Of a stretch of DNA of 64,000 bases, positions 1 through 64,000 are shown one piece after another. The position numbers and the translations under genes are program-made. How positions within the stretch are numbered: position 1 is the stretch's first letter; every line of letters starts with the position of its first letter. Origin of the DNA: Nitrosopumilus adriaticus (GTDB lineage Archaea > Thermoproteota > Nitrososphaeria > Nitrososphaerales > Nitrosopumilaceae); NCBI RefSeq assembly GCF_000956175.1, contig NZ_CP011070.1, positions 868,001 to 932,000 of the forward strand, given 5' to 3'. The notes under the pieces are model-generated. The model saw only the letters and a list, made by a program, of their open reading frames with translations, searched no databases and was not told the DNA's origin.

Positions 1-1
1 A

Positions 2-1825
2 ATTGGTGACAATTTAGATAAATTTGGAAAATCTGAAAAACCGAAAATTAAAAAAGATCAATTTGGTTATCTTCTTCAACAAAAATATAGTTTGCAAAAT
101 TTACTCACAAATGATATTTTAATTGGTGTTAGCTCTCCTGGTCTTGGTACTGCAACAGACACTTTCCGTACGGTTGGTGAATCTATGGAAATGGATCAAA
201 ATCAACGTCTAGGTAATCATCATTTTGATGAAAAAGACTATGATACAACTGTAAATGTTTTTGGGTTAGATAAAATACCTAGTAATGCTACTGCATTTTT
301 TACTTACCAATTATCATTAATTGAAGATGATGAAGATGATGATGGAATTAGGCCTGATGGAACTAAAATTGAAATTCATCCTGATTGTTTTGATGCATCT
401 GATGAAGATTCCTCTGGTGAATCTGCTTCTGAAGATATAACTCGTAACACTGAATTAGATCCTGAAGATATGGTTCTCTACACAATTGATTGTTTAACTG
501 ATGGCGAACTCTATCCTATCCAATCCAATGAAAATTTGTATACTGATGGATTTATCCAAAAAATCAATGTTATTTCTAGTGATGAGAAATTAGCTACAAT
601 TGAGAATGGTGGTAAAATTATTAGTTCTTATTCTTATGGAACTGCAAAAATTTCTACTGGGCAAAAAACTGGACCTGTTAAAATATCTACATCAATTAAT
701 GGGATGGGTACTGGTTCATTTACTTCTCAAGTCATTAATACCCTAGAACAAAAGGAGGTGCGATTGTTTTCTCCTACTGGTGAAGAGAGTATAATTTTTG
801 ATCGTGATGGATTTTTTGATATGTTTTTAATAGCTTTGGATGAAAAAGAAAGACCAAAAATATTGAAGGAGGCTGGAAAATATTTGGTAACTCCTACAAA
901 TGGGCTGATTGAAATTGATAAAGGCTCAACATTCACTTTTTCTCAATTACGAAGTGATTCTTTTAATATTTCAGATTCTGAAACAAAAATTACTCTTACT
1001 GTAGAACCAATTGGTGAACATGCAAATTTAAATTTAGAAGGTAGCAAAACATTTGTTACTTTTCCAACATCGCAAATGCTGGTATCTTTACCTCTAGAAA
1101 AAATTAATGCAAACCATCAGCAAAACATGGGCGTTGTCCAACTAGTTGATTTTCAAGGAAATCCTGTTATTCCAAAATTTGATGTAAAATCTAAAATTGT
1201 CTCTTCAAAGGATTCAATCGTTAAAATTATTGATGATGCTGTAATCCCTCAAGGTTCTTCGTATGCAATATTCCCAATTAAAACTACTGGTTCTTTGGGT
1301 AGTGCAATAATTTCTGCAAGTGCTAAGGGCGTTAATGGAACTTCATTTCATGTAAATACTGCTTCATCTCAAATGCAATTGCAAGTTTTTACTGGTGGAT
1401 TAGATAATGAAATTCCTTCTGACAATCCAGTTGAATTTAGATTATTTGTTGACGATGAAAATGCTGAGGCAGTATCTGGTGCCTCGTTAAAAATAATAAC
1501 ACAAGGTAATGCAGTGATTACTCCCGAAGTTGTAAGGACAAGCTCTGATGGCAGTGCCATTGTAAGTTTAACTGCATTTGAAGGACCAAACATTTCATTT
1601 GATATTATTGCAACAGCTGAAGGATATGCTGAAGGAAAAGATTCCTTTACTGTAAATGTTGATTCACCGGATAAAACCTTCGGAGGAATTGATCTGGAAT
1701 TACCTGAATGGATTGTCTATCTTGTAATTGGGGGAATTTTGATGATAGGTGTTGTAGTCTTTATGTTCTTAAAGAAATCAAAAGCCGACTTGGAAGAAGA
1801 TTGGGAAGAGGAGGAAGAGATATGA
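2..1825 (+). CDS. Membrane-anchored extracellular Ig-like surface protein (5' truncated)
   Basis: The reading frame is open to the left edge, so the N-terminus and any signal peptide lie outside the window. The visible 608 residues are mostly beta-rich, Ser/Thr/Asn-rich segments resembling bacterial Ig-like repeats, with a strongly acidic insert encoded around 320-470 that contains runs of Asp/Glu. The C-terminus has one hydrophobic segment (WIVYLVIGGILMIGVVVFMF) followed by a KKSK stop-transfer and an acidic tail. This fits a protein held in the membrane by its C-terminus with most of its mass outside the cell. I do not recognise a specific family; a structural surface or adhesion role is inference. 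Confidence 0.75.
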   Translation: MGDNLDKFGKSEKPKIKKDQFGYLLQQKYSLQNLLTNDILIGVSSPGLGTATDTFRTVGESMEMDQNQRLGNHHFDEKDYDTTVNVFGLDKIPSNATAFFTYQLSLIEDDEDDDGIRPDGTKIEIHPDCFDASDEDSSGESASEDITRNTELDPEDMVLYTIDCLTDGELYPIQSNENLYTDGFIQKINVISSDEKLATIENGGKIISSYSYGTAKISTGQKTGPVKISTSINGMGTGSFTSQVINTLEQKEVRLFSPTGEESIIFDRDGFFDMFLIALDEKERPKILKEAGKYLVTPTNGLIEIDKGSTFTFSQLRSDSFNISDSETKITLTVEPIGEHANLNLEGSKTFVTFPTSQMLVSLPLEKINANHQQNMGVVQLVDFQGNPVIPKFDVKSKIVSSKDSIVKIIDDAVIPQGSSYAIFPIKTTGSLGSAIISASAKGVNGTSFHVNTASSQMQLQVFTGGLDNEIPSDNPVEFRLFVDDENAEAVSGASLKIITQGNAVITPEVVRTSSDGSAIVSLTAFEGPNISFDIIATAEGYAEGKDSFTVNVDSPDKTFGGIDLELPEWIVYLVIGGILMIGVVVFMFLKKSKADLEEDWEEEEEI

Positions 1826-1829
1826 TCTT

Positions 1830-2036
1830 TTATTTGTCAACTCTTCTCTTGTCTCTGCAGACCCCACAAAGATAATTTCGCTTAAACTCTTTTAATTCTA
1901 TTTTAAATTCATCTGTTTCAAAATAAGATTCTCCTGTTTGGAGTCCTCCTGGAACAATTATTCCGCAATTACTACAGTGAATATCCACGTTGAATTTCAC
2001 TCTTTTTTCATTTTCTAAAATTCTACCAATTATCAT
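1830..2036 (-). CDS. Small zinc-ribbon protein
   Basis: A 68-residue protein with two Cys pairs, CSNC near the middle and CGVC near the C-terminus, the usual arrangement of a zinc ribbon. An upstream in-frame ATG exists at 2090, but a TATA-like element (GTTTATAT on the minus strand, 2061-2068) is centred 27 bp before the ATG at 2036, which favours the shorter form. It converges on the surface protein that ends at 1825 and is divergent from the UbiA gene. No function can be assigned; nucleic-acid binding or protein interaction are both possible. Confidence 0.6.
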   Translation of the reverse strand: MIIGRILENEKRVKFNVDIHCSNCGIIVPGGLQTGESYFETDEFKIELKEFKRNYLCGVCRDKRRVDK

Positions 2037-2122
2037 GAATTCATCTAATAATATTATTTCATATAAACAATAATGAGTCTGAAAACTCATGAATATTATA
2101 CTGAAAAATTGTGACTATTTCT

Positions 2123-3007
2123 ATGCTCTCTGTTTGGTTTCGAGTAATTAGGATCAGATTCCTTCTTGCATCAGTCATTGCAGTTTCTGTGGGTCTGGCG
2201 CTTAATTGGTGGCAAAATTCTTCAATAGATTTACTCGATATGTTATTGACTTTTGCAGGAGTGATGGCACTTCATGCAAGTGTTGACTTGCTAAATGATT
2301 TTTGGGATTTTAAGCGAGGAATTGACACTAAAACTAAACGAACTAAAATGAGTGGCGGTACTGGTGTATTGCCTGAAGGATTACTCAAACCATCCTCTGT
2401 GTATCGTGCAGGCATTGCATTTTTAATTATTGGCTCACTAATTGGTGGATACTTTGTATTTACAGATGGAATATTGATTGCAATAATTTTAGGATTTGCA
2501 ATACTGTCTATCTATTTTTATTCTACAAAAATTGTTGATTCTGGATTAGGTGAATTCTTTGTAGCAGTAAAGGGCTCAATGATTGTTATTGGCACATTTT
2601 TTATTCAATCAGGACAAATCAACATAGAGTCAATACTTGGTGGAATTGTTGTTGGTTCTTTATCTTCATTAGTTTTATTCATTGCATCATTTCCAGATCA
2701 TGATGCTGACAAGTCAAAAGGTAGAAAAACTCTGGTTATAGCAGTCGGAAAGAAAAAAGCATCCTACTTGTTTTGGGTTTTTCCGCTAATATCATATTGT
2801 GCAATAATTGTTGGAGTCTCGACAACTCTGTTCCCTTTATTGTCTTTGATTAGTTTGCTGAGTATTCCCTTAATGATGAAATCTGGCCTTGGATTGCAAA
2901 AAAACTATGACGCTGTAGATGATTTAGTGCCATACATGTCCTCTACTTTATTATTTGGTAGAATTACTGGTGCTCTGTTTGTGGCTAGTTTCTTAATTGA
3001 CATTTGA
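2123..3007 (+). CDS. UbiA-family prenyltransferase (MenA-like)
   Basis: An integral membrane enzyme of about 294 residues that should transfer a polyprenyl chain to an aromatic acceptor, as in menaquinone synthesis, or act on another lipid acceptor. The first Asp-rich motif is NDFWDFKRGID and the second is PDHDADKSKGRKT, the two diphosphate/Mg2+-binding signatures of UbiA enzymes, separated by hydrophobic helices. An in-frame GTG exists at 2111, but ATG 2123 lies about 26 bp after the TATA-like element at 2093-2101. The exact substrate cannot be read from sequence; a geranylgeranyl-transfer role in archaeal lipid synthesis is the main alternative to MenA. Confidence 0.85.
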   Translation: MLSVWFRVIRIRFLLASVIAVSVGLALNWWQNSSIDLLDMLLTFAGVMALHASVDLLNDFWDFKRGIDTKTKRTKMSGGTGVLPEGLLKPSSVYRAGIAFLIIGSLIGGYFVFTDGILIAIILGFAILSIYFYSTKIVDSGLGEFFVAVKGSMIVIGTFFIQSGQINIESILGGIVVGSLSSLVLFIASFPDHDADKSKGRKTLVIAVGKKKASYLFWVFPLISYCAIIVGVSTTLFPLLSLISLLSIPLMMKSGLGLQKNYDAVDDLVPYMSSTLLFGRITGALFVASFLIDI

Positions 3008-3036
3008 CGCTTTAGACATAAATTTAGCAGTTCTTT

Positions 3037-4146
3037 ATGATTAACATGATTTCGGGATTTGCAACTAAGGAGGGAACCAAAAAATTTGCCCAAAACTCGA
3101 GTATAAATCAAGCAAATTTCAAGAATTTTGAAAATCTTACTCTCTCAAATGTTGGAATTGGAACGTATCTGGGAGATCCTGATTCAAAAACTGATGATTT
3201 AGTTACAAATGCCGTAAAACAATCCATCTTATCTGGTGTTAATGTTGTAGATACTGCAATTAATTATCGTGCCCAAAAAGCAGAACGTTCTGTTGGAAAA
3301 GCAGTGTCTGAATTAATTAAAGATGAAAAAATCTCTAGGGACCAATTGTTTCTAAGTACTAAAAATGGCTATGTTACAAATGATGCCGATGTTCAATTAG
3401 GCTTTTGGGAATATGTCAAAGAAGAGTATTCTCAAAAAGGAGTGATCAAAGAAGGTGACGTCACATCTGGGTATCACTGCATGACACTTCCCTACCTTTC
3501 TGATCAACTAGACCGTAGTCTAAAAAATCTAAACATGGAATGTGTTGATTTAATGTACCTGCATAATGCAGTAGAGGGGCAAATAAAGGATGTCTCAAAA
3601 GAGCAATTTTTAGAAAATTTAAAATCTGTTTTTGAATTGTATGAGCAAAAACGCGATGAGGGGAAAATTAAATTCTATGGTATGGCAACATGGGAATGCT
3701 TTAGAGTTGGAAAAGATAATCCTCAATACCTTTCTCTTGAGGATACTGTAAATTTAGCTAAAAAAATTGGTGGCGAAAATCACGGTTTTCGTTTTATTCA
3801 ATTGCCCTTTAACATGCATTATGATCAAGCACTTCTTGGAAAAACCCAAATGATTAATGACAAACAAGTTTCAATTTTGGAGGCATCCTCATCATTGGGA
3901 ATTGGCGTGTTTACTAGTGTCCCATTTATGCAAGGACGATTACTTGCTCCAGGTGTAATGCCTGAATTCAACGAACTCAAACCATCTTTGCGTGCATTAC
4001 AATTTATTCGCTCATCTCCTGGAGTCTTGGCTCCTTTAGTAGGGCAGAAATCATCTCAACATGTGTCTGAAAATCTAGAAATTATGAAAATTCCTCCCAT
4101 TTCTGAGGATGAATTCCTAGCCTTGGTCAAAAAACTAACTTCTTGA
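3037..4146 (+). CDS. Aldo/keto reductase family oxidoreductase
   Basis: A 369-residue protein of the AKR TIM-barrel family, which reduces carbonyls with NAD(P)H. Family hallmarks are visible: VGIGTYLGD near the N-terminus, the catalytic Asp and Tyr in VVDTAINY, the Lys in STKNGY and the His in LMYLHNA. A C-terminal segment around FTSVPFMQGRLL followed by SSPGVLAPLVGQKS matches the usual cofactor-binding end. It is somewhat longer than typical AKRs (about 320). It starts 30 bp after the UbiA gene and may be co-transcribed with it. The substrate is unknown. Confidence 0.88.
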   Translation: MINMISGFATKEGTKKFAQNSSINQANFKNFENLTLSNVGIGTYLGDPDSKTDDLVTNAVKQSILSGVNVVDTAINYRAQKAERSVGKAVSELIKDEKISRDQLFLSTKNGYVTNDADVQLGFWEYVKEEYSQKGVIKEGDVTSGYHCMTLPYLSDQLDRSLKNLNMECVDLMYLHNAVEGQIKDVSKEQFLENLKSVFELYEQKRDEGKIKFYGMATWECFRVGKDNPQYLSLEDTVNLAKKIGGENHGFRFIQLPFNMHYDQALLGKTQMINDKQVSILEASSSLGIGVFTSVPFMQGRLLAPGVMPEFNELKPSLRALQFIRSSPGVLAPLVGQKSSQHVSENLEIMKIPPISEDEFLALVKKLTS

Positions 4147-4213
4147 TTACTATGCTATTTTCAAAAAATTTAATGGAAAAATAATAAATGAGCCATTGTT
4201 AGGAAATAGATTC

Positions 4214-4579
4214 ATGTCTGCAAAGATTTATGATTATACGAAAATATGTGAATCTGTATTGTTGATTGATCCTAAAATTCGATTTGCAGGTGTCATTAAT
4301 GAAAGAGGCAGATTGGTTGCTGGTGGAATGCGAGAGAACGTCGAACCATTAGAAAGTGAAAAAGACGATGAAATGATTTTCATGGAATTGGCTTTACGTG
4401 TAAAAATGAGAAAAGAATTTGATAAACAATTGGGACTCGTAAATTTTGCTATGGCTTCACGAGAACGTGCCTTAGCTATTAGTGTGCTGATTAATGATGA
4501 TATTCTGTATGTAGTCTCAGAACCTGATTCTGATTATGGCATATTGCCTAAGAAAATTCTTGAGATAGTTCATTCATAG
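4214..4579 (+). CDS. DUF6659-like thaumarchaeal protein
   Basis: A 121-residue soluble protein with the sequence GVINERGRLVAGG near residue 30, shared almost exactly with the protein at 41146-41538, so the two are paralogues. The remaining pattern (acidic segment, a helix with KMRKEFD, then ISVLINDDILYVVSEP) also matches. I associate it with the thaumarchaeal family DUF6659, whose function is not established; the alternating beta/alpha pattern could be a roadblock-like or profilin-like fold, which is inference. ATG 4214 is preferred over TTG 4196 because an AT-rich box near 4178-4190 lies about 28 bp upstream. Confidence 0.7.
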   Translation: MSAKIYDYTKICESVLLIDPKIRFAGVINERGRLVAGGMRENVEPLESEKDDEMIFMELALRVKMRKEFDKQLGLVNFAMASRERALAISVLINDDILYVVSEPDSDYGILPKKILEIVHS

Positions 4580-4645
4580 ATTCCATTTCCATTTTTGGGA
4601 ATTTATGATCTTATTAATTAGCAATCGGAATTCATAGTTACTAAC

Positions 4646-4840
4646 ATGGCAGTAAATGGTAAATTAGATACAAATTATTTAGCAATTACAGAATTAACTT
4701 CTGAGATTAATTCAATCGCTCGAAGATCTTTTGATGGTGGGAATAAAGAATTATCCCCATCTGATGTAGAACATATCTTGAGAATTACATCTGATGTTGT
4801 ATCTAAAATTAGACCACAGCTCAAAGAAATAACGGTATAA
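4646..4840 (+). CDS. Small helical protein, unknown
   Basis: A 64-residue protein with no Cys and no hydrophobic segment. The composition suggests two or three helices, with a segment around LSPSDVEHILRITSDVVSKI that looks like a regulatory or dimerising helix pair. No family is recognised. It begins 66 bp after the DUF6659-like gene on the same strand. The AUG start and clean codon usage support a real gene, but no homologue was searched. Confidence 0.5.
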   Translation: MAVNGKLDTNYLAITELTSEINSIARRSFDGGNKELSPSDVEHILRITSDVVSKIRPQLKEITV

Positions 4841-4929
4841 TCACGGCAGAATCATAAATACTATTCTCATTCATCACAAAGATGGATTTCTAACTGTATC
4901 TATAAATAGAAATTAAAAAGACAATTTTT

Positions 4930-5076
4930 GTGCCAGTAGATCCTGTATGTGGAATTGAACTTGATGAGGAGCTTGCATTACTTCATGAATATGGTGGAAA
5001 AAAATTCTATTTTTGTTGTAATGGTTGTAGACGAATTTTTATCAAAAAACCTCGTAAATACAAAAATAATACCTAG
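4930..5076 (+). CDS. YHS-domain metal-binding microprotein
   Basis: A 48-residue frame starting with GTG. It reads DPVCGIEL near the N-terminus and FYFCCNGCRRIF in the middle, the signature of the YHS domain (one Cys, then a CC..C cluster after an aromatic pair), which in known proteins binds metals such as Cu, Zn or Hg. Standalone YHS proteins of this size are common in Archaea. Its stop codon overlaps the 3' end of the convergent asparagine-synthase-like gene by 4 bp. A role in metal handling is inference from the family. Confidence 0.75.
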   Translation: MPVDPVCGIELDEELALLHEYGGKKFYFCCNGCRRIFIKKPRKYKNNT

Positions 5077-6017
5077 ATTGGAAAAGCACCGCACATTCTG
5101 CAGAATTTAGAATTTTTAACTTCATGTTTACAATAGGGACATGCGTTACCTGGGCTTTTTACAGGAACTCCGAATAATTTCTTGTAAATTTCATAATAAT
5201 GCATCGACTCCCTACTTCTGATGATTACCTCGTCTTCTTTCTCTGTTGTTAATTTTTTCTCTACATATTTTTCTTCATTTATTATAGATTCAAACAAACC
5301 AGTTAGTCCAGCAGTGCCTGAACCATCTTGCATTGGTGATTTTTCCCTCCATGTTATTTGCTGAGGCAAAAATTTCTCAAATGTTTTACGAAGTATCCAT
5401 TTCCCATGTCTCTGCTTGCCCTCATCTCTCACTTTCATATCTGCTGGAATTTTTTTTGCTAGATCTATTACTTTGTCATTTAGAAATGGTGATTCTATAT
5501 CAATTCCAATTTCTTTTCCAATCTTTTGAGTAGGAAAATGCATTACCGAACAAACTCGAGTAATTTCTGCTTCTAATTCATTTTCAGGTTTGTTTACAAG
5601 AAAACTATACCCTGCAAATAACTCATCTGCCCCATCTCCAGTAATGATTGATTTTTCTCCATTATCTTTTGCCCATTTTATCGCAAGATACATTACAACA
5701 TTATTTCTAATTTCAATGTCGTTGAAATTTTTCAAAATCTTTATTGTCTCTTCAACTGCTTCAAGAATCTCGGCCGTTTTTACCTGATAAATAGTAAGAT
5801 TCAAACCAAATTCCTTTGCTATTCTTTGACAATATGTTAGGTCTGTTGAAACAAAATCTTCTGCAATAATTGCTATTGCATTAGGTTTTCTATTTTTTAA
5901 GAAATATGCTATGATTGAACTATCTAACCCTCCTGATAGTGCTATCAAATTAGATTTGCATGAATTACATGACTCTTCTAAAACTTTGTAGAGTTCCTTG
6001 GAAGCATTATCCAACAT
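5073..6017 (-). CDS. Asparagine-synthase-like PP-loop ATPase with C-terminal zinc ribbon
   Basis: A 314-residue protein with the PP-loop SGGLDSS (residues 28-34) that binds ATP pyrophosphate, and the asparagine-synthase motif GDGADELFAGY. It lacks the N-terminal glutaminase domain of AsnB, so it would depend on ammonia or another amine donor, or modify a different carboxylate. The C-terminus adds a zinc ribbon (CPYC and CRMC pairs) not found in AsnB. In an ammonia oxidiser direct use of ammonia would be sensible, but that is inference. A tRNA- or protein-modifying enzyme is an alternative. Confidence 0.8.
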   Translation of the reverse strand: MLDNASKELYKVLEESCNSCKSNLIALSGGLDSSIIAYFLKNRKPNAIAIIAEDFVSTDLTYCQRIAKEFGLNLTIYQVKTAEILEAVEETIKILKNFNDIEIRNNVVMYLAIKWAKDNGEKSIITGDGADELFAGYSFLVNKPENELEAEITRVCSVMHFPTQKIGKEIGIDIESPFLNDKVIDLAKKIPADMKVRDEGKQRHGKWILRKTFEKFLPQQITWREKSPMQDGSGTAGLTGLFESIINEEKYVEKKLTTEKEDEVIIRSRESMHYYEIYKKLFGVPVKSPGNACPYCKHEVKNSKFCRMCGAFPI

Positions 6018-6123
6018 AACTCAGTTTGCTCTGAAATTAAAATATCTATGCCTACTCAATTCCTTTGATTAAACATGCATTTCATTGCAAACTTAAAATA
6101 TGTTATAGGATTTTTGGGAATTA

Positions 6124-6540
6124 ATGCTTCTTCCTGCTGAAATTGAATCTAAAACTCTAATCCCAGCATTACGTGCAATACTTGCCAAAAAGCTTGCAGA
6201 AGATCATAATATTCGAGAAGATGAAATTTCAAAAATGCTTGGAGTAACTCAAGCAGCTATCAGTAATTACATTCGTGGAACAAGAGGTGACCCATCTTTA
6301 ATTGCAAAACTTTTAGCAGAAGAACAAGTTGCGATAATGATTAATGAGCTCAGTGATAGTCTTTCATCTGACATGGCATATACTCCATCCAGTCTTTCAA
6401 AATTCATAGGCCTTTGTAATTATATTAAATCTAGTCTGCTAATTTGTGAGATACATCACAATCTTGAATCTAATATTGATGAGCAAGTATGCAAAGAATG
6501 TGAAAATATGCTTCTCAAAGGCCCTGGAAGCGTTTACTAG
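6124..6540 (+). CDS. XRE/COG2522-type helix-turn-helix regulator
   Basis: A 138-residue DNA-binding protein. Residues about 30-60 form a helix-turn-helix (EDEISKMLGVTQAAISNYIRG), the pattern of the archaeal predicted regulators grouped as COG2522. The C-terminal half contains CNY, CEIHH and CKEC residues that could bind a metal or an Fe-S cluster. Its stop codon shares a CTAG with the stop of the convergent alba gene, a 4-bp overlap of the two genes. The regulated genes are unknown. Confidence 0.8.
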   Translation: MLLPAEIESKTLIPALRAILAKKLAEDHNIREDEISKMLGVTQAAISNYIRGTRGDPSLIAKLLAEEQVAIMINELSDSLSSDMAYTPSSLSKFIGLCNYIKSSLLICEIHHNLESNIDEQVCKECENMLLKGPGSVY

Positions 6541-6851
6541 ATTTTATTTAAAATAATTTCAATTGTTGATGTCATACTTCCAATTCCAGGAGCTTCAGCT
6601 GTGTCTAGAATGATTTTTTGAATTTTAGAATTCCCTTTAAGCATTTTTTCAGTAATAATATTTGCAACTGCAACTGCATTTGGGATTGAATTTCCTTTTG
6701 ATTTTAAAATAACTTGATGCTTACTTCCTAATGTTGATAATACATCAATAGCTGATTGCATTACAGGATCATTTCCGATGTGTATTATGGTGCCCTCAGA
6801 CTTTTCGGTCTGCTCTTGACCATACGGTTCAGTTGTCTCTTCCATGAGCAT
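6537..6851 (-). CDS. albA: Alba family DNA/RNA-binding chromatin protein
   Basis: A 104-residue protein with an acidic, probably disordered N-terminal 20 residues followed by the Alba fold: IHIGNDPVMQSAIDVLS, then VILKSKGNSIPNAVAVANI with the basic loop expected at the nucleic-acid interface. Alba dimers coat DNA and RNA in many archaea. The ATG at 6851 and an in-frame ATG two codons later are both possible starts. The rpoK-like gene lies upstream on the same strand. Confidence 0.9.
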   Translation of the reverse strand: MLMEETTEPYGQEQTEKSEGTIIHIGNDPVMQSAIDVLSTLGSKHQVILKSKGNSIPNAVAVANIITEKMLKGNSKIQKIILDTAEAPGIGSMTSTIEIILNKI

Positions 6852-6902
6852 TATTCAACAATCAGCAATTTTTTGTTCTTTTAAGTTTTATCGACCAATG
6901 AT

Positions 6903-7406
6903 TCATTTTTCAAAGTAATCAATTGGTATATTTTGAAAATCTCCGTTTGGAAGGACCCTTCTAATTGTAATTGGGATCACTCTTTGTTCTAGCTCCTCCA
7001 TTGCAATATCTAATGAAATTCTTGCAGTTTTTGGAATCGGAATGAATGGTGGTGCACCTAATGATAGTTGTAAAGCTCTTGCACCCATAATTCTTGCTTT
7101 TTCAAATCTTGTAAGTGTTGGAGGTCCAATTGTAATTTTTCCTTTCTCACAAGGAATTTCTTCTGGTTCATGTTCTTCAACTTTTTCAACAACTTCTCTG
7201 TTTTCAATCTCTTTGATTCTTTTTTCAAGGCTCTCTTGATCTTTTTCACTTAATGGTTCTAAGCCTCCTTTTTTCTCTATTAATTTTCGATAAGTATCTA
7301 GTGCTTTGTTTAGTCCGGCATTTGATTCTGGTATGTCTTCTAGCGTTTCTACAACTTCTTCAGTTTGAGGCACATCTACCAATGGGGCTTCTTTAACATC
7401 AGACAA
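6903..7406 (-). CDS. rpoK: RNA polymerase subunit K (omega/Rpb6) with long N-terminal extension
   Basis: The C-terminal ~75 residues carry the RpoK/Rpb6 signature: GPPTLTRFEKARIMGARALQ followed by GAPP, then IAMEELEQRVIPITIRRVLPNG. Known RpoK proteins are about 60-100 residues; here an acidic, coiled-coil-prone extension of roughly 90 residues precedes the core. The frame opens at ATG 7445, but TTG 7406 lies 26.5 bp from the centre of the palindromic TATA box at 7429-7436, exactly mirroring the gene on the other side, so I place the start there (167 residues). The extension may contact transcription or DNA-binding partners; that is inference. Confidence 0.85.
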   Translation of the reverse strand: MSDVKEAPLVDVPQTEEVVETLEDIPESNAGLNKALDTYRKLIEKKGGLEPLSEKDQESLEKRIKEIENREVVEKVEEHEPEEIPCEKGKITIGPPTLTRFEKARIMGARALQLSLGAPPFIPIPKTARISLDIAMEELEQRVIPITIRRVLPNGDFQNIPIDYFEK

Positions 7407-7428
7407 GTAACAAAATTTTCTTAAAACG

Positions 7429-7436
7429 TTATATAA
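7429..7436. promoter_or_regulatory. Shared bidirectional palindromic TATA box
   Basis: TTATATAA is a perfect palindrome. Its centre (7432.5) is 26.5 bp from TTG 7406 of rpoK on the minus strand and 26.5 bp from TTG 7459 of the cyclophilin-like gene on the plus strand. This spacing is the usual archaeal TATA-to-start distance for leaderless mRNAs, so one box may serve both directions. Confidence 0.65.
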
Positions 7437-7458
7437 TCTAATCATTTTAAAGTACGAA

Positions 7459-7845
7459 TTGAGTACATCTTCTGTTTCAAGAAAACAACTAATTTTAGAA
7501 ATTCGAGGAAAAGCAAAAATTTCATGTGATCTAAAACGTCATTTGTCCCCCCGCACCGTTGGAACAATCATGAGATCTTTACCATTAGAAGGAAATGCTC
7601 ATCTTTTAGGAAAAAGTATTTTGTATTTTGAAACTAATATTGATTCTGGAACAGAGAGGGCAAGATCTGAATTCAAAAAAGGAGATGTGGCATTTTTATC
7701 GTCTTCTGGAAGTGTCTGTTTTTTCCTAAATGACGTTGTTTCCGGAAAAACAATGACGCCAATTGGAAAATTAGGTGGTGATATTGATGCACTAAAGAAT
7801 GTTAAATCTGGAGATGTATTGTGTATCTATGAAGAGACTGCTTGA
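7459..7845 (+). CDS. Archaeal cyclophilin-like fold protein (COG2164-type)
   Basis: A 128-residue protein with LILEIRGKAKISCDL at the start, LSPRTVGTIMRSLPLEG, and KKGDVAFLSSSGSVCFFL, which matches the small archaeal and bacterial cyclophilin-like family (COG2164, Pfam Cyclophil_like). These proteins share the cyclophilin beta-barrel, but prolyl isomerase activity is not established. The TTG start follows from the shared TATA box. Its 3' end overlaps the convergent S25e gene by 19 bp. Confidence 0.75.
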   Translation: MSTSSVSRKQLILEIRGKAKISCDLKRHLSPRTVGTIMRSLPLEGNAHLLGKSILYFETNIDSGTERARSEFKKGDVAFLSSSGSVCFFLNDVVSGKTMTPIGKLGGDIDALKNVKSGDVLCIYEETA

Positions 7846-8138
7846 TACAAATGATGTCCTGAATAACCACCAACTCTTTTCACAGTTCCTTTAATTGCAG
7901 AATTTTTTAGAAATGCATTTGCTGCAGAAATTTTAACTCCTGTTTGCCTTGCAAGGTCTTGGACTGTAACTACTTTAGAATTTTGAATAATTTTCATCGC
8001 TTGTTGCTCATTAACTTGAACTGTAATCTCTGCTTTCTTTGGGCCACTTTCGCCTTTGTCTTTTTTACTTTTTTTAGTATCCTTGCTTCCAGCTGACTTA
8101 TCCTTGTTTGCAGCTGTTGGCTTTTTTGCTCCGCCCAT
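7827..8138 (-). CDS. rps25e: Ribosomal protein S25e (eS25)
   Basis: A 103-residue protein with a Lys-rich, disordered N-terminus beginning MGGAKKPT and a winged-helix core (VVTVQDLARQTGVKISAANA, then GTVKRVGGYSGHHLYQ) that matches eS25 of the small ribosomal subunit. The length agrees with archaeal and eukaryotic S25e. Presence of S25e is one of the features Thaumarchaeota share with Crenarchaeota and Eukarya. Confidence 0.92.
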   Translation of the reverse strand: MGGAKKPTAANKDKSAGSKDTKKSKKDKGESGPKKAEITVQVNEQQAMKIIQNSKVVTVQDLARQTGVKISAANAFLKNSAIKGTVKRVGGYSGHHLYQAVSS

Positions 8139-8261
8139 AAATCTAGAAAAAATATTCCTCTTATAAACGATGAAAAACTTTGATGTGTGGGATTCTTATA
8201 GATTTTTTTAAAAAATTTGAAATATTTTCAAGTATAAATAACATCTTGCTTATCAGTAATT

Positions 8262-8474
8262 ATGGGAATTGTATCTAAAGGCGCAAAATGCAATGTTGAC
8301 GGATGTGATCAAGATGGTGCTCGTTCCTTAAACACCGGAAAGGTGGAAAATGCAGGTCTGAGAGTAACCTCAACTGGTAAAAAAACAGTACTTTGCAAAG
8401 AGCACTATAAAGAATGGAAAAAAGAATCTAAAGACGATCGTGATCTTGAACGTGCAAGATTTGATAAATTTTAG
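8262..8474 (+). CDS. Small Cys/His protein, thaumarchaeal type
   Basis: A 70-residue basic and acidic mixed protein with CNVDGC near the N-terminus and CKEHY later, together making a likely C-x4-C...C-x2-H zinc site. The C-terminal third is highly charged. A TATA-like AGTATAAATAAC near 8231-8242 lies about 25 bp upstream of the ATG. The function is unknown; conserved architecture and a clear promoter argue that it is expressed. Confidence 0.65.
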   Translation: MGIVSKGAKCNVDGCDQDGARSLNTGKVENAGLRVTSTGKKTVLCKEHYKEWKKESKDDRDLERARFDKF

Positions 8475-8489
8475 TTATCTGAATTAATT

Positions 8490-9551
8490 TTAAGGGTTTT
8501 TAGAATAATCTTCTCTGAGTTTCTCATATAGCTTGTCTAATTTCTTGTATAATCTCTTTGGCACTCTTTTCTTTTGGTTGCTCAATACATACAATGCAAG
8601 AATTGGAAATGCAATTGTTGCATCAGCATAAACTGTAACCATTCCGTTATGGGCATCCTGAACCTTGCCCCAGCTTTTTCCTTCTTGAAGTGTTGCACCT
8701 GACAATCCTCCGGTATCCGGACGTGCATCAGTGATTTGAATAATGTAATCTTGTCCTCCATCTGCCCTTTTTAGAATTTGGTCTAATAATGGACCTGTTT
8801 GCTGAGCAGTATTTTTTGGAACTCCTCCACCCAATTCTAAAATCCCTGATTTCTTTGAGTCATAAAGAATTGCTGCCTGCTCTATTATCTCCCTTACAAA
8901 ATCTAAATTGTAAATCTTGTCTTTGAGTCTGTGGACTGCTAAATTCAAGGCCAATGACGAATCCTTTATTGTAGATATGTAGACTGGAACATCATATTCA
9001 TATGCAGACGTGACAAAACTTTTTTCTGGATGCTTTGATTTTTCTTTACTAATCTTTCCCATCAAATTACAAAACTCTGCAGTTGTAAACGGCTTGTCTG
9101 GGAAATCATCTCCAAACATATTTTGAATTAACTGATCTTCAGCCTCTAATGTTTCATTAAATTTAATGTATACATCTCTAATTCTAACAATTTCATTTTC
9201 GTATAATTTCATATCATCTACATCAAAACTCCCTTGTTTTACTGGCAATCCCCATGCAAAATGATCTTCATGATAAACATTCGCACCAGTTGTAATTATC
9301 CAGTCGACAAACCCTCTTTCAATTAATGTTTTAATTATTCCACCAAAACCTACAGGTGTCATTGCTCCAGAAACTGTAAGACAAATTGTGGCATCTTCTT
9401 CAATCATCTGGGCATAAAGTTTAGCTGCATCTCCAAGCTGTCGTCCATTATACCCTGTACTTGCATAAACCTCGACTAAATCCTCTATGGTCATATTTGG
9501 ATCTAGTTTAATGTGAGGAATGTCTTTGCCATGAAATTCATGTGGGTCCAC
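8490..9551 (-). CDS. dys: Deoxyhypusine synthase
   Basis: A 353-residue enzyme expected to transfer the aminobutyl group of spermidine to a lysine of translation factor aIF5A. Family segments are TVSGAMTPVGFGG, ITTGANVYHEDHF (NAD/spermidine region), ILELGGGVPKN and the active-site Lys in SWGKV (Lys296). The length matches archaeal and eukaryotic enzymes. Homospermidine-synthase-like or other DHS paralogues are the main alternative. The nearby agmatinase-like gene could supply the polyamine pathway. Confidence 0.88.
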   Translation of the reverse strand: MDPHEFHGKDIPHIKLDPNMTIEDLVEVYASTGYNGRQLGDAAKLYAQMIEEDATICLTVSGAMTPVGFGGIIKTLIERGFVDWIITTGANVYHEDHFAWGLPVKQGSFDVDDMKLYENEIVRIRDVYIKFNETLEAEDQLIQNMFGDDFPDKPFTTAEFCNLMGKISKEKSKHPEKSFVTSAYEYDVPVYISTIKDSSLALNLAVHRLKDKIYNLDFVREIIEQAAILYDSKKSGILELGGGVPKNTAQQTGPLLDQILKRADGGQDYIIQITDARPDTGGLSGATLQEGKSWGKVQDAHNGMVTVYADATIAFPILALYVLSNQKKRVPKRLYKKLDKLYEKLREDYSKNP

Positions 9552-9658
9552 TTTGAAAAATAATTTTTTATTCTAAATAATACTTGCGGAAAGACTGTGA
9601 TATGAATTGTTTTTCATTCAAATATTACTTAATTAGTGATGATCTGAAATAATACTGG

Positions 9659-9994
9659 ATGAAAATAATTGATCTTCATGACCCTCAAAGAGTTGACAAA
9701 TCTCCAGATGATGTAGAAATTTTAATGTCTTCAGGAAATTTCACTCAAGATGAGTTTGTAATTTCTAAGGTGGAATTGCGTCTTTACAATGAACGAATTG
9801 ATACTGAATTGGGTACTTTTTCTCTAATTACCTCTTTTGTAGTGACTGACAAGGGTTCAGTGGAAATGATTTATGATGAAGGATTTCGTGGAGATAATCC
9901 TTTGAAAAGAACTAGAGAGTTTTTGATTTCAAACTTGGGCATATCTGCTTTGATATTGCGCTCAATAATTTGTCTGCGTGAAAAATTAGATTAA
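9659..9994 (+). CDS. Small soluble protein, unknown
   Basis: A 111-residue protein with a mixed beta/alpha pattern: ISKVELRLYNERID, GTFSLITSFVVTDKG and a C-terminal helix with ISALILRSIICLREK. There is no signal peptide and no recognised motif. The frame opens with ATG just after the divergent deoxyhypusine synthase promoter region. Function cannot be inferred. Confidence 0.55.
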   Translation: MKIIDLHDPQRVDKSPDDVEILMSSGNFTQDEFVISKVELRLYNERIDTELGTFSLITSFVVTDKGSVEMIYDEGFRGDNPLKRTREFLISNLGISALILRSIICLREKLD

Positions 9995-10069
9995 CTCAAA
10001 TTCCTACTGAGTATTCTTACTGATAATTTCTGCTTGTCCCTTAAGTAGAAAATTCTCTTTTTTGCCAAT

Positions 10070-10699
10070 ATGAAACAAAATACCAAAAAACATTCATTGC
10101 TATTAGCACTACCTGTGCTTGCAGCACTTGTTTTTGGAACAATTGGAACTTCTAATGCATTTGCAGAAGATGCAAGTTTTGGAATTGTTCCAGATTTGGT
10201 TTCACTTGAAAAGACTGATGCGTTTTTAGATGTATCATCTGAATCCCCAGTAGACAAAGCTGTAGTTCAATTTAGAGGCGGTACTGATGGATGGGCAATC
10301 ATAGGTGGTCAAGCATATGATTCAAAAATCGGAATTACCGGAAAAGCTGTTCATCAAGGTGATGGCGTTTGGAAAATAAAATCCAAAGCTGACATTGCTG
10401 TAGAAAACAGACATGCTACTCTAGAATTGAAAGGTAAAGCAGTTGATGGAAAACTTCGACTACATGGAACTGGAACATTAGATGGCGGAGAACCATTTAG
10501 AATAATTCTAAGAGGTAATTATGCTCCAATCTATGACCAACCAGGAGATTTCGTACTTGACTGGTCAATGGCTAAAATACAAAACATGGAAAATGGATTT
10601 AGAATTCCATTAGCACAAAACGGTGTAATTCATGTAGAGCCAGTAATGTCTATTGAAGAATTAGATTCTTTAGAAAGTGAAATAAGTATTGAGGAGTAA
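10070..10699 (+). CDS. Secreted protein, unknown
   Basis: A 209-residue protein with a clear Sec signal peptide: KKHS, a hydrophobic core LLLALPVLAALVFG, and a likely cleavage at NAFA-ED. The mature part is beta-rich with Gly-rich turns (FRGGTDGWAIIGGQ, GKAVDGKLRLHGTGTLDGG), suggesting an extracellular beta-sandwich. There is no C-terminal membrane anchor and no Cys in the mature part. A role in the cell envelope is inferred from secretion only. Confidence 0.75.
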   Translation: MKQNTKKHSLLLALPVLAALVFGTIGTSNAFAEDASFGIVPDLVSLEKTDAFLDVSSESPVDKAVVQFRGGTDGWAIIGGQAYDSKIGITGKAVHQGDGVWKIKSKADIAVENRHATLELKGKAVDGKLRLHGTGTLDGGEPFRIILRGNYAPIYDQPGDFVLDWSMAKIQNMENGFRIPLAQNGVIHVEPVMSIEELDSLESEISIEE

Positions 10700-10734
10700 T
10701 CCTCTCTTTTTTTATTTTATTCATAATCTTTTGT

Positions 10735-10911
10735 TTAAGACTGTATACAATATTTGCATGGAGAAAATTTCTCTTTCAATGCTTCTTCAAGGATATCTGG
10801 AACAAAGTATGTTTTATCCTCTTTTTTCACATAGTAAATTTTGCAATCTGGAATCATACTGGCCAAATCATGAACTACCATATCTGATTTATTTCCAAGA
10901 TATCCTACCAT
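10735..10911 (-). CDS. Microprotein with C-terminal CxxC (Ada-Zn-like pattern)
   Basis: A 58-residue frame starting ATG at 10911. It contains VVHDLASMIPDC, then KTYFVPDILEEAL and a terminal SPCKYCI. The H...C...F...A...PCxxC order resembles the small metal-binding module found at the ends of some nucleases and in Ada, but the resemblance is only by eye. It is the last of the minus-strand microprotein genes in this stretch, and no convincing TATA box lies at the expected distance, so it may be read from an upstream promoter. Confidence 0.5.
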   Translation of the reverse strand: MVGYLGNKSDMVVHDLASMIPDCKIYYVKKEDKTYFVPDILEEALKEKFSPCKYCIQS

Positions 10912-10992
10912 GATAAAGAATCATTCCATTTTGCTGTCATGTGTTATTTTATACTATATGTCCTATAAACTAGATGAAAAATTGAAGTAATA

Positions 10993-11133
10993 CTATGATT
11001 TATTTTCTAAACACAAATTACATAATTTTTCAAAAGTCATGCTTTTGTTTGGCTTAAATTTATTCCCGCAATCTTCACATGTATTTTGTAAAATCAATTT
11101 TTCAACTGTGTCTTCATTTTGTGGGTTAGTCAA
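10993..11133 (-). CDS. Zinc-ribbon microprotein (CxxC...CxxC)
   Basis: A 46-residue frame starting with TTG that overlaps the stop of the preceding gene in a TTGA junction, which suggests translational coupling. It has CEDCGNKF and, 15 residues later, CNLCLENKS at the very C-terminus, a compact four-Cys zinc ribbon. Proteins this small with only a ribbon are usually adaptors or nucleic-acid binders; here the function is unknown. Confidence 0.6.
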   Translation of the reverse strand: MTNPQNEDTVEKLILQNTCEDCGNKFKPNKSMTFEKLCNLCLENKS

Positions 11134-11297
11134 TTATCCTCATTATTACTATTTGATTTATCCAGTTCATTTTTTAAATTATTATCACATTTTTTGATCT
11201 CTTCTTCTATTTTATTGATTTCTTCAATTGATAGGGTGAACTTGAATTCATCTTTTTTTGATGATTCCGCTTTGGATGTAATTTTATTGCTCGACAT
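11130..11297 (-). CDS. Charged coiled-coil microprotein
   Basis: A 55-residue frame from ATG 11297 with a Lys/Ser-rich start and a central helix (LSIEEINKIEEEIKKCDNNL) of heptad character; one Cys. It overlaps the upstream Cys/His microprotein gene by 14 bp and the downstream ribbon gene by 4 bp, so the three frames look like one operon. No family recognised. Confidence 0.5.
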   Translation of the reverse strand: MSSNKITSKAESSKKDEFKFTLSIEEINKIEEEIKKCDNNLKNELDKSNSNNEDN

Positions 11298-11442
11298 GTT
11301 TTACAATCCAATCTTTAACGGCCATATCTGTGCGATGATCTTGGCATCTTACATGAGGACATGGAATTAGTCTCTGACAATTCTCGTCTTCACATTTTCG
11401 ATAATTTCCAGGAATGTTGGTGTTTTTAGGTGTTATTTGCAA
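11284..11442 (-). CDS. Cys/His microprotein
   Basis: A frame of 52 residues if it starts at TTG 11442. It contains KCEDENCQRLIPCPHVRCQDH, giving four Cys and two His in a 21-residue stretch, enough for one or two zinc sites, then a short helix with DWIVKH. The start is uncertain: the frame is open for about 17 more codons upstream without ATG or GTG, and no clear TATA box is seen. The 3' end overlaps the next gene by 14 bp. Confidence 0.5.
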   Translation of the reverse strand: MQITPKNTNIPGNYRKCEDENCQRLIPCPHVRCQDHRTDMAVKDWIVKHVEQ

Positions 11443-11516
11443 ATTATGAATTCCATTTAGAAATGTAATGCTGCTTTTTAGTTAATTTATGAAAAATCAT
11501 TTTTTAAATTAAATTT

Positions 11517-11606
11517 TTAGATGCTTTTACATTCACACTTTTGTTGTTTTTCAAATCTAGGATATTTTAGCTTATGGCATACATCACAGTATAGTTGATT
11601 TGACAC
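11517..11606 (-). CDS. 29-residue CxxC...CxC microprotein
   Basis: A 30-codon frame from GTG 11606: CDVCHKLKYPRFEKQQKCEC, with four Cys in a ribbon-like spacing. A TATA-like CTTAATAC (minus strand, 11628-11635) is centred 25.5 bp upstream of the GTG, fitting a leaderless message. The product is extremely short, so coding status rests on the Cys spacing and the promoter. Confidence 0.4.
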   Translation of the reverse strand: MSNQLYCDVCHKLKYPRFEKQQKCECKSI

Positions 11607-11686
11607 ATCTATCTAATGCTGATTTGTGTATTAAGAGTATTGTATGATTCATCTACACTGAAAATTCAATCTTGTATATTTTAGAA

Positions 11687-11827
11687 TCATTGGTTTTGCG
11701 ATGTACTGATGTTGCCTTTAATATCAAGTATGTTTCCACATGTATCACATTCCCACTCTCCATTACAACTTAACTGGCTTGAATTCATGCCACTTGAAGT
11801 ATTGCACACTTTACATCTTAATGACAT
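11687..11827 (-). CDS. Zinc-ribbon microprotein
   Basis: A 46-residue frame from ATG 11827. It carries CKVC near the N-terminus, a lone Cys, then CDTCGNILDIKG, the knuckle-and-strand pattern of a zinc ribbon with C-terminal beta strand. It overlaps the preceding C2H2-like gene by 17 bp, so both are probably translated from one message. Function unknown. Confidence 0.6.
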   Translation of the reverse strand: MSLRCKVCNTSSGMNSSQLSCNGEWECDTCGNILDIKGNISTSQNQ

Positions 11828-11954
11828 TATTTTTATCCTTGTTAGTTTTCACTTTGGTTTTTGTTAAATGGTGTTTTTCATGTTCTCGTACTTTGTCAAA
11901 CGTATCAACTGTTCCTTCCCAGTGAAAATCACATTCACTGCATTGATATTTCAT
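11811..11954 (-). CDS. C2H2-like single zinc-finger microprotein
   Basis: A 47-residue frame from ATG 11954 that begins MKYQCSECDFHWEGTVDTF and continues to REHEKHH. This is C-x2-C-x16-H-x2-H-H, close to a classical C2H2 finger with a longer loop, followed by a Lys-rich tail suited to DNA or RNA contact. Its ATG overlaps the stop of the 31-residue frame upstream in an ATGA junction. Confidence 0.6.
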   Translation of the reverse strand: MKYQCSECDFHWEGTVDTFDKVREHEKHHLTKTKVKTNKDKNNVIKM

Positions 11955-12046
11955 TTTAGTTTCTCACATCTTTTTGGTGTGTTGGAAGTTTTTTGCTTGC
12001 TTGTCTTAAAAGATTCAAATTTTAATTTAATGATATTTTTTAACAT
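11951..12046 (-). CDS. 31-residue basic leader peptide
   Basis: A 32-codon frame from ATG 12046, rich in Lys and Ser, with one Cys. It is the first frame after a strong TATA box (ATATATA, 12068-12074) centred 25 bp upstream, and ends in an ATGA overlap with the C2H2-like gene. It may be a functional peptide or a leader that couples translation. Confidence 0.4.
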   Translation of the reverse strand: MLKNIIKLKFESFKTSKQKTSNTPKRCEKLK

Positions 12047-12067
12047 ACTTTTAGTAGCGTTCCTTTC

Positions 12068-12074
12068 ATATATA
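12068..12074 (-). promoter_or_regulatory. TATA box of the microprotein operon
   Basis: ATATATA, centred 25 bp before ATG 12046 on the minus strand. It is the clearest promoter in the 10.7-12.05 kb stretch. Confidence 0.55.
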
Positions 12075-12100
12075 CCGGCGTAATTCAAATTAAAAAAATA

Positions 12101-12511
12101 CTAGTAGCCTTCTTCTCCTGGGAAAAGAAGACACCAATAGTTTGCATTAGTCTTTGCAGATTTTTTTTGACCAATCTTACATGGTCCGAATACCTTTCCA
12201 GCAGATAACTCTGACTGGTAATTTGGAACTCTCTGAATCTGCTTAACTATTGCTGGTGTTACAAAAAATGAACTTACCATTTGATTGTTCACATCAAATG
12301 TCTCCACAGTATCTATTACATTGTAATCTGTCAATCCATCATCTCCGATGGCCTCCTTTGGGGTATACGGAGATGGTTTGCCTCGATTGGTTCGAAAGTC
12401 TTTGATGTTGATGATTTTGCCTAAAATCTTGCCTATTCCTACGGCTTTGGTTTGTTCCTGTGGTTTGTTGTAATCACCTAAATTGATTTGAGTTTGTGTC
12501 GTTTCGTTCAT
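12101..12511 (-). CDS. Conserved-looking protein of unknown function
   Basis: A 136-residue soluble protein with a Gln/Thr-rich start (possibly disordered), then a compact beta-rich region including IINIKDFRTNRGKPSPYTP, FVTPAIVKQIQRVP, and two Cys near the end (FGPCKIG, NYWCLLFPGEEGY). No family is recognised. It lies directly upstream of the microprotein operon on the same strand and is divergent from thrS. Confidence 0.6.
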   Translation of the reverse strand: MNETTQTQINLGDYNKPQEQTKAVGIGKILGKIINIKDFRTNRGKPSPYTPKEAIGDDGLTDYNVIDTVETFDVNNQMVSSFFVTPAIVKQIQRVPNYQSELSAGKVFGPCKIGQKKSAKTNANYWCLLFPGEEGY

Positions 12512-12662
12512 TTGTGATTCAACATGATTTACTTCGAATTCTAAATGAGTTGTGTCTTTTAAGAACTAGTGACGCCAAGTCAACAGTAATTCGACATTTT
12601 TCAAATTTTAATTATCATCAAAGAGGAAAATCTGACTAAATTTTCTAAAATTTCCAAAAATA

Positions 12663-12681
12663 CTAAGGATTTTAAACTTAG
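12663..12681. promoter_or_regulatory. Inverted repeat around the thrS TATA box
   Basis: CTAAG and CTTAG flank a TTTTAAA core (TATA-like, about 28 bp before ATG 12700). A factor binding the repeat could block or assist TBP access. The arms are short, so chance is possible. The rest of the 188-bp divergent region 12512-12699 shows nothing else I can name. Confidence 0.35.
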
Positions 12682-12699
12682 GATAATTGATTTGAATAC

Positions 12700-14562
12700 A
12701 TGCGAATATTGCAACTTCATTGTGACAGCATAGAGTACACTCCGACAAAAAAAGAGATCAAATCTGCTGAGGACATTGAAAATCCTGAAACTCAAAGATT
12801 AGAAGAACTTGTGGTAGTTTTTGTCGCAATAGAAGATGGTGATGACTCTTCTGTAGCACAGGATGCTATTTCACAAATAAAAAACTCTATGGAAAAAATT
12901 GGCTGTAAAAAATTATTGTTATATCCATACGCTCATCTTAGTTCAAATCTTGCAAAACCTTCTACTGCTATTTCTTTGCTCAAAGAGATGGAGTCATCTG
13001 CGTCTGATCTTGATGTTTCTCATTCTCCCTTTGGATGGACCAAATCATACAAACTTCAAGTTAAGGGACATCCGTTAGCTGAAAGCTCCAAAGTTGTAAC
13101 AAAAGATTCAGCTACACAAACTGAAGAACTTACTTCTGATGCGTTAAAGGGCGAATCAAAAATTAGATCTATTTGGAAGATAATGTCTCCTGATGGAACA
13201 ATGTCGAACATTGGAGATTTTGATTTTACAAATCACAAAAAACTAGAATCACTGGCAAAATATGAATCCGCAAAGCAGCGTCATGTTGATGAGCCTCCAC
13301 CACATGTTGCACTAATGAAAAAAATGGGAATTGCAGATTATGAACCGGCTTCTGATTCTGGCAATATGCGATTTTACCCTAATGGACGATTGATAAAATC
13401 TCTAATTGAACGCTATGTGACTGATAGAGTAAAAGAATATGGTGGATATGAAGTTGAAACACCAATCATGTATGATTCTGAACATCCAAGTATGGTTAGT
13501 TACTTTAATCGATTCCCTGCACGACAATACAATATTGATTCAGAAGGCAAAAAATTATTTTTGAGATTTGCAGCTTGCTTTGGACAATTCTTAATGGCAA
13601 ATCAATACCAAATGTCTTACAAGAATCTTCCTTACAAATTGTATGAGCTAACCAGATACAGCTTCCGACGAGAACAATCCGGGGAACTAGTTGGACTGAG
13701 ACGACTTAGAGCATTTACGATGCCTGATTGCCATGCGTTTTGCAAAAACATGGAACAAGCAGTAGAGGAAATTAAAGTTAGATTTGATTTATCTCAAAGT
13801 GTCCTAACTAATCTTGGAATTGATGGAAATGACTATGACATGGCAATCAGATTTACTGAAGATTTCTACAATGAAAATAAAACTGCCATAGAGGAACTAG
13901 TCAAGAAACATGGAAAGCCAGTGTTAGTTGAAATGTGGACAGAAAAATTCTTTTATTTTGTTCTAAAATGGGAGTTTAACTTTATTGATGGGCTTGGAAA
14001 AGCATCTGCTCTATCTACCGACCAGATTGATGTAGAAAATGGTAGCCGATATGGAATAGAATTCATTGATGAAAATAACACTCCGCAACATCCGATAATT
14101 TTGCACAATTCCCCTAGTGGTGCAATTGAGCGAATCATTTATGCACTACTTGAAAAGGCTGCAAAAGACTCCAAAGAAGGAAGAAAGCCACAATTCCCAT
14201 TATGGCTAGCTCCAACACAAGTGAGAATTATTCCGCTAAATGCTGAATTTGACGAGTTTTGTAAAACACTATGTGAAAGAATATCTGTAAATAATATTCG
14301 AGTGGATATTGATGATAGAAATGAGAGTATTGGAAAAAGAATTCGTGAAGCAGAAAAAGAATGGATTAGATACATTTTGGTGATTGGTCAAAAAGAAGCA
14401 AATTCACAAAATCTTAGCATACGTGATAGAAAAACTGGTGATGTTCGCGAAATATCCTTTGATGATTTCCTAAATGAAATACATGAACAGACAAAGGAAA
14501 AGCCTTTCACGGGTTTGAATTTGCCAAAATATCTCTCAAAAAGACCTCAACTGATGGTGTAA
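12700..14562 (+). CDS. thrS: Threonyl-tRNA synthetase, archaeal type
   Basis: A 620-residue class II synthetase that charges tRNA-Thr. The N-terminal ~140 residues begin MRILQLHCDSIEYTP, the archaeal editing domain related to D-aminoacyl-tRNA deacylase, followed by the catalytic core with motif 2 (YELTRYSFRREQSGELVGLRR) and motif 3 (GAIERIIYALLE), and the anticodon-binding domain near the C-terminus (WLAPTQVRIIPLN). The length is normal for the family. It is followed 3 bp later by the agmatinase-like gene, so the two are probably co-transcribed. Confidence 0.95.
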   Translation: MRILQLHCDSIEYTPTKKEIKSAEDIENPETQRLEELVVVFVAIEDGDDSSVAQDAISQIKNSMEKIGCKKLLLYPYAHLSSNLAKPSTAISLLKEMESSASDLDVSHSPFGWTKSYKLQVKGHPLAESSKVVTKDSATQTEELTSDALKGESKIRSIWKIMSPDGTMSNIGDFDFTNHKKLESLAKYESAKQRHVDEPPPHVALMKKMGIADYEPASDSGNMRFYPNGRLIKSLIERYVTDRVKEYGGYEVETPIMYDSEHPSMVSYFNRFPARQYNIDSEGKKLFLRFAACFGQFLMANQYQMSYKNLPYKLYELTRYSFRREQSGELVGLRRLRAFTMPDCHAFCKNMEQAVEEIKVRFDLSQSVLTNLGIDGNDYDMAIRFTEDFYNENKTAIEELVKKHGKPVLVEMWTEKFFYFVLKWEFNFIDGLGKASALSTDQIDVENGSRYGIEFIDENNTPQHPIILHNSPSGAIERIIYALLEKAAKDSKEGRKPQFPLWLAPTQVRIIPLNAEFDEFCKTLCERISVNNIRVDIDDRNESIGKRIREAEKEWIRYILVIGQKEANSQNLSIRDRKTGDVREISFDDFLNEIHEQTKEKPFTGLNLPKYLSKRPQLMV

Positions 14563-14565
14563 AAA

Positions 14566-15441
14566 ATGAGTTTTTTTGATTTATACATGAACAGGAATCC
14601 TCTCATTACTTCTTCAGATGATGACACAGAACCAGTAGCTACCATATTTGGAGTTCCTTTTGATTCCACTCACTCTTACAAACCTGGTTGCAGATTTGGA
14701 CCTGATGCAATTCGTGATTCATTTAACAACATTGAGATATTCCATCCTGATCTTCAAGTTAATTTAGAGACTGTAAACATTGAGGATCTAGGAAATACGC
14801 GTCATACTGTTGTTGCATCAGAAATGATTGACATGGTAAAGAAAATAACTACTGAACTTGTTGCAAAACAACGACAGCTTTTCATTTTGGGTGGTGAGCA
14901 CTCTATTACATTTGGCACATACACAAGTTTTCCAAAAGAAACAGGCTACATTGTATTTGACGCTCATTATGATTTACGCGATGAATTTGCAGATATCAAA
15001 CTAAGCCATGCCTCTTACCTTAGGAGAATTGTAGAGGAGAGAGGCTCTGATAATATTTTACATGTTGGTGCTAGGGCATTTGTTAAAGAGGAATTGGAAT
15101 TTCTTAAAGAAAATAATATCAAAACAATCTCTGATAGGGAGATTCGGGATGGAAAAGGACCCCAATTAGTAAAAGACTATGTATCTACTTTTGATGCGAT
15201 TTATTCCAGTTTTGATCTTGATGTTCTTGATCCTGCTTTTGCTCCCGGCGTTGGAAATCCTGAGGCAGTAGGAATCACATCAAGGGAATTGTTTGACATG
15301 ATTCATTCATTCCAAGATACAAAGGTAATTGGAGCAGATATTGTAGAATTAAATCCTTACCATGATAATGGCTCCACTGCATCACTTGCAGCAAAAATCA
15401 TCTCTACATTAATTGCCATGAATCTCTCTCCAAATCAATAA
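14566..15441 (+). CDS. speB: Agmatinase/arginase family ureohydrolase
   Basis: A 291-residue binuclear manganese enzyme. Metal-binding segments are LGGEHSITFG, FDAHYDLRDEF and SFDLDVLDPAFAPG, in the order expected for ureohydrolases; GVPFDST at the N-terminus is typical of agmatinases. The probable reaction is agmatine to putrescine and urea, which would feed spermidine synthesis and, through it, deoxyhypusine synthase at 8490-9551. Arginase or guanidinobutyrase activity cannot be excluded. It follows thrS with a 3-bp gap. Confidence 0.88.
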   Translation: MSFFDLYMNRNPLITSSDDDTEPVATIFGVPFDSTHSYKPGCRFGPDAIRDSFNNIEIFHPDLQVNLETVNIEDLGNTRHTVVASEMIDMVKKITTELVAKQRQLFILGGEHSITFGTYTSFPKETGYIVFDAHYDLRDEFADIKLSHASYLRRIVEERGSDNILHVGARAFVKEELEFLKENNIKTISDREIRDGKGPQLVKDYVSTFDAIYSSFDLDVLDPAFAPGVGNPEAVGITSRELFDMIHSFQDTKVIGADIVELNPYHDNGSTASLAAKIISTLIAMNLSPNQ

Positions 15442-15551
15442 AATTACTTTTCATTTGATTAAGTTTGGTTGCACTGTTGAGAAAATCTGGTATCTTCCTG
15501 TTTGATCTGATCAAACTATCTCTTATGAGTAAATTAATTTCAAAGTAATTA

Positions 15552-15641
15552 ATGCATGAATTATTTAGTCAAGTTATGGATTCATTTGATGAATCAATGA
15601 TGGAAGAATTAAAAAAAGAAATTAAGAAATTAGCAGAATAA
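15552..15641 (+). CDS. 29-residue charged helical microprotein
   Basis: A 30-codon frame starting MHELFSQVMDSFDESMMEE and ending in a Lys-rich helix. A TATA-like TTATGA (15523-15528) is centred about 26.5 bp upstream, in line with the leaderless pattern of neighbours. Small and without motif, so coding status is tentative. Confidence 0.4.
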   Translation: MHELFSQVMDSFDESMMEELKKEIKKLAE

Positions 15642-15741
15642 TCGTTAGTTTTTAGAATACGGGTATTTCGTATCTATTTTTTAAATCCTCTAAAATCAAG
15701 TTTCAGCTAAAGTTATAATCTAGATTAGAAAAAATTTGAAT

Positions 15742-15900
15742 ATGGGATTCAAAAAAGGCATTAACAAATGTGTAGAGTGCGAGAAGAAAATGAAAGAGGA
15801 TCCTGATGAAACAGGTATGTGTAGTAAATGCGGTTCAGAACAAACTCGTATTGAAACGGCAATATACAAAGAATTACTCAATGAAGGAAGATTCCCATAA
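15742..15900 (+). CDS. Zinc-ribbon microprotein
   Basis: A 52-residue protein with CVECEKKM and, 18 residues on, CSKCGSEQ, two Cys pairs forming a zinc ribbon, followed by a helix with IYKELLNEGRFP. A TTATAATC box at 15713-15720 is centred 26 bp before the ATG. No family name can be given. Confidence 0.65.
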   Translation: MGFKKGINKCVECEKKMKEDPDETGMCSKCGSEQTRIETAIYKELLNEGRFP

Positions 15901-16013
15901 CCTGGGTTCTGATATTGGGATTTTAGAAAAATTATAGACTTGAGCGTATTGGTGTTTAAGGTCTACTCTTTTGTTAATATTTTAGGCTCCATTAAGAGTC
16001 AGATGGGAATCGT

Positions 16014-16028
16014 ACTGTTAATAACAGT
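16014..16028. promoter_or_regulatory. Palindrome overlapping a promoter
   Basis: ACTGTTA-A-TAACAGT is a perfect inverted repeat with 7-bp arms. Its centre contains TTAATAA, a TATA-like box lying 29 bp before the TTG start at 16050. A repressor bound here would mask the promoter of the CDP-alcohol phosphotransferase gene. Confidence 0.5.
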
Positions 16029-16049
16029 GAGGTTTGCGGGATTATACCG

Positions 16050-16622
16050 TTGCTAAATAATCTAAGAGAGACACTTCGACCAACACTTGAAAAAATTGGA
16101 AAAGGATTTGCATCCACTGGATTATCGCCTAATTTTTGGACTGTTGTAGGTCTAGTAATTGCATTAATTTCGGCAATAGTTTATGGTCTTGGAATTGAAT
16201 TTGGATTAATTATTGGAGGTGTATTGTTACTTGTTTCAGGATTTTTTGATATGGTTGACGGTCAAGTAGCTAGAGTAACTGGAAAAACTTCTAAAAAAGG
16301 CTCCTATCTTGATTCAATGTTTGATAAAATTGCTGAAGTTGCAATATTTTTAGGAATTTTGGTTGGGGGTTATGCAGAACCTTATCTTGTATTGCTTGCA
16401 ATCACTTTGTCATTATTGGTAAGTTACGCTCGAGCAAAATCTGATGCAATTGGAATAAAGCTTCAAGGGATTGGTATTGGTGAAAGAGCAGAAAGACTGC
16501 TGGTAATTGCCATTGTTGGAATAATTGGGTTCATGGATATTGCAGTTCTAATTGTTGTAATAATTGCAGGGATTACTCTGATTCAAAGAATGATTTTTAC
16601 TGCAAAAAATATTGCCGAATAA
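16050..16622 (+). CDS. CDP-alcohol phosphatidyltransferase family enzyme
   Basis: A 190-residue membrane enzyme of polar-lipid synthesis. The family signature DG-x2-AR-x8-G-x3-D-x3-D is complete in the segment that begins DGQVARV and ends GSYLDSMFD, and several hydrophobic helices follow. In archaea such enzymes join a CDP-archaeol lipid to inositol phosphate, glycerol or serine; which alcohol is used here cannot be decided, though the size fits archaetidylinositol-phosphate synthase. TTG 16050 is the only plausible start after the promoter palindrome. Confidence 0.85.
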   Translation: MLNNLRETLRPTLEKIGKGFASTGLSPNFWTVVGLVIALISAIVYGLGIEFGLIIGGVLLLVSGFFDMVDGQVARVTGKTSKKGSYLDSMFDKIAEVAIFLGILVGGYAEPYLVLLAITLSLLVSYARAKSDAIGIKLQGIGIGERAERLLVIAIVGIIGFMDIAVLIVVIIAGITLIQRMIFTAKNIAE

Positions 16623-16624
16623 TA

Positions 16625-16912
16625 CTAACGAAGTTTACCGCGTTTTCTTCTATTGTCTTCTGATCTAATTTTGAGAATCTTAAAGTGAATAGCACAAGAA
16701 ATACAATACCATTTCAAAACTGTTGGGGATGCAATGTATGCGCCTTGTGCACGTAGTTCTTTTGCTAAGGTGTGTTCTACTAAATTTAATCTAGATGTAA
16801 CTTTTTTTGCTTTGTCTTTTGGAACTGTTTGACCACAGTTTGTACATTGAACTGTACCTGATGATCCTTTTCCTCCTTTAGTACGTCCTCTACTTGCACG
16901 CTTAAGTGGCAT
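16625..16912 (-). CDS. rps26e: Ribosomal protein S26e (eS26)
   Basis: A 95-residue zinc-containing ribosomal protein. The start MPLKRASRGRTKGG is typical, followed by VQCTNCGQTVPKDKAKKVT, and the second Cys pair CISCAIH. I use ATG 16912 rather than the upstream in-frame ATG at 16924, because S26e begins at this point. The gene is convergent with the CDP-alcohol phosphotransferase gene (2-bp gap). S26e occurs in Thaumarchaeota and Crenarchaeota but not Euryarchaeota, which supports the lineage call. Confidence 0.92.
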   Translation of the reverse strand: MPLKRASRGRTKGGKGSSGTVQCTNCGQTVPKDKAKKVTSRLNLVEHTLAKELRAQGAYIASPTVLKWYCISCAIHFKILKIRSEDNRRKRGKLR

Positions 16913-17077
16913 GCAAATAAACAATTTTGCCTACTTATATTCTTGTGGACAAAAATAATGCCTGTTTCTGGAATTTCCTGATTTTTCTGAGATTTTCCAA
17001 ATTTTGAGAATGACTGCTTACGATTGATCATTTTGATCACCTTTATTGGTATTAATACAAAATCTGTACTAAATTTA

Positions 17078-17935
17078 ATGCAAGAACAGGATCTAAACAC
17101 TAAAAATTTCAAAAAGAATGAACTGGGTATTATTGAGCATATCAATGATGTGAGCTTGGAGTTCTCCTCTATGCTGGGATTGGATTTCCAGGCAGGGCAG
17201 ATTTACATGAATTTGCTGCGAGTTGGACCGACCACTACTGGTGCACTGGCAAAAGAGATGAAAATTGATAGAAATAAAATTTATAGAATTATTGATGATT
17301 TAGTGAATTCAGGTTTTGTTTCAATGACTCTATCCAGTCCAAAACTATGCATCGCAACAGAGCCTGAAAATGCAATTGAGCTAGTCTTGCATAAAAAGAA
17401 AAAAGAGATAGATAAAATAAATAAATCTAAAAAAGAAATTATCCAAAAAATACAAAGTGTAGTTGCTGCACCACTTGGAACATCTATTCCTACATTCCGT
17501 GTAATTCAAGGATTAGACAATGTATATTCTAGTATTGGCATGTCTATAGAAAATTCCAAAGGTATAGTCTACATTGTGACCTCTATCAAAGATATCATTC
17601 GAATGTATCATAGTGATATTCCCGAAAAAATTAAAGTGTCTACACAAAATGGTGGCAAAGTCTTTGTAATAACAAATTCTGATGAGAAAAAAATGATTCC
17701 ATACATTAAACGATTAAATGCCACAGACGTGAAAATCGGCAAGCTGCCATCAAATGGAAGGATATTGGCATTTGAAAATAAACAAATGTTCATGTCTGAT
17801 TCTACAAACGCTAATGACTTTATGGATGAAAGTTCTGATATTTCGTTATGTACTGATGCAACAGAAATGACACATAACATCTCAAAACTATGTCAATTTT
17901 TGTGGGAGGTATCTTCCCCAATAAATCTAAAATGA
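17078..17935 (+). CDS. TrmB-family transcriptional regulator
   Basis: A 285-residue regulator. An N-terminal winged helix (AGQIYMNLLRVGPTTTGAL, then DRNKIYRIIDDLVNSGFV) is followed by a coiled coil rich in Lys/Glu and a C-terminal effector-like domain with a PLD-like beta/alpha pattern (GIVYIVTSIKDIIR, GGKVFVITNSDEKKM). TrmB proteins sense sugars or other ligands in archaea; the ligand here is unknown. ATG 17078 is chosen over the upstream in-frame start because TTAATAC (17052-17058) is centred 23 bp before it. Confidence 0.82.
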   Translation: MQEQDLNTKNFKKNELGIIEHINDVSLEFSSMLGLDFQAGQIYMNLLRVGPTTTGALAKEMKIDRNKIYRIIDDLVNSGFVSMTLSSPKLCIATEPENAIELVLHKKKKEIDKINKSKKEIIQKIQSVVAAPLGTSIPTFRVIQGLDNVYSSIGMSIENSKGIVYIVTSIKDIIRMYHSDIPEKIKVSTQNGGKVFVITNSDEKKMIPYIKRLNATDVKIGKLPSNGRILAFENKQMFMSDSTNANDFMDESSDISLCTDATEMTHNISKLCQFLWEVSSPINLK

Positions 17936-17966
17936 TAAATTATTTTTACAAAACAATCTCTAGACT

Positions 17967-18410
17967 TTATGACAACTCTTCAACTGACACACTAATGTTT
18001 AGCAAATCACTGATTTTAGTTGCATTCGTTGTGGAGATTAGCTGATTGGTAACAATACTACTTGCTGGGATGGATGATGTTGTAGTACATGCAGGTGTGC
18101 CCCCTGCTGATGGATTGAATACTCCTATTGGACCTTCCATTACTAGACACACCTCATACGAATGTGAATTTAGGGTATCTTCATTGCCTATTGAAAAATT
18201 TATTGCATCTGTCTCAATTACCCCGTCTTCTGCAACTTCTTGAATGAAATCAATTGATGTGATATTTACACTTGGGGCGGGTACTTCCACATTGTCACTT
18301 GCGCCAATCAAATTGAATGAAAGGGGTGTTGAGATACTAGCTCCGAAAGCCAGAGATGATGTTGCCAAAATTACCATTCCTACCAGAAAATAAATTATGA
18401 GACTACCCAA
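17967..18410 (-). CDS. Secreted or pilin-like protein
   Basis: A 147-residue protein with a strongly hydrophobic N-terminus (SLIIYFLVGMVILATSSLAFG) and a Ser/Thr/Asn-rich beta-type mature part with two Cys. The start is TTG 18410, preceded by a Shine-Dalgarno-like AGGAG about 8 nt upstream. The same frame stays open upstream and would add KIKKTIGVEN, a positively charged stretch like a class III (type IV pilin) signal, but no ATG, GTG or TTG is present there. I therefore call it secreted, possibly pilin-like. Confidence 0.6.
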   Translation of the reverse strand: MGSLIIYFLVGMVILATSSLAFGASISTPLSFNLIGASDNVEVPAPSVNITSIDFIQEVAEDGVIETDAINFSIGNEDTLNSHSYEVCLVMEGPIGVFNPSAGGTPACTTTSSIPASSIVTNQLISTTNATKISDLLNISVSVEELS

Positions 18411-18609
18411 ATTTTCTACTCCTATCGTTTTCTTTATTTTGTTTTATTCGAAAATCTAAGTTTTTTTTCCAAAGTAAACAATTCTAGATCTACGGAATGT
18501 TTTCAATTAAGACCGTGTTTGTAATATTTTACAATCAAAAATTCTGAAAAATCTGATAAATTCTCAACAAATTTGATCCATGTTTTAATTCTAGATCGAA
18601 TTATTTGTA

Positions 18610-19620
18610 ATGATAGTAATGCGAGGGCTTTGTCATAACTGCTTTAGGTCAGCCGTTGAGCTAGTTGTAGAAAAGGGTGTAATTATTTGCAAAGATTGCT
18701 TTAACAAAAAAATGCAAAAAACTAAATCTCTTATCTCCAAAAACAAAAAAATGAAATTAGCAGTATTTGCACATTGTGCTATAGATACCATTACTATAGA
18801 TGGCTCAAATTATGAGCAAATTGGAGGCTCTGCTTCTTATTGTGGGATAACTGCACGACAATTCAAATTTGATGTTGATCTGTTTACAAAATTTGGTCCA
18901 GATTTTCCAAAGCAATATCTTTCTGAAAACAAAATAAATTTTATAAATTCCGAATCTAAAAAAAACACTACAAAATTTGCAATTAGTATTACTGGTTCAG
19001 ATAGAACGCTTAAACTAGAAAACGAATGTGATGCTATAGACTATTCGTCTGTGAATGCTGATGGTCATCTAGTGAGCCCAATATATCATGAAATAACTGA
19101 TGATGTTTTTAAAAAAATTAAAAATAATTCAAATTTCCTCTTTGTTGATCCTCAAGGGTTTTTGAGACAAAAAGATGATCAAAATAATATTGTTTTAAAA
19201 AATACTGAACTTGATTTATCTGGTGTCAATGCAATCAAGATAAACCCTGAAGAGGGGAAATGTCTTGTAAATGGAACTCATGATGAAATGATGCTGGCAT
19301 TACAAAAAAAAGGCATTGAATATGTGCTTTTGACCAATAAGACTAATGTCTCTCTATTGGTTAAAGACAAAATTTACTCTATTACCCTTCCAAACAAAAA
19401 CATTCATGATACTACTGGCATTGGAGATATCTTCTGTGCTACTTTTACATGTACTCTGCTAAAGGAAAAAGATTTTTTGTGGGCACTCTCATTTGCTGGT
19501 GGTGCTGCTCAAGCAGCACTTGACTCAAAAAATGTTGGCTTGCAAAAAATACCTTCAAAAGGAATAGTTCAAAATAATGCTGTGTATTTTTACAATTTAA
19601 TTAAATTCCGAAATCTATGA
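18610..19620 (+). CDS. Zinc ribbon fused to PfkB-family kinase
   Basis: A 336-residue protein. Residues 1-40 contain CHNC and CKDC pairs (zinc ribbon). From about residue 46 a PfkB/ribokinase fold follows: MKLAVFAHCAIDTI, IGGSASYCGITARQF, FVDPQGF and the catalytic anion-hole motif DTTGIGDIFCATF. PfkB enzymes phosphorylate sugars, nucleosides or inositol. The N-terminal ribbon is unusual for the family; the kinase core could also begin at the internal Met. Substrate unknown. Confidence 0.82.
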   Translation: MIVMRGLCHNCFRSAVELVVEKGVIICKDCFNKKMQKTKSLISKNKKMKLAVFAHCAIDTITIDGSNYEQIGGSASYCGITARQFKFDVDLFTKFGPDFPKQYLSENKINFINSESKKNTTKFAISITGSDRTLKLENECDAIDYSSVNADGHLVSPIYHEITDDVFKKIKNNSNFLFVDPQGFLRQKDDQNNIVLKNTELDLSGVNAIKINPEEGKCLVNGTHDEMMLALQKKGIEYVLLTNKTNVSLLVKDKIYSITLPNKNIHDTTGIGDIFCATFTCTLLKEKDFLWALSFAGGAAQAALDSKNVGLQKIPSKGIVQNNAVYFYNLIKFRNL

Positions 19621-19669
19621 TTCTCTCTTTAAAAAAATCTATCTTCAAAGTTAAAATTTATTTTTAGAT

Positions 19670-19936
19670 TTATGGATTCAAATTTTTAAAATCAAGACAT
19701 TTAGGATCAAACTCATCTAGGTATCTTGGTTTTTTAGTCAAACTATCTTCCACCCAAATCTCACACGTTTCAGCATCAATGAATTCCCTATCTGCATTAT
19801 TAGTAACTATTTGCAACATGAGAACGCCTAGAAGAACTATGATCAAAATTATTGGTAATTTTTTTGAAGAAATATCCACAAGTTTGCTCTGTAAATTTTT
19901 AAACTTAAGCCTATTGTTTGGAATGCTGTCTGGCAA
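19670..19936 (-). CDS. Small single-pass membrane protein
   Basis: An 88-residue protein with a basic N-terminal 27 residues, one transmembrane helix (LPIILIIVLLGVLMLQIV) and a short acidic extracytoplasmic tail with two Cys (AETCEIWVEDSL, DPKCLDF). The two Cys could form a disulfide. Function unknown. The gene is divergent from the Cys-rich protein at 20007. Confidence 0.6.
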   Translation of the reverse strand: MPDSIPNNRLKFKNLQSKLVDISSKKLPIILIIVLLGVLMLQIVTNNADREFIDAETCEIWVEDSLTKKPRYLDEFDPKCLDFKNLNP

Positions 19937-20006
19937 TTCATATTATTCTGGTCTTATTGTTGAAAACCAACAAAGACAAATATTGAAAAATCATTATATC
20001 AAAATT

Positions 20007-20207
20007 ATGGATGGTCCCTCAGAAATTAACTCAGTCTATTGGGATGAGAGTACGAAATCTTGGAAATACAAGATGATTTCAGTTGAGGAATACCATGGGT
20101 TTGTAGAATGTCAGCATTGCAGAAAACCAATGTCCCATAATGTAAAATCTGATGGGGAATTCAAAGTAGTTTATGTAAAATGTGGTTGCACTAGAGATGG
20201 GTTTTAA
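20007..20207 (+). CDS. Small zinc-binding protein
   Basis: A 66-residue protein with CQHCRKPM in the middle and CGCTRDGF at the C-terminus, a four-Cys ribbon preceded by an aromatic-rich strand region (VYWDESTKSWKYKMIS). The frame extends upstream to a possible start at 19779, but that part overlaps the membrane protein on the other strand; ATG 20007 follows an AAATATT box centred 26 bp upstream (19978-19984). Function unknown. Confidence 0.65.
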   Translation: MDGPSEINSVYWDESTKSWKYKMISVEEYHGFVECQHCRKPMSHNVKSDGEFKVVYVKCGCTRDGF

Positions 20208-20271
20208 TTTTTAATTATTACATATCAACATGCTTAAGTTCATTATATTTGGAGAAAATCGGTGAATTCAT

Positions 20272-20517
20272 TTGAATAATTTAATTATCATAATCATTGT
20301 GATAATAATTGCGATTGCTATTGGAATAATGGGTAATTCCAATTATCAGGAAGTTGCATCTATTCGAGATCAGAATAATCTCAAACTCACAATAGATGAC
20401 TGTAAGAGATTATTTGATGTAGGAATTGAACGGTATGATTGTTTTGATAAATCTATCAATGCCTTTGGAACTGATGAGCAAAAACAACAATGGAGATTAG
20501 GATACTTTAATCCTTAA
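20272..20517 (+). CDS. Small membrane-anchored protein
   Basis: An 81-residue protein whose first 21 residues are an almost pure Ile/Val/Ala helix (IIIIIVIIIAIAIGIMG), a signal anchor, followed by a soluble domain with two Cys (DDCKRLFDVGIERYDCF). TTG start, with a TTATAT box at 20243-20248 centred 26 bp upstream. Probably faces outside the cell; no family recognised. Confidence 0.6.
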   Translation: MNNLIIIIIVIIIAIAIGIMGNSNYQEVASIRDQNNLKLTIDDCKRLFDVGIERYDCFDKSINAFGTDEQKQQWRLGYFNP

Positions 20518-20608
20518 AAAAAATCGATTCAGTCTTCAAAAGGATTTTTCAACAAAAATCAGGATTATTCCATGACCAGACTAGTCATTATTCTTTTATT
20601 CTACTGAA

Positions 20609-21622
20609 TTGATTGTTTCTTCTGTGCAAATAGGAATCTATGGTTCAGGAACTGCAGAAAATGCAGCAAAGATAATCAAAAAAATTTTGGATGAGAATGG
20701 AATTAAATCATTTCCAATGCCAAAATCTAAAGGAAAAACAACTGACTGTGTTATTGTATTGGGTGGTGACAAGGGAGTAAGAAATTATTTTCATAGGACT
20801 TTTGACTCTACCTCTCCTGTTTTGGGTATTAGTGAAGGGGAAGCAAGCGGATTTCTGGCACAGATTGAACTAAGAGAATTTTCATCGTTTGTTGGTATAC
20901 TAAAAAAACAAAATTACACTGTTGAAGAAGTCCCAAGACTCGGTGTGAAGATTGATGGCAAAAATGTCTATCCTGTTCTAAATGATGTTGCGGTATTTTC
21001 ATCAAAGAGCGCCATGCTTATGGAGCACACACTGAGAGTAAACGGTGAAGAAGTTTGGCACGATAATAGTGACGGAATAATTGTTTCTACGCCTATTGGC
21101 TCTTCTGCATATTCAATGTCTGCAGGAGGACCTGTCTTGTTTCAAGACTCTAAAGTCTTTGAAATAATTTCAGTAAACTCTCTTGATGTAACACGAAGAC
21201 CGATAATTGTGTCAAATGAAAGTTTGATTGAAATTGATGATGTCTCTGCAAGATTACATTGTGAGGCAGTCCTTGATGGTCTTGATAGATTCAAGGTAAA
21301 CAAAACAGTAGAGTGTACTCAGTTTTTCCCACCTGCAAAAATCATTCGTCTAAAAAAAGACTCTACTGCAATTTCTGCACTGGCAAAAAAAGTTCATTTG
21401 GCAGAAGAGCTACTCAGTATGCCACCAAGCTCAAAATTACTTCTAAAGACATTAGAATATGAAGGTGCATTAACCCAAAAGGATCTCGCAAATAAGACAT
21501 TGCTACCAGATAGGACTGTTCGATTGGCATTAAGCCATCTACTGAAAAAGGGATATGTCAAAAAGAAAGTCTCTATTCGAGACGCTCGACAAAAAATTTA
21601 CCAAATATCAAAAATTGAATAA
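20609..21622 (+). CDS. nadK: NAD kinase fused to C-terminal winged-helix domain
   Basis: A 337-residue protein. Residues 1-270 are an NAD kinase: VIVLGGDKGVRNYF at the diphosphate site, LNDVAVF, and SDGIIVSTPIGSSAYSMSAG near the NAD pocket. The usual GGDG is GGDK here. Residues ~275-337 form a MarR-like winged helix (LLKTLEYEGALTQKDLA, RTVRLALSHLLKKGYVKK). The enzyme should make NADP from NAD; the fused DNA-binding-type domain suggests regulation by NAD(P) level or a protein contact, which is inference. Confidence 0.85.
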   Translation: MIVSSVQIGIYGSGTAENAAKIIKKILDENGIKSFPMPKSKGKTTDCVIVLGGDKGVRNYFHRTFDSTSPVLGISEGEASGFLAQIELREFSSFVGILKKQNYTVEEVPRLGVKIDGKNVYPVLNDVAVFSSKSAMLMEHTLRVNGEEVWHDNSDGIIVSTPIGSSAYSMSAGGPVLFQDSKVFEIISVNSLDVTRRPIIVSNESLIEIDDVSARLHCEAVLDGLDRFKVNKTVECTQFFPPAKIIRLKKDSTAISALAKKVHLAEELLSMPPSSKLLLKTLEYEGALTQKDLANKTLLPDRTVRLALSHLLKKGYVKKKVSIRDARQKIYQISKIE

Positions 21623-21778
21623 CTAAGCAAAGTCTCTGGATATCTTTCTTGTATGTGATGTATCATTTTCTGTTGCAATCCTGACTCTCTTCTCAATATC
21701 TTCTTTGAAACACTTATCAGAGCAAAAACCTTTGATTCCTATTTCGTAATCTTTATTGCATATTTTGCATTTTTTCAT
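21623..21778 (-). CDS. CxxC...CxxxC microprotein
   Basis: A 51-residue protein beginning MKKCKICNKDYEIGIKGFCS and continuing DKCFKED; the second half is a charged helix. The pattern resembles the small TRASH/treble-clef zinc knuckles. ATATATGAAA upstream (centre about 21807) lies near the expected distance. Its stop codon directly abuts the stop of the NAD kinase gene. Confidence 0.65.
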   Translation of the reverse strand: MKKCKICNKDYEIGIKGFCSDKCFKEDIEKRVRIATENDTSHTRKISRDFA

Positions 21779-21856
21779 AAGTTATTCTGACTCGTTTTGA
21801 TTTCATATATAGTGAAAACGGGAAATTCCCAATGTTGGAATTGCTTGAAATATAGA

Positions 21857-23458
21857 TTATTTCTCAGATGCTGCTTTAAGAAATGCTGTAAAAGATTCCT
21901 CTGGATACCCTGGTCTACTATTGAATTCGGGATGGAATTGAACTCCTAGGTAAAACTTGTGAGATGGAATTTCTAATATCTCCATTCTTTTTCCTCCATC
22001 GCTATCAGCTGAAAATATCATTCCATTTTTTTCAAATTCTGGTATATACTTGCTATTGATCTCATATCTGTGTCTGTGACGTTTATTGATGGAATTTGAA
22101 TTGTAAATTTTATGTGCATTTGTGTTTTCTTTAATCATTACTTCATTTGCACCTAATCTTAGTGAACCGCCCATGTCTGATACATCTTTTTGTTCTGGCA
22201 GTAAATCCACAATCGGGTTTTTGGTATCTGGTTTGATTTCTGTGGAATTACCATCCTCCAAATTCACCACATTTCGTCCAAATGCAATTGCTGCCAATTG
22301 AAATCCAAAACAAATTCCTAGATATGGTATATTTTTTTCGCGTGCATAGTTTGCTGTATTGATTATTCCTTCTGACCCTCTTGTACCGAAACCTCCAGGA
22401 ACTAAAATGCCATCAAATTTTGATAAAATACTATAATCTGAAATTGATTCTGAGTCTATCCAATCAATGTCTACTGATTTTCCTATTTTTGCACCAGCAT
22501 GTTTTAGTGCATGATTTACACTTACATAACTATCTGAAAGTGTTACATACTTTCCAACCATTGCAATCTTTACCTTTTGGTCTTCATGATTTTCCATATT
22601 CTGGGCAATTTCATTCCACTTGTCCCAATTTGCAGATGCATTGACCATTCCAACTTTGCCAAATTTTGTAAATATTGCATCCATGATTCCTTGATCATAT
22701 AATATCTGTGGAACTTCAAAAATTGATTTTGCGTCATGGCATGATAAAACATCTTTTGGTGTTACATTTGTAAACATTGCAATCTTCTTTTTTGTTTTTT
22801 CCTCTAGCTGTAATGTGCATCTCACTGCCAAAAAGTCTGGTTGAATACCTATTCTTCTGAGTTCTTGTACACTATGCTGTGTGGGCTTTGTTTTTTGCTC
22901 TCCCACTACATCTAATGAAGGAGCTAAAGTAACATGAACGAAGATTACTCCTTGAGGACCTTCCTCAACTCTTAGTTGTCTGAGTGCCTCTAAAAATGGC
23001 AATGATTCGATATCTCCTACTGTTCCACCACACTCTACAATCAAAAAGTCTAGTTTTTCATCTTCGGCTATTTTTCTAATTCTATTTTTTATCTCATCTG
23101 TAACATGTGGAATTATTTGCACACATGCTCCAAGGTATTCTCCTTTTCTTTCTGCTTCAATTACTGATGAGTATACTTGAGCAGTTGTTATGTTGTGACT
23201 TTTTGGAATGTCTTGATTTAGAAATCTCTCATAATTTCCAATATCCATATCACACTCTCCTCCATCTTCTGTGACAAAGACTTCACCATGAGCTACTGGA
23301 TTCATTGTACCTGCATCATAATTCAGATAAGGATCTATCTTTATGCAAGAAACTTTTTGGTCGGCTAACTGTAATAACTTTGCAATAGATGAGGTAGTTA
23401 CGCCTTTTCCAAGGCCAGACATCACACCACCTGTAACAAAAATAAACTTTGTCTGCAC
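21857..23458 (-). CDS. pyrG: CTP synthase
   Basis: A 533-residue enzyme making CTP from UTP, ATP and glutamine. The synthetase half begins [19 protein letters not shown] with the P-loop and contains [11 protein letters not shown]; the glutaminase half has [16 protein letters not shown] with the catalytic Cys and [11 protein letters not shown] with the catalytic His. Length is normal. It is divergent from the cupredoxin gene with 78 bp between them. Confidence 0.96.
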
Positions 23459-23536
23459 ATTAATGAAACGAGTATCTGGTTTTTGTATGTTTTGACGATC
23501 ATAATGATTGAAATAATAGATTGATGTAACCTGATT

Positions 23537-24352
23537 GTGAGACTCTCATTATTTGCCTTGTCTATTTTTACTGTGTTTATTCTCAGTTCTAGTAGTATTG
23601 TTTTTGCAGAAACTACCTATGAAATTAAAATTCCTTCAGGTGCATCTGATCCTGGTGCCCCATTCTTTTGGTCTGAAAAAACAACTGGTGTGACCACTGG
23701 GATAATTACAGTTCATCCGGGTGATTCTGTTACTTGGGAAAATGCTGACACTGCATTTCATACAATTACATCTGTATCTCAGTCTGGTGAAGAAAATGGT
23801 CTGTTTGATAGCGGTTTTTTCACTGCAGGTGATTCATACACAAGACAATTTGATGAACTAGGAGATTTTTACTATTACTGTAGTCTTCATCCTTGGATGA
23901 ATGGCGTGGTTCATGTCGTAAAGGATCCTGGGAGTGTTCAATCCATTTCTAATGTTGCTTCTGGATATACTGATGACGGCTTAGGCTTTGAAGTAAAATA
24001 CGTTTTAGATACTCATCTTGCAAAGGCAGTTCATGTTGACCCTGATGGCCGCTCTTTGACATTTACAATTCCTGGTGAGACAAAAAATGAACAAATTTCG
24101 TTAATCTTGCCACCTAAATTAATTGAAAATCCAAATACAGCATGGGTAGATGGGGAAATGGTAGATATTGAAATAGAAGAAACATCCACTGGTTCAAAAT
24201 TAATTATTCCTATTAAACCAAATTCAAAAGAAATCAAAGTAATGGGATCTTATGTAATTCCTGAGTTTGGATTTTTGGCAATGGCTGTTTTGAGTGTTGG
24301 ACTTTTCTCAACTTTATTCATTGCTAGATCAAAATTTTCTTTTATTAGATAA
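23537..24352 (+). CDS. Cupredoxin (plastocyanin-like) with PEFG C-terminal sorting anchor
   Basis: A 271-residue secreted protein. A signal peptide ends near VFAETTY; a blue-copper domain follows with the first His in TAFHTITS and the C-terminal ligand loop YYYCSLHPWM (Cys, His, Met), a type 1 copper site. A beta-rich domain and a C-terminal tail VIPEFGFLAMAVLSVG with basic end RSKFSF match the thaumarchaeal PEFG-CTERM signal for archaeosortase processing. Copper proteins of this kind replace cytochromes in electron transfer in this lineage; the partner is unknown. GTG start. Confidence 0.85.
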   Translation: MRLSLFALSIFTVFILSSSSIVFAETTYEIKIPSGASDPGAPFFWSEKTTGVTTGIITVHPGDSVTWENADTAFHTITSVSQSGEENGLFDSGFFTAGDSYTRQFDELGDFYYYCSLHPWMNGVVHVVKDPGSVQSISNVASGYTDDGLGFEVKYVLDTHLAKAVHVDPDGRSLTFTIPGETKNEQISLILPPKLIENPNTAWVDGEMVDIEIEETSTGSKLIIPIKPNSKEIKVMGSYVIPEFGFLAMAVLSVGLFSTLFIARSKFSFIR

Positions 24353-24459
24353 TTATACAATCGTTCAAAAATAATTCATTTTTTAAACGACTTTAAGAAA
24401 TTAGAGACGACTATTTTTTATTTTTCCTAATGCATATACTATTGATAACTATCTAGTTT

Positions 24460-24543
24460 GGTGGTCATAACTGAAATAGAGTTCCCCCTCCGTGCAGTTT
24501 GAGAACCTGACCACCATATCTTTGACGGTATGGTTATTTTTTT
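24460..24543 (+). ncRNA. Candidate structured small RNA
   Basis: A TATA-like CATATAC (24433-24439) is centred about 24 bp before G24460. From there GGTGGTCA (24460-24467) pairs perfectly with TGACCACC (24508-24515), enclosing a 40-nt C-rich loop in which GTTC (24481-24484) and GAAC (24502-24505) can pair. ACCATA (24513-24518) can instead pair with TATGGT (24529-24534), directly before a run of seven T, like a terminator. The two stems share 24513-24515 and exclude each other. Length and missing arms rule out a tRNA. A bidirectional terminator between convergent genes is the alternative. Confidence 0.45.
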
Positions 24544-25340
24544 AGAATTGTGTTCTTTTTTAGATTTTTTGTAAATGATGCAATCTTTGACTCTAGTTTG
24601 TTTTGAGAAGTTTTCTCTATCAATTTTAGATATGCACTGCCAACAATCACTGCATCTGCGCCTGCATTGATGTATTTTTTTACATCATCAGGCGTTGAAA
24701 CCCCAAATCCTACCCCTATGGGAATTTTTCCCTTTGTATGTTTTTTGACATCTTTTATTGCCTTTAGTGTATAATTTTTAATTCCTGTTTTGACTCCTGT
24801 TGTGCCAAACACTGCTACTAAATACAAAAACCCTGTTGAAACTTTGGAAATTTTTTCAATTCTTCTCTTTGAAGTATTTGGAGAGATTAAAAATATTGTA
24901 TCTGCATTATTTTTTGCAGCATCAATATACTCTTTTGATTCTTCAACAGACATGTCTGGAAGGATAAATCCATCGATTCCTGCCCTTTTTGCATCTTTGA
25001 TAAATTTTGAATATCCTTTATGATACAAAATATTCGTATATGTCATTAGTACCAGTGGCGTATCTGTCTCTTTTCTAATTTTTTTAACTAGGGAAAAAAA
25101 TTTGTTAATCTTTGTTCCTTTATCTAATGAGACAGTACTTGCATTCTGAATTACTGGGCCATCAGCTAATGGATCTGAAAACGGAAATCCTAATTCAATT
25201 ATGTCAACACCTCCCTTTACCAGTCCTCTAACAGTTAAAATCGTGGCTTTTTCATTTGGGAATCCTGCCATGATGTATGAAATCAGCGCTTTCTGATTTT
25301 TCCTCTCTAACTCTGCAAATTTTTCTTTAATCTTTGACAT
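24534..25340 (-). CDS. trpA: Tryptophan synthase alpha subunit
   Basis: A 268-residue TIM barrel that cleaves indole-3-glycerol phosphate to indole. The catalytic Glu is in [15 protein letters not shown] and the catalytic Asp in [15 protein letters not shown] is the phosphate-binding loop. It is the last gene of the trp operon and overlaps trpB by 14 bp. Confidence 0.95.
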
Positions 25341-26517
25341 TTTTATTCAAATAATTTTGTACTTCTTCTACGTCTTTGTCTCCTCTTCCAGAAAGCGTCA
25401 CTACGATAGACTCTGATTTCTTTCCTTTCTTTGCAACTTTGATTGCCTCAGCAATTGCATGAGCTGATTCAAGAGCTGGAATAATCCCCTCTGTCCTTGT
25501 AAGCAAAAGGAATGCATCAATTACTTCTACATCTGTTGCTGAGTGGTATTTTATTCTCTTTGTATCCTTATAGTATGAATGCTCAGGGCCGACACCTGGA
25601 TAGTCCAATCCTGCAGAAATGCTATGTGTTTCAGTAATCTGTCCTTCCTCATCTTGAAGAAGATATGTCATCATTCCATGCAGAACTCCTTTGGAGCCTG
25701 CAGAAAGTGTAGCTGAATGCATTTTTGATTTTAGCCCTTGTCCTGCTGCCTCCACTCCGATTATTTCGGCATTGGTATCTACTAGTGGATAGAATGTTCC
25801 TATTGCATTGGAGCCTCCTCCAACACATGCAATAACACTATCGGGTGCTTTGTTGTTGATTTTTTTCATCTGTACTTTTATTTCCTCCCCAATCACACTT
25901 TGAAAATCTCTTACCATGACAGGATAAGGATGTGGACCCACAGCTGAACCAAGAAGATAATATGTTGTCTCTACATTTGTAATCCAATCTCGAATTGCTT
26001 CATTAATTGCATCTTTGAGAGTCTTTGAACCTGATTTTACTGGATGCACTTTTGCTCCAAGTAAATCCATTCTAAAAACATTAAGCTTTTGTCTTATCGT
26101 ATCCTTGTATCCCATGTATACTTCAGCTTTCATACCCAAAGCTGCACATGCCATTGCAGTTGCTACACCATGTTGCCCTGCACCTGTTTCTGCAATGATT
26201 CTTTTTTTGTTCATTTTTTTTGCAAGTAATGCTTGCCCTAGTGTATTGTTAATTTTATGAGCCCCTCCGTGTAGTAGGTCTTCTCGCTTTAGATAGATTT
26301 TAGCTCCTCCAAGTTTTTCTGATAAATTTTTTGCATAGTATAACGGAGTAGGGCGTCCTGCATACACTTTTAGATAATAGTCTAGTTCTTTTTTGAAATT
26401 TTTATCATTTTTGAACTTAAGATAATTCTCCTCTAATTCTTCAATTGCAGGAACGAGTGTCTCTGGAATGTATTTTCCGCCAAACTCTCCAAATCTGCCA
26501 TTCTTAGGATATTTCAA
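25327..26517 (-). CDS. trpB: Tryptophan synthase beta subunit (TrpB1 type)
   Basis: A 396-residue PLP enzyme joining indole and serine. The PLP Lys is in [16 protein letters not shown], the phosphate cup in [12 protein letters not shown], and YVG-like tunnel segments are present. Length (about 400) and immediate linkage to trpA indicate the TrpB1 form that works in the alpha-beta complex. ATGA overlap with trpC. Confidence 0.96.
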
Positions 26518-27290
26518 TATGCATTCACCAATTTTTTTACCTGTTCTTGAATGTTGTCGCTTTTCATTATACTAGAACCAATCAGAAATGCATCTGCGCC
26601 TAATTTTTTTAGGTAATTGATATCTTCTGGTGTCTCAATTCCGCTCTCTGATAGAATGACTCTTGTTTTTTCATATCCTTCAAGGACTTTTTCTGTGGTC
26701 TTAAGATCAATTTCTAGCGTATCTAGATTTCTGTTATTGATTCCAATAATGTCAGCTTCTGTCTTTAGTGCATTTTTAAATTCTTCTTTAGTGTGAACCT
26801 CCAGGAGAATTTCGAGTCCTTGCTTGTGCCCATAACTGATAAAATCATCGATATCTTTGAGGAATTTTTGATCAAATAGTGACTGTATTACCAGCATATA
26901 GTCGGCTCCTATCTTCTTTGCAGCATCAATCTGAACTTTATCAATCATGATGTCTTTCATTAGTAAGGGTACATCGACTGCTTGTCTTACCTTCATAAAA
27001 TATTCTGGTGAGCCATTAAACAGATGCGGTTGAGTCAAAATTGATAATGCTTTTGCCCCACCCGCAATCATTTGACTTGCAATACTTACAGGATCTGATG
27101 TTGTTCTGATCTTTCCAAGTGAAGGTGATGCAAATTTTATTTCTGTTAAAAGCGTTGCATGTTGATTCGTCTTAATGATTTGTACAAAGTCTTTGTTAGA
27201 TTTTTGCAAATCTGCATCAATCTCATACACTCCATCATTAATTGCCATTTGAGAGTTGTTTACGAGTTTTCTTAGAATGTTTTCTGCCAT
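26514..27290 (-). CDS. trpC: Indole-3-glycerol phosphate synthase
   Basis: A 258-residue TIM barrel that closes the indole ring. [10 protein letters not shown] carries the catalytic Glu and Lys and the Ser-Pro-Ser loop, LMKDIMID the second Lys, and [13 protein letters not shown] and LSESGIE the phosphate and substrate contacts. Not fused to TrpF. It overlaps trpD by one base and trpB by four. Confidence 0.95.
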
Positions 27291-28330
27291 TATATCATCT
27301 CTTTTAATTTTGAAATATCTCCAGTGTCTGCAACAAATTTCTCTAATAATGAAAATGCTTTACCATCTTTAATTGTGTCTAATGCAATCGGTACTCCTTC
27401 TTCAAAATTATCTGCAATATTTGCAACAATCAAACCTCCTGCTGCATTAAGTGCGGTAGTCTCAATCATTGCTTGATTTGCAGTATTGTTTAAAACTCCC
27501 ACAAATGATTTTATTGCATCCTCTCTAGTTTTAATTTGAATATCTTCTAGTTTTGATTTATGCAGACCTACAACTTCAGGATCAATTGCATTCATCAGAA
27601 CTTTGTCATCTCTTAAAATGCATACGCGATTAACTGCACTGGTTGAGAATTCATCCATCCCGTCATCTGAGCGTACTGTCATAATGTTTTCTGCACCCTT
27701 TCTTTTTAGAATTGCAGGTAATCTGTCAAGAAACTCTGTTGAAAAAACTCCCACAAGCTGATTTTTTACTCCAGCTGGATTTGAAAGTGGCCCAAGTAAA
27801 TTAAATGCAGTTCTTCTTCCTAACTGCTTTCTTGCATTTGATACGTACTTCATTGCAGGGTGAAATTTTTGTGCAAACATAAAGCAGATGTTGTGCTTTA
27901 GCAATATTTCTGAAATTTGTGCAGGATCTAGGCTCAAATCATACCCAAAATATTCAAAAATATCTGCACTTCCTGAAACTCCTGAGCTTGAGCGATTTCC
28001 GTGCTTTGCAACAATTCCTCCTGCAGCAGCTACTACAAATGATGCAGTGGTTGATACATTAAATGTCTGGAGTTTATCCCCTCCGGTGCCGCACATGTCA
28101 ATTACAGTTCCTTTGTTTTTTGTATCTACTTTTAGCGAGTACTCTTGCATTTTATCTAGCATCCCCAATAACTCATCGTCTGTCTCTCCTTTTTGTGCAA
28201 GATTTGATAGAAACTCTGCATTTTGCTCATCATTTGTTTTCCCTGATAGAATGTCGGTCATGACAGAGTTCATTTGATCATAAGTCAGATCTGTCTTTTG
28301 TTGCAGTTTTGCAATAATCTCTGAAATCAT
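27290..28330 (-). CDS. trpD: Anthranilate phosphoribosyltransferase
   Basis: A 346-residue enzyme that adds phosphoribose to anthranilate. CGTGGDKLQTFNVST and KHGNRSSSGVSGSAD are the PRPP and anthranilate-binding signatures. Length normal. Its start overlaps the stop of the unknown gene upstream by 4 bp. Confidence 0.96.
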   Translation of the reverse strand: MISEIIAKLQQKTDLTYDQMNSVMTDILSGKTNDEQNAEFLSNLAQKGETDDELLGMLDKMQEYSLKVDTKNKGTVIDMCGTGGDKLQTFNVSTTASFVVAAAGGIVAKHGNRSSSGVSGSADIFEYFGYDLSLDPAQISEILLKHNICFMFAQKFHPAMKYVSNARKQLGRRTAFNLLGPLSNPAGVKNQLVGVFSTEFLDRLPAILKRKGAENIMTVRSDDGMDEFSTSAVNRVCILRDDKVLMNAIDPEVVGLHKSKLEDIQIKTREDAIKSFVGVLNNTANQAMIETTALNAAGGLIVANIADNFEEGVPIALDTIKDGKAFSLLEKFVADTGDISKLKEMI

Positions 28331-28854
28331 TTCTTTTCTCCTGATTTTGGTTTTCGTTTAATTTCTTCAATAACTGTATCTAAGAATATCTGTGTGTCTT
28401 TTGGAATTTTCTCAAACTCTTCTTCTGAAAAACTCTCATAAAATACCCAGTCATCAAATTTTTTCATATAGTTTTGAAAATCAAATGGAATGTTGTTTTC
28501 TTTTGATGAGTCCTCTATTCCTTTTCCAACAGAGTATACAAATATCAGTGCCTCTCTGGGGTTTTCTTTTAGATATTCTCCAATGGTGTAAGGCTTTGGA
28601 TTGTCAGAAATCACTCTTTTGTATAATATTGATTTTTCAATATTTTGCATTGTAGACTCTATTGTAAATGTCAAAAAATTATCTAATCCCTCTATCTCTT
28701 TTTTTAATTCAAATGAATTTAATTTTGTATTTTTTTTAACGCATTGCTCTACTAACATATGAATAAAATCATCTGGAATGCTTTCATCTGAATAGTATTT
28801 TGTAAATCCGTACACTGAAACTAGTTTTTCTCTGTCTGAAAGCAATTCAGTCAT
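28327..28854 (-). CDS. Unknown protein encoded inside the trp operon
   Basis: A 175-residue, acidic, mostly helical soluble protein lying between trpG (19 bp upstream) and trpD (4-bp overlap). There is no TIM-barrel phosphate loop, so it is not an obvious TrpF. Segments such as FIHMLVEQCVKKNTKL and GEYLKENPREALIFVYSVGKG suggest a compact helical bundle. The tight coupling implies co-expression with tryptophan synthesis; a structural, regulatory or unrelated role are all open. Confidence 0.65.
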   Translation of the reverse strand: MTELLSDREKLVSVYGFTKYYSDESIPDDFIHMLVEQCVKKNTKLNSFELKKEIEGLDNFLTFTIESTMQNIEKSILYKRVISDNPKPYTIGEYLKENPREALIFVYSVGKGIEDSSKENNIPFDFQNYMKKFDDWVFYESFSEEEFEKIPKDTQIFLDTVIEEIKRKPKSGEKK

Positions 28855-28873
28855 GATGATTCATCTCCTAGGC

Positions 28874-29479
28874 TCATTTTGAGCCTGATTTTCTCTCCTT
28901 TACTTGATTTATGAAGTTCTCTAGAATCTTTTTTCCGTCTTCAGTCATTATGGATTCTGGATGGAATTGAACTCCTTGAATGAGATATTTTTTGTGACTA
29001 ATCCCCATAACTTCTCCATCATCCTCAGCTGTTGCTGTAACTTGCAAAATATCTGGAATAATTGTTTTGTCTCCAACTAAACTATGGTATCTTGTTGCCC
29101 TAAATGGATTCTTTACATTTTGGAATAACTCTGAATTTGAATGCTTTACCGGGCTAGTCTTTCCATGTCGAACACATCCTGCATTGGTTACTTTGCCGCC
29201 AAACGCATGAATAATTCCTTGGTGTCCTAGACATACTCCAAGAATTGGTGTTGTGGGCCCAATCTCTTTTATGACATCTGAGCATACTCCAAAATATTTT
29301 TTTTCCTCGGGAGTTCCAGGCCCTGGAGAAATTATTATTCCGTCATAGTTGTTATGTTTTATCTGCTCTAAAGTAATTTTGTCATTTCTAATCACTTTGC
29401 TTTCCACTCCCAATTCCCCTAGATACTGTGCAATGTTGTATACAAATGAATCATAATTGTCGATAATTAGAAATTTCAT
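28874..29479 (-). CDS. trpG: Anthranilate synthase glutaminase subunit
   Basis: A 201-residue class I glutamine amidotransferase. SPGPGTPEE, the nucleophile Cys in GVCLGHQG, and VQFHPESIM with the catalytic His are all present. It supplies ammonia to TrpE. Its start overlaps the end of trpE by 4 bp. Confidence 0.95.
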   Translation of the reverse strand: MKFLIIDNYDSFVYNIAQYLGELGVESKVIRNDKITLEQIKHNNYDGIIISPGPGTPEEKKYFGVCSDVIKEIGPTTPILGVCLGHQGIIHAFGGKVTNAGCVRHGKTSPVKHSNSELFQNVKNPFRATRYHSLVGDKTIIPDILQVTATAEDDGEVMGISHKKYLIQGVQFHPESIMTEDGKKILENFINQVKERKSGSK

Positions 29480-30825
29480 TTTGATGCCTCCTTTAATGCT
29501 TGAAGCATCGCCCCAGCTTTGTGTTCTGTTTCTTTGAATTCATTTTCTGCAATTGAATCTGAAACAATTCCTGCACCTGATTGTACAAATCCGTCATCAC
29601 CGTCGATGAATATACTTCTAATTGCAATCGCAAAATCACAGCATCCATTGTATGAGAAATATCCCACGGCACCTGCATATGGCCCTCTGGCTTCTGTCTC
29701 CAACTCATCAATTATCTGCATTGCGCGAACCTTGGGGGCACCTGACACTGTCCCTGCAGGAAATACTGCTTGAAACGCATCAAACATGTCGTTTTCAGGA
29801 GCCAAATTTCCAACTACATGACTAACTATGTGCTGGACATGACTGAATCGTTTTATCTGCATTAATGATTCTGGATGAACACTTCCATACTTGCAAACTC
29901 GACCTATGTCATTTCTGCCTAAATCAACTAACATAGTATGCTCTGCCAATTCTTTTTCATCATTAATTAATTCCTCTTCTAGTTGTTTGTTTTTTTCTTC
30001 ATCATCAGTAATTTTTCTTGTTCCTGCAATTGGAAATGTTTCGACTTTGTCATTTGTAATTCTAACAAGCATTTCCGGTGATGCACCAATGATTGTTTTT
30101 GTTCCTTGTTTTAAATGATACATGTATGGTGAAGGATTTAGTTTTCGTAAAGTTTTGTATAGTGTTAGATTATCCCCTTGATTTTTGAATGCAAATTTTC
30201 TAGATAATACTACCTGAAATATGTCTCCATCGTGAATGTATTTTTTTGCTTTGTTTACAATCTCTGAAAAAGTTGCTTTATCCATGTTCGGTGTTACTTC
30301 ACTGGAGTGATACTCGCCAAACGTGTCATCATTCATTCTTAATTTATCAAATCTATTTTCATCATGATAAAAATAGAATAATTTCTTGTGTAAATTATCA
30401 TAGAGTATGCCATCATCATAAATTCCAAACTCCATTAGTGGTTGTTTTGAATTGTGCGAATCTGCAATGTCTTCAACTAATCTTATTGCATCATAGTTTA
30501 CCACGCCCACTGCTCCGCCTAAATATCGATAACTTTGATCATCTGATTTTCCTAAGAGTTTTTTTAGTTCTGAGAACGGGTCTGTAGTTTGAATGGTTTG
30601 GGTTTTACCATCTGAAATTATCTCTACCTTGTCTGAATACCCTTTAAGGATAATTTTTGGATCAAATCCCATCACAGATGTCTCAGCTAAAACTTCTGGT
30701 CCTGTCAATGACTCGAAGAGAAATGAATGTGAATAGTTTCTTGATATTTTATTATAAATTTGAAATTGGTTTTCAGATAAATCTAGGGGTATTACTTTTG
30801 CTTGAGCATTTCCAAAGGTGTCCAC
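29476..30825 (-). CDS. trpE: Anthranilate synthase component I
   Basis: A 449-residue chorismate enzyme forming anthranilate. FESLTG near residue 40 corresponds to the tryptophan feedback-site region; AGTRKIT, DLGRNDIGRVCKYGSV and FPAGTVSGAPKVRAMQIID are the chorismate-binding core. The usual GTRPRG is GTRKIT here. First gene of the operon; GTG 30825 follows a TTTAAATAA box (30851-30859) about 30 bp upstream. The pabB product is the alternative, but linkage to trpG, D, C, B and A decides for trpE. Confidence 0.94.
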   Translation of the reverse strand: MDTFGNAQAKVIPLDLSENQFQIYNKISRNYSHSFLFESLTGPEVLAETSVMGFDPKIILKGYSDKVEIISDGKTQTIQTTDPFSELKKLLGKSDDQSYRYLGGAVGVVNYDAIRLVEDIADSHNSKQPLMEFGIYDDGILYDNLHKKLFYFYHDENRFDKLRMNDDTFGEYHSSEVTPNMDKATFSEIVNKAKKYIHDGDIFQVVLSRKFAFKNQGDNLTLYKTLRKLNPSPYMYHLKQGTKTIIGASPEMLVRITNDKVETFPIAGTRKITDDEEKNKQLEEELINDEKELAEHTMLVDLGRNDIGRVCKYGSVHPESLMQIKRFSHVQHIVSHVVGNLAPENDMFDAFQAVFPAGTVSGAPKVRAMQIIDELETEARGPYAGAVGYFSYNGCCDFAIAIRSIFIDGDDGFVQSGAGIVSDSIAENEFKETEHKAGAMLQALKEASK

Positions 30826-30850
30826 CCATAAACAAAATTCCAGTTCTTTA

Positions 30851-30859
30851 TTATTTAAA
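30851..30859 (-). promoter_or_regulatory. TATA box of the trp operon
   Basis: TTTAAATAA on the minus strand, centred 30 bp before the GTG of trpE. There is no space for a long leader peptide, so attenuation is unlikely. Confidence 0.5.
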
Positions 30860-30925
30860 TTGATGAGTGGGTTTTGATGTCGTAGTTTTTGTTTAAAATT
30901 ATTAATTTCTCAGGCATGATTACAT

Positions 30926-30942
30926 TACCGTATGGTACGGTA
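30926..30942. promoter_or_regulatory. 17-bp palindrome, candidate operator
   Basis: TACCGTA-TGG-TACGGTA has perfect 7-bp arms. It ends 4 bp before the TTTATATC box of the small gene at 30977 and lies about 100 bp upstream of trpE on the other side, so a bound regulator could act on either. Confidence 0.55.
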
Positions 30943-30976
30943 CCTTTATATCATATTTGATCGTATCAAAATTACC

Positions 30977-31159
30977 ATGCAGGGGGTAAATCAGACTATG
31001 ATGCATAATATGCAAAGTCTATCAAAATCACAAACATCTGTTTCAAAAATAGAGTGCTATGTATGTGGTAAGGGATTAGAAGATGGTCATTGCATTACTG
31101 CCAAGACGTTGCCTAATGGAACAGTTCTATTTTGTGATGTTCATTATTCGTTACAATAG
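30977..31159 (+). CDS. Small Cys/His zinc-binding protein
   Basis: A 60-residue protein with a Met/Ser/Gln-rich N-terminus and a zinc module: CYVCGKGLEDGHC, then FCDVHY at the end. ATG 30977 is preferred over the upstream in-frame start at 30932 because TTTATATC (30946-30952) is centred 28 bp before it. It is divergent from trpE and shares the palindrome region. Function unknown; a regulator of the adjacent operon is possible but unproven. Confidence 0.6.
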   Translation: MQGVNQTMMHNMQSLSKSQTSVSKIECYVCGKGLEDGHCITAKTLPNGTVLFCDVHYSLQ

Positions 31160-31202
31160 GTGATAGTAATTTATTTTATGTTCTATTTTTTCAAAAATTT
31201 AA

Positions 31203-31505
31203 TCAATCAACACTTTTTTTAGAAATCATATTCCCAAATGTTATTAGTATTTTACATGACTCATGATATCGTGTATCGATGATCATATTACAATTAGTGC
31301 AGCTACGTAAGGATGGTCTCCTACAAAAGATGCATACTGATATTGGAACAAGTGCTCCATCACATCTGCTACACGCATAAAAAATGCTCTTTGAGAGAAT
31401 AACGTCATCCTTTGAATTTATGGACTGGTTTTGAGAAATGTTGGGGATATGTTTCTCATCATTGTAACGATTTTTGATAACACTTGTTTCTCTCAAAGAA
31501 CTCAT
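31203..31505 (-). CDS. Multi-Cys zinc protein
   Basis: A 100-residue protein with a polar, Asn/Ser-rich N-terminal half and three Cys pairs in the second half (CSRC, CIFC, CTNC) plus a final Cys, consistent with two zinc knuckles. ATG 31505 follows a CATATAAC box centred 25.5 bp upstream, and a TGTGGCATGCC element lies 20 bp beyond that box. Function unknown. Confidence 0.6.
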   Translation of the reverse strand: MSSLRETSVIKNRYNDEKHIPNISQNQSINSKDDVILSKSIFYACSRCDGALVPISVCIFCRRPSLRSCTNCNMIIDTRYHESCKILITFGNMISKKSVD

Positions 31506-31549
31506 GAATTTATTTGGTAAATTTTGTTATATGAGAATTACCTTCATGC

Positions 31550-31560
31550 TGTGGCATGCC
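31550..31560. repeat. TGTGGCATGCC element, copy 1
   Basis: One of four exact copies of an 11-mer with palindromic core GGCATGCC in this 4-kb region. It lies 20 bp beyond the TATA box of the gene at 31203-31505. Confidence 0.6.
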
Positions 31561-31600
31561 ATATGCTATAGTAAAACTAGTTTCTGGTATTGAAATAGTA

Positions 31601-32149
31601 TCATTGGAATGTTTTTCTGACTTTGAGTGATTTTTCCTTTCCGCTATCCCAGGATAATTTTATTGAATCAACATTTCCCGATGAAATTTCTGTCCAAAAG
31701 TCAGCGCACTGTTTTGACAATAGTTTTTTTGGCAATATGATTAAAGATTTTTCAGAATTTGATTGGAATAATATTTTGTTTTTTGATTTTTCCTCTTCAT
31801 TGCAAACATGGTATTTTAAAAGATGATATTTCTCTCCAATTGATTTGTTATATGTCAGTTCAAATGATATGTTATTGTTTTGAGAAACTTTGATTATTGG
31901 TGGGGTAAAGTAAAGTTCAGAATTTGAATCTTTGAATAACTTTATGCAACTATCTATGATTCTGTTATTTTTGTACCTCTCTTTGTACATAACTTCTCCA
32001 AGTTTAATATAGTTGGAAAGATGATTTTTGCATCTAATTTCAGTAATGGTGGGCTTTTCCCCAAATGCTTCAGCCAAAAGATTTGGCATGATAATAGATG
32101 ACATTAACATTAATCCTAAAACCATGCCCTTGCCCTTCAAACAAGCCAT
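31601..32149 (-). CDS. Secreted protein, unknown
   Basis: A 182-residue protein with an N-terminal hydrophobic segment (MVLGLMLMSSIIMPNLLAEA) acting as signal peptide, and a mature part with four Cys (IRCKNHL, DSCIKLF, HVCNEEE, KQCADFW) that could form two disulfides. ATG 32149 is chosen over 32164 because the TTATTTAT box (32173-32180) is centred 27 bp before it. A TGTGGCATGCC element sits 20 bp beyond that box. Confidence 0.6.
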   Translation of the reverse strand: MACLKGKGMVLGLMLMSSIIMPNLLAEAFGEKPTITEIRCKNHLSNYIKLGEVMYKERYKNNRIIDSCIKLFKDSNSELYFTPPIIKVSQNNNISFELTYNKSIGEKYHLLKYHVCNEEEKSKNKILFQSNSEKSLIILPKKLLSKQCADFWTEISSGNVDSIKLSWDSGKEKSLKVRKTFQ

Positions 32150-32195
32150 CCCAAAAACATCCAAAATTATTGTTATTTATCCAAAGATTTTGGAC

Positions 32196-32206
32196 TGTGG
32201 CATGCC
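32196..32206. repeat. TGTGGCATGCC element, copy 2
   Basis: Same 11-mer, 20 bp upstream of the TATA centre of the secreted-protein gene, the same spacing and orientation as copy 1. Confidence 0.6.
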
Positions 32207-32312
32207 TAGAACCCCTATTTTTGCTAATCTTGCTTGGATGCTGTTCTAGTTTGGGTTATTTTTTTCCATGTAGTAGTAAAGTCAAAAATCTATTTGTCTA
32301 TAGCGGAATTAC

Positions 32313-32323
32313 TGTGGCATGCC
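32313..32323. repeat. TGTGGCATGCC element, copy 3
   Basis: Same 11-mer upstream of the histidine kinase gene, 33 bp before the TTAATATC box at 32353-32360. Confidence 0.6.
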
Positions 32324-32385
32324 TTTTTTTGCATAAATTAGTGATGTTTAAATTAATATCTAATTGATCCTGGCTAGTTAATCTC

Positions 32386-34254
32386 TTGAAAATCTCTTTG
32401 CTAATAATTGCAGTAATGTTTGCAATATCACTTACTTTCACAATAACTGGAATGGTTTCATTTGATTTGACAGTACAGGAAAGCAAGGAATTGTTGGGTT
32501 CAAGAAATGAAGGATTTGCATTTAATTTAATTCAAAATTTAGACAGACACATAGAAAACAGGTTAATTGATTTTCAGGAATTAACAAAGACTGAATTAAT
32601 TCGAACCACACTGACTGAATCAAATAAAGAATTTGAAAGAATTGAAAATATCAAAGCATATTTGCAACTAAAGGAGCAAGAGATAGAGTTTACCGAAAGT
32701 AATCCTTTCATTGGAGGCATTTCAGATGTTGCACTGACAAGAGATCTCTTGGAAACTATTGAATTCTATCGAGATGAATATGGTTATGAAGTAGTAGAAG
32801 AACTATTTGTTACAAATGCATATGGGGCAAATGTTGCACTGGCAACTGGGACATCAGACTATTCTCAAAGTGATGAAGAATGGTGGCAGCAAACAAAAGA
32901 GACAGGAAAATATGTTGGGAAAATTAAATTTGATGAAAACTATCAAAACTATTCCATAGAATTTGCATACAGTATATTTGATGATGATGAGAATTTCATT
33001 GGAATTTTAAAACTTTTAGTGACACTTGATGTATTGCTAAATGATTTTGTTCAAGAAACTGATCTTCTGACCATTTCTGGCAGGGATGTTTTGCTATTAG
33101 ATAATGACGGTACACAAATTTTTGCAAATCAAGAAATCTCATTGAATAACTCTCCTGTGTTCTTTTTCCCAACCCTGCAAAAGGGAAATGATGTTGGATT
33201 TTTTGAATTAGATGACGAGATAGATGACTTTCGTTTGATCTCTTATGCACAATCAACTGGGTATAGAACTTTTGAGGGATTTGGATGGTTTGTTGTAATT
33301 GAGCAAAACAGCTCATCAATTGTTAATGAATTTGTAGGCTTGCGCAATTCCATAATTGGCGTATCAATTTTAGGCATGATTGCATCAATTATTGGCGGAT
33401 TTTTGATATCAAGCAATGTCTCCTCTCCGCTAAAGCAACTGGCAATTATTGCTGATTCGATTTCAAAAGGTGATTTTAAAATTAAAACCAAACCTTCCAA
33501 AATTGATGAAATCAACACCATTGGAAAATCATTTGATGATATGGCAAAAAATTTGCAAAAATTAATTAGAACAGAAAAAGAGTTGGCCGAAGCAAATGTC
33601 AAATTAAAAAATGAGAGACTGGCAGCAATTGGAGAAGTGTCAGCAAGTATGGCTCATAACATAAAAAACCCGTTGGCAACTGTTAAAAGTTCAGCTGAAA
33701 TTTTACAAAAAAACTCAAAACATGATGGTGAATTAAATGGTGTCATTGAACGAATGAATCGCTCCATTGATACTATATCGCATCAAATTAACGATGTGCT
33801 AAACTATGTACGAGTGACTCCATTAGATGTAAAATTAATCTCAATCACTGAATTGATACAATCTGCAAAAAATTCTATTGAGATTCCTGATAATGTTTCA
33901 TTTGTAATTCCTCAATCTGAAATTAAAATAAATGCCGATGTTGAAAAATTAGAGATTGTTTTTATTAATATATTCTTAAATGCAATTCAGGCATTAGGAA
34001 AAGATCATGGCAGTATATCCTGTACTATCGAGCAAAAAAATTCAACTGCAATTATTAAAATTCAAAATTCTGGACCTGATATTCCTGAAGATGTCTTGTC
34101 TCATATTTTTCAGCCTCTTGTGACCTCAAAGCAAAAGGGAACTGGTTTGGGTCTATCCACATGTAAAAATATCATTGAGCAACATAAGGGTACTATTACT
34201 GCTCAAAACAATCCCACCTGCTTTATCATTACACTACCCTTATCGTTGAATTAA
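32386..34254 (+). CDS. Membrane sensor histidine kinase
   Basis: A 622-residue two-component sensor. A transmembrane helix at about 5-27 and another at about 315-340 bracket a ~285-residue extracellular domain of the Cache type; a HAMP linker follows (SSPLKQLAIIADSISKGDF). The HisKA helix holds the phospho-acceptor His424 in SASMAHNIKNPLATVKSSAE, and the ATPase domain has FLNAIQALG (N box) and GTGLGLSTCKNIIEQH (G box). The response regulator begins 53 bp downstream. TTG start about 30 bp after TTAATATC. The ligand is unknown. Confidence 0.92.
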   Translation: MKISLLIIAVMFAISLTFTITGMVSFDLTVQESKELLGSRNEGFAFNLIQNLDRHIENRLIDFQELTKTELIRTTLTESNKEFERIENIKAYLQLKEQEIEFTESNPFIGGISDVALTRDLLETIEFYRDEYGYEVVEELFVTNAYGANVALATGTSDYSQSDEEWWQQTKETGKYVGKIKFDENYQNYSIEFAYSIFDDDENFIGILKLLVTLDVLLNDFVQETDLLTISGRDVLLLDNDGTQIFANQEISLNNSPVFFFPTLQKGNDVGFFELDDEIDDFRLISYAQSTGYRTFEGFGWFVVIEQNSSSIVNEFVGLRNSIIGVSILGMIASIIGGFLISSNVSSPLKQLAIIADSISKGDFKIKTKPSKIDEINTIGKSFDDMAKNLQKLIRTEKELAEANVKLKNERLAAIGEVSASMAHNIKNPLATVKSSAEILQKNSKHDGELNGVIERMNRSIDTISHQINDVLNYVRVTPLDVKLISITELIQSAKNSIEIPDNVSFVIPQSEIKINADVEKLEIVFINIFLNAIQALGKDHGSISCTIEQKNSTAIIKIQNSGPDIPEDVLSHIFQPLVTSKQKGTGLGLSTCKNIIEQHKGTITAQNNPTCFIITLPLSLN

Positions 34255-34307
34255 TCTATGAATGATTTTTCCGAAAGTTTTATCATGCTGATTTTTTAGT
34301 TTGATGT

Positions 34308-34673
34308 GTGTCACAGAAAAAAACCATACTGCTTGTAGATGATGATATTGATCTATTGGAAAATACGTCTTACATGGTAAAGAGTATGGGCTATGATGTC
34401 GTCACGGCCGAAGATGGCCTGGATGCAGTATCAAAATACAAAGAAATCTCACCAAATCTGACAATTATGGACATAAAGATGCCTAAAATGGATGGTTTTG
34501 ATGCATTTTTTAAAATAAAACAATTTGATCCAGATGCAAACGTTGTATTAATCACTGCCTTTTCTATGGATGAAAAAAAACACTTGAAGGCAAAAAGCAT
34601 GTTTCTACTTGGAACAATCCACAAACCCTACTCATTTGAGCAACTCGAAGAGATTGTTCTCAAGTATGCATAA
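34308..34673 (+). CDS. Response regulator, receiver domain only
   Basis: A 121-residue CheY-like protein. The acidic pocket is in LLVDDD (residues 8-13), the phospho-acceptor is Asp55 in IMDIKMP, the switch Thr is Thr83 and the conserved Lys is Lys106 in HKPYS. It has no output domain, so it must signal through a partner protein. It follows the histidine kinase on the same strand and is its likely partner. GTG start. Confidence 0.92.
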   Translation: MSQKKTILLVDDDIDLLENTSYMVKSMGYDVVTAEDGLDAVSKYKEISPNLTIMDIKMPKMDGFDAFFKIKQFDPDANVVLITAFSMDEKKHLKAKSMFLLGTIHKPYSFEQLEEIVLKYA

Positions 34674-34697
34674 TTAATAGAATCTCTATTTTTAGCA

Positions 34698-35561
34698 CTA
34701 TACTTTTTCTAATTTTTTTAATCTGCTAAATCTCGTGTTGTAGAACTTGATGGCTTCATTGACAAACCCGTAATACCATTTTGCTATGTTTTTATCTTCT
34801 TGAATAATTTTCTTCCATTGCTTTATTTCCAATGATGAATGCTTTGATGATGTTCTAAATCTTGCAGGTACAAGCAAATTAGTGTAAAACCAAAATGATA
34901 TTTGGTTTGCCAAATCTTCTTCATCTATCTGCTCGAAATTATTTTGATATTTTACATTCAAGTATGTCATTAATTCATAAACAGGAAAATTTGAAATCTT
35001 TGCTATCTGGATGTTATCCATGAATAACCCTGCAGCCAAATTCTTTAGTCTATAAACCTCGTTTCCTATGTTTGATTTTAGATATTCCCATTTGCCAAAA
35101 ACCATTGGAAGAATATCTGAATATTTTTCAGCAATTTTATCAATTTGCTTATCTGTCAAATCTAAAACATCTAAACAATATAAAATTCCGTGTAGAGATA
35201 ATCTGTATTGATCTGCAGGTGCCTTGACATGGCTCTTTCCATCTTTTACTACTAAACCTGATTCTAATAATCCGATTGTGTGTTTCCCTCTTGCCATTCT
35301 TCCTAGAAGAAGTCTTCTGTATTCTTTTTCCTTTGTTCTGATTCCACTTGAATCATCCAGATGTGTTTTTGCAATTCCCCATGTGGTAAGAGTGCCATTT
35401 AGTCCAAGTATTTCTAACATTCTTTGTACATTTTCGTGATGCTTTGTGCCCTGCTTTTTTCTAAAAGAGTAAGCTCCAAACAATCTTTGGGCCGTAGGTC
35501 TAGTGTACATTTTGTATGCGTGAAGATTACCGTAGACTGTTCCCTGTTCATTAGAAGGCAT
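34698..35561 (-). CDS. Soluble protein, possibly DNA-binding, unknown family
   Basis: A 287-residue basic protein, mostly helical. The segment around residues 40-130 (ENVQRMLEILGLNGTLTTWG, GKHTIGLLESGLVVKDGK) reads like a winged-helix fold; the rest has long helices with aromatic residues and no known motif. The ATG lies inside a GGCATGCC palindrome that also contains the start of the divergent frame. It converges on the response regulator gene; a role in the same signalling pathway is inference. Confidence 0.6.
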   Translation of the reverse strand: MPSNEQGTVYGNLHAYKMYTRPTAQRLFGAYSFRKKQGTKHHENVQRMLEILGLNGTLTTWGIAKTHLDDSSGIRTKEKEYRRLLLGRMARGKHTIGLLESGLVVKDGKSHVKAPADQYRLSLHGILYCLDVLDLTDKQIDKIAEKYSDILPMVFGKWEYLKSNIGNEVYRLKNLAAGLFMDNIQIAKISNFPVYELMTYLNVKYQNNFEQIDEEDLANQISFWFYTNLLVPARFRTSSKHSSLEIKQWKKIIQEDKNIAKWYYGFVNEAIKFYNTRFSRLKKLEKV

Positions 35562-35567
35562 GCCACA
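35557..35567. repeat. TGTGGCATGCC element, copy 4 (inverted)
   Basis: The same 11-mer on the minus strand. Here it overlaps the ATG of the minus-strand gene (35561), so binding could block initiation instead of acting upstream of TATA. Confidence 0.55.
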
Positions 35568-35613
35568 AGTTGTTGGGCATAGTCAAATAATAACTATTCT
35601 CAAATCATTTAAC

Positions 35614-35784
35614 ATGCAAAGTCTAACTTTGAAACAAGGGCAATCTGAGCCTAAAACAAGTCTGGTAGAAACACCAGTAAAAGAAAGAGAAAAAATTCGA
35701 CCTGAAATATTGTCTCTGCAAAACACGTCTGCAATGGATGTAATGGGATTATCATGGATATTTGTTGAGGATGATTACAGTTGA
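35614..35784 (+). CDS. Small soluble protein
   Basis: A 56-residue protein, polar in the first half (KQGQSEPKTSLVETP) and with an amphipathic end (NTSAMDVMGLSWIFVEDDYS). AATAATAA at 35587-35594 is about 24 bp upstream of ATG 35614 and about 29 bp from the divergent start at 35561, so the promoter region is shared. An upstream in-frame ATG at 35560 is less likely. No motif recognised. Confidence 0.5.
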   Translation: MQSLTLKQGQSEPKTSLVETPVKEREKIRPEILSLQNTSAMDVMGLSWIFVEDDYS

Positions 35785-35873
35785 TCCGAGAACTGATTTC
35801 TGCCATTTCAAAAAATATGAAAAAAGATAATTCGATTAAATTTGATTCAGAAATACTGGAATCATTCAAGTGA
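35781..35873 (+). CDS. 30-residue coupled microprotein
   Basis: A 31-codon frame beginning at TTG in a TTGA overlap with the stop of the preceding gene, mirroring the coupling seen at 11130-11133. It is a short amphipathic helix pair without Cys. Tentative. Confidence 0.35.
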   Translation: MIRELISAISKNMKKDNSIKFDSEILESFK

Positions 35874-35958
35874 AAAAAATGAAGAATAACTTCCTGATGC
35901 ATTTTTTAATTTTTACTGGATCATATGATTCAAAATTCTGTAATGACTCATACCCAAT

Positions 35959-35972
35959 GTTTATCAGTAAAC
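35959..35972. promoter_or_regulatory. Inverted repeat at the S-layer promoter
   Basis: GTTTA-TCAG-TAAAC, with the TATA-like TTTATC inside it, centred about 27 bp before ATG 35989. It may be an operator, or merely a symmetric strong promoter. Confidence 0.4.
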
Positions 35973-35988
35973 CTGACAAAATATCGAC

Positions 35989-38900
35989 ATGATACAACAT
36001 AAGAAAATTTTTTCAATATTTCTTTCTATTTTAATCCTAAGCGGTAGTATTTCCCTTGCTAGTTTTTCTAATGTTGAAGCACAAACATCCTATCTTTATG
36101 TCTCAGCTTCAAATCCTTTATCTCAAAACCGTGTTGCTGGTCCACAAGTAATAGAAGTTGTAGTACGTGATCAAAATATTTCTGATACTGGTAAAGGACT
36201 GGGAGAACCTGATGTTACAATTAATGGAAAAGATTTGCGAATGACTCAGGCTACAGATGGAAATTGGTATGGTTATTTTTCTGATAGGCGACAAGCTCAG
36301 ATTGCAGATAGCACAGTTGGTCTTACTGGAAAAGGACTTGACTTTGGAACCTTCTGTTCTAGAAATACTTCTGTCCTTGGAGTTTCTGTATCGGATACTG
36401 AAGGCATTGCAATTCCTGTAAGTGGTTCAGGCATTGGAGGTGAAAACGGCATTAACCCTCCTAATCAAATCACACAAGATTGTTCTTTGTCTTCACCCTA
36501 CACAAAAAATTCGATGAATGTTGTAAGACAAGCAAAGGCAATGAATCCTGGAAACAGCATTGTCAAACTTGGACAAATTGGATTGACCTCTCAAGATCTG
36601 TGGCCATTTATTCAACTCTATGATTTTTCAAAAGGAGGAAACATAGAAATTCAATACAATAGGGGCGGTGGACCACAAAAGACTACTCTAACTTTTGACA
36701 CTTCTGAAAAACTAGTCAAACATGAATTAGACAGGTCAACTTATCCAAGATCATCTGATGTTAATCTAAAAATAACAGATCTAACGCTTAACATTGATCC
36801 TACTGATGAAGATTCATGGTCATTTGGAACTTCATCAAGTCCATCTACATACTATTTACTTTATGAAGAATCCGGAAAAGTAGATTCTGATGGAACATCC
36901 GGCGCTGTTGATTTGGTGCCTTATCTCAGCTCTATGATGTTCAAAGACAATGGAATTCTAAAAATTAATCCTAGTACTCAGGGACAAGCAAATGTCATTA
37001 CCATAAGAGACAATGATAATTCTGCAACAAACGGTGATGGTGAAATTGACATCTCCCTTATCTCAACATCAGCTGGCTCAATTGGGGCTGGCAAACAACC
37101 AGTAACAATAACTGAAACATCTCCCAATAGTGGAATTTTTACTACCTATGATCCAAACAATGATTCTGTCCTGATCACAACTCAAAATGCACAAAGAGGA
37201 ACATCTGCAACAATTGAATACAACAAAAAACCTGTAACTCTGCTAATTGGATTTGGCAAGGGTGTCATATCACTTGATGAAACATTGAAAGGAACTGAAT
37301 GGAATTCTGGTGAAGAGATGCCCGTAATTTTGATTGATTCTGATTCAAACAAAAATAATCTTGAAAAAGAGGATCTGGATTTGTTTAATCCTTTCTACAA
37401 GGCAATCCCTGCTCTGAGTACCGGTGATCCATTTACTTTGGGTGAAAGCGGCGTTGGCGATACAACAAAAATAAAATCTTCTTTTCTCTCAGGGTTTACT
37501 CTTACTCCCGTGTCTAACAAGTTTACTTTGTCCTCCTCAACTTTGGGAACAACTACGACCACATCAGTTGAAAAATTCAGTGACAGAGCACGAATTGATC
37601 CGACTACAACAACCAATGCAAATGCACTGGTAATAGATCTTAAAACTCCAATCAAGGAACTTTATGGTTCAATTAACAATCCATTTGATCCTGCAAAAAA
37701 ATTCAAAGGATTAAACATGTTTAACTATGATATTCGTTCTTTGAACAATACAATACAGAATGTCGATGTTTATCTGTTAGTTAATGAATTGTCTTCTGAC
37801 ATTCTTGATTCTTCTGGAAATCCTGTAAATAATTTATCTGCAATAAAGATTGTATCTGATACTCGACTTCAAAATTTAATTAATCTAAATTCTACACAAC
37901 AAGTTTCTAATCCTCAAACCCTTCATTCAAATTTATTTTCTCAATCTTACACTGGAAATGAGCCAATTGGATTGATGTTTACTTTTACTCCAATTCAAAA
38001 CATTGGTATGGAAACTAGGCCTATAGTTGCTGATTTCTTTTCATATGGAATTCTAAATGATGGTCTTACAAAACAACAACGAATTGCAAATCAAATTGTA
38101 CGTGTCGAAATGGAGGAATTGACAAAGGACTCTGGAAAGTTTAGGGGAAGTCTGGAATATATCATGCTAAACCAATTGAATATCTTTAATCCTGCAACAT
38201 ATGAAAAAATCAATCCAATTGATGACGAACCCATCTTTCTTGTAATTGATGAATTAAAAGGAAATGATGCTCCAAGAATTAATTTTAATGACTTGGGTTC
38301 TGATGGGGTACTAACTGCAATCTCAGACCAACAAGACGTACTTTCACATATGGGTATTGTAATTTTGTCAATAAAGTCATTCAAGCCTGGTGATACAGTT
38401 GGTGTGACGTTGCTTGACAAGGATCTAAATGTGGATTCAGACCTTGTTGATATCTATACCGTAGTTGATCCATCAAAATTTCCCAATGATGTGGCATCTG
38501 ATACAGTCGGACTGCCAAATTTGGGAATGATGAAAAATGAGCCTTTTGGACAGCTATTGGAAATAACATTTGATGATGAACGTTGGTTAAAATCTACAGT
38601 CCCTTCTAATGGTAAATCATGCTCTGCAATTTCTGGAAGTGACGGGTTAGCTTCAACTGGATTTACTCTAGTTGAAACTGGACGGAAAACTGGGGAATTT
38701 GTCGGATCATTTAAGATTCCCTCTCAGTACTGCTCAAGAAATGATGGTGGTATAGTAAAATCTACAACAGGGGTGGACATTGGTGCAAGATACTATGATT
38801 TTCGAGGAACATCTAGTCAAGCTGCAGTAACCAGTGCTAGTGCAACTGTTGGTGCAACAAGTGGTTTGGTAAAACTGGATAGAAGTAGCTATCCAGTACC

Positions 38901-41091
38901 TGTGGGCTCTATTTCAGACTTTTTTGATACGGGAAAATCTTCCTCAACAAGACCTGATGGGCATTCTATCTTTCCTTTCCATCTAACTGCAATTACTAAA
39001 AATGGTGATACAAAGGCAATTGATTCTGGAGAAGAACTAGGACCCCAAGACACAATTCTTTATGTTCAAATTCATGATGCAGACTATAATCTCTCACCAA
39101 ATGGGGAAGATACAATTTCACAAAACATTGTTGGGTCAAACGGACCAGTAAAAGTTTTGGTTACTCGCGGAACATCTAGCTTGCTTTTGGCTACAGCTGG
39201 CGGTGAAGAAGCAAAACAAGGAGTCATCACAACTGGAAAGAATACAAAAAGCGGAATTACTAGAGAACTAGGTCCAATTTTGGAGACTGCTCCAAGCTCT
39301 GGAATATTTCAGTTTAAACTCCCTCTGCGATACAGTGATGGACCGTCATCGACAAAATGTCCTCCTACAACCACATTCACAAAATTGGATAATACTAAAA
39401 CTGGCGTTCTGTCACGATTTGATGCATCTCCCTCTACTGGGAATTACTGTATTTTGAAAGGCGATGTGATTACAGTAGAATACTCTGATCAAACCGATGC
39501 ATCTGGTTCTCCAAGAACAGTAACTGGTTCTGCGGCATTTGATCTAAGGATAGGCTCTCTACAGTCCGATAAATCTTCATACATTATTGGACGTGATGTG
39601 ATACTGACTTTGATTGATCCTGATCTTAATTTTGACTCTAAAAAGGCTGAAACACATTCACTTGATGTTTTAGAATGGGACTCCGATGATGCTAGGGTGA
39701 CAATGGGTAATCTTGGAGGTGCAATTACTAAAAATGGAAAAATTTTCGATTCACAGCCATTTGGTCTTCGTGAAACAGGCGACTCTACGGGAATATTCCA
39801 AACCATTCTTAAAATTCCATCTGAAATTAATAACAAACCCGTAGATAGAGATGAAACAATTGAGATTACGTATACTGATTGGGGCACTTCTGGCTCTGAC
39901 TTTGTAGGTAAGACAGACCAGAAGGTAGAACTCAAATTCTATACTTCTAATTTACAATCCTTGATTACACTAGATAAGAAAGTATACTCTTGGACAGAAA
40001 AAGTCTACATTACAATTGTTGCACCTGATCATAATTTTGATGAATACAAAATTGATCCAATAGGTCAAAATGAAAAAAATGAAATCAAGATATCTACTAG
40101 ATCAAACAAGCTTTCACAATACAAACTTGTAGAGACTGGTACTGATACTGGAATATTTACAGGCGAAGTCATACTTACAGGATTCAAGCATGATGCTGAT
40201 GGTAATCCTAGAACTGGCGATATAGACGGCATTGATACAATGCCTAGAACAGAACCTAAAAGTAAAGGGGGGCCGACAAATGGATTTTTAGAATCTAAAC
40301 ATGATGATGGGCTAACTGTGTCATTCAAATTCAATGACCGAGAAACAACAACCTCCTCAGCTCTGATTAGATGGAATATTGGTGCTGTAGAATGGATTCA
40401 GGGTGTAACCTCATCTAATGGTATTGGTGTGATTAGGGTTATTGATCCAGACATGAATCTAAATCCTGAAACAGTAAATACATTTACAATTGATGTGTGG
40501 TCTGATTCCGATCTTGGTGGGATAGATCTTACAGTAATTGAAACAGGGCCTGCAACTGGTATATTTGAAGGACAAGTCATATTGACCAGTAAGGACCAAT
40601 CTTCTGGAAATAAACTTCGAGTATCTGATGGGGATACCATTACAGCAAAGTATGAGGACCATACGTTGCCAAAACCATATTCTACTGCAGATGAGCTAAA
40701 GATTTCAGCAACTGCATATGTGGGTCCAATCATTCCTCCTTTAGAGCGTATTCCAATATCCAATCCTAGAACTGTTGATTCTTTTGGAAATGTGCTAAAT
40801 GATGTTTATGTTGATCAACAAGTCCAAATCACTGCAAATCTATTAAACAAAAATATTGCAAACCAACCTTTTACCTATCTGGTTCAAATTAATAACTCTA
40901 CAAACTCTGTGGAATCCCTATCATGGATCACTGGAACTTTGTTAGAGGGTCAATCATTTTCCCCCTCTGTATCTTGGATTCCTGACAGTTCTGGAAAATA
41001 CACTGCAACAATTTTTGTTTGGCAAACTCTTAGCAATCCTGTAGCTTTGAGTCCTCCAATCAAACTGGATATGATGGTAATTGAAAATTAA
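35989..41091 (+). CDS. S-layer-type major surface protein
   Basis: A 1700-residue secreted protein with a signal peptide (IFSIFLSILILSGSISLASF, cleavage near VEAQ) and no membrane anchor. It matches in size and character the approximately 1730-residue S-layer protein known from Nitrosopumilus maritimus. The chain consists of repeated Ig-like domains; a motif of the form ET-G-xx-TGIF recurs at least six times (ETGRKTGEF, ETGDSTGIF, ETGTDTGIF, ETGPATGIF and variants), and Asp-rich turns (DPDLNFD, DPDMNLN, DADYNL) look like Ca2+ sites. The shell is thought to form the outer surface and channel ammonium; that is known for relatives, not shown here. Confidence 0.85.
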   Translation: MIQHKKIFSIFLSILILSGSISLASFSNVEAQTSYLYVSASNPLSQNRVAGPQVIEVVVRDQNISDTGKGLGEPDVTINGKDLRMTQATDGNWYGYFSDRRQAQIADSTVGLTGKGLDFGTFCSRNTSVLGVSVSDTEGIAIPVSGSGIGGENGINPPNQITQDCSLSSPYTKNSMNVVRQAKAMNPGNSIVKLGQIGLTSQDLWPFIQLYDFSKGGNIEIQYNRGGGPQKTTLTFDTSEKLVKHELDRSTYPRSSDVNLKITDLTLNIDPTDEDSWSFGTSSSPSTYYLLYEESGKVDSDGTSGAVDLVPYLSSMMFKDNGILKINPSTQGQANVITIRDNDNSATNGDGEIDISLISTSAGSIGAGKQPVTITETSPNSGIFTTYDPNNDSVLITTQNAQRGTSATIEYNKKPVTLLIGFGKGVISLDETLKGTEWNSGEEMPVILIDSDSNKNNLEKEDLDLFNPFYKAIPALSTGDPFTLGESGVGDTTKIKSSFLSGFTLTPVSNKFTLSSSTLGTTTTTSVEKFSDRARIDPTTTTNANALVIDLKTPIKELYGSINNPFDPAKKFKGLNMFNYDIRSLNNTIQNVDVYLLVNELSSDILDSSGNPVNNLSAIKIVSDTRLQNLINLNSTQQVSNPQTLHSNLFSQSYTGNEPIGLMFTFTPIQNIGMETRPIVADFFSYGILNDGLTKQQRIANQIVRVEMEELTKDSGKFRGSLEYIMLNQLNIFNPATYEKINPIDDEPIFLVIDELKGNDAPRINFNDLGSDGVLTAISDQQDVLSHMGIVILSIKSFKPGDTVGVTLLDKDLNVDSDLVDIYTVVDPSKFPNDVASDTVGLPNLGMMKNEPFGQLLEITFDDERWLKSTVPSNGKSCSAISGSDGLASTGFTLVETGRKTGEFVGSFKIPSQYCSRNDGGIVKSTTGVDIGARYYDFRGTSSQAAVTSASATVGATSGLVKLDRSSYPVPVGSISDFFDTGKSSSTRPDGHSIFPFHLTAITKNGDTKAIDSGEELGPQDTILYVQIHDADYNLSPNGEDTISQNIVGSNGPVKVLVTRGTSSLLLATAGGEEAKQGVITTGKNTKSGITRELGPILETAPSSGIFQFKLPLRYSDGPSSTKCPPTTTFTKLDNTKTGVLSRFDASPSTGNYCILKGDVITVEYSDQTDASGSPRTVTGSAAFDLRIGSLQSDKSSYIIGRDVILTLIDPDLNFDSKKAETHSLDVLEWDSDDARVTMGNLGGAITKNGKIFDSQPFGLRETGDSTGIFQTILKIPSEINNKPVDRDETIEITYTDWGTSGSDFVGKTDQKVELKFYTSNLQSLITLDKKVYSWTEKVYITIVAPDHNFDEYKIDPIGQNEKNEIKISTRSNKLSQYKLVETGTDTGIFTGEVILTGFKHDADGNPRTGDIDGIDTMPRTEPKSKGGPTNGFLESKHDDGLTVSFKFNDRETTTSSALIRWNIGAVEWIQGVTSSNGIGVIRVIDPDMNLNPETVNTFTIDVWSDSDLGGIDLTVIETGPATGIFEGQVILTSKDQSSGNKLRVSDGDTITAKYEDHTLPKPYSTADELKISATAYVGPIIPPLERIPISNPRTVDSFGNVLNDVYVDQQVQITANLLNKNIANQPFTYLVQINNSTNSVESLSWITGTLLEGQSFSPSVSWIPDSSGKYTATIFVWQTLSNPVALSPPIKLDMMVIEN

Positions 41092-41145
41092 ATAATTACA
41101 TATAAGTTTTATTTGTATTGATAAATTTACAATTAATCTGAGATT

Positions 41146-41538
41146 TTAAACTGTTGTAATTTTAATGTCATCGAACAACTCTTCAGCTCTTTTGATAATT
41201 TTTTTGTCATCTGCATTAGGATCTGCAGATATTAGTACCAAATTATCTCCAATTGGAACACTGATGATTAGTTGTTTTGTTCTTCTTGATGCAATATAGT
41301 CAATTGGTCCTAATACATCATCTAGCTCTTTTCTCATCTTAAAGTCTAACTGCATCTGCATGTATGTCATTGAAATTTTTTCTTCTTCTATGAGAGGTGT
41401 TTTTCCTTTTTTGAATCCGCCCGCAACTAATCTTCCTAATTCATTTATCACTCCTACATGCCTTACGTTCTCATCTTTTGATAATTCATCACAGGCGTTA
41501 TCTAATTTTGTGATATCCTCAGGTGATAATAATGCCAT
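41146..41538 (-). CDS. DUF6659-like thaumarchaeal protein (paralogue)
   Basis: A 130-residue soluble protein with GVINELGRLVAGGFKKGK, the same core as the protein at 4214-4579, and the same order of acidic, KMRKELD and ISVPIGDNLVLIS segments. Function unknown. It lies at the 3' side of the S-layer gene, convergent with it. Confidence 0.7.
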   Translation of the reverse strand: MALLSPEDITKLDNACDELSKDENVRHVGVINELGRLVAGGFKKGKTPLIEEEKISMTYMQMQLDFKMRKELDDVLGPIDYIASRRTKQLIISVPIGDNLVLISADPNADDKKIIKRAEELFDDIKITTV

Positions 41539-41861
41539 ATTGATGTGGATTTGCTACTCTAATTTTAGGATTATTCATCATCATCTCCGTTGAAAAGTTT
41601 TCTCCTTTTCTTACGAACCATTGCACCCTACTCTTTTTTGAGTAACAAATTTTTGCCAGAGTTCCTTCATAACTATCTTAAAATTCTGAATATATTGATG
41701 TGGAAATGGAATTTCTGCTATGTGTTTGTTTGTTCTGGTTTTCTATTAAGGGAGTGAATTTTTGATTTTATTTTGATAATTCTAATCTAGCTGCACTCCT
41801 CTAAGAATTAGTCATGTGGTTGACTTCATAAGCATATATAATCAAGTAATTTTACTACTGT
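41539..41861. other. Gap with two tiny frames, otherwise featureless
   Basis: On the minus strand, ATG 41670 (19 codons, KELWQKF...) follows a TATATT box centred about 23 bp upstream, and ATG 41621 opens a 16-residue basic-then-acidic peptide (VRKKRRKLFNGDDDE) that ends at 41571, just upstream of the DUF6659-like gene. These might be leader peptides of that gene. The right part holds the CATATATAATC promoter (about 41833) of the next plus-strand gene. Confidence 0.3.
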
Positions 41862-43169
41862 GTGGGTCTTTCCAATTCTGTTCTGTTAGGATTAAAAATT
41901 TTTCAGCCAAATTCAATCACTGGTAAGACGCTGGAATTTTTTGAATTTTTAAAATATGAGACAAAACCATTTCGAACTGATTCATCTCTATCAAAAGAGA
42001 TTTTGTATGGGACAATTCCTAAAAGTAGCAAAATAAAACAAACCAAAACAGCAAAGACTCAAACAAAAAAACAATTTGAAGAATTTCTAAAGAATCTTGA
42101 TAAAACACTTATGATTAAAAATTCTGATGAAGATCTTTCAGAAATTAAATGGGATGAAATTGATGATTTTTGTAGTTTACTTCGTTTGATTGAACGAAGT
42201 GATGAAAGAAAAGTTCGGTGGGCACTGTATAATCAATTTGTATCTGGAAATACTAAAATCACAATTGATACCTTGTCTAAATTACTAAAAGAATTTAAAA
42301 TTAATAATTTGGAAAAGGTTCTAAATAAAATACTAAAATCTGAAACATTATCTGGCTTGGATGCAGAATTTGATGGAACTGCATTTACAATTAAACATCA
42401 ACTTGGAGACAAACTTGTGTCTCATTATTTAGCTGATGCTATTGAAGAACCCTCTAGAAGATCTCCTGGTGAATTAGAAAAAGAAATTCTTGCATTGATT
42501 GATGAAGGCTCTTACTCTAACCAGGAAATTTCTCAAGCTTTAATGATTGATGAAGGACTTGTATCAAGAACAATTTCAAAACTACGTGATCAGGATAAAA
42601 TTGTCTTATCTAGTTTTGGTCAACGTGGAATAAGATACTTTACCACAAATTGTGACAACTGCCCATTTGGAACAACAAAATCATCATGTAGAAAAGAAGC
42701 ATTATCTTTTATCATTTCTGCCTTCATGAAAGATTATGATGTAGATCTTACTACAAAAGATTTTGATTCTGTAGAATCCAATCAGGCTCTTCTGAAAATT
42801 AAGCGAATTATCATGATGGCAAGAAAAGAAAAGAACACAAAACTAGAGCGCAATTTAAGCGAGAATCTTGATGACGTTCTTTCAAAAGTAGTTGACAAAT
42901 TTATTGACATTGAATATCCTGATAAAAAATACCCAAATCTACCTGAAATCAATCTCAAAGTACCATCAAATATAGCAAATCTTCCCATATTGTATCAATT
43001 AGGGTTAAGAAAAGGTGCCCAGGGCGGAATTAGGTTAATGGATGAGATGCTTCACCTAGTATCAAAATCAATCAGCAAAGAAGACCGTGTAAAAATAAAA
43101 AAACATTCCTTGGTTGAGGCTAACAAGTTTCTACAGTATCTGGGACTGGACCGTAGAGATTCTAATTGA
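41862..43169 (+). CDS. Winged-helix protein with Cys cluster
   Basis: A 435-residue soluble protein. The middle part is a winged helix (LEKEILALIDEGSYSNQEIS, then DEGLVSRTISKLRDQDKIV), followed directly by CDNCPFGTTKSSC, a three-Cys cluster (with an upstream TN) that could bind an Fe-S cluster or zinc. The N-terminal 190 residues are Lys-rich and helical; the C-terminal 130 are helical. It looks like a transcription regulator with a redox or metal sensor, which is inference. GTG start 25 bp after CATATATAATC. Confidence 0.65.
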   Translation: MGLSNSVLLGLKIFQPNSITGKTLEFFEFLKYETKPFRTDSSLSKEILYGTIPKSSKIKQTKTAKTQTKKQFEEFLKNLDKTLMIKNSDEDLSEIKWDEIDDFCSLLRLIERSDERKVRWALYNQFVSGNTKITIDTLSKLLKEFKINNLEKVLNKILKSETLSGLDAEFDGTAFTIKHQLGDKLVSHYLADAIEEPSRRSPGELEKEILALIDEGSYSNQEISQALMIDEGLVSRTISKLRDQDKIVLSSFGQRGIRYFTTNCDNCPFGTTKSSCRKEALSFIISAFMKDYDVDLTTKDFDSVESNQALLKIKRIIMMARKEKNTKLERNLSENLDDVLSKVVDKFIDIEYPDKKYPNLPEINLKVPSNIANLPILYQLGLRKGAQGGIRLMDEMLHLVSKSISKEDRVKIKKHSLVEANKFLQYLGLDRRDSN

Positions 43170-43230
43170 TTAAATTCTAAACATGTGCAATTCGTAACTG
43201 GTTTTTATAGTTGAATAACAAAGAAGTCTT

Positions 43231-44541
43231 GTGAAATTAACAGGTTTATTCGTATTATTTCTAGTTGCCATACTATTTTCAAGTCCTTTAGTGTCTCAAT
43301 CTTTTGCTGATGTCATTCCTCCAAAACAACAGATGAAACTCGATTACACTGCAGAACAAATTATCTGCGCTGAAGGCCTAGTCAAGATAACAAAAGCATC
43401 TTCTGGAAATGTGTCTTGTGTAAAACCTGAATCTGCTGAGAAATTATCTCAAATGGGATGGGCTAAAAAACTCACCGACCAAAATCTTGAAGAAATTAAA
43501 ACAAAAAAAGTTACTAAAGGACAGGCTGCTGGAACAATAAATAAACTGTTTACTGTGAAACAATTATCTCCTTCTAAAACATCTGCTACTTCAACTAGCA
43601 TTTCAGGATATGCATTTATTTTTGATGCATGTGCTAATGATAAAGTAATTCGTACACCTGAAATTTATGTGACATCTGATAGTGAGACTAAACAAGTAAA
43701 ACTTGGAAGTATGATTAATGCAAACTCTTGCTATACTTCATCTGTTCTAATAAAAGCTGCAAATCCTGAATCTATAACTGCAAAATTATTGAATAAAGGT
43801 GGAATATCTGAAAAAATTTCTTCTCTAGAAACTAAAGTTGCTGATTTAAAATCTCAAATAAAAACTCTAAAACAAACTCTTCCAAAAACAGAAGAAAACC
43901 CAAATCCTGAAACAATTAACAACATTATCTCACTTAAAAAAGAACTCAATGATGTTCAAGATCAACTAAGAAGATATTTGGTAGCCTTGTATGTTCCTCC
44001 AAATGTCAAAGTATCAAAAATTGATTTTCCTAAATCCATAACTGGACAACCTCTTACTGGAATGACGACTAATCTCATATCTGTATCTGAATCTGTTGTA
44101 GTGCCAGTTTCCAGCAATCCTGATTTAAAAAGATTTAACGTCGTCTTTGAAGCGTGTTCGGGTATGGAACCTATACGTGTGCCAGTAATTACAGTAGACT
44201 CTGATTCTGATTCAGTTGATGTGAAACTTATTGATAGAATTATCCCTGAATCATGTCAAGTTGGCATTGGTAAAATTAATGCAGTAGATTCAGATACAAT
44301 AATTGTCAGTATTAGTGAAAATTCAAGTATTTCAACACAAATTTCTTCCCTTGAAAAACACGTTGATGAACTACAACTTCAACTAGGTGAAAAAAGAAAA
44401 AGCTTAGGAGTATTAGTCTCAAAACAACTTGATTCAACTGGTGAAGAAGCAGCAGCACAATTAGCTTTGGATATAAGTGATTTGCGAAAAGAACTGTTGG
44501 AGACTAGAACCAAACTCTATGGTGTGATGTTGGGTCTTTAA
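43231..44541 (+). CDS. Secreted coiled-coil protein with two 2-Cys domains
   Basis: A 436-residue protein with signal peptide (LFVLFLVAILFSSPLVSQSFA) and, next to it, a region with CAEGLVKITKASSGNVSCVKP, a motif frequent in thaumarchaeal surface proteins. Two copies of a ~57-residue beta domain follow, each with F-xx-C...I..P.I.V.SDS...C (FDACANDKVIRTPEI and FEACSGMEPIRVPVI), each followed by a coiled coil. One more copy occurs in the protein at 50619-51347. GTG start. A role as surface adaptor or scaffold is inference. Confidence 0.7.
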   Translation: MKLTGLFVLFLVAILFSSPLVSQSFADVIPPKQQMKLDYTAEQIICAEGLVKITKASSGNVSCVKPESAEKLSQMGWAKKLTDQNLEEIKTKKVTKGQAAGTINKLFTVKQLSPSKTSATSTSISGYAFIFDACANDKVIRTPEIYVTSDSETKQVKLGSMINANSCYTSSVLIKAANPESITAKLLNKGGISEKISSLETKVADLKSQIKTLKQTLPKTEENPNPETINNIISLKKELNDVQDQLRRYLVALYVPPNVKVSKIDFPKSITGQPLTGMTTNLISVSESVVVPVSSNPDLKRFNVVFEACSGMEPIRVPVITVDSDSDSVDVKLIDRIIPESCQVGIGKINAVDSDTIIVSISENSSISTQISSLEKHVDELQLQLGEKRKSLGVLVSKQLDSTGEEAAAQLALDISDLRKELLETRTKLYGVMLGL

Positions 44542-44625
44542 TTATTATCAAAATAAAGAGGTCATAAAAAATAAACCAACACCAATTAGAATATACTGAT
44601 CTCTAATCAAATTGGTGGGTAGAAA

Positions 44626-46272
44626 ATGAGAGAAAAGATTGGAATTATTGTTAATCGACTTGTTTATGGTTTTACGTTTGCCTTTTTGTATCAGATTGTA
44701 ATTGGAATAGCTACATCGCTTCTTTCATTACCTTTGACTGGAAATATTCAAGATCTTATTTCTGGAGTCGAGCAGATTGATTCTCAACAGGGCCCGTGGC
44801 TTGTTGCATGGTGGATAATTTCTACAATCATCATTACTGTTATGGCATTAATGATTATTCGATACAAAAAATACCTGTCTCCATACAAAGGAGAAAAAAA
44901 TATTGAAGTCCCTCCTAGAATTACAATAGTTACAGCAATTATTATTGGTGCTTTAATCTCATTCTTATTTTTCTTACTTGATTCTGTTATTGGATTATTT
45001 GCTAAAGCAGGAACTGCAACTGATGTTGAGGCAATTTATCAGGCAGCAATTGTTGGAGATTTTACTCCATTAGGAATAAGTATTATTTTTTCAATAATTG
45101 CAGGATTCATTATTGTTGGAGTTGCAGGTAAGACATCAAAAGTAAAAGAGATTACAAAAGATATTGGACTGCAAGATATTACCAAAATTTCAAAAATACT
45201 AAACAAAACAGCAACTCAAAAAGTATCTTTGGTTGACACCATTGGTCAAAGTCCTGGTGCACTCATTCATGTTGGCCAACAAAGAGTAGAAAATACTCGA
45301 ATTGACATGATAGAATATGATAATCAAGAAATTATTGAAAAAAGTGATGTAAAAATTGAAGAGTGTTTAGAGTCCAAGGACAAACCAAACGTTTCATGGA
45401 TTAATGTTATTGGCATACATGATCCAAAAATTATCGAAGCTTTTGGAAATAGTTTTGAAATTCATCCTCTTCATCAAGCTAACATTATGAATACAGAATT
45501 GAGACCTTCAATTGAAGTTTCAGATAAATATATCATGGTAATGCTAAAGATGCCTCATTATATTTCTGAAACAGGAAAACTTGAATTGGAACAAATCTCA
45601 ATAATTATAGCAAAAGATCATGTGGTGACTTTTCAAGAAATCGAGGCTGATTTTTTTGATCAAATAAGAAAGCGAATTCGAAATAAAACAGGCACAATTA
45701 GGAATCAAAAGAGTGACTATCTAGCATATGCAATTATTGATGCCATAATTGATAGTTATTTCCTAGTTATAGAAAAAATAGGCGACATTACAGAAGAATT
45801 GGAAGAAGAATTAATGAAAAACCCTACTGCTGAAACCATGCAAACAATTCAAACATTAAAGCGCAGAATGATATCTCTGAGAAAATCCATCTGGCCTGCA
45901 CGTGAAATTGTTGATTTTCTAGGACGTGATTCCACTATACTCATTTCAGATAACACTCGAACTTATTTGCGAGATGTATATAATCATGTAATTCAAGTAA
46001 TTGATACTATCGAGGGACTACGAGATGTAATTGGGGGTATGTTAGATACCTATCTGTCAAGTGTTAGTAATCGAATGAATGAGGTGATGAAGACACTTAC
46101 TATTATTGCAGCTATTTTTATTCCAATAACATTCATCGCTGGAATCTATGGAACTAATTTTATCTATGTTCCAGAATTACAATGGGAGTACAGTTATTTT
46201 GCAATGTTGACTGCTATGGCTATAATTACTGGAATAATGATAGCGTGGTTTAAACGAAAGAAATGGCTCTAA
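44626..46272 (+). CDS. CorA-like divalent-cation transporter with added membrane domain
   Basis: A 548-residue membrane protein. The C-terminal half is CorA: a soluble helical part with KRRMISLRKSIWPAREIVDFL and the two transmembrane helices ending the chain, with the pore motif normally YGMNF written YGTNF here. Before it, the N-terminal ~180 residues contain about four extra hydrophobic helices (VNRLVYGFTFAFLYQIVIG and others), not part of canonical CorA. Mg2+ (or Co2+/Ni2+) transport is expected, but the Thr substitution could alter selectivity. Confidence 0.82.
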   Translation: MREKIGIIVNRLVYGFTFAFLYQIVIGIATSLLSLPLTGNIQDLISGVEQIDSQQGPWLVAWWIISTIIITVMALMIIRYKKYLSPYKGEKNIEVPPRITIVTAIIIGALISFLFFLLDSVIGLFAKAGTATDVEAIYQAAIVGDFTPLGISIIFSIIAGFIIVGVAGKTSKVKEITKDIGLQDITKISKILNKTATQKVSLVDTIGQSPGALIHVGQQRVENTRIDMIEYDNQEIIEKSDVKIEECLESKDKPNVSWINVIGIHDPKIIEAFGNSFEIHPLHQANIMNTELRPSIEVSDKYIMVMLKMPHYISETGKLELEQISIIIAKDHVVTFQEIEADFFDQIRKRIRNKTGTIRNQKSDYLAYAIIDAIIDSYFLVIEKIGDITEELEEELMKNPTAETMQTIQTLKRRMISLRKSIWPAREIVDFLGRDSTILISDNTRTYLRDVYNHVIQVIDTIEGLRDVIGGMLDTYLSSVSNRMNEVMKTLTIIAAIFIPITFIAGIYGTNFIYVPELQWEYSYFAMLTAMAIITGIMIAWFKRKKWL

Positions 46273-46396
46273 GTCATAAAACATCTAAAATAATTTCGTG
46301 ATGACCTTTTGTATTTTATCATAGATTCTTTTATTATTTTATTCATTTGCCTCAATTCTAATGGAACTGTTTAAAACTACATAATCTAAACAATGG

Positions 46397-47209
46397 ATGT
46401 CTCACGTGACTAACAAAACAATTCAGAGAGTATATGAAATTTTAGAGGGTACTACTAATGATAAAATTACAAAGAGTTTCCAAATTTTTATTATTACTTT
46501 AATTGCTGTTAACGTGCTAGTTGTAATTGTTGAAACTGAAGAATCTGTTTTAGATGAATATGGTTATCTGTTTACACCCTTTGAAGTTTTTTCTGTAATA
46601 GTTTTTACTGTTGAATATGTTGGAAGAATTCTTGTTTACAAATTAAATCCAAAATATAATAATTCTAAATTTGGGTTAGCTCGGTTGCTTGTTTCACCTA
46701 TGATGCTAGTTGATTTAGCTGCAATATTGCCATTCTTCTTACCATTCGTTGTTACTGATACTAGATTCATTAGAATAATTCGACTTTTGAGACTATTTCG
46801 ATTATTCAAACTATCGAGATATTCTGAACCAATGCAAACTCTTGGAATAGTATTTAAATCAAAAGCAGGTGATTTGGCAGTAGCCTTCTTTATTCTCTTT
46901 ATTGTGTTGATTTTTGCATCTAGTTTGATGTATCATGCAGAGCATGAGGCACAGCCTGAGGTCTTCTCTAGCATACCTGCATCTATGTGGTGGGGAATAG
47001 TCACTCTTACAACAATTGGTTATGGCGATGTATATCCTGTCACAGTACCTGGTAAATTAATTGCTGCAGGTGTAGCTGTTATTGGGATTGCAGTTTATGC
47101 AATTCCTACTGGAATCATGGCCTCTGCATTTACAGAAGAATTAAGGCATAAAAGAGAGCAAAAAAACAATACATGTCCTCACTGTGGAAAAGACATCTCA
47201 GAAAAATAA
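46397..47209 (+). CDS. Voltage-gated potassium channel
   Basis: A 270-residue six-helix channel subunit. The S4 voltage sensor has regularly spaced Arg (TRFIRIIRLLRLFRLFKLSR), and the selectivity filter is TTIGYGDVYPVT. The C-terminus carries a small zinc ribbon, CPHCGKD, after a basic tail, which is unusual. It follows the CorA-like gene by 124 bp on the same strand. Confidence 0.9.
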   Translation: MSHVTNKTIQRVYEILEGTTNDKITKSFQIFIITLIAVNVLVVIVETEESVLDEYGYLFTPFEVFSVIVFTVEYVGRILVYKLNPKYNNSKFGLARLLVSPMMLVDLAAILPFFLPFVVTDTRFIRIIRLLRLFRLFKLSRYSEPMQTLGIVFKSKAGDLAVAFFILFIVLIFASSLMYHAEHEAQPEVFSSIPASMWWGIVTLTTIGYGDVYPVTVPGKLIAAGVAVIGIAVYAIPTGIMASAFTEELRHKREQKNNTCPHCGKDISEK

Positions 47210-47294
47210 AATATAATCAATACTAAAATTTTATTAAAAAAATTTAGAGTTACATCTCTACAAAAATATAATCTTTTTTTTGATTGGGGAGTAA

Positions 47295-48239
47295 CTATTT
47301 CTTATTTTCTTCCTTGTTTGAACTATTCTCTTTCTCTATCTTCTTTTCAATCTCATCTGTCTCTTTCTCTATCTTCTTTTCAATCTCATCTGTCTCTTCA
47401 ACTATTTTCTTCTCAAGATTCTCTTGCTTTGCTTCAATTTTTTCTACATGGACTTTGATTTTTTCATCAATCTGATCTTCGATTTGATCTTCTAGTTTTT
47501 CTTCTGCAACAGGTAGTAATTTTCTTTTCACCAAAAACAAGACTCGTAAAATAGCTTCTACAATTATTGCGTATATTACAAATCCTACGATATTACCTAA
47601 AAATGGAATAAAACCATATGCTCTATCAATAATGTCATCAGGTGTAAAGAAAATGTTGCTTGTAAGGAAAATACCTAATAGTGCAAATGGGATTAATTTT
47701 GCAAAGTCTTTTGCAAGATCTTCTTTGTAATATGCTGAAATTCTGACGGTTACTACAAGTGATATTACAATGAGAAAAACATGCTCTTTCGGAATATCTG
47801 GTGCCATGAAGAACAAAAATGTGGAATAGACGATAAACCAAACTAAAACTACCAATGGAAAAACTATGATGTATTTGAAAACGTATGCAATAATTGATGT
47901 TGCTTTTTTCCCATCAGTCTGATATTTTTTCAGACCTAATGGAATCATTTCTCGTCTAGCAATAAATCTGTAAAAATTCCAAATAAAAATTCCATAAACT
48001 ACCATCCCAATCGAATACGCAATTAATTCTGTAAAGGATACTTCTATTCCAAATTGACTAGTAATATTTTCAATATCTGTAAAAGGAGCGATTAGATCAT
48101 CATCAATGGGTATCCCACCAATTGTGACAAATGTTATTGGAAACTCTGCAATATTTCCATCAAAGTCTCCATGGACTATAGGGATGAACGGGATAAAAAA
48201 TAGAAGAAATAGTATATGGATTGTTTTCAAAATATTCAC
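47295..48239 (-). CDS. Multi-pass membrane protein with C-terminal hendecad coiled coil
   Basis: A 314-residue protein with a hydrophobic N-terminal signal or helix, then four or five membrane helices, and a cytoplasmic C-terminal coiled coil of about 75 residues rich in Glu, Lys and Ile. The coil contains two exact copies of an 11-residue repeat (ETDEIEKKIEK). No family recognised; a scaffold or mechanosensitive role is speculation. It is convergent with the K+ channel. Confidence 0.65.
   Translation of the reverse strand: MNILKTIHILFLLFFIPFIPIVHGDFDGNIAEFPITFVTIGGIPIDDDLIAPFTDIENITSQFGIEVSFTELIAYSIGMVVYGIFIWNFYRFIARREMIPLGLKKYQTDGKKATSIIAYVFKYIIVFPLVVLVWFIVYSTFLFFMAPDIPKEHVFLIVISLVVTVRISAYYKEDLAKDFAKLIPFALLGIFLTSNIFFTPDDIIDRAYGFIPFLGNIVGFVIYAIIVEAILRVLFLVKRKLLPVAEEKLEDQIEDQIDEKIKVHVEKIEAKQENLEKKIVEETDEIEKKIEKETDEIEKKIEKENSSNKEENKK
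47328..47393. repeat. 33-bp tandem repeat (two copies)
   Basis: A perfect 33-bp direct repeat (47328-47360 and 47361-47393) inside the coiled-coil coding region, corresponding to one 11-residue hendecad per copy. Copy number may vary between strains. Confidence 0.85.
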
Positions 48240-48407
48240 ATTAATCAGATACTCAAACTCTAAAAACTTTGTTAATGAAATTAAATTTTGTAAGGTACAT
48301 CAAGTTTTGATATTTTTAATTACTTAAGATATTGATACAAATTGATTTAATTCAGTTCTAGGTCATATCCATCACCTTTATTATAATCATGAAATAATCT
48401 GGATTTA

Positions 48408-49433
48408 ATGACTAAAACAATACTCTTAGCAATTTTCACAGTTGCTGTTTTACTTACAGGTACAATTGCAACCCCAATGGGATTGATTGAATCAGCTGAA
48501 GCCCTAAAAAGCAAAGGAAATTCAGCCAGTGCAATTAATTCAAAGAAGGTTTGTGGTGATAGACTCTGTTCTGAACCTGCTCCAGAAGTAAAAACTGAGG
48601 CAAAAAAGAAAGAAGAGGTAAAATCTGAAAAGAAATCAGAATCTGCTGAAAAAGCTAAAGAAGTACCAAAGAAAGACGCAAAGGCTGAAACAATGGAGAA
48701 ATCTAAAGAAACAGCTTCACTCAAAGTTCCAAAAACCGTTACAGGTGTAATCACATCAGTCCAAGATCCAGGTCAAGGACATGAAGGACATCAACTTGCA
48801 ATAATTCTACCTCCCAGTGAAAACACATATCGTGGACATCTAACCTACACTGCAACTGAAAACGTTCAGCTTGTAGCATTACATGGTCCACTCAAAGCTG
48901 GAATGGCAAAGGGACAACCAACATGGACAATGGATGGAAAAACAATGTTCGGCTTGACCTTTATTGATAAAGAAACTTCTTCAGGTGTTTGGCAGTTTAC
49001 AGGAAATGCAGTTGCACTTCATACAAAAAACTCTGAACCATTCACTGTGACATATTCTGTTACATACACTGAAAATCCAGTAAGTGAAAAAGTAATTAGA
49101 GGAACAATAACATCACAGCAGGATCCTGGTATTGGACATGAAACACACCAACTTGCAATAATATTGGGACCAAGTAGTGGCAAAACATATTCTGGACATC
49201 TAACATATGATGCATCAGAGCCTGTGCAAATTGTAACCTTGATTGGACCGATGAGTAAAGGCGACCTGACTACAATGCCCTATTGGACTCCAGATGGTGA
49301 AACATACTATGGACTAGTATTAGTACCATCAAACGCAGCTGGTTCTACAGTGTTTTCAGGAAATGCTTTGGCACTTCATACCATGAATGAAACCCCATTC
49401 ACTGTAAGCTACTCTCTAGTACTTACAAAATAA
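48408..49433 (+). CDS. Secreted protein with two GHExHQ repeat domains (paralogue A)
   Basis: A 341-residue protein with signal peptide (LLAIFTVAVLLTGTIA), a Cys motif VCGDRLCSE, and a Lys/Glu/Ala-rich linker. Two ~110-residue beta domains follow; each begins with a QDPG-x-GHE-x-HQLAIIL motif (GHEGHQ and GHETHQ) and ends with a FTVTYS-like strand. Histidines in that motif could bind copper or another metal. It is followed 96 bp later by a close paralogue. Function unknown. Confidence 0.75.
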   Translation: MTKTILLAIFTVAVLLTGTIATPMGLIESAEALKSKGNSASAINSKKVCGDRLCSEPAPEVKTEAKKKEEVKSEKKSESAEKAKEVPKKDAKAETMEKSKETASLKVPKTVTGVITSVQDPGQGHEGHQLAIILPPSENTYRGHLTYTATENVQLVALHGPLKAGMAKGQPTWTMDGKTMFGLTFIDKETSSGVWQFTGNAVALHTKNSEPFTVTYSVTYTENPVSEKVIRGTITSQQDPGIGHETHQLAIILGPSSGKTYSGHLTYDASEPVQIVTLIGPMSKGDLTTMPYWTPDGETYYGLVLVPSNAAGSTVFSGNALALHTMNETPFTVSYSLVLTK

Positions 49434-49528
49434 TTTTTTTATTTTTTTAATTCATAATTTCAAGAATTACCAGATTTGGGCATATAATCAATTCATATCT
49501 CATTTAAATAAAATGAAAATAAGGGTAT

Positions 49529-50578
49529 GTGATGAATAATAAATTATTTTTTACAGTCTTTTTCACTGTTTCTATATTATTACTTGGTGCAATGGCAATA
49601 CCATTGAATATGGTCCAATCAGCTGAAGCATTAAAGGGACAAGGAGTCCCAACTTCACAATATGGTTCTGCAACTAAAGGAATTGTATGTGGAGATAAAC
49701 TATGTTCTGAAGTTAAAGAAGAAACAAAGAAGAAAGAAGTAAAGAAAGAAGTAAAGAAAGAAGTAAAGAAAGAACAAGTTAAAACCGAAAAAAAAGATTC
49801 TGAAAAACAGAAACTTGCAGACAAAGCAATGTCTGAACAATCAAGATATGAAGAATTATCGTTACCTCCAAGAACAATAAAGACTGGAACAATCACATCT
49901 ACACAAGATCCTGGCATTGGACATGAAAATCATCAACTGGCTATAATTCTTCCACCCTCTGAGAAAGTATATCGTGGAATGTTGACATATTCTGCATCTG
50001 AGGATGTTCAATTAGTTGTGCTTCATGGACCGCTAAAGCCTGGAGAAGATAAGGGACAAGCAATTTGGACTCCTGATGGAGAAACAAAATATGCTTTAAC
50101 CTTTGTTCCAGTAAATAATATGGCAGGAACGTGGCACTTTACAGGAAATGCTTTAGCAGCACACACAATGAATGAAGATCCATTCTCAATATCTTACACC
50201 CTGGCATATAGGGAGCGAACTCTTTCTGATACGGTAAAAAGTGAAACAATCACATCTACACAAGATCCTGGTTTGGGACATGAAAATCATCAACTTGCAA
50301 TTATTTTACCTCCACGTATTCCAGCATACTTTGGAACTGTGGGATTTTCTGCATCTGAAAATGTACAACTCATTGCACTACATGGTCCATTACAACCTGG
50401 AGTGAAAACTAGTGGACAAGCTACATGGTCTCCTGACGGGAAGACTGTTTATGCATTAAGCTTTATTGATAGAGATACTTCAATGGGAACTTGGCAAGTT
50501 ACTGCAAATGCGATAGCTCTTCATACCATGAATGAAACCCCATTCACTGTAAGTTACTCTGTGGCAACAGGGCAATAA
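49529..50578 (+). CDS. Secreted protein with two GHExHQ repeat domains (paralogue B)
   Basis: A 349-residue paralogue of the preceding gene, with the same order: signal peptide, CGDKLCSE motif, a linker made of EVKK repeats, and two domains with GHENHQLAIIL. It shares long near-identical DNA stretches with the neighbour, for example 35 bp at 49374-49408 and 50519-50553, which points to duplication or gene conversion. Function unknown; metal-binding extracellular role is inference. Confidence 0.75.
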   Translation: MMNNKLFFTVFFTVSILLLGAMAIPLNMVQSAEALKGQGVPTSQYGSATKGIVCGDKLCSEVKEETKKKEVKKEVKKEVKKEQVKTEKKDSEKQKLADKAMSEQSRYEELSLPPRTIKTGTITSTQDPGIGHENHQLAIILPPSEKVYRGMLTYSASEDVQLVVLHGPLKPGEDKGQAIWTPDGETKYALTFVPVNNMAGTWHFTGNALAAHTMNEDPFSISYTLAYRERTLSDTVKSETITSTQDPGLGHENHQLAIILPPRIPAYFGTVGFSASENVQLIALHGPLQPGVKTSGQATWSPDGKTVYALSFIDRDTSMGTWQVTANAIALHTMNETPFTVSYSVATGQ

Positions 50579-50618
50579 TTCTTGAATTATGTTTATTTAA
50601 CTTTGAATCTTAACAAAT

Positions 50619-51347
50619 ATGATGAATAAACTATTTCTTGTAATCCCTTTACTGTTAGTCTTAACTCTCGGTGTATCTTTTACTTATGCCGAATCTATTA
50701 TTCCTGGATGGATAAAAAATACAGCTCTTTGGTATGGTCAGGATAAAATATCTGAGAAAGAATATTTGGAATCACTTAGATATTTAATTAATAACAAAAT
50801 TTTATTTTTAGATGAGGCAGAAAAAAACACAGTACTTGATCCTACTATTACTTCAAATGAAGTTAGTGTGACAAAACCTAGGATTAACCAATGCTCCACA
50901 TTATATCAATCATACAAAAATATCGGTAAAGCTCAATTCATTGCAAAATACGAACATGTGAATTATATTAACATCTGTGTAAAACTCTACCAAGATCCTA
51001 TCTGGAATTATCAGGGTGGTGACAGGTTAGAACAATTAAATGCAAAATTTATTGAATTCGAGCAGAAAGCAAAAGAATCAAAACCAAAATTATCCTATGA
51101 GCCAAGCGTAAAGATTCTGTCCACGACAAAGATAGGTGAGGGAAAGTATGATGTAAAATTCAATGTGTGTGCAGGCGATAAAAAAATAGACAAAGCCAAA
51201 GTCCTAGTCAAATCTGCCATTGAATCAATACAAGTAGGTACAAACAAAGACATTCCTGAAAATGTGTGTAGGACGTATGTGACACAGCTTCATGCAAACA
51301 ATGTTGCTAATATCCAAATTACGATTCTAGAACAAGTTTTAGAATAA
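50619..51347 (+). CDS. Secreted protein with 2-Cys domain
   Basis: A 242-residue protein with signal peptide (KLFLVIPLLLVLTLGVSFTYA), followed by IIPGWIKNTALWYGQDKISE, a motif frequent in thaumarchaeal secreted proteins. The C-terminal ~60 residues repeat the domain in the protein at 43231-44541 (FNVCAGDKKIDKAKVLVKSA...VC). It follows paralogue B by 40 bp and may share its message. Confidence 0.7.
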   Translation: MMNKLFLVIPLLLVLTLGVSFTYAESIIPGWIKNTALWYGQDKISEKEYLESLRYLINNKILFLDEAEKNTVLDPTITSNEVSVTKPRINQCSTLYQSYKNIGKAQFIAKYEHVNYINICVKLYQDPIWNYQGGDRLEQLNAKFIEFEQKAKESKPKLSYEPSVKILSTTKIGEGKYDVKFNVCAGDKKIDKAKVLVKSAIESIQVGTNKDIPENVCRTYVTQLHANNVANIQITILEQVLE

Positions 51348-51649
51348 CTATAAGAAATAACAAAAAAAGATTCTATTACAGATGAAGTTTATTATTGTTA
51401 ACAAATTTCTTGACTTGAATGTAAATTCCCAACTTTTTACTATGTTCCATGAATGAAGTTTATAAAAAGTAGTTATTTCGATAAATAAACATTGATTTGC
51501 TTTAATCAATTTTGTAAAGCCAAAATTTTGATAATTTCTTACCAACTATTTTGAATTAATTGCAATATTGTTCTCTTCAGGGTTGACTTAATCTAAAATG
51601 AAATCAATTCTATATTATTTTATTAACAATATTTGCATAATCAACACAA
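51348..51649. other. About 300 bp without a recognised gene
   Basis: AT-rich, with scattered short frames and no Cys-pair frame, no clear stem-loop. The only promoter-like sign is TATTAAC near 51621-51627, which serves the next gene. Confidence 0.5.
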
Positions 51650-51793
51650 ATGCTAGATTATCAAGAACCAACAGAGGATAAAAAAATCTATGATCCTGCC
51701 ATTCATTGCAATTATTGTGGAGGTAAATTAGAACAATCTTCAGACTATTGTTCAGATCTTTGTAAAGAAAAAGATTCAGTTTGGCATAGCTAG
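51650..51793 (+). CDS. Zinc-ribbon microprotein
   Basis: A 47-residue protein with CNYCGGKLEQSSDYCSDLCK, a C-x2-C...C-x3-C module like the small zinc knuckles at 21623 and 15742, and a short WHS end. TATTAAC is centred 26 bp before the ATG. Function unknown. Confidence 0.65.
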   Translation: MLDYQEPTEDKKIYDPAIHCNYCGGKLEQSSDYCSDLCKEKDSVWHS

Positions 51794-51801
51794 GAAAATT
51801 T

Positions 51802-51954
51802 GTGGACGAATTGGAATTTTCAAACTATGATGAAAGTCAAGGGGGCTTGGAACAGCGTTTTGAAAAACTATATCCTGAATATGACTATTCCGTAAAAGCC
51901 TCTTCTAAAGAAAAGGATCAAAGAAAAAAGAAAAAAATGAAAATTATGGATTAA
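51802..51954 (+). CDS. Charged microprotein
   Basis: A 50-residue frame from GTG 51802, with an acidic first half and a Lys-rich C-terminus (KDQRKKKKMKIMD). It begins 8 bp after the stop of the zinc-ribbon microprotein and is probably co-transcribed with it. No motif. Confidence 0.45.
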   Translation: MDELEFSNYDESQGGLEQRFEKLYPEYDYSVKASSKEKDQRKKKKMKIMD

Positions 51955-52070
51955 AATGATCAAACATGAATGTGAAATTTTTACCCATACTTTTCAAAAA
52001 AATCATTTTTCAAAAATCCATTTCTAAACGTATTTTTTCAAATCAATAACATTAAGGAAACAAATTAGAA

Positions 52071-52724
52071 ATGCCAATTCAATCCCGACACAGTCCTATC
52101 AAAATTAGGAACATGACTCTTGAGGATATTAAAAAAGTCGTTCAATTACAAAAGGCAGCGTTTCCTTATATGGCAGCAGAAGGAGTCTACTGGAAACCAG
52201 AACAGCTAAAAGCACACTTGCAGATATTTCCTCAGGGTCAATTTGTAGCAGAATATAATGAAAAAATTATTGGCTCTTGTAGCAGTTTGATAATTTCTCT
52301 GGAACCCGAGTATAAAGAACATTCCTGGAAAGAAGCTTGTGGTGATAGTTTTTTCAAAAATCATAATCCTAAAGGAGATACATTGTATGGTGCAGATGTT
52401 TCATCTCATCCCGATCATAGAAGGTTGGGTGTTGCAACAAAACTGTATACTGCAAGGCAAGAATTAGCAATTAAACTAAATTTACGTCGAATTATTGCAG
52501 GTGGTAGATTGTTTAATTATTGTGAGTATTCAAAAGAATTCTCCCCAATTGATTATGTTGTCAAGGTAAAACGTCGTGAAATTAAAGAACCTGTTTTGTC
52601 ATTTCAGCTAAGAAACCATTTCAAATTTGTCAAAATACTACCTAATTATATGAAGGATCCAAGATCACTCAACTATGCAACTTTTATTGAATGGAAAAAT
52701 CCACACTTTAAAGAAAAATCATGA
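52071..52724 (+). CDS. GNAT-family N-acetyltransferase
   Basis: A 217-residue enzyme with IRNMTLEDIKKVVQLQKAAFP at the start, and ADVSSHPDHRRLGVATKLY, where the R-x-x-G-x-A element binds the CoA pyrophosphate. The acceptor is unknown; the amidohydrolase downstream (4-bp overlap) suggests the two work on related small molecules. Confidence 0.85.
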   Translation: MPIQSRHSPIKIRNMTLEDIKKVVQLQKAAFPYMAAEGVYWKPEQLKAHLQIFPQGQFVAEYNEKIIGSCSSLIISLEPEYKEHSWKEACGDSFFKNHNPKGDTLYGADVSSHPDHRRLGVATKLYTARQELAIKLNLRRIIAGGRLFNYCEYSKEFSPIDYVVKVKRREIKEPVLSFQLRNHFKFVKILPNYMKDPRSLNYATFIEWKNPHFKEKS

Positions 52725-53521
52725 TAATTGATTGCCATGTTCATGTAAACCAGTATGAACTTACTCAAAATGTTCCACTACTGGAAGACAGATTGGAAAT
52801 GCTTCAATCTGAAATGACAAACAACAATGTTGATTATGCAATAATTTTATCATCATACAAAAATAACCCTCAAAGACCATCAACCGAACAAATTATTGAT
52901 TCAATTAAAAAATATGATAACCTAGGTGTTGCAGCTGGATTTACAATCGAAAATCATACTGATGATGATTTGAAAAATTACAGTCAATTGATTAAAGATG
53001 GAAAAATTAAAGCCATGAAAATTTATTCTGGATATGAGCACTATTACCCTTATGATGAAAGATATCAAAAAGTCTATGACACTTGTATCGAATTTGATAT
53101 TCCAGTAATGTTTCATACTGGCGATACATATTCTGAAAAAGGAAAATTGAGATATGCACGACCTCTTAATTTAGATGATGTGGCCGTTGATAACCCTGAG
53201 TTAAAGATTGTAATGTGTCATTTAGGCAATCCTTGGATTCAGGATGCTCAAGAAGTACTTTACAAAAATAAAAATGTCTATGCCGATGTTTCTGGATTAG
53301 TTGTAGGCTCTTTTGATCACTTTTTTGAAAAAATGATAAAGGAAAAAGTTGCAGAATTGATAAACTATGCAGGTGAGCCTAGATACCTTTTGTATGGGAC
53401 TGACTGGCCAATCAGCTCTATGGACTCATATCTGAATTTTGTGGCTAAGCTAAACATCAAAAAACCGTTTCGGGATAATTTTATGTATAAAAATTCTAAA
53501 GAATTATTTAAAATTTCATAA
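52721..53521 (+). CDS. Amidohydrolase family (TIM-barrel) hydrolase
   Basis: A 266-residue protein with the metal-binding DCHVHVN at the N-terminus (H-x-H), FHTGD in the middle, VMCHLGNPW, and YGTDWPIS near the end, the pattern of amidohydrolase_2 enzymes such as decarboxylases or lactonases. ATGA overlap with the GNAT gene. Substrate unknown. Confidence 0.85.
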   Translation: MIIDCHVHVNQYELTQNVPLLEDRLEMLQSEMTNNNVDYAIILSSYKNNPQRPSTEQIIDSIKKYDNLGVAAGFTIENHTDDDLKNYSQLIKDGKIKAMKIYSGYEHYYPYDERYQKVYDTCIEFDIPVMFHTGDTYSEKGKLRYARPLNLDDVAVDNPELKIVMCHLGNPWIQDAQEVLYKNKNVYADVSGLVVGSFDHFFEKMIKEKVAELINYAGEPRYLLYGTDWPISSMDSYLNFVAKLNIKKPFRDNFMYKNSKELFKIS

Positions 53522-53661
53522 ATAAATAATTGAAATTAATTTTTAAGATATGTTCCCCGGTTTGGTTTAATTGTGGAGACATTAATTGATTTAATTTAGT
53601 TTTTAGTCAAATAGTGATTTGTTTAAAAGATAGTTGAACACAAATTGGTATTAGATAAAAA

Positions 53662-53829
53662 ATGAGATGTTCAAACTGTGGAAATCAAGCGAGCTGGAGA
53701 GATCCTGATTGTAACAAATGTGATAAACCACTACATCAAAAAAACTGTAAAGGAAAATCATCTGATTGCAAATGTCATGAAATAAATGAACAGTTGTGGT
53801 CTCAGAAAAAAGCCTCTACTACTCAATAA
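53662..53829 (+). CDS. Eight-Cys microprotein
   Basis: A 55-residue protein with CSNCGN, CNKCDK, then single Cys and CKCHE; several Cys in pairs suggest two zinc sites. A TTTAAAAG box near 53622-53629 lies about 36 bp upstream, a little far. Codon usage fits the rest. Function unknown. Confidence 0.6.
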   Translation: MRCSNCGNQASWRDPDCNKCDKPLHQKNCKGKSSDCKCHEINEQLWSQKKASTTQ

Positions 53830-53964
53830 TCTCTAACATCATAAGGCAATCAAATCATTTTATTTCTTTTATTGTATTTTTAAAAAAAGGAAAAGATGGA
53901 AAAAAGATTCCACGTTAAAGTCCTTTTCTAGTTTTAATTAATCTGGAAAAGGATTGATGTTTGA

Positions 53965-54246
53965 TTATCGTTTTCTTCCTTTGGTTTTTGTAGCGGTTTT
54001 CCTTTTTGGAGCGGCTCTGCGTTTAGGAGCAGCTTTTCTTTTTGGTGCTGCTTTTTTAGCTACAGTTTTTCTCTTTGGTGCACTACGTTTTTTTGGTGCA
54101 ACAGTAGCTTTCTTCTTAGCTGCTACTGTTCGCTTTCTTTTTGAAGCTGTTTTTGCTGAAGCTTCTGCTTTTAACTTTGCATTTCTTTTTCTAGTTCTTG
54201 CAGCTTTAACTGCAGCTGCACTTCTTTGTGCTTTAGTTTGTGCCAT
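53965..54246 (-). CDS. Histone H1-like Lys/Ala-rich protein
   Basis: A 93-residue, extremely basic protein beginning MAQTKAQRSAAAVKAARTRK. Most of the sequence consists of Ala, Lys, Arg, Pro and Val in AAPKRK/KKA-type repeats, with no acidic core and no hydrophobic segment. The composition is like bacterial HC1/H1-type and kinetoplastid H1 tails, suggesting DNA compaction. The same bases give an open plus-strand frame, an effect of the skewed composition. Confidence 0.75.
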   Translation of the reverse strand: MAQTKAQRSAAAVKAARTRKRNAKLKAEASAKTASKRKRTVAAKKKATVAPKKRSAPKRKTVAKKAAPKRKAAPKRRAAPKRKTATKTKGRKR

Positions 54247-54467
54247 TATGAATTTTTTTGAGATTTACTATGTCTTATACTAGAGCAGTGAAATATTTTT
54301 AGGCAAAAATACCTATTTTTATAATTGTTAAATTGTTAGAGATCTATTTTTAAGATTTTTTCAATTTACATGATCGTTAAAAATTAGGTTTATAGGTATG
54401 GTGATATTTTAAATCTTGAATAATTGAATAATTTGATATACATTTTATCCAAGGAAGAGCTGCAAAA

Positions 54468-56100
54468 TTGAAATTAGAACAAATAGAAAATTCATTCAAA
54501 CCAACACCAAACAAAAAATCGTCTATTGCAAAAAAGGGGATGGTTTCATCAGCATTCCCTGATGCGACAAAAGCTGGTGTTGAAATGCTCAAGAAAGGTG
54601 GCAATGCAATTGATGCTGCATGTGCTACTGCCATTGCATTAGGCGTGTGTGAACCACAGGCTTCAGGAATTGGTGGGCAATCTATGGCTATTATTCATTA
54701 TAATGGAAAATCATTTGCGATAGATGGCTCTAGTCGTTCTCCATCTATGGCACATTCCTCAATTTACACAAAAACAAAAAATCGTAAACTTGGATACAAG
54801 GCAACTACTGTGCCTAGTACTCTTGCTCTAGTTGGATTTTTGCATGAACGATATGGCACACTGGAATGGCAAAAGATTATTGCACCTTCAATTCACATAG
54901 CAAAAAAAGGATACAAAATTACTCAACTACAGAACTCTTTGCAAGAAAGAGAATTGGAAAATTTTCTTTCAATTAAATCAAAATCTGGTGCAAAATATTT
55001 CCTAAAGGATGGTCTAGTCCCATATGCTGTTGGAGATAGATTTGTACAAGATGATCTGGCTCAAACACTTACTGCTATTTCTGAATATGGGTATCGTGTA
55101 TTCTACCAGGGCAACATTGCTAAAAAAATTGATGAAGATATGAAAAAAAACTCATGGATTAATTCGTGAAGAGGATTTAGCATTCATTCCAGAACCACTA
55201 ATTAGAAAACCAATTAGTAGAAAATATCGACATGTGACTGTATCTACATTGCCTCCGCCTGCAGCTGGGAGGACATTGCTTCTTACCTTGATGATGCTTA
55301 ATCACTTACCATCCAAGTTTCTTCGTAGCTCAAAACCTAGCTCGTATCATTTTGTTGCTGAAACATTTAGAAAAGCGTTTTTGCATAGAGTACAACGTCC
55401 ATTTAATCGACATACATATGATCAAATTCAAGATAAATTACACTTGCAAAGAACTTTTGCAAAACAGATGGCAGACTCTATCCATAATTCTATGGATGCA
55501 ACACTGCCTATGATTGATCCTGATTTTGGAGGAGAAGATACTACACATCTTTCAACTATGGATAATGATGGTAATGCAGTAGGAATCACACAATCTGTTG
55601 AATTAGCATATGGCTCAAAGGCTGCCGCAGAAGGTATGGGATTTCTCTATAACAATTACATGTCTGCATTTGAGTTTACGACTCCGAACCATCCTTACTA
55701 TATTAGGCCCAATGCAATTCCTTGGACATCGGTTTCACCTGCCTTGGTTTTTAATGATTCAAAACTTTGGATGGTGGTGGGAAGTCCTGGAAGTCAACGA
55801 ATTTTTTCCACTATAACTCAGTTTCTTTCAAGAATCATTGATGGGGATTTGCCAATGGACCAGGCAATTATACGACCACGTTTTCATTGCTCCATTGGAG
55901 GTAATGTCAGCATAGAGGATGGAGGATTTAGAACTGAAATTATTGATTTTCTAAAAGACATGGGATACGAAATTTCTATTAAAGAGCGATATTCATTTTA
56001 TCATGGAGCAATACATGCTACAATGAAACTGCAAACACAAGATGGCTTTCAAGGAGTTGCAGAAGTTAGACGCGATGGAACAGCAGAGGGATTAAATTAA
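54468..56100 (+). pseudogene. ggt: Gamma-glutamyltransferase gene with a +1 frameshift
   Basis: The first frame (54468-55169, TTG start) encodes the N-terminal part: GMVSSAFPDATKAGVEMLKK, ACATAIALGV, GIGGQSMAI. The second frame (up to 56100) has the catalytic Thr region TTHLSTMDNDGNAVGITQ and the C-terminal GSPGSQRI, as in gamma-glutamyltransferases. They join in one frame if one A is removed from the run of eight at 55143-55150; the repaired protein reads MKKTHGLIREEDLAF across the junction and has about 543 residues, normal for GGT. It may be a real pseudogene, a sequencing error or slippage at the A run. Confidence 0.8.
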
Positions 56101-56882
56101 AAAAATTACCTGTCTTATTATCAATTCCACATGGTGGCATCAGAAAACCTCTAGAACTTGATGGGCATCTCTCCATTACTAAAAAAGATCTTTTTGATGA
56201 TTCAGATCCTTTTGTGATTGAAATGTATGATTTGGGTGACAAAGTTCAGCGTGTAATTAAATCAAAAATTGCAAGAGCGTTCGTTGATCTTAATCGTGCA
56301 CCAGATGATTTACCGCCAAAAAATCCTGATGGTGTCATAAAAAGTTCAACATGCTACAAAAAACCAATTTATCATGAGAGAAAAGAACCTGATGATTCAC
56401 TTCGAACCTTACTGTTGGAGATGTATTATTTTCCTTATCATAACTCCATACAAAAAAGTCTTGATGAATTAGAATTACAGTTGTGTTTGGATTGCCATTC
56501 TATGGCTGCAATTGCTCCTGGAATATCGCCTGATGCCAAGGACAATAAACGACCAAAATTCTGCATATCTAATAATGATGGTCAGACAGCATCACAAGAA
56601 ATGATGGAGTTATTGGCCTCCTGTATATCTGAATCTTATGGAATTGATAGAGATGACATTTCCCTAAATGATCCATTTCATGGAGGTCATATTACTAGGA
56701 CATATGGAAACAAACCTGTACCTTGGATTCAAGTTGAAATGAATAGAGATTTGTATCTAACAGAGCCTTGGTTTGATCAAGAACAATTAACAGTGGATCC
56801 TAAACATCTTGAGAAACTAAATAAACAATTTGAAAATACCTTGAATCTATTTTTTAAAAAATTCGATGGAGAAGATTCTTGA
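56091..56882 (+). CDS. N-formylglutamate amidohydrolase-like enzyme, no canonical start
   Basis: The C-terminal 220 residues (from GTG 56214) match the family: DLNRAPDD, CLDCHSMAA, FHGGHITRTYG with its zinc-type His, and VEMNRDLY. Upstream in the same frame the sequence VLLSIPHGG, an essential metal-ligand segment of this family, is encoded, so the real N-terminus is before 56214. No ATG, GTG or TTG precedes it in frame after a TAG; the nearest candidate is ATT 56091, overlapping the ggt stop. Either a rare start codon or a second defect. The product would give glutamate from N-formylglutamate. Confidence 0.65.
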   Translation: MKLKKLPVLLSIPHGGIRKPLELDGHLSITKKDLFDDSDPFVIEMYDLGDKVQRVIKSKIARAFVDLNRAPDDLPPKNPDGVIKSSTCYKKPIYHERKEPDDSLRTLLLEMYYFPYHNSIQKSLDELELQLCLDCHSMAAIAPGISPDAKDNKRPKFCISNNDGQTASQEMMELLASCISESYGIDRDDISLNDPFHGGHITRTYGNKPVPWIQVEMNRDLYLTEPWFDQEQLTVDPKHLEKLNKQFENTLNLFFKKFDGEDS

Positions 56883-58663
56883 CAGTAGAAGTTACAGAAT
56901 TTCTTGCACTGTTGGCCCTACTGCTGGGTGGAGGAATGGTTGGTGCAGGAATTATGAAAAAAATAAAATTCCCAACTATTATCGGCTTTATCTTAATTGG
57001 AATGATTGCAGGACCTTATGGACTTGGAATTGTTGATGATGTTGAATTAATCAATCTTTTAGCTGAACTAGGAATAATTATTCTTCTCTTTGTTGTAGGG
57101 TTGGAATTCAGTCTTCAAAAATTACGAAAAGCTGGAATGAAAGCAATCACAGTTGGAATGACTGAATTATCAATAATGTTTTTTCTGGCATACATTGGAG
57201 CCTTTTCATTTGGCTGGTCCCATTTAGAATCTCTTTACCTAGCAGGAATATTGTCAATCAGCAGTACTGCTATCTCTTTACGAATAATGAGGGATCTTAA
57301 GCTAGTAAAAACAAAAGAATTTGATACTATTATTACAATTTTGATTGTTGAGGATCTTGCAGCAGTTTTACTTTTAGTTATTTTAGGCAATGCCTCTGAA
57401 GGAGCTACGCTCGATTTGACCGGTGTTGGAGTTTTGATTTTACAAAGTTTGACATTTTTTGTTATTGCGCTAGCTCTTGGAATTAAATTAATTCCAAAAC
57501 TTTTGGAGAAGATTCATGGATTGGATATTCCCGAAGGCCCGTTTATCACAGCTCTTGCTTTGGGTTTTGGATTGGCAGTTTTGGCACATTTTCTAGGTCA
57601 AAGTTCAGCTATTGGCGCATTTATTATGGGAATGATTATCGCATCATCAAAACATTCTGAAAGCATTACGAAAAAAATTCTTCCATTAAGAGACTTTTTT
57701 GGTGTAATATTCTTCGTATCTATTGGAATGCTGGTAAACATTATGGCAATACCTGAGGTTGCCTTGATATCCATACCCATAATTATTCTAGCCGTTGTTG
57801 GAAAATTTATTGGAAATTTCTTTGGATCTTCAATTGGTGGTCATGGCATTGTTAGTTCTTCGACTATTGGGTCTGTAATGGTTCCTAGAGGTGAGTTTTC
57901 CTTTATCATGGCAAAGCAGGCTGTCGATAGTGGTTCCGTTAGAGATACTCTGTACCCAGTTACTATGTTGGTGACTCTTGCTACGATGCTCTGCATGCCA
58001 TTACTGTTGAAAATATTGCCAACACTTGCAGATAAAAAAAGCCATATTCCAATGAATGTTTTAAACCCAATTCACATTGTTGGGAAATTTTTTAATAATT
58101 TGATGAATACTCCTGATGATAACAGCCAATTCAATATACTTTTGAAAAAGCATGGGCTGAAATTTTTTGTTAATCTGATGGTTGTAATAGCAATTCTTGC
58201 AATTATTGATTACTTTAATGATGATATAGTGACAATTATTTCTACACTTGGTATTCCCCTCCCTATTGAACCTGAAATACTTTTGACAATTATTAGCATA
58301 TTGTTAATTATCTATCCTGTAATTGCAATGCTTGGTAAAATTGAAAATTTAGTTACAAGTATATCTGATATTTTATCTACCAAATTAATTCCTGCAGACA
58401 CACAACGACTCGAAGAGAAACCACTCCATAGATTAATGAGAAATATTTTCTTTATTGGTTTTATTTTGATACTTATAGCTATCATGCAACCTTACATTGC
58501 AGATATTGTGGAACTTCCATTTTTGCCCTTTATCATATCTGGAATCGGGCTTACCATAGCAATAATTTTGATAGCCGATTCTGTATTTGTATTCCAAAAG
58601 CTATCTCACGGCCATATTATGGAAAGTTTGATGAAAGAAGATGAAACTTTTGAGCCTGAATAG
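56879..58663 (+). CDS. CPA2-family cation:proton antiporter
   Basis: A 594-residue membrane protein with the antiporter core: PTIIGFILIGMIAGPYGLG, FVVGLEFSLQKLRKAG, SISSTAISLRIMRD and GQSSAIGAFIMGM. It resembles KefB/KefC-type Na+ or K+/H+ antiporters. No TrkA-N domain is seen; instead two or more extra helices lie in the last 150 residues. TTG start in a TTGA overlap with the previous gene. Confidence 0.85.
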   Translation: MTVEVTEFLALLALLLGGGMVGAGIMKKIKFPTIIGFILIGMIAGPYGLGIVDDVELINLLAELGIIILLFVVGLEFSLQKLRKAGMKAITVGMTELSIMFFLAYIGAFSFGWSHLESLYLAGILSISSTAISLRIMRDLKLVKTKEFDTIITILIVEDLAAVLLLVILGNASEGATLDLTGVGVLILQSLTFFVIALALGIKLIPKLLEKIHGLDIPEGPFITALALGFGLAVLAHFLGQSSAIGAFIMGMIIASSKHSESITKKILPLRDFFGVIFFVSIGMLVNIMAIPEVALISIPIIILAVVGKFIGNFFGSSIGGHGIVSSSTIGSVMVPRGEFSFIMAKQAVDSGSVRDTLYPVTMLVTLATMLCMPLLLKILPTLADKKSHIPMNVLNPIHIVGKFFNNLMNTPDDNSQFNILLKKHGLKFFVNLMVVIAILAIIDYFNDDIVTIISTLGIPLPIEPEILLTIISILLIIYPVIAMLGKIENLVTSISDILSTKLIPADTQRLEEKPLHRLMRNIFFIGFILILIAIMQPYIADIVELPFLPFIISGIGLTIAIILIADSVFVFQKLSHGHIMESLMKEDETFEPE

Positions 58664-58753
58664 TCTGAAGATCTTATTGACAAATTAGTATCTCCTAAGA
58701 ATCAAGATGTTAAAATAATCGATTTGCATTGTTAATGTAGATATTGAGAATAT

Positions 58754-59218
58754 ATGGAAACTGAAAACAAGAAATCTGAAACTGATGAAAAAGTTATCGA
58801 GAAAAAGCAAGAAAAATTTGTAAATACTCTGGAAAAAAATTATTCAGATGCACTAGAGCATACAAAGAATTTTGGAAAAGACTCTATTGAAAAAATTAGC
58901 GAGGTTAGTTCTAGTGGAGCTAAATTCATAAAATCAAAACCTTATTGGGAATCTTTGAAAAGTAGGTCTCACAAAATCAAAGAAAAAACTTCTGAACAAG
59001 GTCTGGAATTTAAAAAAAATAGTCCTAAATTTTACAAGAAAATTAGTAATGCATTTTTTAATTTCTTTGAGACAATAGTAGGACGAATAAAACTTGGTAC
59101 TCAATATGGTGCTCCCAGTCTTGAGATCCTAGAAAGACTCGCAAAACTAAATGAGCTTGGAATTATTACAAAAGAAGAATTTAACAGGAAAAAGAAAAAA
59201 CTCTTAGAGAGAATCTGA
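58754..59218 (+). CDS. SHOCT-like C-terminal domain protein with charged helix
   Basis: A 154-residue protein: a Lys/Glu-rich helical N-terminal 100 residues, then a C-terminal element (ILERLAKLNELGIITKEEFN) of the SHOCT type, where the two-helix hairpin mediates oligomerisation. It is followed 2 bp later by a small membrane protein gene. Role unknown. Confidence 0.65.
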   Translation: METENKKSETDEKVIEKKQEKFVNTLEKNYSDALEHTKNFGKDSIEKISEVSSSGAKFIKSKPYWESLKSRSHKIKEKTSEQGLEFKKNSPKFYKKISNAFFNFFETIVGRIKLGTQYGAPSLEILERLAKLNELGIITKEEFNRKKKKLLERI

Positions 59219-59220
59219 CA

Positions 59221-59394
59221 ATGAGTAAAAATCTAATAATCTCTTCATTGGTGATAGTAATAGCAATTCTTGTAGGAATTTTAATTATGACTAATTATAG
59301 TTGGTTTACTCAAGAATGGTTAATTGGATTGGGTGTTGTTGTTGTTGGCTCTTCTGTAGAGGGCATTTTGATTTATCTAAAAATTCGAAAATGA
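59221..59394 (+). CDS. Small two-helix membrane protein
   Basis: A 57-residue protein, almost entirely two hydrophobic helices (LIISSLVIVIAILVGILI and WLIGLGVVVVGSSVEGILIY) separated by a polar turn with two aromatic residues. It starts 2 bp after the SHOCT-like gene, implying a joint operon and perhaps a complex. No family. Confidence 0.65.
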   Translation: MSKNLIISSLVIVIAILVGILIMTNYSWFTQEWLIGLGVVVVGSSVEGILIYLKIRK

Positions 59395-59465
59395 ACCTCA
59401 CGGTATGTTTTATGTCAACTTTCTTTGATTTTCGTTTTGATTAGCAAAAATTTCTAATTCTTTTT

Positions 59466-59900
59466 ATGAGCTTAAAAATTACTGAACAAAAAACCCAATT
59501 AACAAAGAATTGTTATCTTGAAGACTTTATTGGGAAAACTGTTTTTGATAGTAAAGGTCAGAATTGTGGTAAAATAAAATCTATTTTGATTGATAGGCAA
59601 AAATTTTCAGTGTCTGGAATTTTGGTCAAAAAAAGATTTTCAAAAGAATATTTTTTATCACAGGATTATTTTGAGGAATTCGCTGAATCTGGGCTTACCT
59701 TGAACTCGATCCCAATAAAGCCTGGAGACAAAGTTGCAGATGTTGATGGAAAGAATATTGGTCGTGTAGTTCAAATAAATCTAAATTCTGAGACCAATAA
59801 ACTTGAGTCCCTTGAGATAAAATCGAAATTTAAATCTGTAATTATTCCATCTGAACGAATTATTGCAGTTGGGGATAAAATCAAAATAAAATTATTCTAA
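59466..59900 (+). CDS. PRC-barrel domain protein (two barrels)
   Basis: A 144-residue protein with two PRC-barrel segments, LEDFIGKTVFDSKGQNCGKI and VADVDGKNIGRVVQINLN. In archaea such domains occur in photosynthetic-reaction-centre-like and ribosome-maturation contexts, and as adaptor modules. No other domain is attached. Probable small-molecule or protein binding. Confidence 0.75.
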   Translation: MSLKITEQKTQLTKNCYLEDFIGKTVFDSKGQNCGKIKSILIDRQKFSVSGILVKKRFSKEYFLSQDYFEEFAESGLTLNSIPIKPGDKVADVDGKNIGRVVQINLNSETNKLESLEIKSKFKSVIIPSERIIAVGDKIKIKLF

Positions 59901-59987
59901 AGAAAAAACTTTGCAAATTAATCCAGAATTTATAATTTTTAAATAGATTTCTCATTATCTTTAATTACTTTAAACATGATTTACTGT

Positions 59988-60239
59988 ATGGAAGCATACA
60001 TTCTAATCAATTGTACATTGGGTAAAGAATCCACAATTATTTCTGAGCTAAAACAATTAATAGAAATAATTGAAATTAATGGTGTCTGGGGAAAGTATGA
60101 TATTTTTCTTAAAGTTTCCACAACTGATCCCAACGGTGTTGAACAGGTAGTAAAGCGACTAAGAAATCATCCTGATGTAACTGACACCTATACCATGCAT
60201 GTTCTTTATGGTCAGGGTGGGACAATAGACAATGGATGA
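59988..60239 (+). CDS. Stand-alone Lrp/AsnC-type ligand-binding (RAM) domain
   Basis: An 83-residue protein corresponding to the C-terminal domain of Lrp/AsnC regulators: AYILINCTLGKESTIISEL, GVWGKYDIFLKV and VTDTYTMHVLYGQ. It has no DNA-binding domain, so it probably senses an amino acid and acts through other proteins. ATG 59988 is favoured over ATG 59976 by TTAATTAC centred 24 bp upstream. It overlaps the next gene by 8 bp. Confidence 0.8.
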   Translation: MEAYILINCTLGKESTIISELKQLIEIIEINGVWGKYDIFLKVSTTDPNGVEQVVKRLRNHPDVTDTYTMHVLYGQGGTIDNG

Positions 60240-60447
60240 AAAATCCACATGTGAAATAATTGACTTTATCAATGCCATATATCGTGAACAAATACCAGGT
60301 CCAGTTAAATTTGTGGTAAAAAGAAAAGCCAAAAAAATTGAAAAATTAAACCTAGATGATCTTCCTGAATCATTTAGAACATGCACTGTTGAGGAATTGT
60401 TCAAAATACTTAAAGAAGCTCATGAGAAAAAACTCTTAAATTTTTAA
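60232..60447 (+). CDS. Small soluble protein coupled to the RAM-domain gene
   Basis: A 71-residue protein with a basic central part (KFVVKRKAKKIEKLN) and a helical C-terminus (VEELFKILKEAHEKKLLNF). Translational coupling by 8-bp overlap with the RAM-domain gene suggests a functional pair. No family. Confidence 0.55.
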   Translation: MDEKSTCEIIDFINAIYREQIPGPVKFVVKRKAKKIEKLNLDDLPESFRTCTVEELFKILKEAHEKKLLNF

Positions 60448-60562
60448 TATATTTTAAAATCTAGTTGTTTCTCAACTCAAATTCCTTGAAATGCCTTAAC
60501 ATAACTACTTGTAAGGGAATTTTTCATTAATATTCAAATTAATCCGGAGAACTGTTTGAGAA

Positions 60563-62170
60563 TTGTCGTTTGAGCCTATTTTGTATATTGGAATCTTACT
60601 CCTAGCTGCTAAACTATTTGGTGAAATTATGCATAGAATTAATCAGCCTACTATTTTGGGTAATGTTCTTGCAGGAATAATTGTTGGACCTGCCCTTTTT
60701 GCACTTGTACAACCTATTGATGAAATTGAACTTTTCATATCGATTGGAGTATTTTTCCTGTTTTTCTTAATTGGCCTTGAAGAAATTGATCTTGCAGGAC
60801 TCTTCCGTGTTATTCGAGGTAGAATCTTTGCAGGCTCTGCAGCTGCATTTTTGATCCCTTTCATAGTGGCTGGAATTTTTGGAATGGCTTTGGATATGGA
60901 TTTTATAAAATCATTTGCTATTGCAAGTGTAATCGCTGCCTCTAGCCTGGGAGTTACTGCCAAAGTTCTAAGTGATCTTGGAAAATTAAAATCTACAATT
61001 GGTCTTGAGATTTTTACTGTAGCTGCAATTGTTGAATTCATTGCAATCATTGTAACAAGTATTATGATTCAAATCAGCACAAGTGAAACACCCGAATTTT
61101 CAGAGTTTATCTGGCTATTTGTAAAAATGATCATATTCTTTGCAGTTGCAGGATTCGTATCTGTATTTATTTTACCTCGTTTTTTCCGTTACATAAAAAA
61201 ACATCTGCAAGTAACACAAATTTATTTTGGTGTCGTAATTGGTGTCATACTGTTAGTTGCATATTTTGCAGAGGTCAGTGGAATTCATGGTGCAATTGGT
61301 GCATTACTTTTAGGAATTGCAATCTCTAGAATGAATAGGGATGATTATCATGAAATTTCAAAAAATGTACATGCAGTAGGGTATGGTATTTTTATTCCCA
61401 TATTCTTTGCTGGAATAGGACTTCACTTCAGTACAGCGTTTCTTGATTTAGAATTATGGGTAATAGCTGGATTTCTTGTAATAATGATTGGCGTAAAATT
61501 CCTTGGCTCTTACATTGCAGTGCGTATTGCACAGATGCGACCTGCAACGACTGTTGCATATGGTGTCATGTCTAAAGGAGCAGTTGATTTGGCATTAATG
61601 CTGTCTTTGTTACAAGTTAATATTTTGAATAATAGTTTGTTCTCATTATTGGTACTTGGAACACTGATGACTATGATAATTTCTAGTGTTGAACTTCAGC
61701 GTAAACTAAAGAAAATAACAACTTTCAAAGTTGGAACTATTGAAATGGGGTTGGTTCCAGGTTATTTTAGAAGAGTGGTTTCAGATGTTACTGCAATGAT
61801 GGTGATCAACACTGCATATCTAAAGACAACAAAGGATGTTACAATCAAAGACTTTCTTAAAAATAATACATTGGACAAAAGACCCTTCTTGGTTTTTGAT
61901 GATAGTGATGAATTGGTGGGGGTTGTCTCAAAACGTGAAATAGACAAATCCCATAAAAAAACTCGTGATATCACAACTGTTGGTGATGTAATGTATGAAA
62001 AGGTCCCTACAGTATTGCCTAGTGAATATCTTTATTCAGTAATTCAAAAGATGAATTCTTACCCATTTGAAATGATACCTGTAGTAGATCCCGAAGATTT
62101 GAAAAAAGTAGTTGGCATTATTTCAAATCATGATATAATGAATTTATTAGTAGAACCAAAAAAATCGTGA
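60563..62170 (+). CDS. CPA2-family cation:proton antiporter with CBS pair
   Basis: A 535-residue membrane protein. The first 380 residues are an antiporter core (PTILGNVLAGIIVGPALF, FFLIGLEEIDL, SSLGVTAKVLSDLGK, IHGAIGALLLGIA, KGAVDLALMLSLL). The last ~120 residues are two CBS motifs (TIKDFLKNN...FLVFDDSDELVGVVSK and VGDVMYEKVPTVLPSEYLY...VVGIISNHDI) that usually bind adenine nucleotides and regulate transport. TTG start. Ion specificity unknown. Confidence 0.88.
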   Translation: MSFEPILYIGILLLAAKLFGEIMHRINQPTILGNVLAGIIVGPALFALVQPIDEIELFISIGVFFLFFLIGLEEIDLAGLFRVIRGRIFAGSAAAFLIPFIVAGIFGMALDMDFIKSFAIASVIAASSLGVTAKVLSDLGKLKSTIGLEIFTVAAIVEFIAIIVTSIMIQISTSETPEFSEFIWLFVKMIIFFAVAGFVSVFILPRFFRYIKKHLQVTQIYFGVVIGVILLVAYFAEVSGIHGAIGALLLGIAISRMNRDDYHEISKNVHAVGYGIFIPIFFAGIGLHFSTAFLDLELWVIAGFLVIMIGVKFLGSYIAVRIAQMRPATTVAYGVMSKGAVDLALMLSLLQVNILNNSLFSLLVLGTLMTMIISSVELQRKLKKITTFKVGTIEMGLVPGYFRRVVSDVTAMMVINTAYLKTTKDVTIKDFLKNNTLDKRPFLVFDDSDELVGVVSKREIDKSHKKTRDITTVGDVMYEKVPTVLPSEYLYSVIQKMNSYPFEMIPVVDPEDLKKVVGIISNHDIMNLLVEPKKS

Positions 62171-62186
62171 TTTAGAATAATTCGAA

Positions 62187-63506
62187 TTAACTTTTAGGTA
62201 TATGTTCTGCCTTTATTCTCTTATTGAAAACCAAACACGCCGTAAGATCTCCGCTTACGTTTACCATTGTTCTCGTCATATCTAAAATTCTATCAACACC
62301 TAACAATAGAACTATCCCAATTACTGGTACCCCGGCAGCTAGTAGGATGGATGATAAAATTACAATGCCAGCACCGGGAGCTGAAGGGGCGCCAATTGAT
62401 GCCATAAGTGCAGTTACTGCAATTAGAATGATTGTCGTTGCACCCAACTCAATACTGAAAAGTTGTGCAAGGAAGAACACTGCAACAATTTGATATAATG
62501 CAGTACCATTCATGTTGATTGTAGCACCTAGTGGAATTACAAATTGAGATACTGCGGGTTTAACTTTCATCTTTTCTTCTGCTGTCTTTAATGAAACAGG
62601 CATTACAGCAGCTGAACTTGATGTCGAAAATGCAAGAAGAAGAGGATCTTTCATCATTTTCAATGTGGATATTATTGGTCTACGTGCAAATACTTTGATA
62701 ATTACAATATATGCTAGCATCATTATGAAGAGTCCGATAACCACAGTTCCCATATATGCACCAAGTCCTACAAGTGCATCAAGTCCAACTTTTGATACGA
62801 TATCTGCCATCAAACCAAATGCTGCAAGTGGTGCTAATCTCATTGCCCACGAAACTACTTTCATGGTAATTTCTTGAATTGATTCCAGCAAATCCGTTAT
62901 TGACTCTGATTTTTTTTTAGGAAGAGAGATCATTGCAATTGCAACAAATAATGCAAAAATGATGATGCTCAGCATTTCCCCAGACATAAAGGATGTCAAA
63001 GGATTGCTGGGGATAATACCTATGATGTGTTGAGGAATGTCAAGAAAATTAAATTCTATATTTTCTACAAGTTGTTCTGTCTCATCAATTTCTAAACTTG
63101 ATAGCATTGCTTCACTATCAACAAAATTTCCTGGGACTATTGTTGTAGCTACAAATACACCAATACCTAAAGCAATAACTGTGGTAATTACAAAAAATGC
63201 CGCAACAGAAATCCCCATAGTTCGAAGTTGCTCTACACTACCTGCTGACAAAAGACCTCTAATAATGGATGCAAAAATTAGAGGAACAATTATCATCTGA
63301 ATGATTTTGAGGAATAAATGTGCAGGAATAGAAAGCCAAGTGGTGATAATTCCACTAGTGTCTTTATCTACAATTCCTGCTTCTGGACCTAGGACTAATC
63401 CTAGCAATAATCCCAAAAACAACCCAACAAGAACCTGTGCCCATAGTTTTTTCTTAACTAGGTATGAAATTTGAGGAATTTGGTGCTTGAAAGACTTTAT
63501 GACCAT
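62187..63506 (-). CDS. Dicarboxylate/amino acid:cation symporter (DAACS family)
   Basis: A 439-residue transporter, 8 helices and two re-entrant loops expected. Hallmarks are STSSSAAVMPVSL (Ser-rich hairpin 1), VSQFVIPLGATINMNGTALY (helix 7) and APSAPGAGIVILSSILLAAG (hairpin 2). Imports glutamate, aspartate or C4-dicarboxylates with Na+ or H+. The frame extends to 63623, but TTTTTATTA (63530-63538) is centred 28 bp before ATG 63506, which fits the usual start of the family. Confidence 0.88.
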   Translation of the reverse strand: MVIKSFKHQIPQISYLVKKKLWAQVLVGLFLGLLLGLVLGPEAGIVDKDTSGIITTWLSIPAHLFLKIIQMIIVPLIFASIIRGLLSAGSVEQLRTMGISVAAFFVITTVIALGIGVFVATTIVPGNFVDSEAMLSSLEIDETEQLVENIEFNFLDIPQHIIGIIPSNPLTSFMSGEMLSIIIFALFVAIAMISLPKKKSESITDLLESIQEITMKVVSWAMRLAPLAAFGLMADIVSKVGLDALVGLGAYMGTVVIGLFIMMLAYIVIIKVFARRPIISTLKMMKDPLLLAFSTSSSAAVMPVSLKTAEEKMKVKPAVSQFVIPLGATINMNGTALYQIVAVFFLAQLFSIELGATTIILIAVTALMASIGAPSAPGAGIVILSSILLAAGVPVIGIVLLLGVDRILDMTRTMVNVSGDLTACLVFNKRIKAEHIPKS

Positions 63507-63598
63507 GATTTTTGACATGCATTCAGTAATAATAAAAAGACGGATGTTCTCGAAGTTGAAAATCTTATTTTGCTTTTTAGTAGTGTGATGATGGATTA

Positions 63599-64000
63599 TT
63601 GGTATTGAAACTTCTAATCTCACTTTTTGTGATCTCTGCTGCCGTAGTGGGTATTAGTGGTATGGGGATTTTTTTAGTAGAATCCCCTCATGAGGATGCC
63701 CAAATTACAAATTTGCTTGATGCATTTTGGTGGGCCTCTGCTACTGTTACTACCGTGGGATATGGCGATGTGGTTCCAGTTACAGAACTTGGAAGGGTCA
63801 TGGGAATTGTTTTGATGTTTGTAGGAATTGCGATTATTGGTACTTTTATCTCTGCACTAGGTGCTTTACTTATTGGATCTAGATTAAAGAAACACGAGAC
63901 TGTTGAATCTTCAACAAAGTCATTGATAATTAAGAAAATTGGCGATATTGAGAATTTGGAAAAACATGAGGTTGAATTGTTAATCTCTATGGTAAAAGAC
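63599..64000 (+). CDS. Two-helix potassium channel (3' truncated)
   Basis: The visible 134 codons begin at TTG 63599 or 63605 and run off the right edge. They contain a first helix (ISLFVISAAVVGISGMGIFL), a pore helix and the selectivity filter TTVGYGDVVPVT, a second helix (IVLMFVGIAIIGTFISALG), and a charged C-terminal segment. It is a pore subunit of the 2TM type, unlike the six-helix channel at 46397. It is divergent from the symporter. Confidence 0.8.
   Translation, partial: MVLKLLISLFVISAAVVGISGMGIFLVESPHEDAQITNLLDAFWWASATVTTVGYGDVVPVTELGRVMGIVLMFVGIAIIGTFISALGALLIGSRLKKHETVESSTKSLIIKKIGDIENLEKHEVELLISMVKD

Follow-up and report, generated by a model that had tools for sequence, protein, structure and literature searches.

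A cluster of tiny minus-strand genes occupies positions 10735-12046 of the stretch of Nitrosopumilus adriaticus DNA analysed here (the window, 64,000 nucleotides), where the original prediction had seen eight genes in a region that looks empty. By comparison with related genomes, this cluster is a patchwork of two operons that recur in Nitrosopumilaceae, H37-G47-F46-E29 and J55-TFBz-D52-N92-CB, the second of which contains a divergent paralog of the archaeal general transcription factor TFB, named TFBz. The frames are almost certainly real protein-coding genes. Their products are probably cofactors of TFB-dependent transcription initiation resembling Brz/Brb, a role suggested by neighbourhood, fold and analogy.

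Eight small frames on the minus strand

The complete genome to which the window belongs measures 1.80 Mb and comes from the Nitrosopumilus group; relatives with the same gene families belong to Nitrosopumilus and Nitrosarchaeum. The region of interest is flanked by a plus-strand gene of 209 residues ending at 10699 and by a minus-strand gene of 136 residues at 12101-12511. Its longest competing frame lies on the plus strand and has 83 residues. On the minus strand, all eight frames of the original prediction are present, head to tail and with the lengths and coordinates it had given. We labelled them in transcription order (H31, G47, F46, E29, D52, C55, B46 and A58), and give them here with two upstream elements:

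12069..12078, minus strand: BRE/TATA promoter CCGGTATATA of the H-G-F run (exact match; same distance before H37 elsewhere)
11951-12046, minus strand: H31, a degenerate short copy of H37 (family alignment; frameshift in L051; pI 10.3)
11811-11954, minus strand: G47, C2H2-type zinc finger micro-protein with C5, C8, H25 and H29 (invariant columns, AlphaFold model)
11687-11827, minus strand: F46, zinc ribbon micro-protein with CxxC and CxxCG (dN/dS, recurring order)
11607..11640, minus strand: putative TATA-like element upstream of E29, conserved in position (alignment of E29 upstream regions)
11517-11606, minus strand: E29, CxxC...CxC peptide with a GTG start (identity at other loci, dN/dS)
11284-11442, minus strand: D52, Cys/His-rich protein with a TTG start (invariant columns, dN/dS, adjacency of TFBz and D52)
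11130-11297, minus strand: C55, N-terminal half of CB (one protein in other loci)
10993-11133, minus strand: B46, C-terminal zinc ribbon half of CB with a TTG start (dN/dS)
10735-10911, minus strand: A58, predicted Ada-like metal-binding micro-protein (24-copy alignment, dN/dS, N-Ada fold match)

The overlaps reported earlier were found again: 4 bp between H31 and G47 (ATGA), 17 bp between G47 and F46, 14 bp between D52 and C55, and 4 bp between C55 and B46 (TTGA). The translated sequences also bear out the Cys-rich, zinc-type motifs predicted for six of the frames, whereas H31 and C55 each contain a single Cys. The reading of these frames as small coding frames holds, but they are not eight independent genes. 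In L056, L059, L065, L069, L071, L072, L082 and L086, a single protein of 81-103 residues, CB, corresponds to C55 and B46 together. In the window and in L051, the locus of a syntenic relative, CB is split at the same junction, with a TTG codon starting the second half. By this comparison C55 and B46 are the two halves of a single protein, separated in the window. The second correction concerns H31. The H37 family consists of small basic peptides (MFKKIIEKLKFGSCKTK..DDVNAFKESEKK, pI 9.1-9.9), the conserved motifs of which are lost in H31, and L051 is frameshifted in H31. Judged from the family alignment, H31 is a degenerate, shortened copy of a real family. We also considered that H31 might be promoter or leader DNA only, which was ruled out since the alignment shows a real H37 peptide elsewhere.

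Evidence for coding and selection

A DNA search matched 41 of the 60 genomes of the genus, many of the matches being confined to single frames and lying at other genomic places. With tblastn over 40 fetched loci, the window included, the aligned pieces numbered 38 for G47, 28 for A58, 14 each for B46 and F46, 11 for E29, 10 for C55, 8 for D52 and 3 for H31. The Cys frames are conserved in relatives, and their families recur at other Nitrosopumilaceae loci.

Purifying selection, which the original prediction had proposed to look for, is clear in five frames. Between the window and L051, dN/dS was 0.07 for A58 (binomial P 3.5e-7), 0.07 for F46 (P 1.1e-6), 0.09 for D52 (P 2.3e-5) and 0.15 for B46 (P 8.5e-4); for E29 it was 0.20 against L051 and 0.07 against L054 (P 2.5e-4 for the latter). 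The same pairwise test was weak for C55 and G47 (both 0.41) and for H31 (0.31 over 17 codons). The reality of G47 is nevertheless secured by its Cys and His residues, which are invariant across 35 copies (ten invariant columns, including C5, C8, H25 and H29). Other families show comparable columns: D52 has 28 that are invariant in 7 copies, J55 has seven invariant Cys and one His, and in the 24-copy alignment of A58 residues H14, C23 and C52 are invariant and residue C55 nearly so. E29 is 72-93% identical at ten other loci by tblastn.

If the other strand were the coding one, stops would be expected in the Cys frames opposite open plus-strand frames. The opposite was observed, as several plus-strand frames facing the genes are interrupted by stops in L051, L053 or L054. 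It is hardly conceivable that the conservation reflects regulatory DNA or RNA and not proteins. Conservation at the DNA level does extend over the promoter regions of H31 and E29, but substitutions in the minus-strand frames are biased towards synonymous ones, stops occur in the plus-strand frames of relatives, and an Rfam search of 9.5-13 kb gave no match. For A58, D52, F46, E29 and B46, this reading is already refuted. Several conserved genes without an entry in Pfam, NCBIfam, PHROGs or PADLOC can be hidden in a stretch that looks empty for want of any frame above 83 residues.

Two recurring operons and a TFB paralog

ORF clustering over the fetched loci placed the same small genes around TFBz. 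This protein is a TFB by its TFIIB repeats (PF00382, 3e-33, in two stretches), like other members of the archaeal TFB family, which has multiple TFBs in ammonia-oxidising archaea. Unlike a typical TFB gene, its gene is embedded among micro-protein genes. A possible N-terminal zinc ribbon scores 26.5 bits with PF08271 (cut-off 29), and the protein falls below the NCBIfam subfamily cut-off. The TFBz copies are 70-91% identical to the copy in L059, which in turn shares about 46-47% identity with the TFB found beside TBP. At the threshold used, TFBz was found in 11 of 95 genomes of the genus.

The full arrangement, H37-G47-F46(-E29) followed by J55-TFBz-D52-N92-CB, occurs as one run in L056 and L065, and with members missing in L059 and L073. 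In L175, L184 and L202 the two parts are separate, often divergent operons. J55 lies immediately upstream of TFBz in all 11 sampled TFBz loci, and D52 or CB immediately downstream in nine of them. Among 99 distinct G47 copies, H37 is within 150 nt before G47 in 62, and G47 is followed by F46 in 26. D52 is also found in genomes without TFBz, and H-G-F-E alone in other genera. The original prediction had argued for real operons; the frames do belong to recurring operons, two in number, with conserved order and promoters.

J55, TFBz and N92 are absent from the window, so that its cluster corresponds to the H-G-F-E operon, the tail of the TFBz operon and A58. At the threshold used, TFBz was not found in the window's own genome, which has 11 matches to the TFB profile. 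L082 and L072 retain TFBz remnants, placed between CB and F46 or G47; hence, loss of the tfb gene from such operons has occurred elsewhere. In L051, 1.7 kb of extra DNA separates E29 from D52, and we expected the missing TFB there, but it is absent. The earlier suggestion of a self-contained, dedicated system is not supported for this locus. Seen over many genomes, the frames belong to operons linked to TFB paralogs, and the locus is a TFB-less variant.

Promoters and translation

The TATA box predicted before position 12046 is present as TATATA at 12069-12074, inside CCGGTATATA, its centre lying about 25 nt ahead of the H31 start. A GCCGGTATATATC-like BRE/TATA element lies about 25 nt before the H37 start codon in nearly all aligned loci, the window included. 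The second predicted box, before 11606, is conserved in position at a similar distance, but it is a weaker, TATA-like site. Because the distance of the first element from the start is the usual archaeal TATA-to-start spacing, the mRNA of the H-G-F run would be leaderless and begin at the H frame. The 4-bp overlap of H and G suggests translational coupling; together with a transcript that begins at the H frame and has no leader, it would couple the translation of the two frames.

Motif classes and predicted folds

AlphaFold models G47 as beta-beta-alpha (strands at 2-4 and 11-13, helix at 20-37) with pLDDT of about 90 over residues 1-30. The C2H2-like finger noted in the original prediction is thus consistent with the model, in which the invariant C5, C8, H25 and H29 supply CxxC...HxxxH ligands within a beta-beta-alpha fold. 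In classical C2H2 fingers, the second Cys and the first His are separated by about 12 residues. In G47 this spacing is 16 residues, and the Pfam C2H2 family gave no match. A PDB fold search with G47 returned no significant match, with C2H2 fingers among the best weak ones.

The model of A58 has a moderate mean pLDDT of 79. Its best PDB fold match is the DNA-bound N-Ada (1u8b; TMq 0.64, prob 1.00, Foldseek E 0.05). N-Ada has four Cys ligands, including the methyl-accepting Cys. A58 resembles it in the C-terminal CxxC, but its conserved Cys number three, alongside His14, it lacks a methyltransferase domain, and it stays below the cut-off of 23 bits for PF02805, with 15.2 bits in the window and 19.6 bits in L080. 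Sequence searches of the PDB with A58, G47 and J55 profiles gave weak matches only.

CPxCG-related zinc finger micro-proteins have been described as proteins of fewer than 100 aa in which two Cys/His patterns, one or both of them CPxCG-like, are spaced by 7-40 residues (PMC2253796). F46 (CKVC and CDTCG) and B46 (CEDCG and CNLC) fall within this definition; A58, D52, E29 and G47 do not.

Linkage to tfb genes and proposed function

In 30 genomes, a TFB among the matches listed is located no more than 3 kb from at least 19 of the 55 copies of G47, against 3.4 expected, a value that assumes a generous 15 TFBs per genome, the copies being counted without phylogenetic correction. The true figure may be higher, because the TFB matches are those listed and some copies are on short contigs. 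Several loci carry H37-G47 followed by I31 or F46 beside a TBP-TFB pair. One of them is L050, in the window's genome, where a second H37-G47-I31 run (G000:C1:823917-825782, L050 8918-10782) is convergent to such a pair. A third G47-type copy in this genome (G000:C1:453813-453914, L183) has none of the other families within 14 kb. The linkage is not universal, since G47 also occurs beside purF with A58 divergent, and as H37-G47-A58 in Nitrosarchaeum with no TFB in the fetched stretch. In L154, L155, L160, L161, L162 and L164, A58 is divergent from H37-G47-I31 in a fixed place beside purF and the gene of a small acidic protein, P66. Other tiny Cys-rich families (K32, M42 and S47) recur beside H37-G47 in L056, L063, L189, L199 and L200, with K32-M42 divergent. 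A protein with a class III adenylate/guanylate cyclase domain (PF00211) is encoded near TFB/micro-protein loci (L069 3342-4130; L063 4403-5194 and 9748-10542), and a signalling link is possible.

The closest known parallel is the Brz/Brb pair of Halobacterium salinarum, in which bop transcription is under the control of a small zinc finger protein and of a small basic protein co-transcribed with it; comparable pairs, including the bp4-OE2447F analogue, are situated next to other regulators (PMC2253796, PMC3184054). H37-G47 is likewise a small basic protein gene overlapping a small zinc-finger gene beside transcription regulators. It differs in that the basic peptide comes first, the neighbours are TFB or TBP genes, the operon is longer, and the motif of G47 is C2H2-type whereas that of Brz is CPxCG-related. 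The C2H2 finger AFV1p06 of an archaeal virus (PMC3541406), which binds DNA, is similar to G47 in its small size and C2H2-like fold; G47, by contrast, is chromosomal, gave no relative in viral contigs, and is set apart by its longer Cys-His spacing and lack of a Pfam C2H2 match.

Neighbourhood, the pairing of a basic peptide with a zinc finger, and the folds all point to transcription initiation. We therefore favour, with some reservation, the cofactor role given at the outset, in which the micro-proteins are predicted to bind zinc and to serve TFB-dependent initiation as small cofactors or regulators. It builds on the coding nature, conservation, operon order, promoter position and statistical linkage to tfb, all of which were computed. 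Each tfb paralog would travel with micro-proteins that tune its TBP/RNA polymerase assembly or promoter choice. As copies in relatives surround a spare TFB copy, the genes probably help to decide which genes are switched on. The surviving proteins cannot depend on TFBz alone, because the window's genome keeps their genes without it; there they would act with other TFBs. The RNA-binding role raised as an option by the original prediction gained no particular support from anything found.

A role apart from TFBs seems unlikely on balance. The families would then be free-standing zinc micro-proteins with roles in stress, RNA or metal biology, co-housed with tfb genes in a plastic accessory region. 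The H37-G47 copies beside purF, the H37-G47-A58 operons and the occurrence of H-G-F-E alone in other genera would fit this, as would the zinc micro-proteins of Haloferax, which reportedly affect stress adaptation, biofilm formation and swarming (PMC6562870). But J55, TFBz and D52 or CB adjoin one another in almost every copy sampled, which is too regular for mere co-housing, and several tfb and tbp contexts recur. The C(P)XCG micro-proteins of Haloferax volcanii are also archaeal, under 100 aa and equipped with paired Cys motifs; they are described as individual proteins (PMC6562870, PMC11241148), whereas here several families are arranged in conserved operons that go with one TFB type.

Starting from the cofactor role, we tentatively raise a broader possibility: in Nitrosopumilaceae, tfb paralogs might be packaged with interchangeable zinc micro-proteins, among them the basic peptide, the C2H2 finger and the ribbons, that gate or retarget individual TFBs, forming a modular layer of initiation of which the window holds a TFB-free version acting on other TFBs. 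With similar reserve, such a layer could be read as a micro-protein counterpart, for the archaeal general transcription factor, of the regulators of sigma factors. A literature search that mostly did not reach subscription papers turned up no description of micro-proteins linked to tfb genes. Several TFBs occur in many of the ammonia-oxidising archaea, a group that is highly abundant in the ocean. As a testable candidate for how these TFBs are told apart, we propose the conserved zinc micro-proteins that accompany one TFB type. In N. maritimus, which has eight TFBs, the dominant one changes between planktonic and biofilm growth (PMC12448741).

Distribution and state of the copy in the window

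A search over 400 genomes of the class gave G47 in 81, every one from the window's family, and A58 in 69, with a few outside it. The closest relatives retain subsets of the cluster: L051 (genome G013) keeps G-F-E, D, the split CB and A58, L053 (G039) keeps F-E-A with a damaged G47, and L057 (G031) keeps E-A. L055 (G059) has A58 alone at the locus, its H-G-F-E and TFBz operon lying elsewhere. From these comparisons, the cluster is accessory and is eroding in places, with the retained genes under selection.

These subsets, together with the loss of TFBz, J55 and N92, the split CB and the degenerate H31, could indicate a decaying relic of the TFBz operon with little function left. We regard this as improbable, as A58, D52, F46, E29 and B46 have been under strong purifying selection after the split from L051, the promoters are intact, and TFB-less arrangements persist in other genomes. 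The patchy distribution over many genomic places might also suggest the cargo of a virus, a plasmid or a defence island. This is very improbable, given that viral contigs gave no relatives of G47, A58 or D52, and that none were found for F46 in phages or for D52 in plasmids. PADLOC and PHROGs produced no convincing match for the small proteins, and no tRNA was found in the window. More generally, the small proteins have no match above the curated cut-offs of Pfam, NCBIfam, PHROGs and PADLOC, the weak matches being attributable to chance.

Other observations in the window

The 136-residue neighbour (12101-12511, minus strand) has no Pfam match and is 84-99% identical where present, yet its full-length matches are confined to 17 of 60 genomes of the genus; in G018 (L065) its 3' end adjoins a full TFBz operon. 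For the protein of 1700 residues encoded on the plus strand at 35989-41091, Pfam gave no match at E 0.01. Two further small frames lie in another gap that lacks long genes: a plus-strand frame of 75 residues with CxxC and CxxH at 30932-31159, and a minus-strand frame of 100 residues at 31203-31505, the double zinc motif of which resembles that of J55 (30% identity, tblastn E 0.001).
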